A model generated the notes under the pieces. The model searched no databases and was not told where the DNA came from. It was given only the letters and a program-made list of their open reading frames with translations. Of a stretch of DNA of 33,865 nucleotides, positions 1-33,865 are shown in pieces. Every line of letters starts with the position of its first letter. Within the stretch, counting starts at the first letter, position 1. Source of the DNA: Elusimicrobiota bacterium (GTDB lineage: Bacteria; Elusimicrobiota; Elusimicrobia; UBA1565); contig NVTF01000010.1 in NCBI GenBank assembly GCA_002401485.1, positions 1 through 33,865 on the forward strand, given 5' to 3'. Position numbers and translations under genes: made by a program.

Positions 1-55
1 GGGGCGTGGAAGCGGGCGCTGGAAATCATATCGAGAAATCCCTGGGGGAGAAGAC

Positions 56-2650
56 CTAATTAGGAAAGTCTGAGATGCTTAACTTGATGGCGATGCCCCA
101 GCGGGGGCCCGGCAGCGCGCGCGCTAGTGAGAGCCGGTAATACTCCCCGGCAAATTCGAGAGCTTCTGCGGAGGGTGTTTCGTCGCGGCGAATCGCATCA
201 ATGACGCTTTCTCCCCATGCGACGTGCACCGCGAAAAACTCTGTCCCCGGGACTAGGAAGATGCGGGCGATCCAGAGATCGTTTTGACGGACGTCGTCGG
301 CCGCGATCACCGTCCGGAGGCGTTTATTTACGATGGGCAGTTCTTCGGGATGCGTGCGCATGCGGATCAAGTTCACGATATCGAGACGGTGCACGCTGCG
401 AGCCCCATCAAACATCGTTTCGGCGAAGGCCTTGTCAACGCGTGGGTCAAACAGCGGGTGCTTCAGTGCAGGCGCTCGGTTTTCGTACCAGCCCTCGTCT
501 CCGGGTTTGTTGCCGTCTATGGAATTCATCGATTTGAGCGCGCGGGCCGTGTGCAGGTCTTCTATTTTCCACGCGTCCATCGCGCCTTCCAGGATCGACT
601 TCGCCCGGTCTTGCTGCCCCTTCGTTTCGGGAGTGTCTTCTGTGAGCGATTGCTTCACGATGTTCACGAGTTGCCGGACCGTGGCTTTATAATCCGCATC
701 CTTGGCTGTGAGTTTGGAGACGACCGCGTCGACTTCTTCGGCGTCGCTTTTCCATTCCGGTTGGGGAATTTCCAGAATCGCCCGCGCCGTCCATTTCACA
801 TCGTCGTTTGTGAAATCGAGAAAACGGTGCACGTGGGCGGACCAGCCGGCGGGGATCGAGTCTTTTTCGGGATACCGCGCGTGAATGAGGCGCATGAAAT
901 TCTGGGCCTTTATCGCGTCGTTTTCTTCATGTGCCGCGTCGGCCAGAGCTGAAATCTCATCTTCATTGAGCGTATTGAGTTTCCGAACCGATTCGAGAAT
1001 AAGTTTCGGGACTGAGCGTCCCTTCACGCGGCGGGCAGGCCACTGCTTGGACCAGCGGCGGACGTTGTTCCAACCGACTTGTTTACCGTAGGCCCGGCGC
1101 AGAATTTTTAGAATCTCGGCGTCGGTTTTTCCGCCGTCAAAACTCTCGCCGATACGCCAGGAATTGAGTTCGTTAAGCAGGTTCATATAACTGCCGAAGA
1201 CCGAGCCAAAGAGCGCGTAGGACGGTCCGTCGATTTCGTACGGGACCGCCCAGCCCTTTTTGTCGATCCATCGCCGAAGTGATTCTTGGAACTTTTGGAA
1301 GCGCGCGTGGTTGGCTTCATGGGAGGTTGTATTGAGGTCCGCACGGCTTGGCATGACATAAGCCATTTGGTCTTCGCTTGGGTTGTAGTACGCGGCCGCC
1401 CCTTGATGTTCATCGTAGATGATAGGGATCCCGCGGCTGATGAGAAAGAGTACGGCGCGATAGATGCGCGCTGATAAGGTTTTGTCGGCGAGTTTCGCGG
1501 CGGCTTCTAGAATTTTTCGGGCAAGAAAAAACGAATTCCCGCCGCCCACGAGAAGGTAGTCCCCGACGCGGGCTGATTTCCGTTTGCCGGCGAGGGTGTG
1601 CCGCCGTACGACAGAGAGTTCGTGATTTTTGAGATGGGTGGTGTCCAGGATTTGCGTCGGATAGGAGAGGCGGTCCGACAGCCCGGTCAACAGACGTACG
1701 GGGTAGTCGGTTTCGGCCCGGCGGGATTGAGTGCGGAGGAAAACCGCCGCGGCGATGCGTTCGTCGAGGCTGTCGGATTTTAGAAATGAGTCCCAGAAAG
1801 CGAGCCCGTTTTGGATTGTCAGAACCGAATATTCATCCCGGCTTGTTTCAGAAACCGTGTAATTCTTGATTGTCTGATTGAACCGCTTTTTAACAAGGCG
1901 CGGGAGGCGTTTGTTGAAGGCTTTTACTTCCTTCAGAAACAAGGCGTGCTGACGCATGAATTCTTTTTTACCGACCTTGCGGGCCTTGTCCCACCGCTTT
2001 TCCAGCTCTTCGTGCATCAATTCTTCCATGACGTAGCGAACGTCATAGTCATCGATCGGCGTGTAGGCCTTGATGAAGTCGTCGCGCTCCTTGGCCTCGG
2101 AAATCGCGCGTATGCGCGCTTGAAACTCGTCGTTGATCAAGTCCGAGAGATCGCCTATCTTGAAAGTATTCGGGCCGACGATGATCCGGGTGGTTATGTT
2201 CGAGGCTTGTTGGGCGGGCGAAGGAGTATCCGCCGCGTTCACGGCGCCAACCGACTGTCTGTTATCGAAGATGATGGAGAGTTTTGATTGTTTGCTGCCT
2301 TGGCGTTGGAACAGCTGAGCTGTTTTGGAAACGAGGGTTTCCCGGCGGGCGGGGTTTGCTTCTACCCAGGGTCGATCGGGCTGCACTGTGATGCGGGCGG
2401 CAACGGGCGCCTTCGAAGCTAAAGGATTCGTTGGAATGGCAATTGTCTCAAGAACCGGCAGCATACTTGTGGGTAGGCCGGGCTGAATCGACTGCAGCGA
2501 GAGTGTCGGCGCCGCTAGACCCTGCGACAACATCGGTGTTCGGCCGACGATCACGGTTTTCAGGGAAACGGGCACGGAGCGCAGGGTCCGCGCGTGAGCC
2601 GGCGTCGCAGTCAATGCAAATAAAGCTAGGAATAGTTTTTTTCGGCTCAT
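56..2650 (-). CDS. Large secreted hypothetical protein with a zincin-like HEANH motif
   Basis: 864-aa ORF with N-terminal signal peptide (MSRKKLFLALFALTATPAHA), low-complexity linker, then ...TTSHEANHARF... (HExxH) and downstream LLNELNSWR. Confidence 0.8.
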   Translation of the reverse strand: MSRKKLFLALFALTATPAHARTLRSVPVSLKTVIVGRTPMLSQGLAAPTLSLQSIQPGLPTSMLPVLETIAIPTNPLASKAPVAARITVQPDRPWVEANPARRETLVSKTAQLFQRQGSKQSKLSIIFDNRQSVGAVNAADTPSPAQQASNITTRIIVGPNTFKIGDLSDLINDEFQARIRAISEAKERDDFIKAYTPIDDYDVRYVMEELMHEELEKRWDKARKVGKKEFMRQHALFLKEVKAFNKRLPRLVKKRFNQTIKNYTVSETSRDEYSVLTIQNGLAFWDSFLKSDSLDERIAAAVFLRTQSRRAETDYPVRLLTGLSDRLSYPTQILDTTHLKNHELSVVRRHTLAGKRKSARVGDYLLVGGGNSFFLARKILEAAAKLADKTLSARIYRAVLFLISRGIPIIYDEHQGAAAYYNPSEDQMAYVMPSRADLNTTSHEANHARFQKFQESLRRWIDKKGWAVPYEIDGPSYALFGSVFGSYMNLLNELNSWRIGESFDGGKTDAEILKILRRAYGKQVGWNNVRRWSKQWPARRVKGRSVPKLILESVRKLNTLNEDEISALADAAHEENDAIKAQNFMRLIHARYPEKDSIPAGWSAHVHRFLDFTNDDVKWTARAILEIPQPEWKSDAEEVDAVVSKLTAKDADYKATVRQLVNIVKQSLTEDTPETKGQQDRAKSILEGAMDAWKIEDLHTARALKSMNSIDGNKPGDEGWYENRAPALKHPLFDPRVDKAFAETMFDGARSVHRLDIVNLIRMRTHPEELPIVNKRLRTVIAADDVRQNDLWIARIFLVPGTEFFAVHVAWGESVIDAIRRDETPSAEALEFAGEYYRLSLARALPGPRWGIAIKLSISDFPN

Positions 2651-2653
2651 TGC

Positions 2654-3700
2654 TTAGAGGGCCGCGAAGGCCATCTCTTCTCCCCTACTGGTGACGATGG
2701 TTTCACGTACGCCCTCGGGTCCGGCCTCCACCATGATGTAGTGAGAAATCTTCTGCCCCGGACTTCCGGGATAGGAATAGAGGGGGGACCCGCCGCCGCC
2801 GGAAAGCACGTAGCGAACACCCGCGTATTCGGCGTAGGCCAATGCGTGGATGTGTCCCATATAAACACGTTCGACGCCTCGGCGTGAGACAATCTCGGAA
2901 AATTCCCGCGCTCCTGTTCCAAAATAGGCACGGCTGGTTTTAAGGGCCTTCTCGGCTTCTTCGGCCCCTTGCTCCGGCATTTCGGCGGGCAGCGCCCACC
3001 GTCCCTTCAGATACGCGGGAGGGATATGCAAAGCGACAATCTTGATTTGATCCGTATCCAAGACCGAATCAAGCCAGGTTAATTGATCTTCTGATAAGGC
3101 ACCGCCGGAATCATCGAGACAAACAATTCGGTATCCGCCATGTTCGAAGAAAAAATCGGTATTGCGATAGGACGGGACGGCGCGGGACGCGAACGCCGCT
3201 TTATATAAGGATCGGTCGGCCGGTTTTTTTGGATTGGTTTTTTTACGGTCGTGATTTCCGATGATGGGGAAAAACGGCCGGTCCGCCACCGCCTCGAGTT
3301 TTTCGATGAATTTGGCGTAATTCTTCGGGGTCCCGCGGCTGACGAAATCGCCGAGCTGGAGCACAAAATCATGGGAACGGTCCTGCATATCGGTCATGAG
3401 GGATTGAAAGACCTTCTTCCCTTTAGGAGGAAACACGCGTTCAAACCAAAAGCGCCCGGGTTCCGAGTCCCCGATCAGGGAGAAGGTGAAGGTTTCATTC
3501 TTTCCTCGGGGTGTTTTGGCGAGCTCCGCGCGTTGGGCGTCGTGGCCCCATCTCGCCTGCGCGACGTCCGCGTCGAAGGGCCATTTAATAGTTTTGATTT
3601 GGGTCGCTTGCGTCGCTTGGTGCAAAGCGTCCATAGCGGGCGTGGAAAGCGCTGAGGCATTGTTGACCAATAGCAGGGCCAAGGACGCTTTAATCAGCAT
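2654..3700 (-). CDS. Calcineurin-like metallophosphoesterase, secreted
   Basis: 348-aa ORF with signal peptide; motifs GDSEPG, LGDFVSRG, GNHD, ALHIPP, GHIHALAY. 3-nt gap to the downstream 864-aa gene. Confidence 0.9.
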   Translation of the reverse strand: MLIKASLALLLVNNASALSTPAMDALHQATQATQIKTIKWPFDADVAQARWGHDAQRAELAKTPRGKNETFTFSLIGDSEPGRFWFERVFPPKGKKVFQSLMTDMQDRSHDFVLQLGDFVSRGTPKNYAKFIEKLEAVADRPFFPIIGNHDRKKTNPKKPADRSLYKAAFASRAVPSYRNTDFFFEHGGYRIVCLDDSGGALSEDQLTWLDSVLDTDQIKIVALHIPPAYLKGRWALPAEMPEQGAEEAEKALKTSRAYFGTGAREFSEIVSRRGVERVYMGHIHALAYAEYAGVRYVLSGGGGSPLYSYPGSPGQKISHYIMVEAGPEGVRETIVTSRGEEMAFAAL

Positions 3701-3827
3701 GCGCCAGTATAGCCATGCAGGGAGATTTTCACCTTCCCCTAAAGACCCGATTTTGACGTGGAATTGGGCCTATGCACGCCGTTCGTATGACCAGCTCGTT
3801 GGGAATAATATCGATAGTCCATATACA

Positions 3828-3856
3828 TTGACAAAGTCCAGAAATGGACTTATAAT
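3828..3856 (+). promoter_or_regulatory. Consensus sigma70 promoter with operator palindrome in the spacer
   Basis: TTGACA (3828-3833), 17-bp spacer, TATAAT (3851-3856). Spacer contains AGTCCA-GAAA-TGGACT (3835-3850); another AGTCCA at 3816-3821. Confidence 0.85.
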
Positions 3857-3886
3857 ATTAATCGCTAGGAACAAAAGGAGGGTGCC

Positions 3887-4291
3887 ATGACCAGTGAAGC
3901 TGCTGCGAAGTGGAAGGTAGACCCAAAGACGGCATCAGGACCGGCGCTTAGAACATTCTTCAAAATATCTGAGCGCTGGAAATTGAGCGTAGAGGAGCAA
4001 ATGAAATTGTTGGGTCTAACGGCACGGTCGACGTTTTTCAAATGGAAACAGGAGCAGGGTGGGCGTTTGACGATGGACACACTTGAGCGAATCTCTTATG
4101 TCCTGGGTATTTTTAAAGCGCTGAACATCCTTCTTCCGGATGAAGATTCCGCTGATGCCTGGATTAAGAAGCCCAACGATGCGCCGGCATTCGGCGGCAA
4201 ATCAGCGTTGGATCGGTTGATGTCAGGGCAAGTAAGCGACCTGTTTGTTGTGCGTCAGTATCTTGATGCTCAGAGAGGTGGGTGGGCATAG
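3887..4291 (+). CDS. Xre/MbcA/ParS-type antitoxin (DUF2384-like)
   Basis: 134 aa; N-terminal HTH-like region (LLGLTARSTFFKWKQ), C-terminal toxin-binding-like domain (PAFGGKSALDRLMSGQVSDLFVVRQYLDAQRGG). SD AAGGAGG at 3875-3881. Followed by a RES gene. Confidence 0.9.
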   Translation: MTSEAAAKWKVDPKTASGPALRTFFKISERWKLSVEEQMKLLGLTARSTFFKWKQEQGGRLTMDTLERISYVLGIFKALNILLPDEDSADAWIKKPNDAPAFGGKSALDRLMSGQVSDLFVVRQYLDAQRGGWA

Positions 4292-4986
4292 TGATTCCTG
4301 TCCGACATGTCGAACTAAAGCCGTGTTGGCGAATGATACCTTCAAGGTATCCCGAGGAGAAATTATTCGATCGCGTTTCTGAATCCAGGGATCGGGATGA
4401 GATCAATCAATTGGAACAATTGACCAATCCTCGTCTCAGGGAAGAACGGGGGGAGGTCCCAGGGTTTTCATCATCGGAGCGTGCAACAGGAAAGGGGAGT
4501 TCTTATATCATGGCCGCGTTCGCTTATATTAACCCGGAAGGAAGTCGGTTTTCCGATGGATCCTTTGGCGTTTATTACGCCGCCCGGACATTAGCCACGG
4601 CAGTCGCTGAATGTGTTTATCATCGCGAGTTGTTCATGCGGCGAACAAAAGAGCCGCCGATGCGACTTGATATGCGAGTGTTGACTGCAACCTTGAATGC
4701 CGAAATGCATGATATTCGAGGCATGAAATCTAAATTCAAAAAAGTCTACAGTCGCAAAAATTATTCTGAGTCTCGTTCGCTGGCTGTCCAGTTGCGCCAA
4801 GAGGGCTCGTTTGGAATCGCCTATGATAGCGTTCGGGATCCGGGGGGGGAGTGTCTCGCTGTTTTTAGACCGAAAGCTTTAGATCATTGTCGTCGAGAAA
4901 GGCACATGATATTTGAATGGAACGGGAAGAAAATTGCAAAAGTTTTTCAGTTGCAGGAATTTATATCCGAGGATGAATCCCCATAA
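4282..4986 (+). CDS. RES-domain toxin (NAD+-targeting MbcT-like family)
   Basis: RES hallmarks: WRMIPSRYP, RFSDGSFGVYYAARTLATAVAEC, GSFGIAYDSVRDPGGECLAVFRP. Start GTG at 4282 or GTG at 4291, the latter overlapping the antitoxin TAG by 1 nt. Confidence 0.9.
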   Translation: MGIVIPVRHVELKPCWRMIPSRYPEEKLFDRVSESRDRDEINQLEQLTNPRLREERGEVPGFSSSERATGKGSSYIMAAFAYINPEGSRFSDGSFGVYYAARTLATAVAECVYHRELFMRRTKEPPMRLDMRVLTATLNAEMHDIRGMKSKFKKVYSRKNYSESRSLAVQLRQEGSFGIAYDSVRDPGGECLAVFRPKALDHCRRERHMIFEWNGKKIAKVFQLQEFISEDESP

Positions 4987-5030
4987 TGCCGCATTTTCAA
5001 AAAAAAGATCTGAGAAAGCGGCATCAGGGG
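4979..5030 (+). terminator. Imperfect stem-loop after the RES gene
   Basis: CCCC..ATGCCGC / GCGGCAT..GGGG arms around an A-rich loop, overlapping the toxin stop codon. Confidence 0.4.
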
Positions 5031-5104
5031 ATCTGCGCCCGTGTAGTCTGCAGTTAACCCCCATCCGGTAGCCCAACATCTCCTCAATTCGCTACACTGC
5101 CCGC

Positions 5105-6226
5105 ATGGAACAGATTCGCGCCTACGAGGAGCTCATCCTCGCCTATCTCAAAACAGAATTCTTAGGAATATCCATTCAACAGGCCCTCGTTGCCTTCGCC
5201 TTCATATTTGGCGGCTTTCTTTTACGAAAGGTGGTGGAACGCTTTTTTGCGGGTATAGAGAAAGCTGTTTCTAAAACCGAGACGCCCTATGATGATCTGC
5301 TTCTTGAGATCGTGCGGTATCCGCTATTGGCCGCCTGTGTTCCTCTTGGGTTTTATTTCGCGCTGCACACCCTGCCGCTGCCGACGAAGCCGGTCGATTT
5401 TTCAGCGCTTTTGTCCGCTGGGTTTAAGACCATCACGGTCATTTTCGTGGTCTGGGTCGCGATTCGGTTTGTGGACGGCGTTTGCAGCGTTTGGGAGGGC
5501 TACGCCAAACGCAGCGATTCGGAAATTGACGATATGCTCGTGCCCATCGTGCGGAAATCCCTTAAGTCCTTCCTGGTTATTGTGGGCGGTATTCTCACCC
5601 TCCAGAACATGGGGTATTCCGTCGGCAGCCTGCTCGCGGGATTCGGTCTCGGCGGCATGGCATTTGCGCTCGCCGCCAAGGACAGCATTTCGAATATATT
5701 CGGCTCGATTGTGATTTTTTGGGACCGCCCGTTTAAGACCGGCGATTGGATTCAGATGGGCGACATTGAAGGAACCGTCGAGGAAATCGGCATCCGGACG
5801 ACGCGCGTGCGGACGTTTGCAAACAGTCAATTAACGATTCCGAACGCAAAGTGGACTACGAGTGCGATCAATAATTGGTCCCGCATGAAGAAGCGCCGGA
5901 TTTCCACGACGATCGGCCTGACCTACGATACGAAGCCCGCACAGATGGAAAAAATTCTTGAGGCCATTAAAGAGTTGATTCGCAAGGACGAGGCGCTGCG
6001 TGATGATTTCTTCTTAGTGAACTTTAAAGGGTTTGGGTCCCATTCGATGGATATTTTCATCTATTGCTTCACTGTGACCACGCAGTGGAAGGAGTTCCTG
6101 GACGTGCGGCAGCGCTTCTTCTTAAATATCGCGAAGGAAGTGGAAAGTGCCGGTCTGGAATTTGCCTTCCCGACGCAGACGCTGCACGTCGCTAAGCCGG
6201 CTGAACTCGCTAAAAGCCAGTTGTAA
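5105..6226 (+). CDS. MscS-family mechanosensitive ion channel
   Basis: 373 aa; LLAGFGLGGMAFALAAKDSISNIFGSIVIFWDRPFKTGDWIQMGDIEGTVEEIGIRTTRVRTFANSQLTIPNAK is the MscS pore/beta-domain signature. Confidence 0.95.
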   Translation: MEQIRAYEELILAYLKTEFLGISIQQALVAFAFIFGGFLLRKVVERFFAGIEKAVSKTETPYDDLLLEIVRYPLLAACVPLGFYFALHTLPLPTKPVDFSALLSAGFKTITVIFVVWVAIRFVDGVCSVWEGYAKRSDSEIDDMLVPIVRKSLKSFLVIVGGILTLQNMGYSVGSLLAGFGLGGMAFALAAKDSISNIFGSIVIFWDRPFKTGDWIQMGDIEGTVEEIGIRTTRVRTFANSQLTIPNAKWTTSAINNWSRMKKRRISTTIGLTYDTKPAQMEKILEAIKELIRKDEALRDDFFLVNFKGFGSHSMDIFIYCFTVTTQWKEFLDVRQRFFLNIAKEVESAGLEFAFPTQTLHVAKPAELAKSQL

Positions 6227-6245
6227 CCGTTTGGCTAATTCTCCT

Positions 6246-6285
6246 CGAATCGGATTTTTGAGGCTTTTTTAAAAAATCCGATTCG
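6246..6285 (+). terminator. Intrinsic terminator-like hairpin after the mscS-like gene
   Basis: CGAATCGGATTTTT (6246-6259) pairs with AAAAATCCGATTCG (6272-6285), 14-bp perfect arms. Confidence 0.7.
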
Positions 6286-6329
6286 TGATTAGGATCAGCT
6301 GATTGGGGGTTCGCGATGAGTTCTAAGAA

Positions 6330-6620
6330 TTAGGTAGTGGGTCCGTTTGCAGCGGATGTCGGAAACAACCCTTTAACGATGAGAGTCATGAACCCGGCCA
6401 TCTCTACGATGATGGCAACGCCGACAGATGTTAAAACCGTTTCCGATAGACCTAATTTAAGCGGCCCGTTTAAATACAGGAGGCCGAAGCTGCCTATGAG
6501 ACATAGCGGATAGGCCTTTAAAAGAAAGCTGACAATTCTTTCTCTCAGAGCGATGTTACTTGCGGCGGCGGCTTGACCCGAGTTTTCAACATCCAGGTCC
6601 TCTACCCGTTGACGCTTCAC
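6330..6620 (-). CDS. Small hypothetical membrane protein (two predicted TM segments)
   Basis: 96 aa; two hydrophobic stretches (YPLCLIGSFGLLYL; TSVGVAIIVEMAGFMTLIV). Confidence 0.65.
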   Translation of the reverse strand: MKRQRVEDLDVENSGQAAAASNIALRERIVSFLLKAYPLCLIGSFGLLYLNGPLKLGLSETVLTSVGVAIIVEMAGFMTLIVKGLFPTSAANGPTT

Positions 6621-6629
6621 GTCCTGTTC

Positions 6630-6935
6630 CTACGCTGTAACTTTTCCCTTCGGTGAGACTTCGTCCAATGCCGGTGTTGCGAGTTCAACATAGCTGTCTG
6701 ACTCATTATTCATAGCCGCGATGATCGCTCCTCCACGGCTGTGCTTGATAGCCCACTTAAAAAGACTGAGTGCATTATTGAGATATGCAGTTCTCGTGCC
6801 TAAGTTTGTTTCTGCTATTAGTTCGTCCAACTCCTTTGCGCTACTTTCCGACATATCGAATTGAATTCGAATCCGCCTCTCGTTATCCATCTGCTCCTCC
6901 GACTTGCTCCCTTGGCGTTGCCTTATTGTGCTCAT
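6630..6935 (-). CDS. Ribbon-helix-helix-like small protein
   Basis: 101 aa; RIRIQFDMSESSAKELDELIAETNLGTRTAYLNNALSLFKWAIKH is RHH-like. True start may be the internal MDNERR. Paired with the following small membrane protein. Confidence 0.65.
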   Translation of the reverse strand: MSTIRQRQGSKSEEQMDNERRIRIQFDMSESSAKELDELIAETNLGTRTAYLNNALSLFKWAIKHSRGGAIIAAMNNESDSYVELATPALDEVSPKGKVTA

Positions 6936-7123
6936 ATAATGAGTGTTTGTAAAGTGTTAAATGGTGGTATATTGGGCGGTAAGCCCCAGATCAAAGGCGT
7001 TTCGACACGCTTTTTTGATAGAAAAAACCGTGTGATGCGGCCTGCAGTAGTTGCAGGGATCAGCAAGAAACCCTGGAGCGATGACGACGTTGTTTCCCTG
7101 TTGGATTGAAACTGACCCAATAC

Positions 7124-8092
7124 TTAGGAATTAGGCGACGCGGGCTGCCAGCTCAAGCGGTAATGCGTCTCGAGGCCGAGGTGGTCGGAGAGGGGTTTGC
7201 CTCCGACCAGTTCATCGAACGTCTGTTCTACATGGATCGGGACGATCCGGATTGCAGGCGTTAATCCCGGTAAAAAGAATTGATGGTCCACGTATTTGCG
7301 CCAGACTCCTTCCGGTGCGTCGGTGCCTGAGCATTTCCCGGACATGCAGAATTCAGCTGCATTGGCGATTCCGGGGTAGGCCGCGAAGACATCGTATTCC
7401 GGCCGTTCGGGTTTGAAGTTGAAATCCGCGGCGAAAAACGCGGGGGTTCCCGCAGGGCGCGTAAATCCGATAAATTCGTGCAGCTGCGCGATCTGCTGCT
7501 CTCGAATCTTTCCCGCCTCGACAGGATCATTGCCTGAGTTCGCATTCATGTGCGTGTTGTAGATTTCGATAGGAACCGGCAGGCCCGGCACCCGGACCCG
7601 TACGTGAAGCACGCCTTTATTGGCCCAGCAATCCCAGCCCATGCAGATTTCGTAGTCGATGCTGGATGCGGATTCGATGGGAAATTCACTGAGGATGATG
7701 AGCCCGCTGTTTAGGGGGGCGTCACTGTTGGCGGGGGCGCCGAGTCGGAAATAGGGGTAGTTGGATTCTTCGATGAGTTCCGCGCTGCGGGGATGGAACG
7801 CCTCTTGAATCGTGATGATGTGCGGAGCCTTGTCTTCTTGGCGCAATTTGTCGAGGAGGACCCCGATTTGGGCATATCGCTCGTGTTTACCGGTTTCGTC
7901 ATCCCAGGGGAGAGCGTTTATGTTGTAGGTCAGCACTCTCAGGGTCATCGACCGCGTTTGGACTGATTGCTGCAGGGAGTCGATAGAGTTTGTGAGTGAG
8001 TTTAGAGCGGTATGCAGCGAGTTGGTAAAGGGTGATTGGGCGTGCACCGGAAGTGCGAGTGCGAAAAAAGCGGCCCAAAGCAGTCGTCGCAT
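7124..8092 (-). CDS. Endonuclease/exonuclease/phosphatase (EEP) family, secreted
   Basis: 322 aa, signal peptide; LRVLTYNINALPWD, ITIQEAF, YNTHMNA, FFAADFNFKP, PLSDHLGL. Confidence 0.9.
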   Translation of the reverse strand: MRRLLWAAFFALALPVHAQSPFTNSLHTALNSLTNSIDSLQQSVQTRSMTLRVLTYNINALPWDDETGKHERYAQIGVLLDKLRQEDKAPHIITIQEAFHPRSAELIEESNYPYFRLGAPANSDAPLNSGLIILSEFPIESASSIDYEICMGWDCWANKGVLHVRVRVPGLPVPIEIYNTHMNANSGNDPVEAGKIREQQIAQLHEFIGFTRPAGTPAFFAADFNFKPERPEYDVFAAYPGIANAAEFCMSGKCSGTDAPEGVWRKYVDHQFFLPGLTPAIRIVPIHVEQTFDELVGGKPLSDHLGLETHYRLSWQPASPNS

Positions 8093-8139
8093 AGGACTAT
8101 TATCCTACACAATTGCAGGCCTAAAGACCTAGCCGTTGT

Positions 8140-9342
8140 TCAGTATTTGAGACGCGGAGACAAAGACCGGAAGCCGAAGAAGAGAATGATGCCGAGCACT
8201 GAAATCCCGTGCCACAGAGCGTTCGGATTGTATTCATATACCGCCGTTCCGATTAAGGGGGCGAGAATGTAGGCAAGGGAAAATGTCATGGCGATGGTCG
8301 CCATGTAGGCGCCACGATGGGATTCACTCGCCCGGTCAGCGACGACTGCCATCGACAGCGGCATCGCGATCATTTCACCCAGGGTCCAGACGAGAACGGT
8401 GAAAATGCCCCAGGCCTGCGAATTTCCCCATGGCATGAGGCCAAAGCCTCCGCAAATGAGCAAGGACCCGAAACCGATCCATTTGAGCCGGTCTGATTTT
8501 TCAATCATCCGAACCAGCTGCATTTCAAACAGCACAATGCAGATTCCGTTTAACGCGAAAAAAGCGCCGATGTCATCTTCACGATACTTATAGACGTTGT
8601 GGAAATAGAGCGGCCATGTAGAGAAGAGCTGGAAAAAGACCATGGCCTGAAATAACTTGAGACCGCAAAAGGCGAGAAACGGCTTATCCGAGAACGGTCG
8701 GCGCTCTCCTTTGAGTTTCGCGCCGCGTTCCTTCGCGCGTTTGGCGGAATTGTCCAAGTCTTCGCGCAGCACCCACCAAAGAAAGAACGCGGCGATCCAG
8801 CAGGTAACTCCGTCTGCGATGAACAGCCACCGGTAATTGCGCACGGCAAGAAATCCGCCGAGGGCCGGGCCGACGGTCATGCCGAGGTTGGCCGCTAAGC
8901 GCAGCAGCACGAAGGCGCGGGCGCGAACTTCAGGGGCGGCGACCTGCCCGAGTGCCGTGGAGCTGGCGGGCCGGTAACTTTCCATGATGAACGCGAGTAC
9001 AAACATGGCGGGCAGGATGGTACTCGGTTCTGAAATACGGGCGAAAATTTGAAACGCGGCGCCGGTGAGCACGAGGCTCGCGATCATGATTCTGCGGGGG
9101 CCGATTTTATCGCTGGCACGTCCGGAACAATAAGAGCCGGTTAGAGCCCCAAGGCCGTAGAGAGCCAAGGCCCATCCAGCCGTGCTCACGGGAAGCCCCC
9201 GGTCACTTGTGAGGTAGAGGGTCATAAACGGCATGACCATGGTCCCGGCGCGGTTAACAAAGACGGTCGCAGCCAGCAGCCAGATAGGCTTGCTCAGCCC
9301 CGCATAGGCGGCGAGGTACTGGTTTTTGAAATGACGGAACAC
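8140..9342 (-). CDS. MFS transporter
   Basis: 400 aa polytopic; GRASDKIGPRRIMIASL loop motif, about 12 hydrophobic segments. GTG start. Confidence 0.9.
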   Translation of the reverse strand: MFRHFKNQYLAAYAGLSKPIWLLAATVFVNRAGTMVMPFMTLYLTSDRGLPVSTAGWALALYGLGALTGSYCSGRASDKIGPRRIMIASLVLTGAAFQIFARISEPSTILPAMFVLAFIMESYRPASSTALGQVAAPEVRARAFVLLRLAANLGMTVGPALGGFLAVRNYRWLFIADGVTCWIAAFFLWWVLREDLDNSAKRAKERGAKLKGERRPFSDKPFLAFCGLKLFQAMVFFQLFSTWPLYFHNVYKYREDDIGAFFALNGICIVLFEMQLVRMIEKSDRLKWIGFGSLLICGGFGLMPWGNSQAWGIFTVLVWTLGEMIAMPLSMAVVADRASESHRGAYMATIAMTFSLAYILAPLIGTAVYEYNPNALWHGISVLGIILFFGFRSLSPRLKY

Positions 9343-9348
9343 CCGTTG

Positions 9349-10554
9349 CTACCGGATGAAGCCGTGCACGATCTGCAGGAGAAACGCCGTTAAGAGGCCG
9401 GCATAGGTGCCGAGCACGTAGCCGCCGACGGCGAGAAGAACGCCTACGGGAGCGAGCGCCGGATGAAACGCACTGGCGACAATAGGAGCGGAGGCCGCGC
9501 CGCCCACGTTTGCCTGGGAGCCGACAGCAAGGAAGAATATGGGGGATTTAATTTTGCGGCGGGCGACCAGGAGGACGATTGCATGAATGGCCATCCACAC
9601 CGCGCCCACCAACACGAGGGCGGGAGCATCGGCGACGCGGGCGAATTCCGCTTTTGCACCGATGGTCGCGACCAGGAGGTACAGGAACAAGGAACCGATT
9701 TTGCTCGCCCCCGCTCCCTCGAGATTGCGGACCTTGGTGAAGGACAACGAGACCCCTGCGGTCGTGACAAGAATGACGACCCACGTAAAGCCGCGAATAA
9801 TCGAGCCGATCGGAGGCAAATGGGCCGCTAAAGTTTTAGAAACCGCAACCACAATAAAAGCGAGCGCGGTGATTGCTAAAAGATCAGCCAAATTCGTCGG
9901 TCGCGCGGTTTTCTTCTCGAACGCTTCAACCTTCTCGCGCAATTCATCAATCGATTTCCGGTCTGCGCCGATCGCTTTATCCATTTCCTTTTCGCGTCCC
10001 GCAAAATACAACAGGCAGGCCATCCAGACGTTGGCGACGGCGACATCCACGACCACCATCATGCTGATGGTTGATTCATGTGCGCCGACACTTTCACCGA
10101 TCGCGATGAAGTTCGCCCCGCCGCCGATCCACGATCCGGCGAGAGCCGCGAGGCCTTTCCAGGCCTGATCCCCGAATTCGACCGGGACAAAACTCCCGAG
10201 AAGGCCGTAGGCGATCGGGGCTCCAATCACGATGCCTGCGGTGGCGAGCAGGAACATGATGATGGCATGCCGTCCAAGCTTCATGATGGCGGGAATATCA
10301 ACGGATAGGGTCAGGAGCAGCAGACTCGCGGGCAGCAGCCACTTCTTTACATAGGTATAGAGAGGCGACTGCAGCGGGATAATGCCTATGTTCGAAAGAA
10401 CGGTGGGGACAAAATACGCGAATACAAGCAGGGGAACGATCTTAAAAACTTTTTTACCGGTCTTGTGGTCGTTTGCCTTGAAGAGAAGGGCGAGGACCCC
10501 GAGAAGAACAGCAAGAACCGCGTTGGGATTCTCAATTAGTGCGGGAGAGACCAT
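9349..10554 (-). CDS. DUF819 family membrane protein
   Basis: 401 aa polytopic; GSWIGGGANFIAIGESVG and SQANVGGAASAPIVASAFHPALAPVGVLLAVGGY are characteristic. Confidence 0.85.
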   Translation of the reverse strand: MVSPALIENPNAVLAVLLGVLALLFKANDHKTGKKVFKIVPLLVFAYFVPTVLSNIGIIPLQSPLYTYVKKWLLPASLLLLTLSVDIPAIMKLGRHAIIMFLLATAGIVIGAPIAYGLLGSFVPVEFGDQAWKGLAALAGSWIGGGANFIAIGESVGAHESTISMMVVVDVAVANVWMACLLYFAGREKEMDKAIGADRKSIDELREKVEAFEKKTARPTNLADLLAITALAFIVVAVSKTLAAHLPPIGSIIRGFTWVVILVTTAGVSLSFTKVRNLEGAGASKIGSLFLYLLVATIGAKAEFARVADAPALVLVGAVWMAIHAIVLLVARRKIKSPIFFLAVGSQANVGGAASAPIVASAFHPALAPVGVLLAVGGYVLGTYAGLLTAFLLQIVHGFIR

Positions 10555-10592
10555 TCCCTTAAATAATACTATAGGGATGGTGGGTTTAGGTC

Positions 10593-11126
10593 ATGCATCC
10601 GTATAAAATACGAGCAGATATGCGCGTCAACGACGATTGGCGAAAGCTGGTCTTTGTCGCGATTCAAAACGAGACGCCGGAACATCTCGCGTTGAAGCTT
10701 GCCGCCTATTTGTCTTTCTGGAAGGAAGAGCTCACGATGGAAGCCAGCGCCAAACACCCGGCGTTGGCCGGATCGCCCTTTCGCCCCGATCTTCTGGGGA
10801 CGAATATCGAGGGCCAGGTTTCCGTTTGGATTGAATGCGGCAAAACAGCGACGAACAAACTCGAGAAGGTGCTGCGCAAATGGCCTGACGCTAAGATCGT
10901 TTGCTTTAAGGAAAGCGAGTTTGTAGGACGCCAGTTTCGAACAACAGTCCTGGATGAGATTCCCCGCGGGGAACGCGTTGAGGTTTATTGTTGGAAGGAC
11001 GGCGGGTTCAAGGAATGGATCGACCTCCTTGCTGAGAAGACGGAGATCTTCGGCGAAGCGGGGGGTGTTTCCTTTAATCTCGTTGTCGGTGAATCCGTCT
11101 ACGTCGCGGATCTCGTTAAGGTTTAA
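10593..11126 (+). CDS. yaeQ: YaeQ family protein
   Basis: 177 aa; ETPEHLALKLAAYLSFW, GTNIEGQVSVWIECGKTATNKLEKVLRKWPDAKIVCF. Confidence 0.9.
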   Translation: MHPYKIRADMRVNDDWRKLVFVAIQNETPEHLALKLAAYLSFWKEELTMEASAKHPALAGSPFRPDLLGTNIEGQVSVWIECGKTATNKLEKVLRKWPDAKIVCFKESEFVGRQFRTTVLDEIPRGERVEVYCWKDGGFKEWIDLLAEKTEIFGEAGGVSFNLVVGESVYVADLVKV

Positions 11127-13126
11127 ACAGGCGGGGTGGTGACGATGCCGTTGCGGCGGTAGGGGTGAATATCCCAGCGTTGGCCGGCAATTCTTGAACT
11201 TCGGTACCAATGTGTTCCGGTGCTGTTGCGGCGCCAGCGCCCGGAGCGGGACGGTTCGACGCTTGCAAGAGTTCCTTCCAGAGCAGGCACCCGTTCTGCG
11301 ATGCGAATGGTGCCGTCACCTCTAAATCCCTCTCCGCGGTCCCATTGCTGCAGGTCCCGGTAGGATTGCGCTGACCAGGCCAACGCCTGGCGGGACGTAA
11401 AATATTTTTCTCGAAACGCGCGGGTGCCGGGATCGAAGCGGGAGTCCCCGGTCAATTGATAATAGCGGTACGCCGCGCGGGTGACGTGGCGAACGGTCTC
11501 CTTAATGTTGGCCACGCGTTTTTCACGGATCATCAACCCGTGCCACTTCACCTTGGTGTTGTAGAGCGCCCAGGCGAGAACGATATCCCCATCGACTCTA
11601 TCGAGCCTGCGTTTGTAGACTTTTTCCGCGCAGGCGATATTCTTCGAGCGGTTTTGCAACTCGGCGCGCGAGAGCCCGCATTCCCATCGCGCCGTTTCCG
11701 GAGTGATTTGAAGAACGCCGCGTGCGTTTGCGTGCGAGGTCCCTGCGTTTACGCCGCCTTCCGCTTCGGAAAGAGCGATGAGCGCGTTTGGATCGATCTG
11801 CCATTCTCCCGTTGTGGCTTCCCGGCGGATCGCGTTGACGAGATTGACCGGGACATTCCTAAAGGACTCGCGGCGCCCGGTGGGCGGTTCTCCGCGCAGA
11901 ATCGCGTGGGATTCTTCGCGGGCGCGGCGGACGATTGCATCGATAGGGGAAACGGGAATAACGGGTTTGATTCTTCGTGCCGTTCGAGGAGACAGCGGGT
12001 CCAAGGCGCGGCGGATTCCCTGCTGATGGGCGAGTTGAAATCGTCCTAGGTAGTACTTGGCGTTAGGGGGGATGCCTCCGTGTTTGCGGACATTGCCCGG
12101 TCCTACGTGAAAGGCGGCCACCGCGCGGCTGAGGTCGCCGCCGAATTGAGATTGAAGTCGATCAAAAAGGATGGCACCCGCGAGGATGTTCGCCCGGTCG
12201 TCAGAAATGCCTTTTCCAAGAATTTCCTTCTGTTCGGCGTTTGCTTCGCCTTGCGCCCATCGGAAGGTCGCCCGGCTGAGACCCATGGGGCCGTGGAGGC
12301 CGCTGCCCTCTCCAAAGCCGTTGCTATAGCCGCGGGAGGCGTAGATGAGTCCACGGAGAATATCCTGAGTTTTTGCGTCGTCGCTGGCGGCCGTGACGAA
12401 TCCATCGTGTTGAAGAGGGGGGGGCGGCGCGTCTGCGTGCGGGTCGATGAAGATTTTGGCGCGCGGTTTGCTCCGAGCGAGACGAATTTGTTCGCTGATC
12501 ACTGCGGGGTCCCGGGGGCTGCCGGCGGCATCGAATAAAACGGCGGCCGCGTCCATGTCGTGCAAGTTTTTAATCGCTGAGAAGTCAAAAACAGAGCCGC
12601 CGTTTTCTGAGGTGAGCAGCGCGCGGGGAAAGGAGGGACCGAATTTCTCGCGGAGGTATTGATCGAAGGCACCGGTATCGGACTTCAAATCTTCGGCCAT
12701 CTCGCGTGCGTCGGCGAACTCGACCGTCTTGTGATCCACGCGGGAAAGTTCGATGCGCACCTTGTCTTTGGGCTTAAAGCGGGTTTTTGCGTGAGCGATT
12801 TCAGCGGCGGCCTGGCTGGGCGTCCACGCGGTGACCGTCCAGCGGACAAATGTTTGGCCGTCCAAGGATTGCTCGACCCGCCCGGAAAGGAGCTTTTGAG
12901 GCGCTTGTGTTTCAAGGGTTGTTTCCAGCTTCCGGGCAAGGGATTGTTGATGGCGGGTCTGGGCGATCTCGTTTAATCCCGCAACGGGCTGAATATGGAG
13001 GTACAGGTGGTAGGCGGTCGGCCTTTCCTTAACAACGGGGTTTTCAGCAGCGGGTGCAGGGGGAGCAACAGCGAGAGCGCTTAATACGGCGGTCACGGCT
13101 GCGTAGTTCAACTTACGGCGCCACAT
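11123..13126 (-). CDS. Lytic transglycosylase-like protein with two SLT-like regions
   Basis: Region 1: GPMGLSRATFRW...NILAGAILFDRLQSQFGGDLSRAVAAFHVGPGNVRKHGGIPP. Region 2: ALIALSEAEGGVNAGTSHANARGVLQITPETARWECG. Start placed at MWRRKLNY (13126) rather than 13168. Confidence 0.8.
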   Translation of the reverse strand: MWRRKLNYAAVTAVLSALAVAPPAPAAENPVVKERPTAYHLYLHIQPVAGLNEIAQTRHQQSLARKLETTLETQAPQKLLSGRVEQSLDGQTFVRWTVTAWTPSQAAAEIAHAKTRFKPKDKVRIELSRVDHKTVEFADAREMAEDLKSDTGAFDQYLREKFGPSFPRALLTSENGGSVFDFSAIKNLHDMDAAAVLFDAAGSPRDPAVISEQIRLARSKPRAKIFIDPHADAPPPPLQHDGFVTAASDDAKTQDILRGLIYASRGYSNGFGEGSGLHGPMGLSRATFRWAQGEANAEQKEILGKGISDDRANILAGAILFDRLQSQFGGDLSRAVAAFHVGPGNVRKHGGIPPNAKYYLGRFQLAHQQGIRRALDPLSPRTARRIKPVIPVSPIDAIVRRAREESHAILRGEPPTGRRESFRNVPVNLVNAIRREATTGEWQIDPNALIALSEAEGGVNAGTSHANARGVLQITPETARWECGLSRAELQNRSKNIACAEKVYKRRLDRVDGDIVLAWALYNTKVKWHGLMIREKRVANIKETVRHVTRAAYRYYQLTGDSRFDPGTRAFREKYFTSRQALAWSAQSYRDLQQWDRGEGFRGDGTIRIAERVPALEGTLASVEPSRSGRWRRNSTGTHWYRSSRIAGQRWDIHPYRRNGIVTTPPV

Positions 13127-13237
13127 ACCTACAATATAGTGGCGTGGGGCCCGGAATACCAGAATCAAGAGGCCTAGTTCTTCGTAGGCCTTTTGGGAAA
13201 ACTACCGCTTTTTATTCTTTTCCGCTACACTGTCCCG

Positions 13238-13933
13238 ATGACCGAGCCCAGCAAGGAGACGATCCTAATCGTCGAAGACGACCCCGCGATCAGGCATATG
13301 CTGCGCGACAGCCTCGCGATTGACGGATTTCGTGTGATCGAATCTGACAGCGCTGAGCGGGGCTTTCAACTATTTGTAACCCGGGAGCCCGATCTTGTTG
13401 TGCTCGACGTTCAGCTCCCGGACGGGTCGGGATTTGATGTTTGCCGCAAAATCAGGGCGAGCTCGGGAAAGTCGAAGACTCCGATCATGATGCTGACCGC
13501 GCAAGGTCATCTGGAATCAAAAATTACCGGATTGTCGGCCGGGGCGGATCAATATTTGGTCAAACCGGTGCATCCGCTTGAATTTATGCAATGGGTCAAG
13601 GCCCTCTTGCGGCGTGTTGAGTTTGAATCGGGCGGCGGAACAAAATTGGTGCTCGGCGAATTAACACTCATGGTGGAAACGCGCGAAGCCTGGTTTGAGT
13701 CGATGCCCTTGAGCCGACTCACACCCAAGGAATTTGAGCTGCTCCATTATTTGGTCAAACACCGCGACCGGGTGGTCAGCCGCAAAGAAATTCTCTCCAA
13801 GCTTTGGAAAACGGTCGCCGTTGATCATACCGTGGATACCCATGTTCGCAATCTGAGAAAGAAGCTTCCTACCGTCATCTCGGATCGGATCCAAAATGTC
13901 CGAGGCAGGGGATTTCACTACTTCTACGATTAA
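13238..13933 (+). CDS. OmpR/PhoB-family response regulator
   Basis: REC (ILIVEDDPAIRHML, VVLDVQLPDGSGFD, MLTAQGH, YLVKPVHP) plus winged helix (LTPKEFELLHYLVKHRDRVVSRKEILSKLWK...DTHVRNLRKKL). Confidence 0.95.
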   Translation: MTEPSKETILIVEDDPAIRHMLRDSLAIDGFRVIESDSAERGFQLFVTREPDLVVLDVQLPDGSGFDVCRKIRASSGKSKTPIMMLTAQGHLESKITGLSAGADQYLVKPVHPLEFMQWVKALLRRVEFESGGGTKLVLGELTLMVETREAWFESMPLSRLTPKEFELLHYLVKHRDRVVSRKEILSKLWKTVAVDHTVDTHVRNLRKKLPTVISDRIQNVRGRGFHYFYD

Positions 13934-13945
13934 TCCCCTTCCCCT

Positions 13946-14437
13946 TTAAAGCGGAAGACTGAAGTTCCACGAGATACGATGGTGGGTGCGATCGGTGCTG
14001 CTGATCGCGTATTGCAGATTGTGGTGTTTGCCGGTCGGATAGGAAATTGCGGTATAGAGATTCCCGTCTGCGGCATAAGAGGCTTGGAGGGATGTTTTTT
14101 GAATTCTGATGGCGAGTTTTGCGACCGGCGTGCCGCCCAAGGTGTAATCCGCTTTTAGATTGAAATTCCCGCGGGCCCCCCACGATGATCCCAGAAGATG
14201 TTTGGAGAGGCGGCGTCCTCTCAAATCGACGGTCAAATCGGGTACGGGAACGAGTCCTTCCAGAGCTTTTCCCGCTTTTGCGACAGCACGTTCAACCGCC
14301 TTAAAAGCCTCGACCTCAGGCAGTTTTATGGAGCGGAAGGCTTCACGAACTTCGGATGGAATTTCGGTCGCATTCGCCTCGGACGGGCTGAAAGTGGTGG
14401 TCAGGAGCAGCGCTAAGGTGATCGTTATCTTCTTCAT
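13946..14437 (-). CDS. Hypothetical secreted protein
   Basis: Signal peptide MKKITITLALLLTTTFSPSEANA; start chosen at 14437 within the longer ORF. Confidence 0.65.
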   Translation of the reverse strand: MKKITITLALLLTTTFSPSEANATEIPSEVREAFRSIKLPEVEAFKAVERAVAKAGKALEGLVPVPDLTVDLRGRRLSKHLLGSSWGARGNFNLKADYTLGGTPVAKLAIRIQKTSLQASYAADGNLYTAISYPTGKHHNLQYAISSTDRTHHRISWNFSLPL

Positions 14438-14583
14438 GGTTTCAGGATACTCCAGGTACGAGCAGTCTCCCATGAAAGTTTCCTTGAATATTAAAAGTAT
14501 TAAAAAATAAGGAGAAATTAGAAATACCATCAAGACCTTGTAAATTCCATGAACCGGGGTTATGCTCGCAATAGTGAAAAACT

Positions 14584-15309
14584 ATGGGATTCTCACTGAA
14601 TATTAATCTGGGCTCCAAGGGCTGGGGAGCGTCCCATGAGGGATCGGTGCTCCCGGAGACAGACTATGCCCCGGGGAGCGGAAACCGGGTCCTTATTGAC
14701 CACAAAGATGCGGTCTCGGTGGCTATACTCCCGATGATTTTGGGAGTTGTTTTTACCGGAATTTCCGTCTTTATTTTTTTTGAGAACAGCTATAGTTCCG
14801 AATGGATTTTGAAGATTATCATGTGGATTTTTGCCCCTATCGGCCTCTTTTTGTTCTTTAAGGGTGTGCAGACCCTGATCCTATCCATGAAATTCGCGCC
14901 CGGCCGCCTTGCGCCGAGTGTTTGGCCGCTTCGTTTGGGCCAGTCTTTTTCAATGGAATATCGCCGACGTTCTAAAGCCGATGGCACGGTTGATCGAATG
15001 GCGGCCCGGATTTACATCGTTGAAACCGCGATTTATCAACGCGGAACCGATACGGTTACCGATACTGAAGAGGTGTATACCCAGGATCTGGGATATGCCA
15101 TCGCCTCGCAGGGCGGCGATCAAGTCTATCGCGGGCAATGGGATGTTCAAATTCCCGGGGACGGCATGGCGTCCTTTGATGTGAGCCGCAACAAGGTCGA
15201 TTGGATGGTGGAAGTGAAAATGTACGATGGCGAGAAAGAGATCGATGATTCCACCTTCAAGTTGGTGGTGCTGCCTGAAATTGCGGCGGCCAACGAGGTC
15301 TCCTCATGA
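14584..15309 (+). CDS. Membrane-anchored protein with arrestin-like beta-sandwich candidate domain
   Basis: 241 aa; two TM segments (VAILPMILGVVFTGISVFIFF; ILKIIMWIFAPIGLFLFFKGV), beta-rich C-terminus. Stop overlaps next start (ATGA). Confidence 0.75.
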   Translation: MGFSLNINLGSKGWGASHEGSVLPETDYAPGSGNRVLIDHKDAVSVAILPMILGVVFTGISVFIFFENSYSSEWILKIIMWIFAPIGLFLFFKGVQTLILSMKFAPGRLAPSVWPLRLGQSFSMEYRRRSKADGTVDRMAARIYIVETAIYQRGTDTVTDTEEVYTQDLGYAIASQGGDQVYRGQWDVQIPGDGMASFDVSRNKVDWMVEVKMYDGEKEIDDSTFKLVVLPEIAAANEVSS

Positions 15310-15680
15310 TGGAGATTGAGTTTATCAACGCGTCGAATCAAGTCGCGGGAGGCGCGGTGGCGGGGCAGCTAATCCTCCAACCGAAGGAAGATGTTCGCAT
15401 TCAGGCGTCTTCGGTTTCCCTGCACTGGAGAACGGAGGGCCGGGGCGACACGAATGAAGCCGAGGTCTCCAAGGTCGATTTAGGGGCTCTCGGGGATCTT
15501 TCCTCGCGGGATCAGCGCCGTTTTGCATTTGAATTGCCGATCCATCCCGATGGCCCTATTACCTACGATGGAACATTGATACGGGTTATCTGGGAAGTGC
15601 GTGTGCATCTCGATGTTCCGTGGGGTTGGGATAAGAAGCAGGTTTTTCCTGTTCGGGTGGTGCCGCGCGGGGGTGTATGA
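15306..15680 (+). CDS. Arrestin/Spo0M-like small protein
   Basis: 124 aa; IHPDGPITYDGTLIRVIWEVRVHLDVPWGWDKKQVFPVRV resembles arrestin-N strands. Overlaps the next gene by 4 nt. Confidence 0.7.
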   Translation: MMEIEFINASNQVAGGAVAGQLILQPKEDVRIQASSVSLHWRTEGRGDTNEAEVSKVDLGALGDLSSRDQRRFAFELPIHPDGPITYDGTLIRVIWEVRVHLDVPWGWDKKQVFPVRVVPRGGV

Positions 15681-16306
15681 ACGATCCCTATCACGCGGTG
15701 GGACTGCACCGTAATCCGTTTCGCATCGACCCCGATCCCGGTGTTGTCGAATCACTGTTTCTGAGTCGTGCCTCCCCGAAAGTTCCGGCGCCGAAGGGTC
15801 GACGTTTCCTGCAGGTGATGGGTCCGAGGGGTGCCGGAAAAACAACGTTGCTGCTGCATTGGCGCCGCACCGTTTCGGGTCCGTATCGGTATGTGCCGCC
15901 GAGTCTCGAGCGGTGGCTGCCGCTGCCGATAGCGCCGCTTGTGTATTGGGACGAAGCGGACCGGGTTCCGGCGGAACTTTTCTATCCCGCATTGGCGGCT
16001 TCCCGTCTCTTCGAGTCAACGGTAGTGGTGGGAACCCACGAGGATTTAGGCGCGGCGGCCGCGCGTTTTGGTTTTACGGTTGAGACCTTTGAGATTCCGG
16101 TGATCCGGCCTGAAGAAGTCATGCGTTGGGCGGAGGTTCGCATTCGTGCCGACTCCATGGAACCGGGGTCGCCGGGACTTGTTCTCGAGTATGAAGAGGC
16201 CTGCAGGGTCGCCCGGGACGCCGATCGCAGTTGGCGGCGGGTGGGGGGACACTTGCACCGTTGGGCGGCGGGCATTGTGAATCGGTCGACGACAAGTTAC
16301 ACTTGA
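15677..16306 (+). CDS. ExeA-like P-loop ATPase
   Basis: 209 aa; Walker A GPRGAGKTTLL, Walker B-like APLVYWDEADRV, VVVGTHEDL. Confidence 0.75.
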   Translation: MNDPYHAVGLHRNPFRIDPDPGVVESLFLSRASPKVPAPKGRRFLQVMGPRGAGKTTLLLHWRRTVSGPYRYVPPSLERWLPLPIAPLVYWDEADRVPAELFYPALAASRLFESTVVVGTHEDLGAAAARFGFTVETFEIPVIRPEEVMRWAEVRIRADSMEPGSPGLVLEYEEACRVARDADRSWRRVGGHLHRWAAGIVNRSTTSYT

Positions 16307-16322
16307 GGAAGGAGATATTCTT

Positions 16323-17078
16323 ATGATGCGAAGCGCTAACCCGACGCTCAGCCAAGATACCTTTATCGACGCCGCCCGCATGCTGCGTGAGGCCGAGCCT
16401 TCCTCGATGACAATCGACGGAACCGTCAACAAGACCGGCCTCTTGCTTGCGGGCTGCATGCTGACTGCCGGATTTACCTGGAATCGTTTTTTTACCGAGG
16501 GGGCGGCCTCCGTGCAGGGTTTGATGATGATCGGACTCTTCGGCGGATTGATCGCCGCAGTCGTCACCATTTTCAAGAAGGAATGGGCACCGGTGAGCGC
16601 TCCGGCGTACGCATTGCTTGAGGGGTTTTTTCTCGGCGGTATTTCAGCGCGTTTTGAGGCGATGTTTCCTGGAATTGTAATCCAGGCGGTTGGATTAACG
16701 TTTACGACTCTCTTTTCACTGTTGATGGCCTATAAGTCGGGCTTGATCCGGGCGACCGAGAACTACAAACTCATGGTGTCGGCCGCGACGGGCGGCATCT
16801 GCCTGCTCTACCTGGTTAACTTTGCCATGAGTTTCTTCGGGGCGCAGGTTCCCTATATTCATGAGAGCGGGCTGATCGGCATCGGCTTCAGCATGTTTGT
16901 GGTCGGCATCGCCGCCGCAAACCTTGTTCTCGATTTCGATTTTATCGAAGCCGGCGCCGAGCAAGGCGCGCCTAAATTTATGGAATGGTACGGGGCGTTC
17001 GGGCTCATGGTAACGCTTGTCTGGCTGTACCTCGAAATTCTGCATCTCCTCGCGAAACTTCAGTCCCGTCGGGATTGA
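16323..17078 (+). CDS. Bax inhibitor-1/YccA family membrane protein
   Basis: 251 aa, about 7 TM; ends ...VLDFDFIEAGAEQGAPKFMEWYGAFGLMVTLVWLYLEILHLLAKLQSRRD, typical of the family. SD GGAAGGAGA upstream. Confidence 0.9.
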   Translation: MMRSANPTLSQDTFIDAARMLREAEPSSMTIDGTVNKTGLLLAGCMLTAGFTWNRFFTEGAASVQGLMMIGLFGGLIAAVVTIFKKEWAPVSAPAYALLEGFFLGGISARFEAMFPGIVIQAVGLTFTTLFSLLMAYKSGLIRATENYKLMVSAATGGICLLYLVNFAMSFFGAQVPYIHESGLIGIGFSMFVVGIAAANLVLDFDFIEAGAEQGAPKFMEWYGAFGLMVTLVWLYLEILHLLAKLQSRRD

Positions 17079-17084
17079 GTTTTT

Positions 17085-18506
17085 GTGCGTTTGATCCTGT
17101 TCTCCGCGCTTTTCTGTATCGTCGTTTTACCGTCGGGGAATGCGGAGGATTATAACGCCGCCCAGGCAAATATCGATGCGATAGAGGCGATGATTCGCGA
17201 GAAACGCGAGGATATTCTCTCGTCGGGATCCCAATATGAGCGGCTGCAGAATCAGAGGTCGCTCGAGCAATCGGAACAAGCCCTCCGCGATGCCCGGCGA
17301 ACGTTGGATGAGATAAAAAAATCGCTCCAGCCGGGAACGAAGGAGTGGGACCAAGAGCTGTTAATCAAGGATGGCCGTGAGTTTCGATCCATTCCTGGTA
17401 GAGAAAAGGATAAGGACAAGGAGGACGAATATAAATACGGAGTCGGGGCTCCCGACGTTGGGCCCGGCGCGGCGATGGATCCGCGCGTGCATCAGCATTC
17501 GTGGGTTGGCGAACCCGGTTCGGGTCCCCGAGGCCCCTTAAAACCGATTGAAATTCCGAAGGTTCCCACGGGGCAGCCTGCGATGAATGGCGTCGATCGG
17601 GTGCATCCCGGCGAGATTCTTTACGGCCGGCCCGCCGGATTTCGCAACAGCCATCGGGGACCGATCCAAGACCCTCGAGAGAGGAAACGTCGTCACGCCG
17701 AGTCTGTCAGCGAATTAAAAAATGCGCCCATCCCTCCTTCGACCGGCAGCGCGCTTGGGGCTGTGCCCGATGTTGATGACGGGGGGCCGATCTTAAATCC
17801 CAATGGTTTCGGGGACACCGGGCGATCCTTTCCCAAGTTGGCGCCCAACGGATTCACCTTCGATGGCCCGGAAGGAGAAATGCTGAAGCAGTTTCCGGAA
17901 CTGGAGATTCGCGAGCGCGGGGTGAGGGGGGAAGGCATCACCCTGATCCGGGATGCGGGGCGCCGTTTGCGTTTAGGAGACACTGGAGGCGCGCTGCGGT
18001 CCGCGGATCGTCTGGCGCAAATCTCTCCGAAGGATCCCGGCGTGCACGAAATGAGGGCTTTGATTCTTAACCGCTTGGGCCGCTTTGTGGAAGCGGAGTC
18101 TGCAGCTCGTTTATCGTTGACGCTGGATGATTCGCGCGGCTCTGCCTGGCGAACACTCGCGTGGGCGCAATTTAAACAAGGCAAGGCGGCCGCGGCGCTG
18201 CGCAGCGCTGAACGCGCGCTGGTGTTGGACCCTCAAGACGCCTCCGCGTTGGCCCTGCGCGCCTACGCCCTGGAGCGTTTGGGCCAACGGAAACAAGCCC
18301 TGCAGTCCATTCAACAGGCCGCCAAAATTCTCCCCGCGTCGTTTGCCGCCGCAGCGGCGCGCGCCGCAGGAGGTGCTCCGGTTTCCCCAAGCCCCGCTCC
18401 GTCCCCGCCTCCCGCTAAGAAGTTCGACCTCCCGCTTTGGGTGGGAGGAGTTGCCGCCGGCGGCCTATTGCTGGGTGTAGGGTGGTTTGCCTTTAAGACC
18501 AAATAG
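17085..18506 (+). CDS. TPR-repeat protein with signal peptide and C-terminal TM
   Basis: 473 aa, GTG start; TPR-like AESAARLSLTLDDSRGSAWRTLAWAQFKQGKAAAALRSAERALVLDPQDASALALRAYALERLG; C-terminal TM. Confidence 0.8.
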   Translation: MRLILFSALFCIVVLPSGNAEDYNAAQANIDAIEAMIREKREDILSSGSQYERLQNQRSLEQSEQALRDARRTLDEIKKSLQPGTKEWDQELLIKDGREFRSIPGREKDKDKEDEYKYGVGAPDVGPGAAMDPRVHQHSWVGEPGSGPRGPLKPIEIPKVPTGQPAMNGVDRVHPGEILYGRPAGFRNSHRGPIQDPRERKRRHAESVSELKNAPIPPSTGSALGAVPDVDDGGPILNPNGFGDTGRSFPKLAPNGFTFDGPEGEMLKQFPELEIRERGVRGEGITLIRDAGRRLRLGDTGGALRSADRLAQISPKDPGVHEMRALILNRLGRFVEAESAARLSLTLDDSRGSAWRTLAWAQFKQGKAAAALRSAERALVLDPQDASALALRAYALERLGQRKQALQSIQQAAKILPASFAAAAARAAGGAPVSPSPAPSPPPAKKFDLPLWVGGVAAGGLLLGVGWFAFKTK

Positions 18507-18519
18507 GTAGGCTTTACGT

Positions 18520-19440
18520 ATGGCGCAAATCTCGACGAATTTTGATGGACCTTCCCTCGAACAACAGCCGCTCGGCTCGCGGCCCTTCGCCTACGTGTTG
18601 TCGGGAGGAGCGGCCTTGGGGGCTTGGCAGGGAGGTGTTCTCTGCGCCTTGTCCCAGGAGAAGGGGTGGAATGCGCACTCGGTCATCGGTACCAGTGCCG
18701 GCGCAATTAACGGGGCTGCCTACCTGCAAGGTGATTTCGACCTCTTAAAGGAATTGTGGCGTTCAATTCCACGCGGGCGGTTTATGAAGCGGTCTCTTGG
18801 CTTTTCCCCGCCAAGGCTTTTCTCTTTGGAATCAGTGAAGGAGTATTTGGGAGAGGTTATTTCTGAAGAACGCTGCCGCCAGGGGCGGCGCTGTTGGTTC
18901 TACCCGGTCTCGGTTGATATCGCTCATGGCGAGACCCTGCAATCTGAATTTTCTCCGGAGTCCGAGGGTCCATGGCAGGGACCGTTGATCGATAAAATCG
19001 TCGGGTCCATGGCGGTCCCCTTCGTCTTTCCTCCCGCGCGTGTTCCGCATGAAGACCCGTCCAAAAAAATGCGTGTTCTTGTGGATGGCCATGTCACATC
19101 GCGTCTCTCGTTGGGTGCGCTTGCCTTGCGGGGGGTCCGGGATTTCGTCTTTGTGAACGTCATTAGCCATAAAGAAATGAGAACAAGCAGCTACTCTCCG
19201 CGCGGATTTATTTCAACCATGATCCACCAATTGTTAAACGCGCAGGTCGACAACGGACTCGAACCCTTTCGCGATGGGTTCAAAGAGTTGGGGATTAGGG
19301 CATTTCTCCTTCGCCCCTCCCGACCGCTTGCGATGTCGGTTTTTAAGTTTGATAAACGGGAGTGTCGTGACGCCTTTGAATTAGGGGAACGCGATGCTGT
19401 CCTCTGGGGAGAGTCTCCGAACGGGACTCAGATTCTGTGA
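18520..19440 (+). CDS. Patatin-like phospholipase
   Basis: 306 aa; oxyanion GGAALGAWQGG, nucleophile elbow GTSAGA, VLVDGHV catalytic Asp region. Confidence 0.9.
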   Translation: MAQISTNFDGPSLEQQPLGSRPFAYVLSGGAALGAWQGGVLCALSQEKGWNAHSVIGTSAGAINGAAYLQGDFDLLKELWRSIPRGRFMKRSLGFSPPRLFSLESVKEYLGEVISEERCRQGRRCWFYPVSVDIAHGETLQSEFSPESEGPWQGPLIDKIVGSMAVPFVFPPARVPHEDPSKKMRVLVDGHVTSRLSLGALALRGVRDFVFVNVISHKEMRTSSYSPRGFISTMIHQLLNAQVDNGLEPFRDGFKELGIRAFLLRPSRPLAMSVFKFDKRECRDAFELGERDAVLWGESPNGTQIL

Positions 19441-19499
19441 GCTCGAATTGAGTCAGAAATTCAGTTCCCAATAGAGTCAACCGCTATACTTATACCCGC

Positions 19500-21071
19500 A
19501 TGAATGGATTCCAGTTAAGCTATGTGCAAGAACTGCTTTCGCATGTTATCAGCGAGGCGCCGGTGGTCCTTTTCGCGCTCGATAAAGAAGGGGTCTTCCT
19601 GATATCGGAGGGAAAAGGACTTGCGAGTTTAGGTCTCAAGCCCGGAGACTTGGTTGGAACTTCCGCGTTGGAATATTATTCCGACAATACCGAACTCGTG
19701 CACGGCATTAAACGCGCTCTCAAGGGCGAGACGTTTAAGAAAACGGATCGTACGAAACAGACCTATTGGGAAACCAGCTACCAACCCATTAAAAAAGAGG
19801 ATGGAAGCTGCGGCGGAACGATTGGGGTTTCCATCGACATCACCGAACGTATGGAGGCCGTGCGCGCGGACCGCGAACATCTGCGCCGGGAACGATCCCT
19901 TCGCATTGATGCGGAGAACGCGAGCCGTTCGAAAGACGAATTCTTGGCGTTGCTCTCCCACGAACTGCGCACGCCGATGACCGCTATGCTGGGGTGGACC
20001 TTTCTTCTGCGTTCGGGCGACATGAATTCCGATGAGTTTAAGTCCGCACTGGATGCCATTGAACGCAATATGAAGGCGCAGGCTCAGATCATTGAAGACT
20101 TGCTGGATGTTTCCCGCATCGTAACGGGGAAAGTTCGGCTCGAAACACGCCCGATCGAAGTGGATTCAATTGTGCAGGCCGCCGTTGATGTTGTGCGCCC
20201 CGCGGCCAAGGCGCGGAAAATCGAATTGAGGATCGAACTTCGCGATCCGACCGCGGTTGTTCTCGGGGATCCGGAACGATTGCAGCAGGCGATTTGGAAT
20301 CTGGTTTCCAACGCAGTTAAGTTTTCAGAGGAAGGCCAGACCGTCTCTGTTTGTATTTCAAAAAACGAGGAGGAGGTGACCATCTCTGTTTGTGATGAAG
20401 GGGGGGGGATTCACGAAGACTATTTGCCGCATCTCTTCGACCCCTTTACGCAGGCGGAATCATCGTTAACGCGCGAGCACGGCGGCCTTGGTCTTGGGTT
20501 GGCGATTGTTCGTCATATCATAGACCTGCATGGCGGAAAAATTACCGCGAAAAGTGGTGGCGTCGGCAAGGGGTCGGTGTTTGAGGTGGTTGTACCTATC
20601 GCCGAATCGGGATCGGTCGCTGTCCCACCGGAAAAGGGACGCCAGGACCGCAAGACCTTGTTTGGCAAGGTCCCTGATCTTACGGGAACCCGTGTTCTAG
20701 TTGTGGATGATGATGCCGGGACGCGAACTATGCTGAAAGCCGTTCTTGAGTACGCCAAGGTTGATGTGACGCTTGCCAGCAGCGCCGCAGAAGGTTTCGA
20801 GTTGGTGCAGAGCGGCAACTTTCATGTGCTCCTCATCGACATCATGATGCCGGGCGAAGACGGACACTCCTTGGTGCGGCGTATCCGTGAACTCAGTCCC
20901 GAGAAGGGCGGGGATGTTCCGGCGACTGCGGTGACCGCCCGTGTCGGTATTGAAGACCGGACGGAAGCGTTGAAGGCCGGATTTCAGATGTACCTGCCCA
21001 AACCCGTTGAACCCGCGGAACTCGTTGTTGTGGTTCAGGCTCTCGCGGCCGAAAAAACCAAAAGAAGCTAA
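19500..21071 (+). CDS. PAS-histidine kinase-REC hybrid sensor
   Basis: 523 aa; PAS region, H-box FLALLSHELRTPMTAMLGW, N/G boxes (NLVSNAVKF, GGLGLGLAIVRHI), C-terminal REC (LVVDDDAG, LLIDIMMPGEDG, YLPKPVEP). Confidence 0.95.
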   Translation: MNGFQLSYVQELLSHVISEAPVVLFALDKEGVFLISEGKGLASLGLKPGDLVGTSALEYYSDNTELVHGIKRALKGETFKKTDRTKQTYWETSYQPIKKEDGSCGGTIGVSIDITERMEAVRADREHLRRERSLRIDAENASRSKDEFLALLSHELRTPMTAMLGWTFLLRSGDMNSDEFKSALDAIERNMKAQAQIIEDLLDVSRIVTGKVRLETRPIEVDSIVQAAVDVVRPAAKARKIELRIELRDPTAVVLGDPERLQQAIWNLVSNAVKFSEEGQTVSVCISKNEEEVTISVCDEGGGIHEDYLPHLFDPFTQAESSLTREHGGLGLGLAIVRHIIDLHGGKITAKSGGVGKGSVFEVVVPIAESGSVAVPPEKGRQDRKTLFGKVPDLTGTRVLVVDDDAGTRTMLKAVLEYAKVDVTLASSAAEGFELVQSGNFHVLLIDIMMPGEDGHSLVRRIRELSPEKGGDVPATAVTARVGIEDRTEALKAGFQMYLPKPVEPAELVVVVQALAAEKTKRS

Positions 21072-21400
21072 CCCATACATGTCGAAAGGAGGGGTCCTCC
21101 GTCTCCGAAAACCTCCAGGCAGAAAATCGCCGCCAACGATGTGATTGTGGCTCTGGACCAAATACTGCTCAAGGGCACACGTCCCTGCATGGAAATGCCG
21201 CGGGCCATATGGGTTGCGATGTGCTTTGCACTGAAGAAAAAACGCTGTGCGAAATAACCCAAAAGCGAAAAGAGTCCCCACATAAGCAGGAAGTCGTTAA
21301 AGGAAGTGGCCGGCGGGGAGTCGTCCATCATACCGCAGGCGGAGGCCTGTACTGCGACGACGAACAGCAACGTGAAGGCTGTGAGAATTTTTTTATTCAT
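21068..21400 (-). CDS. Hypothetical secreted/membrane protein
   Basis: MNKKILTAFTLLFVVAVQASACG signal peptide plus one further hydrophobic segment; start chosen at 21400. Confidence 0.55.
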   Translation of the reverse strand: MNKKILTAFTLLFVVAVQASACGMMDDSPPATSFNDFLLMWGLFSLLGYFAQRFFFSAKHIATHMARGISMQGRVPLSSIWSRATITSLAAIFCLEVFGDGGPLLSTCMG

Positions 21401-21514
21401 GCGTTGAGTATGCGCCGTGATGCGGCGGGATTCCACGCGACTTCAGTGCGTGACCGTGGTCGCTCTTCTAATTTTAGGTTGCCCTATGGGGGGTGGGGGT
21501 GCTAAATTAAAACT

Positions 21515-21760
21515 ATGAAGCGTCAAAAAGATCGGAAAAAGAAAGAACCTCCGCCGAAGGGGCCTCCCACGCGTGAGGAGCTAATTAAAGAAGAGCACAT
21601 CAAGAAACAAACTCAATTGCGGGAGTCCTCGTGCTCGCTTTCACGCAACCGCAAACACCGGCTCGTGCCGGACCGGCATGAAACCGGAAAATGCAAATTC
21701 TGTTTGCTCCCTTTCTGCCGCTGCAACGCTTGCCGCAAAGAAGCCGCGCTGCGGGCCTAG
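21515..21760 (+). CDS. Small basic protein with C-terminal Cys cluster
   Basis: 81 aa; Lys/Arg-rich; CKFCLLPFCRCNAC. Upstream TAAATT 6 nt before ATG. Confidence 0.6.
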   Translation: MKRQKDRKKKEPPPKGPPTREELIKEEHIKKQTQLRESSCSLSRNRKHRLVPDRHETGKCKFCLLPFCRCNACRKEAALRA

Positions 21761-21764
21761 TCCT

Positions 21765-21811
21765 CCCTAAAAAGTTTATCCCGGGATAAACTTTTTAGGG
21801 GAACTTTTTTT
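21765..21811 (+). terminator. 36-bp perfect palindrome followed by a T tract
   Basis: CCCTAAAAAGTTTATCCC|GGGATAAACTTTTTAGGG (21765-21800), then GGAACTTTTTTT; begins 5 nt after the upstream stop codon. Confidence 0.75.
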
Positions 21812-21836
21812 GGGGCTCTACCGTATAAAGGGGAAG

Positions 21837-21868
21837 GGTTGCGGGTTCCAAACCCGCCACCGTTTTTT
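21837..21868 (+). terminator. Intrinsic terminator
   Basis: GGTTGCGGGTT-CCA-AACCCGCCACC (11 bp, one mismatch) followed by GTTTTTT. Confidence 0.75.
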
Positions 21869-21882
21869 GCTCTTACTGGCCC

Positions 21883-22452
21883 TTATTGTTCGGGAATCTG
21901 GCGGCGCTTGATGCGTAGGCGCAAATGCTCAAGCTTCGCGCGCACATCCACCGGGATATCGGAACGCCGCGCTAAAGGGGCAAGAACATCGGTGTAGCCC
22001 TCGATCATTTTATCCGTGTAGGCGTAATTCTTTTTAAATGTCTCGAGTTCCGTCGTTTTGCGGACCAACTCCGTTCGAATCCGGCGATGTCCCACCGCGC
22101 GTTTTAAGGCCGCGCTGATTTCATCCGGGCTGGATGGCTTGAGCAGATAGTCATAAGCGCCGTTTTTGAGGCATTCGAGCGCGGAATCGACCGATCCGAA
22201 TGCCGTCATAACAATCACCACAATCGTCGGGTCAAGAGCGAGCGCGGATTTTAGGATATCGAGCCCGGAACTTCCGGGAAGCCTCAGGTCTGTCAGAATG
22301 AGGGGGGGACGGTCTTCCGTGATTATTTTCTTCGCGACGTATGCGGAAGAAGCAAGATTAAACGGGAGTTGCGCGTCTTGGATCACAGTCGCGACGTAGG
22401 CGAGGTATTCCTCGTCGTCATCAATGACTAGAATCTTTTCGTGCGACTCCAT
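21883..22452 (-). CDS. Response regulator, REC plus helical C-terminus, no recognised output domain
   Basis: 189 aa; ILVIDDDEEYL, LILTDLRLPGSSGLDIL, VMTAFGS, YLLKPSSP. Confidence 0.9.
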   Translation of the reverse strand: MESHEKILVIDDDEEYLAYVATVIQDAQLPFNLASSAYVAKKIITEDRPPLILTDLRLPGSSGLDILKSALALDPTIVVIVMTAFGSVDSALECLKNGAYDYLLKPSSPDEISAALKRAVGHRRIRTELVRKTTELETFKKNYAYTDKMIEGYTDVLAPLARRSDIPVDVRAKLEHLRLRIKRRQIPEQ

Positions 22453-22454
22453 GA

Positions 22455-22718
22455 CTATAAAGTAATCTTTTTTTCGTATTCAGGGAAGTAGTGCGCGATC
22501 ACCATGAGATCAAACGACGACATAATTGATTCCTTGCCTTCCCGTTCCAGAAGGAATTCAAAAGAGCGGCGTACCAGTTCTTCGGCGGACTCTTCTCCCT
22601 TTTTTAATCGATCATAGTCCAACTCCGCAACCGTGACGCGATGGGACGTGGAGGATCCTCCTTCTGAAACCGTGACTCTGTAGGCTCCGTTTTCCGCGGT
22701 GACTGTTATCTCAGCCAT
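22455..22718 (-). CDS. Small hypothetical protein, coupled to pta
   Basis: 87 aa; start overlaps pta stop (TAATG). Confidence 0.75.
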   Translation of the reverse strand: MAEITVTAENGAYRVTVSEGGSSTSHRVTVAELDYDRLKKGEESAEELVRRSFEFLLEREGKESIMSSFDLMVIAHYFPEYEKKITL

Positions 22719-23692
22719 TATCGCAGCGACGCATCGGCTTGCAGGCCTGTGACGGCCGCGAGGTTCACGATATCGTCGACCGTGGCGCCGCGGCTTAGGT
22801 CGTTGACCGGCTTGGCGAATCCTTGGAGGATCGGACCGATCGCTTCCGCATTGGCTAGGCGTTGAACGAGTTTGTAGCCGATGTTCGCACTTTGCAGATC
22901 GGGGAAGATCAAAACATTCGCCTTACCCGCGACCTTGCTGTCAGGAGCCTTCCGGCTGCCGATCTCAGGAACCAGCGCCGCGTCCGCCTGCATTTCTCCA
23001 TCGATCGCCAGCTCTGGCGCCTTTTCTTTTGCGATGCGTACCGCGTCGCGGACGCGATCAACGCTCTCATGTTCCGCCGAGCCGAGGGTGGAGAAAGAAA
23101 GCATCGCAACCCGGGGTTCGATCCCGCAGAGGGCCTTGGCCATACGCGCTGTCGAAATCGCGATCAGGGCAAGCTTCGCCGGAGCCGGTGCGGGGTTGAT
23201 GGCGCAGTCTCCCATAAGAATGACCCCATCGTCGCCGTATTGGCAATTGGGGATGACCATGATGAAGAAGCTCGAAATAGTGCGAACGTCGCGGGCCGGC
23301 TTGATGATCTGCAGGGCCGGGCGGATGGTGTCGCCGGTGGCGTGGGCTGCGCCCGCGAGGAAGCCGTCAACATGATCATGGTGCAGCATCATTGTCCCAA
23401 AGTGAATGGGGTCTTCCATAAGTTTAAACGCGTCGGCCTTTTCGATGCCCTTATGTTTTCGCTTCTCGTAGTAGCTGTTGGCGTAGAGTTCTCGGCGGTC
23501 GTCTTTGGAGGGATCTATGACGGTGATGCCGTCTACCGACTTCGATCCGAGCACGATGGGCTCGGCGAGTCCTTCTTTTTTTAGAATCGCCGCCGCCTCC
23601 AGCGTGCGCTTGTCAGCGCCTTCGGGCAAAACGATTTTACGGGGATTTTTTTTCGCTGCGTTCCGCAGCCGAGCAATGATGTCCTGTGCCAT
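22718..23692 (-). CDS. pta: Phosphate acetyltransferase
   Basis: 324 aa; IVLPEGADKRTLEAA, GFLAGAAHATGDTIRPALQIIK, LIFPDLQSANIGYKLVQRLANAEAIGPILQGFAKPVNDLSRG. SD AGGAGG upstream. Confidence 0.95.
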   Translation of the reverse strand: MAQDIIARLRNAAKKNPRKIVLPEGADKRTLEAAAILKKEGLAEPIVLGSKSVDGITVIDPSKDDRRELYANSYYEKRKHKGIEKADAFKLMEDPIHFGTMMLHHDHVDGFLAGAAHATGDTIRPALQIIKPARDVRTISSFFIMVIPNCQYGDDGVILMGDCAINPAPAPAKLALIAISTARMAKALCGIEPRVAMLSFSTLGSAEHESVDRVRDAVRIAKEKAPELAIDGEMQADAALVPEIGSRKAPDSKVAGKANVLIFPDLQSANIGYKLVQRLANAEAIGPILQGFAKPVNDLSRGATVDDIVNLAAVTGLQADASLR

Positions 23693-23723
23693 GGTTCCTC
23701 CTGACAGTGAGGAACTTTACCAA

Positions 23724-24644
23724 TTACTGGCGGAGGGAGACCGGCACGACAGCCTTGCCGCGGAGCATGTGATCGGTCAGGAGGTCGCTCAGTCCCTGCA
23801 CGCGAAGCCGGGTGGCGCCTTCCTCGGTGAGGATCCGAACAATGCCGTTCATGTCGCGAATGAGGTGTTTGGCGTCGCGGCTGTAGACCAACACAAGCGT
23901 CTCATCCTTTGCGTCAGCGCGCACTCCCGTGATTACCGTACCTTTCGCCGAACGCAGGCAGGTCTCGTAGACGGTGACAAAGGCGGCGGCATTTTTGAGC
24001 GATTTGCTTTCGATGCCGCATTGGTCCACGATGGGCTGCAGCGAGCTCGATTGGCGGTCGGAGGCGGGCCGTTCAAGATCGATAAGGGAAACGGTGTGAC
24101 CGAACAGTTTCCCGTCGCGCAATTGAAAGGAGGACTCGAGATCACTTTTTACCGTGCTGCCGGGGGGAATCAAGCCGCTAATCATAATGACGACGCCGTG
24201 GGTTCCTTCGGCTGCGGTGATCTTGACGCCATAACGTTTGGAGAGGTCGGTGAGGCAGCTGCTTAACGCGGCGACGACTTCTTTTGTGCTGGGCTGACGC
24301 GCGTAAACATAGTCGACCGATTGGCAGGACTGCATCTCTTTGAGTACGTCGCCAAATTTGTTGCCGCCTTCGATCGGCACACCCTCGATGCGGGGAGCAT
24401 CCCACCCGCCGTCTTGGGGTGATGTGGGAAGTTCAGGAATGGATTTCCACCACGGGGCCGCATTCTTGGTTTCGCCTTTGGGAATGGGCATTTCGGAAGG
24501 GGGAGAGATTTCAACGATATCGGCACGGCCTTCGCCGAAGAAATCGGACAGCCATTCCATTTCGGAAAAAATGCTCGCGTCGCTGGCGGCCGCCGGAGCG
24601 GCAAAAATGAAGAACGCGATAGAGGTGATAATAAAGCGATGCAT
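23724..24644 (-). CDS. Hypothetical secreted protein
   Basis: 306 aa with signal peptide MHRFIITSIAFFIFAAPAAA; no recognised domain. Confidence 0.75.
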   Translation of the reverse strand: MHRFIITSIAFFIFAAPAAASDASIFSEMEWLSDFFGEGRADIVEISPPSEMPIPKGETKNAAPWWKSIPELPTSPQDGGWDAPRIEGVPIEGGNKFGDVLKEMQSCQSVDYVYARQPSTKEVVAALSSCLTDLSKRYGVKITAAEGTHGVVIMISGLIPPGSTVKSDLESSFQLRDGKLFGHTVSLIDLERPASDRQSSSLQPIVDQCGIESKSLKNAAAFVTVYETCLRSAKGTVITGVRADAKDETLVLVYSRDAKHLIRDMNGIVRILTEEGATRLRVQGLSDLLTDHMLRGKAVVPVSLRQ

Positions 24645-24794
24645 TATTGATTCTCGGGGTTTTGACGTACCTTAATGATACGCCCAGCACCAAAATGACA
24701 GTATGACGACCGCCAATTGATTGTGTTGATGGCGATCAACCCCTTCGCTCTAGGTCCATCGGGCCGAGCGTTTTAATGGTTCTGAGGCATAAGA

Positions 24795-24810
24795 CCTATA
24801 CGCGTATAGG
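24795..24810. promoter_or_regulatory. 16-bp perfect palindrome in divergent intergenic region
   Basis: CCTATACGCGTATAGG, about 60 bp upstream of the -10-like TATCCT of the giant gene. Confidence 0.5.
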
Positions 24811-24881
24811 CGTTATTCCCCGTCGAGGATTAGGTGGTTTGGCCCACAGAGAATCAACCGTTGGGTGGTATCCTGTTGTCT

Positions 24882-27800
24882 ATGATGAAAAAGATCCTCC
24901 TCCAATTTCCCGTTCAAAAATCCATTGCTTCCGCTCTTGTTGCTGCGCTTTTAATGACGACTCCCGGACTCGGCGTTTATGAAGCGGCCGCAAAGATCGT
25001 CGGAAACACAAGCGTGACAACGATCCCCTCCGGCTTTAACGCACCGGTGGGTCTTGGTCACATCTTCGGTTTGGGCACAACAAAGGCTGAAGCATTTTTG
25101 AAGGTGGACAGCCTCGGATCTACTCTAACCGTTATCGATGCGCCGGTTTTTTTGCCGGAACAAACCCTTGCTGTTGCCTCTGCCGCGAAGTCGGACCCTA
25201 GGTCCTCTGTCCCGACAATAGCGATTTCCCCTGCTGGCATAAAAATTGCTGCTCGAATTTTAACGAGCCATGCCCCTGCAATTCGCGCGCCGCGTGTTAC
25301 GGCAAAACAAACCCTCACCACTACCGTTGAAGCGGTGCGTCATGAGTCGACCTCAGGCCGGGTTTCCGGGGCGCCGCTCACCCGACTTTTTGATTTCTCC
25401 AGACGCTCGCGTGATTCCAATGTCCCGGCAGTGCGCGGCTCCTACTTCGGATCACGCGGCAGCCGCCTTAGCCGCTCGGCTGAAGCCGCTGTTAATGCAG
25501 CCGATGAGCCCGCCTCTCCTTCCTCTACTAAGGAAAAGGCCGTGAAAAAGGGTCCGAGCAATACCCTTGTGATCGGACTCGCCGCTGCCGGAGCCGTCGC
25601 CTCGTTTTATTTCGCGCCCGTAATCCTCGCGGCCGCAGCAACCGCTCTCACGTTTGCGGGGCTGTCGACGCCGCTGTGGATTACCTCAGGATCGCTTTGG
25701 ACGACACTAGGCGTGAGCGCGCTTGGAGTTGTTGTCGGTTCTGCGGTTTCGCAGTATCCGTTATGGCTTTCCTTCCCTAGGGATGTTATTCAAAGCGCCA
25801 CGAATGCGGGTGCCAACACCTTTAAGTTTTGGGCGCGTTTCGGCCGCATTTTAGATTCGGTTTTAACCGGCCGATCAACGGAAGACGCCAATAAGGCGGA
25901 TTTGCCCGCTAACATTTTCAAATATCCGGTGCTTGCCTGGCCGTTTTTCTTAACAGGCCTTGGCGTGGTCCCCATCGTGATGGCTACCGGTGCGGTCGCT
26001 CTAGGCTGGCCGGTGTTGACGGTTTGGGGCATCGGCGCCGCTTTAATTTTTGGAGGCGCTCCCGTATTCTTTGCTGCCGGCCTCCTTTATAAGGTTGTTG
26101 AGACTCCTATTCGGGCTGCGCTGCGCGGACTTAAACAGGTCGCGTTCCAATTTTTTCCTTGGCTGATTGACTTTTTCAACTTTTTAGGACGTGTTCTTCG
26201 TAAGCTCTTCCCGTTCATTGGCGGCGGGCTTTGGGGCATCGTCAGGACGGCGGGTTTTGGCATTGCCGCAGGGTTTTTGACAACCGCTCGTCCGATCTGG
26301 GAGGGTGTTGCGGATTCGGAGATCGCTGAGCCGGATCTTCAAAAGCGGGACCGTCTCTATTCGATTCCCCGAAAGGTCGGCATTATAGCGGTGCGGATTG
26401 CGGGTGGATTGACCGCTCTCGTCGCGGGTGTTCTTGGGGCCGGCATTGGGCTGGTGCTTTCGCTGCCTTTCATGCTCGTGCATCCGCTTCATATCGCATT
26501 GGATTGGGCCAAAATCGAGACGGGAACAATCGCAGGGTTCACGAAACGTTTCCACGATAACCTTGACGATGAGGAAGGGTTGGGAGAGCTGGCGCAAACC
26601 GAATTCGAGGCCGCCGGCGACCAACGGTCTATTTCCTTGGCGCATGCAGTCGCACGTTTGGCGAATGCACCGCTGCACGCGGGATACCTTTCGGTCGCGC
26701 TCATTGCGACGGCGCTGACGGCTTATTTCCGAACCTGGAGCCGTTCCTTGGGTTGGACAACACGGCCGGAACGCGTCACCGCTGAGCCGCTTGATGGAGT
26801 CAAAGAAATTCGGGATGCCGACAGCAAACGCATATCCGCGGCTCCTGAAAATCCTCACTTCTGGGCTCCGTTCCTTCTCGGAACTCTTGGGGCACTCGGC
26901 GGCTCCGCCGCCGTCTATACCACCGTGCTCGGCGGCGCTCTTTCGCTGGCATGGCTGCCGCTTGCGTTATTGGCGTTAGGGACTGCGGCAGGCGGATTTA
27001 TTGGATTAGCAATTTCCCAGCCGGCGGCGTGGAGCAATCTCTTTGGCGGCATCAAGAAAGAGGCTGTTGACGGCGCGACAGCGTCTTATCGGGCTTCCGC
27101 GAGACTCGGACTTCGCACGGACGCAGCACTTCGTGATCGTGCGGTGAGTGAGCATTTGTATAGAAACGCTCCGGCGAATCTTCTTCAGTACCCGTGGCTC
27201 GCCCTTCCCGGCGTAATTGTGGGATACGTCGCCGCCGTTTTCGGCTTCATTGCTGGTCCCATTGCCGTTGTTGTTGGAACCGCGACGCAAGCGGCATGGA
27301 CCGGTTTCCTTTCGCTGGTCGAGCGATTTATTCCGGCGCTCAAACGAGTTCTTAAACGCATAGTGAAAATTCTGCGCAACGCCATTCCCTTTGCGGGTGG
27401 TTTGATCTGGGGAACTATCCGCGGTCTGTTTATCACTGGGGTCGCTTCAGCGGCAGTTGCCGCAGGACCGATTTTTGACGCGGTGTTCGATAAAGATCTC
27501 GATATCGATGAGTCGCGTTACGATATGGACGGCATCTCCAAGATCATTGCAGTGCGCGCCTTCCAGCTCGTTGCTGTGATCGGGCTGCTCACCGCGGCAC
27601 TGCTTGGTTTCGTGACCGGTTTGATTTATGGATTGCCGTATACCGCGGTCTTCGCTCTCGGGAAAGCCTTCGATTGGGGCAATGTCGGCGGTAAATCCGA
27701 GAATTTCTTCCGTCTCTGGGAGAAAGAATCGCTGCGTGATGAGGATGTTCGCTTCGAACAGCTCGTTCGTTCGGGTTTCTCCGAAGATGAAAAGAATATC

Positions 27801-29654
27801 TCCTTGTGGCAGGGTATCGCGCGTTTGGGCAATACACTCGGCGCTGCGGCGATTACGCCGTTGACAAGCATTCCGATTGCGGTGTCGGTATTCTTCCGCA
27901 CCATTTACCGGGCGGGGCGTGCGGCACGCGATCGTGAGCCGGGCGTAAGCACGTATGAGTTCGCTTCCGATCTCGAGACCGCGCTTAACCGACATGAGGG
28001 TTTTGTTCGAGCCTACCAAGGACGCCGCCGCGGCACGGTCGAAACCGTATTTACGAGTGAATCCTCTTATCGCCGAGCACTCGCGGAGGGACTCATTCGC
28101 TCACGGATGAAGGGTTTTGATATAGAGATCATCTACGAAGATGCCGAAGGCGTCGACGGGGATGATCTCAAACGCGCTCGAGGCTCACTTGATGAAGAGG
28201 CCGACTCCGTTCAGGAAAAGAAAGCGGATGATCTTTCCGGAGCCGGAGCCGGAGCCGGCGTCGCGGCCGTTCTTGGTTTGCTCGGCGCCGTTGCTGCCGG
28301 GTATGCGGGTTTTGCATTCGCGCTTCCTCTTCTAGGATTGACGGGTTGGTCATGGCTGCTTGGTTTGGCCGGGTCGGCCCTGATCGGCGCGGGGATTGGG
28401 TTCGCGATTTCACAACCCTCCATCCTTCGCCAGTGGCCGCACGCCATCGGATCGGCGATGCGCGACGGTGTTGATGCGGCATGGAAATTCTGGACCGGCT
28501 ACGCCGGACGTTACGCCATGACGCTGAAGGGGGATCGGGTTCCGGCTGCCTCTACGCTGGGAACGGTTCACTACGTTGGTGGTGTTGTCGGCGCGGTCGG
28601 AACAGGCATTGCGGGTTTTATTTACGGGCTCGTCTCGGTTCCGTTGGAGGCCTCCCTGGTCGGCGCCCACAAGGTCGCACTGGGCTTATGGCCGTGGTTG
28701 AAGGGCGTGTTCAAGACTATCGCTCGGGTCGCACGGCGATTTTTCCCATTCGTGTTCGGGGGCATTGTCGGGCTGGTTGTCGGCGTTTTTGGAACAGCGC
28801 TTTTTGGAGCGTTGTTGTTGGGTCGCCCCTGGTTTAAATACGTGGTTGCGGAAGATTACGATACCGATACAACCGGTAAGTTCTTAGGAACGACGGCGCT
28901 TCGCATCGTCGCTTCCATCATCGGCGTGATTGCGGGTCTTGCGGGAGGCGCGGTTTTCTTCGCGGTGCCGGCTGCCATCGGCTTCTACGCCTTTGGAACG
29001 TGGGGGATCACCCTTGGCTTGGCAGCGGCGCTGCCGTATTCGCTTACCCTGAGCGCCGCATTGGCTTTCTGGATGGGGGACATCGGCGGCAGGGCCCAGC
29101 GCTTCTTTGATTTGTGGGCTAAGTCCGCCTTGCGCATAGAATTGCATCGTATGAACAAGCTCACCGACAGCATGGAGTTTAACGAGAAGCGCACCAATGG
29201 CGAGATTCAGCCGGCAGACGGTTGGATCCGACTTGCTAATGTTTTTGCGGGTACGCTCGCGGCGGCGATTGCCGGCATCGTTGCCAGTTTGGTCACCTAT
29301 CCGCGGAGCCTCTTTCGCGCGGGCAAGGATCTGTCCGCTGGGAAAACCCTGGATGGGAGTCAGGGTTTTGACGACTTCTCGCCGATCTATGACTCCCGCA
29401 GCGGCAGAAAAGTCTTCAATAAAATAGCCGCCGGAATTTCCCTTGCCTCAGGCATCGTCTTCTCTATCTGGATGCTTGGTTGGGGTCCGTACGGATTGTT
29501 GACGGCATTGTGGAAGGCCGCCGTGATCGTTGCGCTCGCTTACCCGGTCGGCTGGGTCGCCGGATGGGTTTTGGGTCTCATCGCCGGCTTTGCAATCGGC
29601 GCCGTCGTCTGGCTCTCCCGCCAACTAGCCAAAACCCCACCCCAAGCCAAATAA
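24882..29654 (+). CDS. Giant polytopic membrane protein with three tandem modules
   Basis: About 1590 aa from MMKKILLQFPVQKSIASALVAALLM; starts at 24882 rather than 24834 (TATCCT 7 nt upstream). Long Gly/Ala hydrophobic segments in recurring order. Confidence 0.85.
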   Translation: MMKKILLQFPVQKSIASALVAALLMTTPGLGVYEAAAKIVGNTSVTTIPSGFNAPVGLGHIFGLGTTKAEAFLKVDSLGSTLTVIDAPVFLPEQTLAVASAAKSDPRSSVPTIAISPAGIKIAARILTSHAPAIRAPRVTAKQTLTTTVEAVRHESTSGRVSGAPLTRLFDFSRRSRDSNVPAVRGSYFGSRGSRLSRSAEAAVNAADEPASPSSTKEKAVKKGPSNTLVIGLAAAGAVASFYFAPVILAAAATALTFAGLSTPLWITSGSLWTTLGVSALGVVVGSAVSQYPLWLSFPRDVIQSATNAGANTFKFWARFGRILDSVLTGRSTEDANKADLPANIFKYPVLAWPFFLTGLGVVPIVMATGAVALGWPVLTVWGIGAALIFGGAPVFFAAGLLYKVVETPIRAALRGLKQVAFQFFPWLIDFFNFLGRVLRKLFPFIGGGLWGIVRTAGFGIAAGFLTTARPIWEGVADSEIAEPDLQKRDRLYSIPRKVGIIAVRIAGGLTALVAGVLGAGIGLVLSLPFMLVHPLHIALDWAKIETGTIAGFTKRFHDNLDDEEGLGELAQTEFEAAGDQRSISLAHAVARLANAPLHAGYLSVALIATALTAYFRTWSRSLGWTTRPERVTAEPLDGVKEIRDADSKRISAAPENPHFWAPFLLGTLGALGGSAAVYTTVLGGALSLAWLPLALLALGTAAGGFIGLAISQPAAWSNLFGGIKKEAVDGATASYRASARLGLRTDAALRDRAVSEHLYRNAPANLLQYPWLALPGVIVGYVAAVFGFIAGPIAVVVGTATQAAWTGFLSLVERFIPALKRVLKRIVKILRNAIPFAGGLIWGTIRGLFITGVASAAVAAGPIFDAVFDKDLDIDESRYDMDGISKIIAVRAFQLVAVIGLLTAALLGFVTGLIYGLPYTAVFALGKAFDWGNVGGKSENFFRLWEKESLRDEDVRFEQLVRSGFSEDEKNISLWQGIARLGNTLGAAAITPLTSIPIAVSVFFRTIYRAGRAARDREPGVSTYEFASDLETALNRHEGFVRAYQGRRRGTVETVFTSESSYRRALAEGLIRSRMKGFDIEIIYEDAEGVDGDDLKRARGSLDEEADSVQEKKADDLSGAGAGAGVAAVLGLLGAVAAGYAGFAFALPLLGLTGWSWLLGLAGSALIGAGIGFAISQPSILRQWPHAIGSAMRDGVDAAWKFWTGYAGRYAMTLKGDRVPAASTLGTVHYVGGVVGAVGTGIAGFIYGLVSVPLEASLVGAHKVALGLWPWLKGVFKTIARVARRFFPFVFGGIVGLVVGVFGTALFGALLLGRPWFKYVVAEDYDTDTTGKFLGTTALRIVASIIGVIAGLAGGAVFFAVPAAIGFYAFGTWGITLGLAAALPYSLTLSAALAFWMGDIGGRAQRFFDLWAKSALRIELHRMNKLTDSMEFNEKRTNGEIQPADGWIRLANVFAGTLAAAIAGIVASLVTYPRSLFRAGKDLSAGKTLDGSQGFDDFSPIYDSRSGRKVFNKIAAGISLASGIVFSIWMLGWGPYGLLTALWKAAVIVALAYPVGWVAGWVLGLIAGFAIGAVVWLSRQLAKTPPQAK
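25555..26854 (+). repeat. Protein-level module 1 of the giant membrane protein
   Basis: Landmarks: GSAVSQYPLWLSF ... FPFIGGGLWGIVRTAGFG ... VGIIAVRIAGGLTALVAGVLGAGIGLVLSLPFMLVHPLHIALDWAKIE ... RLANAPLHAGYLSVALIATALTAYFRTWSR. Boundaries approximate. Confidence 0.7.
26855..28240 (+). repeat. Protein-level module 2 of the giant membrane protein
   Basis: Landmarks: GLAISQPAAWSNLF ... IPFAGGLIWGTIRGLFIT ... KIIAVRAFQLVAVIGLLTAALLGFVTGLIYGLPYTAVFALGKAFDWGNVGGKSENFFRLWEKESLRDE ... RLGNTLGAAAITPLTSIPIAVSVFFRTIYRAGR. Confidence 0.7.
28241..29400 (+). repeat. Protein-level module 3 of the giant membrane protein
   Basis: Landmarks: GFAISQPSILRQW ... FPFVFGGIVGLVVGVFGT ... TALRIVASIIGVIAGLAGGAVFFAV ... 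FWMGDIGGRAQRFFDLWAKSALRIE ... RLANVFAGTLAAAIAGIVASLVTYPRSLFRAGK. Confidence 0.7.
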
Positions 29655-29655
29655 C

Positions 29656-29722
29656 TGGGGCCGTACGTTGAGTTGTTGAGTTATTCCTGTGGAATAACTC
29701 AACAACTCAACGTACGGCCCCA
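29656..29722. repeat. Near-uninterrupted 67-bp perfect hairpin between convergent reading frames
   Basis: TGGGGCCGTACGTTGAGTTGTTGAGTTATTCC (29656-29687), loop TGT, exact reverse complement 29691-29722. Possible bidirectional terminator or palindromic insertion. Confidence 0.9.
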
Positions 29723-29723
29723 A

Positions 29724-30086
29724 CTATGGGTACATGCGGGTGTAGAATTTTGGGGTTGTGTCGGGCCAGACCTTTCCGCCTCTTGATGTGACGCGTGTGC
29801 GGACGTAGGGGTCGTAAAGGCCTTTTAGATTGATCTGGAAGTAGTTTGGATCCGGAGTCCAGTGGCGTTTGACGATGAAACCAGTGTCGAAGGCTGCCAT
29901 TTGGTCAGATGCGATCGTTGCGAGTTGGAATAACCCGGAACCCGGATGAAGTTGTCGATTCTCCAGCGTGAGGATGACCCGGACGTTCCGTTGTGGATCG
30001 GTATTTTTGACGCATCAGCCGTTTCTGTTTGGCGCGGTGACGCCGATTTTGATTCCCCCGAGCCTTGACGCGAAAGCGTCCTTCCG
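29724..30086 (-). pseudogene. Coding-like remnant with in-frame TGA and no start codon
   Basis: Hand translation on minus strand: KDAFASRLGGIKIGVTAPNRNG*CVKNTDPQRNVRVILTLENRQLHPGSGLFQLATIASDQMAAFDTGFIVKRHWTPDPNYFQINLKGLYDPYVRTRVTSRGGKVWPDTTPKFYTRMYP*. Absent from the ATG-based ORF track. Confidence 0.5.
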
Positions 30087-30099
30087 TTACCGTTCCTCC

Positions 30100-30588
30100 A
30101 TGGTCCCAGCACGCGCTTTCGGTGAAATGCCGGGTCAACGGCCTGCGGATAGGCCCCCGCGCAAGCCGTGGTGGGCGACTAGCGGATTCTGGTCGCTGCT
30201 CAGGGCTTTTATCGGTGTCTGTCTGTTTGTCTACGGAGAACGCGCCTCACTTTTGCGGGCTGTGCGCAATCGTATGCCCGATGACAAACAAATCGCTGAG
30301 ATGAAAATTGTGGGCCGCGACATCCAAAAAATTGCCGAAGATTTCGCGGACGAATACGCACCGGAAAGCGCCGCCGAGGAAAAAGCGACCGTCTCTGCCA
30401 AGACTCTTGAGGCTCCGAAGCGGGCTTCGGGCCGTCGGAAGACTAAAACCGGACCGCGGCGTCAAGGAAAGGTGGATATCTCGGATAAACGATTTAAGGA
30501 TTCCGGCAACGCCGAGGAATTCCGGCAGCGGATGGACGCCCCGTGGTTGGAATCGACTTTTAAGGTCCCTTTTTCTCAACCGCGTTAG
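30100..30588 (+). CDS. Hypothetical small protein with one TM segment
   Basis: Start at MVPARAFGEMPGQ (30100), preceded by TACCGT-N6-ATG; TM GFWSLLRAFIGVCLFVYG and basic C-terminus. Confidence 0.6.
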   Translation: MVPARAFGEMPGQRPADRPPRKPWWATSGFWSLLRAFIGVCLFVYGERASLLRAVRNRMPDDKQIAEMKIVGRDIQKIAEDFADEYAPESAAEEKATVSAKTLEAPKRASGRRKTKTGPRRQGKVDISDKRFKDSGNAEEFRQRMDAPWLESTFKVPFSQPR

Positions 30589-30673
30589 GGCGCGGCATGT
30601 TGATTACCGGGGGCATGGCGGGTGCGTTCGGATTGTTGGGATTTTTGTTATTTAAGAACAAGGGGAGACCTCT

Positions 30674-30988
30674 ATGAACCAACCACAATCAGGTACACCG
30701 GGCGGCGGGCAGCAAGGCGGCAGTACTGGGCCCACGGCCTTTCCAGAGATCGGGTTTTCGATGGATCCCAAGATGGTCCCCTGGCACGACGCTGTTGTTT
30801 GGTCTGAGCGGAGCCATAACGGACATCGGTTGTATGAATGGCTGACGAAAGAACATGTGGCGAAAGTGGGCTGGACGAATGGAGTTGTTTCTGTCGAGGT
30901 CGCAAACGATTCATTCCTCTGCAAGGATGTTCGCTACTTCATCGTTCAGGCACCGTTTGTCGCGGTCGGGCAGAATATTGCCGTATAG
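30674..30988 (+). CDS. Hypothetical soluble protein
   Basis: 104 aa, SD AAGGGGAGA upstream; Gly/Gln-rich N-terminus. Confidence 0.6.
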   Translation: MNQPQSGTPGGGQQGGSTGPTAFPEIGFSMDPKMVPWHDAVVWSERSHNGHRLYEWLTKEHVAKVGWTNGVVSVEVANDSFLCKDVRYFIVQAPFVAVGQNIAV

Positions 30989-31001
30989 GGCGGGGGAGAC
31001 G

Positions 31002-32222
31002 CTACGCGAAAAATGAGTTGCCGGGAGCGGCGAACGTCACGTCAAGAGGATTTCCCGACTCGAGCAGTTTTTGACGCAGATTGCTGATCGCCGACCCGAG
31101 CGCGTCCGGACCGTAACGTGCATCGGAATTAAAAAGCACCAATTTCCTCACGCCCGCCTCCGTCGCAGCGAGTACCGCCGCTGAGGGCGAGGAATTTCCT
31201 TGGTCTTTATACGCGACGAAATCCGCATCGAGATAACGCGCGTCGTGCACCAGAATATCGGCGGCGTGCGCGAAATTTCGAAATTTATTGCGAAACTCGA
31301 TGGAGGTGCTTTCCTCATCGGTCGGGTATTCGTTGTCGGGACAATAGACGACGCTTCTCCCCTGAAATTCAACCCGGTAGGCCAGGCAGGAACGGGGGTG
31401 CAGAGTGAAAATAGCGGACGCCCGGACACCGGCCCATAAGTTGAACTTTGATTCCGAGACGGCGAAGATTTGAACTGCTGGACGTGGAGGTCCGTTCGCA
31501 TACAGTTTCTTGTTGAGTACCCCTTGGAGCGGTTCGCCGTGATCGTTGGGGCCGACGATGTTGAGGGTGTATTCTTCTCCAAACGCGGAGGCGAGATCGG
31601 CAAGCCCTGCAACCCGGTCGGGCTGGTAGTTGGAAAGCAGTAGCCAGACTTGTTTTTCGATGGGTTTTTGTTTATTTGCAAGTAAATCTTTAAGACCGGT
31701 TCCGGCATCCAGGATCAGTAAATTGGGGCCGAGATCGATGGAAATGCAGCTGGTGGGCTGGCCGACCGCGGGCGTCCCGCCGGACGAGGTCGAGCCCCAA
31801 ATTTTTCCGATCGAGGCGGCCGGTCGCGGCGTCATTGTTGAGCCGGCGGTTAAAGCGCCGGGAGCGCCGATTAATTTATGGACGATGGAGCGCAATTCTT
31901 CAATCTGGAGGGGTTTACCCAAGAAGGCTGCGGCACCGCAGAGATGTGCCTCGTCCTGAACTTGTTTGTATCGCTTCCCTGAGGTGACGATCACTTGGGT
32001 ATGACTCAAAGCGGGGTTGGATTTTATGGTGCGGCATATCGTCAGCCCGTCCATCATGGGCATCATGATGTCAACGATGACGAGTCGGGGGCGTTGGCGT
32101 TTGATTTCGGCTATCGCGCTTTGGCCGTTGTAGTACTTATCAGTGGTGTATCCCTTTCCACGGAGGGCCTCGGTTAGGAGTTCCGCATTGTAGGTATCAT
32201 CGTCAAAAATAAGGACATCCAT
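31002..32222 (-). CDS. REC domain fused to a degenerate metallo-beta-lactamase-fold domain
   Basis: REC: VLIFDDDTYNAELL, LVIVDIMMPMMDGL, IVTSGKR, FLGKPLQ. MBL-like: TSCISIDLGPNLLILDAGTGLKDL, ILVHDARYLDADF, GVRKLVLFNSDA. Start chosen at MDVLIF (32222). Confidence 0.85.
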   Translation of the reverse strand: MDVLIFDDDTYNAELLTEALRGKGYTTDKYYNGQSAIAEIKRQRPRLVIVDIMMPMMDGLTICRTIKSNPALSHTQVIVTSGKRYKQVQDEAHLCGAAAFLGKPLQIEELRSIVHKLIGAPGALTAGSTMTPRPAASIGKIWGSTSSGGTPAVGQPTSCISIDLGPNLLILDAGTGLKDLLANKQKPIEKQVWLLLSNYQPDRVAGLADLASAFGEEYTLNIVGPNDHGEPLQGVLNKKLYANGPPRPAVQIFAVSESKFNLWAGVRASAIFTLHPRSCLAYRVEFQGRSVVYCPDNEYPTDEESTSIEFRNKFRNFAHAADILVHDARYLDADFVAYKDQGNSSPSAAVLAATEAGVRKLVLFNSDARYGPDALGSAISNLRQKLLESGNPLDVTFAAPGNSFFA

Positions 32223-32298
32223 TGCCCATAGGGTAGGTCTGCGGCTTCCCAGTGTCAAGTCCGGGAATTTCTTGGCCAATTTAGGCTAGTCTATTCCT

Positions 32299-33111
32299 AT
32301 GGCCGACATTCTAGTTGTCGGAAATTATTGCCACGATACAATCTACACCCGTCGCGGAACACATCGCTGGGCGGGAGGCTCATCGCTTTATATTGGGGCG
32401 GTTTTAACGTCGCTGGATGCTGAATTCGACGTGGTCGCCCACGTGGGGGCAGATTTTGCCTATGAGGGTGCCGTCACCAAACCCGCGCGGGTGATCGAAG
32501 GACGACGTACGACAGCCTGTATTGATGATTACCGCAGCGGGGCGAGGTTGGAGAAGTTTGAGGCCCTTTGCGCGCCGATTCGGCCTGACGATCTTCCCGA
32601 GAAAATCGAAATCGGACTCGCCTGCGCGATTGCCGGGGAAATTCTTCCCGAGACATTTAATGTGCTGCGGGAGCGGTCCGCCATTCTAATCGCCGACGCG
32701 CAGGGACTGCTCCGCGCGATTGACGATAGTGGGCGGGTTCGTCTTGTTAAATTGACCGATACTGATTTTGCCAAGACCGCGTCACGTCTCGACTTTATAA
32801 AAGCGAACGAAGAAGAGGCTAAATTCCTGGATATTCAAGAGTTGCGGAAATCAGTCGGTGTTATCATCACGCGTGAAAAGAAAGGCTGCATTTTCCTCGA
32901 CGCGAAGGGGGATATAGAAATTCCCGGGTATCCGGTTGACGCGATCGATCCGACCGGCGCGGGGGATTCCTTTACTGGGGGATTTTCTTATGGCTTGCAG
33001 CGCGGATGGTCTCTAAATAAAGCGCTTAGACTCGCGAATTTGTGCGGATCGGCTGCGGTGCGAGGCCCTGGACCTGCAATTCTCGCCGAAATCGATCTCG
33101 AAGGGTTATAA
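32299..33111 (+). CDS. PfkB-family sugar/nucleoside kinase
   Basis: 270 aa; VVGNYCHDTIYTRRGTHRWAGGSSLYIGAVLTSLDAEFDVVAHVGADF, C-terminal DPTGAGDSFTGGFSYGLQRG. Confidence 0.9.
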   Translation: MADILVVGNYCHDTIYTRRGTHRWAGGSSLYIGAVLTSLDAEFDVVAHVGADFAYEGAVTKPARVIEGRRTTACIDDYRSGARLEKFEALCAPIRPDDLPEKIEIGLACAIAGEILPETFNVLRERSAILIADAQGLLRAIDDSGRVRLVKLTDTDFAKTASRLDFIKANEEEAKFLDIQELRKSVGVIITREKKGCIFLDAKGDIEIPGYPVDAIDPTGAGDSFTGGFSYGLQRGWSLNKALRLANLCGSAAVRGPGPAILAEIDLEGL

Positions 33112-33117
33112 TTGCTC

Positions 33118-33865
33118 ATGAATCGCGCCCTCTTGCGCCGTCTCCCGTTTCTGTTTTTCCTCTCAGGTTTCTGCAGCTTGTTGTACCAGGTTGTTTGGAT
33201 GCGGATGCTGATCCGTGTTTTTGGCATTACCTTGTACGCCACATCGACGATTGTGGCCGTTTTTATGGGCGGGCTCGCGTTGGGCAGTTGGTTTATAGGA
33301 CGCAGGCTTGAGCGTCGCGAGCCCTCGCTGCGATTGTATGCAGCCATCGAGATCGCGGCGGCCTCGACTTCACTCATCGCGACCTTGGCGATTTCTCAAT
33401 TGCCCGGGTTTTTTCAAGTTCTCGCGGCATTTTGGGAGCTTCCTCAATGGGGTGCGAGTTCTCCGCTCGCCGCCTCTGTTCGTCTGCTGTTGACCGCACT
33501 CGTGCTTGTTGTGCCTACAGCCTTGATGGGCACTACATTGCCGATTCTCGTTCGCATCATGACGCACCGCACGGGGGAGATCGGGCGCCGTCTCGGCTTG
33601 ATGTACGGTTTAAATACCTTAGGAGCCGTTGTGGGTGTTCTCTCTGCGGGGTTTTTTCTCTTACCGACACTCGGTCTTCAAAAAACCACCATATTGGCTG
33701 CAGGACTTAACGGCATAATAGCTGTGGTGGCGATCTGCTTGGGACGTACTGAAAAAATGGAAGCTCCCCCGGTTTTAGAAGAGCCGGATAAAGATTATTT
33801 TCCGGAGAAACAAAGAAAAATTTCACAAAAAGCTTTAGGTCTCAGCCGGGAAGAAAAAGGTCTCA
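33118..33865 (+). CDS. Membrane-fused spermidine synthase-like protein, truncated by window end
   Basis: Open frame from ATG 33118 to the window edge: MNRALLRRLPFLFFLSGFCSLLYQVVWMRMLIRVFGITLYATSTIVAVFMGGLALGSWFIGRR..., typical TM N-terminus of SpeE-like fusions. Not in the ORF track because it has no stop. Confidence 0.8.
   Translation, partial: MNRALLRRLPFLFFLSGFCSLLYQVVWMRMLIRVFGITLYATSTIVAVFMGGLALGSWFIGRRLERREPSLRLYAAIEIAAASTSLIATLAISQLPGFFQVLAAFWELPQWGASSPLAASVRLLLTALVLVVPTALMGTTLPILVRIMTHRTGEIGRRLGLMYGLNTLGAVVGVLSAGFFLLPTLGLQKTTILAAGLNGIIAVVAICLGRTEKMEAPPVLEEPDKDYFPEKQRKISQKALGLSREEKGL

Follow-up and report, generated by a model that had tools for sequence, protein, structure and literature searches.

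Internally repeated polytopic membrane proteins include mitochondrial carriers, which have three repeats, and four-domain voltage-gated cation channels, and tandem repeats are common in transporters. The window analyzed here (the whole 33,865-nucleotide stretch of contig NVTF01000010.1, from an Elusimicrobiota bacterium) encodes a giant protein composed of three homologous membrane modules and an extra C-terminal membrane segment. That the modules are homologous and that the protein founds a genuine family is virtually certain. The literature searched contained no published account of this protein or of its leader. The protein is lineage-specific and probably resides in the inner membrane.

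Layout of the Giant Protein

The sequence-only reading had proposed a giant membrane protein of about 1590 aa at 24882-29654, and the translation bears this out: the frame is open throughout 24834..29654(+), and the ATG at 24882 yields 1590 uninterrupted residues with a signal-peptide-like N-terminus. Residues 1-221 stand outside the repeat. They start with a signal peptide recognized in the translation (residues 1-37; 24882..24992(+)), which carries the lineage motif TTPGLGVYEAAA, also present on many unrelated Elusimicrobiota ORFs, and a putative A-x-A cleavage site. An A/S/T/P-rich linker, delimited by composition, follows (residues 38-203; 24993..25490(+)), and the leader is closed by a VNAAD motif (residues 204-208; 25491..25505(+)), assigned from pattern counts in the genome and from its position in ORFs.

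Module 1 spans residues 222-645 (25545..26816(+); family profile match 25548-26783), as delimited by hhalign to modules 2 and 3. Module 2, delimited likewise by hhalign, spans residues 655-1062 (26844..28067(+); profile match 26847-27950), and module 3, the most conserved, residues 1075-1500 (28104..29381(+); profile match 28251-29354). The C-terminal extension of about 90 aa (residues 1501-1590; 29382..29651(+)) contributes two to three further hydrophobic spans by hydropathy and is found in orthologues too; about 23 hydrophobic segments are predicted for the whole protein by the same means. A soluble insertion lies between modules 2 and 3 at 27924-28241 (approximately residues 1015-1120), and orthologues lack it or have a much shorter one.

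Evidence for Internal Triplication

The modules of the window protein share 26-30% identity, and BLAST of module against module, using the window sequence alone, gives E-values of 5e-26, 2e-11, and 9e-18. Profile-profile self-comparison by hhalign, a check that had been suggested for the proposed triplication, is stronger still: with module profiles built from 12 proteins and 348-360 aligned columns, E is 4.9e-45 for modules 1 and 2, 7.4e-37 for modules 2 and 3, and 3e-29 for modules 1 and 3, the weakest pair. Among the reversed-profile controls, the lowest E is 1.6e-5, obtained when a module is aligned to its own reverse; the window's unrelated membrane proteins (MFS, DUF819-like, MscS, and Bax-inhibitor-like) come no lower than 0.035 against the modules. 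Smith-Waterman scores between modules are 287, 202, and 276 vs 53-60 (sd about 10) when sequences are shuffled with the polar/non-polar pattern preserved, corresponding to z of 14.6-24.3. The membrane part is rich in Ala (14.9%) and Gly (11.9%), which would be the basis for regarding the repeat as a mere artefact of transmembrane composition; as all three kinds of control (shuffled, reversed, and unrelated) score far lower, this explanation is ruled out and its probability is negligible. Pairwise, profile-profile, and shuffle tests thus agree with the triplication originally read from the sequence.

The recurring motifs noticed in that reading are located at VSQYP/ISQPA/ISQPS (residues 289/711/1176), FPFIGG/IPFAGG/FPFVFGG (443/835/1288), and RLANAP/RLGNTL/RLANVF (592/981/1450), each occurring three times as described. 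The DW/GDIGG-FF-LW motif, assigned to all three modules, stands out in modules 2 and 3 but is degenerate in module 1. The number of modules stands, but the 430-470 aa ascribed to each reduces to about 355 shared columns. Within-module two-fold repeats were searched for in the window sequence, and none was detected.

Anatomy of the Module

In the common module, 355 columns are well filled, and hydrophobic spans lie at columns approximately 10-50 (probably a pair), 113-133, 172-193, 222-254, and 317-335. The long span at columns 222-254 is possibly a hairpin. A module may have six spans or seven; its orientation depends on this number, and loop charges give no clear decision.

Between spans 3 and 4, each module has a cationic amphipathic helix flanked by a pair of prolines at a spacing of 18 residues (P-x17-P). 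In module 1, the helix lies between P426 and P444 (26157..26213(+)) with a hydrophobic moment of 0.70 vs 0.30 for shuffles; in module 2, between P818 and P836 (27333..27389(+); moment 0.86, net charge +6); and in module 3, between P1271 and P1289 (28692..28748(+); moment 0.80, net charge +5), with shuffles at 0.30-0.34 overall. All three modules of the window protein have this spacing, as do most modules of the orthologues; module 2 of the four family-f1 orthologues does not.

GxxxG motifs within hydrophobic spans number 192 vs 82.5 (sd 8.1) after shuffling, a 2.3-fold excess counted over 36 module rows that are related to one another and are not independent observations; part of this excess may reflect Gly-rich ancestry. 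With spans defined by hydropathy only, no Asp or Glu in the hydrophobic cores is conserved above 50% in any module class, and the polar core positions are isolated Lys, Gln, or His residues (57-75%), each in one module class. Of the 111 invariant columns of the protein, about 61 by hand count belong to module 3, with stretches such as GSAAFGALLLGRPxFKxV and LTDxFxF. Four orthologues in the window's family have no counterpart of the hydrophobic pair that opens module 3.

Relatives, Distribution, and Age

Relatives were searched with the giant protein as query, first in related genomes and then in 341 genomes of the phylum. Counterparts, some of them with ORFs truncated at contig ends, occur in 11 other genomes, four in the window's own family and seven in one genus of a second family of the same order. 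The common module profile matches three times in each of these 12 genomes, the window's included, and has no match in the rest of the 341; it was built from the member sequences themselves, so that these matches define the family and are no independent test of it. In one genome (G222), module 1 is split across two frames, which produces a fourth profile row. The same search, which had been proposed as a way to find single-module homologues, detected none among the 341 Elusimicrobiota genomes. A same-genus genome that is 95% complete does not have the giant gene, and the distribution is therefore patchy.

Pattern scans of GTDB species genomes returned only already known members, nearly all labeled Elusimicrobia or Elusimicrobiota, and peptide-pattern scans of viral contigs and plasmids gave no match; these contig scans used two short peptide patterns, which distant relatives in other phyla could escape. 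Genome contigs scanned with the single window sequence likewise yielded nothing. Named records of the relatives are metagenome-assembled genomes labeled Elusimicrobia or Elusimicrobiota, one merely 'bacterium', and include Elusimicrobia bacterium GWA2_69_24 and chromosome CP096137. Several genomes with complete relatives come from groundwater.

Relatives from either family are 33-36% identical to the window protein; within the second family, identity to one chosen member is 66-86%. In a tree of 36 modules, all first modules form one clade (98/99) and all third modules another (100/99); second modules are unresolved but compatible, and the module labels require two changes, the least possible. 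Therefore, the triplication is older than the split of the two families, consistent with the old duplication assumed beforehand. Ratios of dN/dS are 0.26-0.39 in six pairs, and purifying selection on the giant gene is evident from these codon comparisons. Retention of the three copies, in order and under purifying selection, is established.

A Leader Common to Many Elusimicrobiota Proteins

Residues 1-208 correspond to a leader that many Elusimicrobiota proteins share without being otherwise related. It consists of a signal peptide, marked by a motif of the type T-x-P-G-x-G-x-Y-x-A-x-A, a low-complexity linker of 60-215 aa, often an FDG motif, and, in the source genome, VNAAD at its close. Such leaders are seen in the window at 24882-25505 and 2228-2242(-), and at loci L083-L130 and L150-L157. 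Over its whole length the leader is poorly conserved (21-24% identity between orthologues). The VNAAD coding pattern has 18 copies in the genome vs two for a reversed control, mostly 58-215 aa after the ORF start; a further 59 genomes from the phylum have 0-4 occurrences of the DNA pattern each, and enrichment is limited to the source genome.

The bodies behind VNAAD include M16, M50 plus S8, MscS-like, MFS plus ATP-grasp, and PLD proteins. Leaders of the PG type without VNAAD precede a ClpB-like AAA protein in the source genome and an ABC-type membrane domain in a relative. When other leader-bearing proteins (excluding very short ORFs) were compared with the modules, no relatives beyond the giant family were found. 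The leader is possibly a sorting or processing signal. A periplasmic linker would suit the MscS-like protein and also the AAA protein, in which a single hydrophobic segment directly follows it, whereas members of the MFS and ABC families normally have the N-terminus inside; the topology of a leader before such families is thus puzzling.

A 2097-aa ORF of the same genome (L150:116-6406(+)) joins the leader, an MFS domain, and an L-amino-acid-ligase-like ATP-grasp in one chain, and a Caleosin-family protein (Pfam E 1.7e-39) stands behind a VNAAD leader at L114:1501-2118(+). The window also encodes, at 56-2650(-), an 864-aa exported protein that has a VNAAD leader and for which no Pfam match exceeds the cut-off. 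In the G017 orthologue of the giant protein (L038:8445-12824(-)), the leader is about 110 aa longer owing to an additional stretch (EYRPGQIILHVK...) that, judged by eye, looks like a subtilase pro-domain.

Genomic Neighborhood

There is no conserved operon around the giant gene, and no neighbors are common to the window, family f1, and family f2. The window neighbors encode a phosphate acetyl/butyryltransferase, response regulators, a receiver-metallo-beta-lactamase fusion, and a PfkB kinase. Orthologues are flanked by glutamine synthetase III, an Mrp-type NTPase, and AhpC in one family, and by a TPR protein and a lipoprotein-like ORF in the other. The fusion, a response-regulator receiver joined to a metallo-beta-lactamase-fold domain, is encoded at 31002-32279(-); an ORF similar to it by BLAST (cluster c54) is located close to the orthologue in L036.

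Structure Models and Possible Role

The AlphaFold2 model of module 3 is all-helical (pLDDT 75.8, pTM 0.55), whereas that of a three-module orthologue is of low reliability (pLDDT 52, pTM 0.32). Given these weak models, module packing and a pseudo-trimer remain conjectural. A Foldseek search with the module 3 model, itself of only moderate confidence, found nothing at E <= 0.001 in PDB or among viral models. The giant ORF produced only sub-threshold noise against Pfam, NCBIfam, and PHROGs, as did the Pfam scan of the 12 members and a profile search of PDB sequences, in agreement with the initial impression that the protein belongs to no named family.

A module of about six hydrophobic spans was triplicated in tandem before the two Elusimicrobiota families split. 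The export leader, a type that precedes other membrane proteins such as the MscS-like one, would carry the chain to the membrane and leave a periplasmic linker. There, the three modules might pack side by side via glycine zippers as a single-chain pseudo-trimer, each holding its cationic helix on the membrane face between the two proline kinks. Module 3, being the most conserved, would be the working core, and modules 1 and 2 might be more structural; as the modules are unequally conserved, a strictly symmetric three-fold pore does not suit. The most likely job would be that of a passive conduit or a membrane-organizing scaffold with no partner encoded alongside. A single-chain, three-module inner-membrane conduit or scaffold with module 3 as its core is accordingly put forward only tentatively. 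It is rather doubtful that the protein has a membrane fold absent from solved structures, namely a single-chain pseudo-trimer of a triplicated glycine-zipper module with an interfacial proline-bracketed helix, confined to one Elusimicrobiota order and equipped with a lineage-specific export leader.

The surface amphipathic helices could have a more active part, with all three sensing or bending the lipid bilayer. The strong cationic helix between two prolines in every module (moments 0.70-0.86) and glycine-zipper packing are consistent with such a tension-responsive or membrane-shaping protein, but in-plane amphipathic helices also serve as simple connectors, and comparison with mechanosensitive channels and membrane-bending proteins, by family or by fold, yields nothing beyond noise, leaving this a possible but somewhat improbable role. 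The polytopic, triplicate layout with its roughly 23 segments also recalls repeat-containing transporters. The lack of a conserved acidic residue in the hydrophobic cores, where only isolated Lys, Gln, or His occur at 57-75%, speaks against an ordinary ion-coupled transporter, and no transporter family is matched in Pfam, NCBIfam, or PDB. An ion-coupled secondary transporter that acquired three modules by triplication is thus unlikely, and a conduit or scaffold is more likely.

Membership in the MotA/TolQ/ExbB proton-channel superfamily, or a partnership with an envelope motor, is highly improbable. It is suggested by one Pfam match, PF01618 to residues 1083-1138, whose score (10.8 bits, E 0.42) lies below the gathering cut-off of 22.9; only one of the 12 members shows it (E 0.35), and no ExbD/TolR/MotB-type partner occurs among the ten neighbor ORFs scanned around orthologues or the window ORFs scanned.

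Comparison with Known Systems

The evidence for an orphan family is good: its membrane proteins are very large and retain the triplicate intact, in a phylum that has received little study. The giant protein offers a clean target for structure work and an example of a fused multi-module membrane assembly, and the common leader may show how Elusimicrobiota route many membrane and envelope proteins.

The likeness to MotA/TolQ/ExbB is a weak similarity of one stretch, with a score under half of the cut-off and not common to family members. MscS (PF00924) is linked to the giant protein by the leader type before an MscS-like protein of the same genome, and in-plane amphipathic helices would be a common feature. 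Unlike MscS, the giant protein has no profile match to the family and no beta-domain: Pfam finds none after the third helix in the giant ORF or the 12 members, and the window's own MscS scores E 0.035 or worse by hhalign. Mitochondrial carriers are built from three repeats of about 100 aa, and no Pfam carrier match is found in the giant ORF or the 12 members. The module, with about 355 shared columns, differs from the units of both these carriers and voltage-gated cation channels, neither of which it matches in Pfam, but the giant protein resembles both in its old in-chain tandem duplication, whose copies have diverged while their order has been kept.
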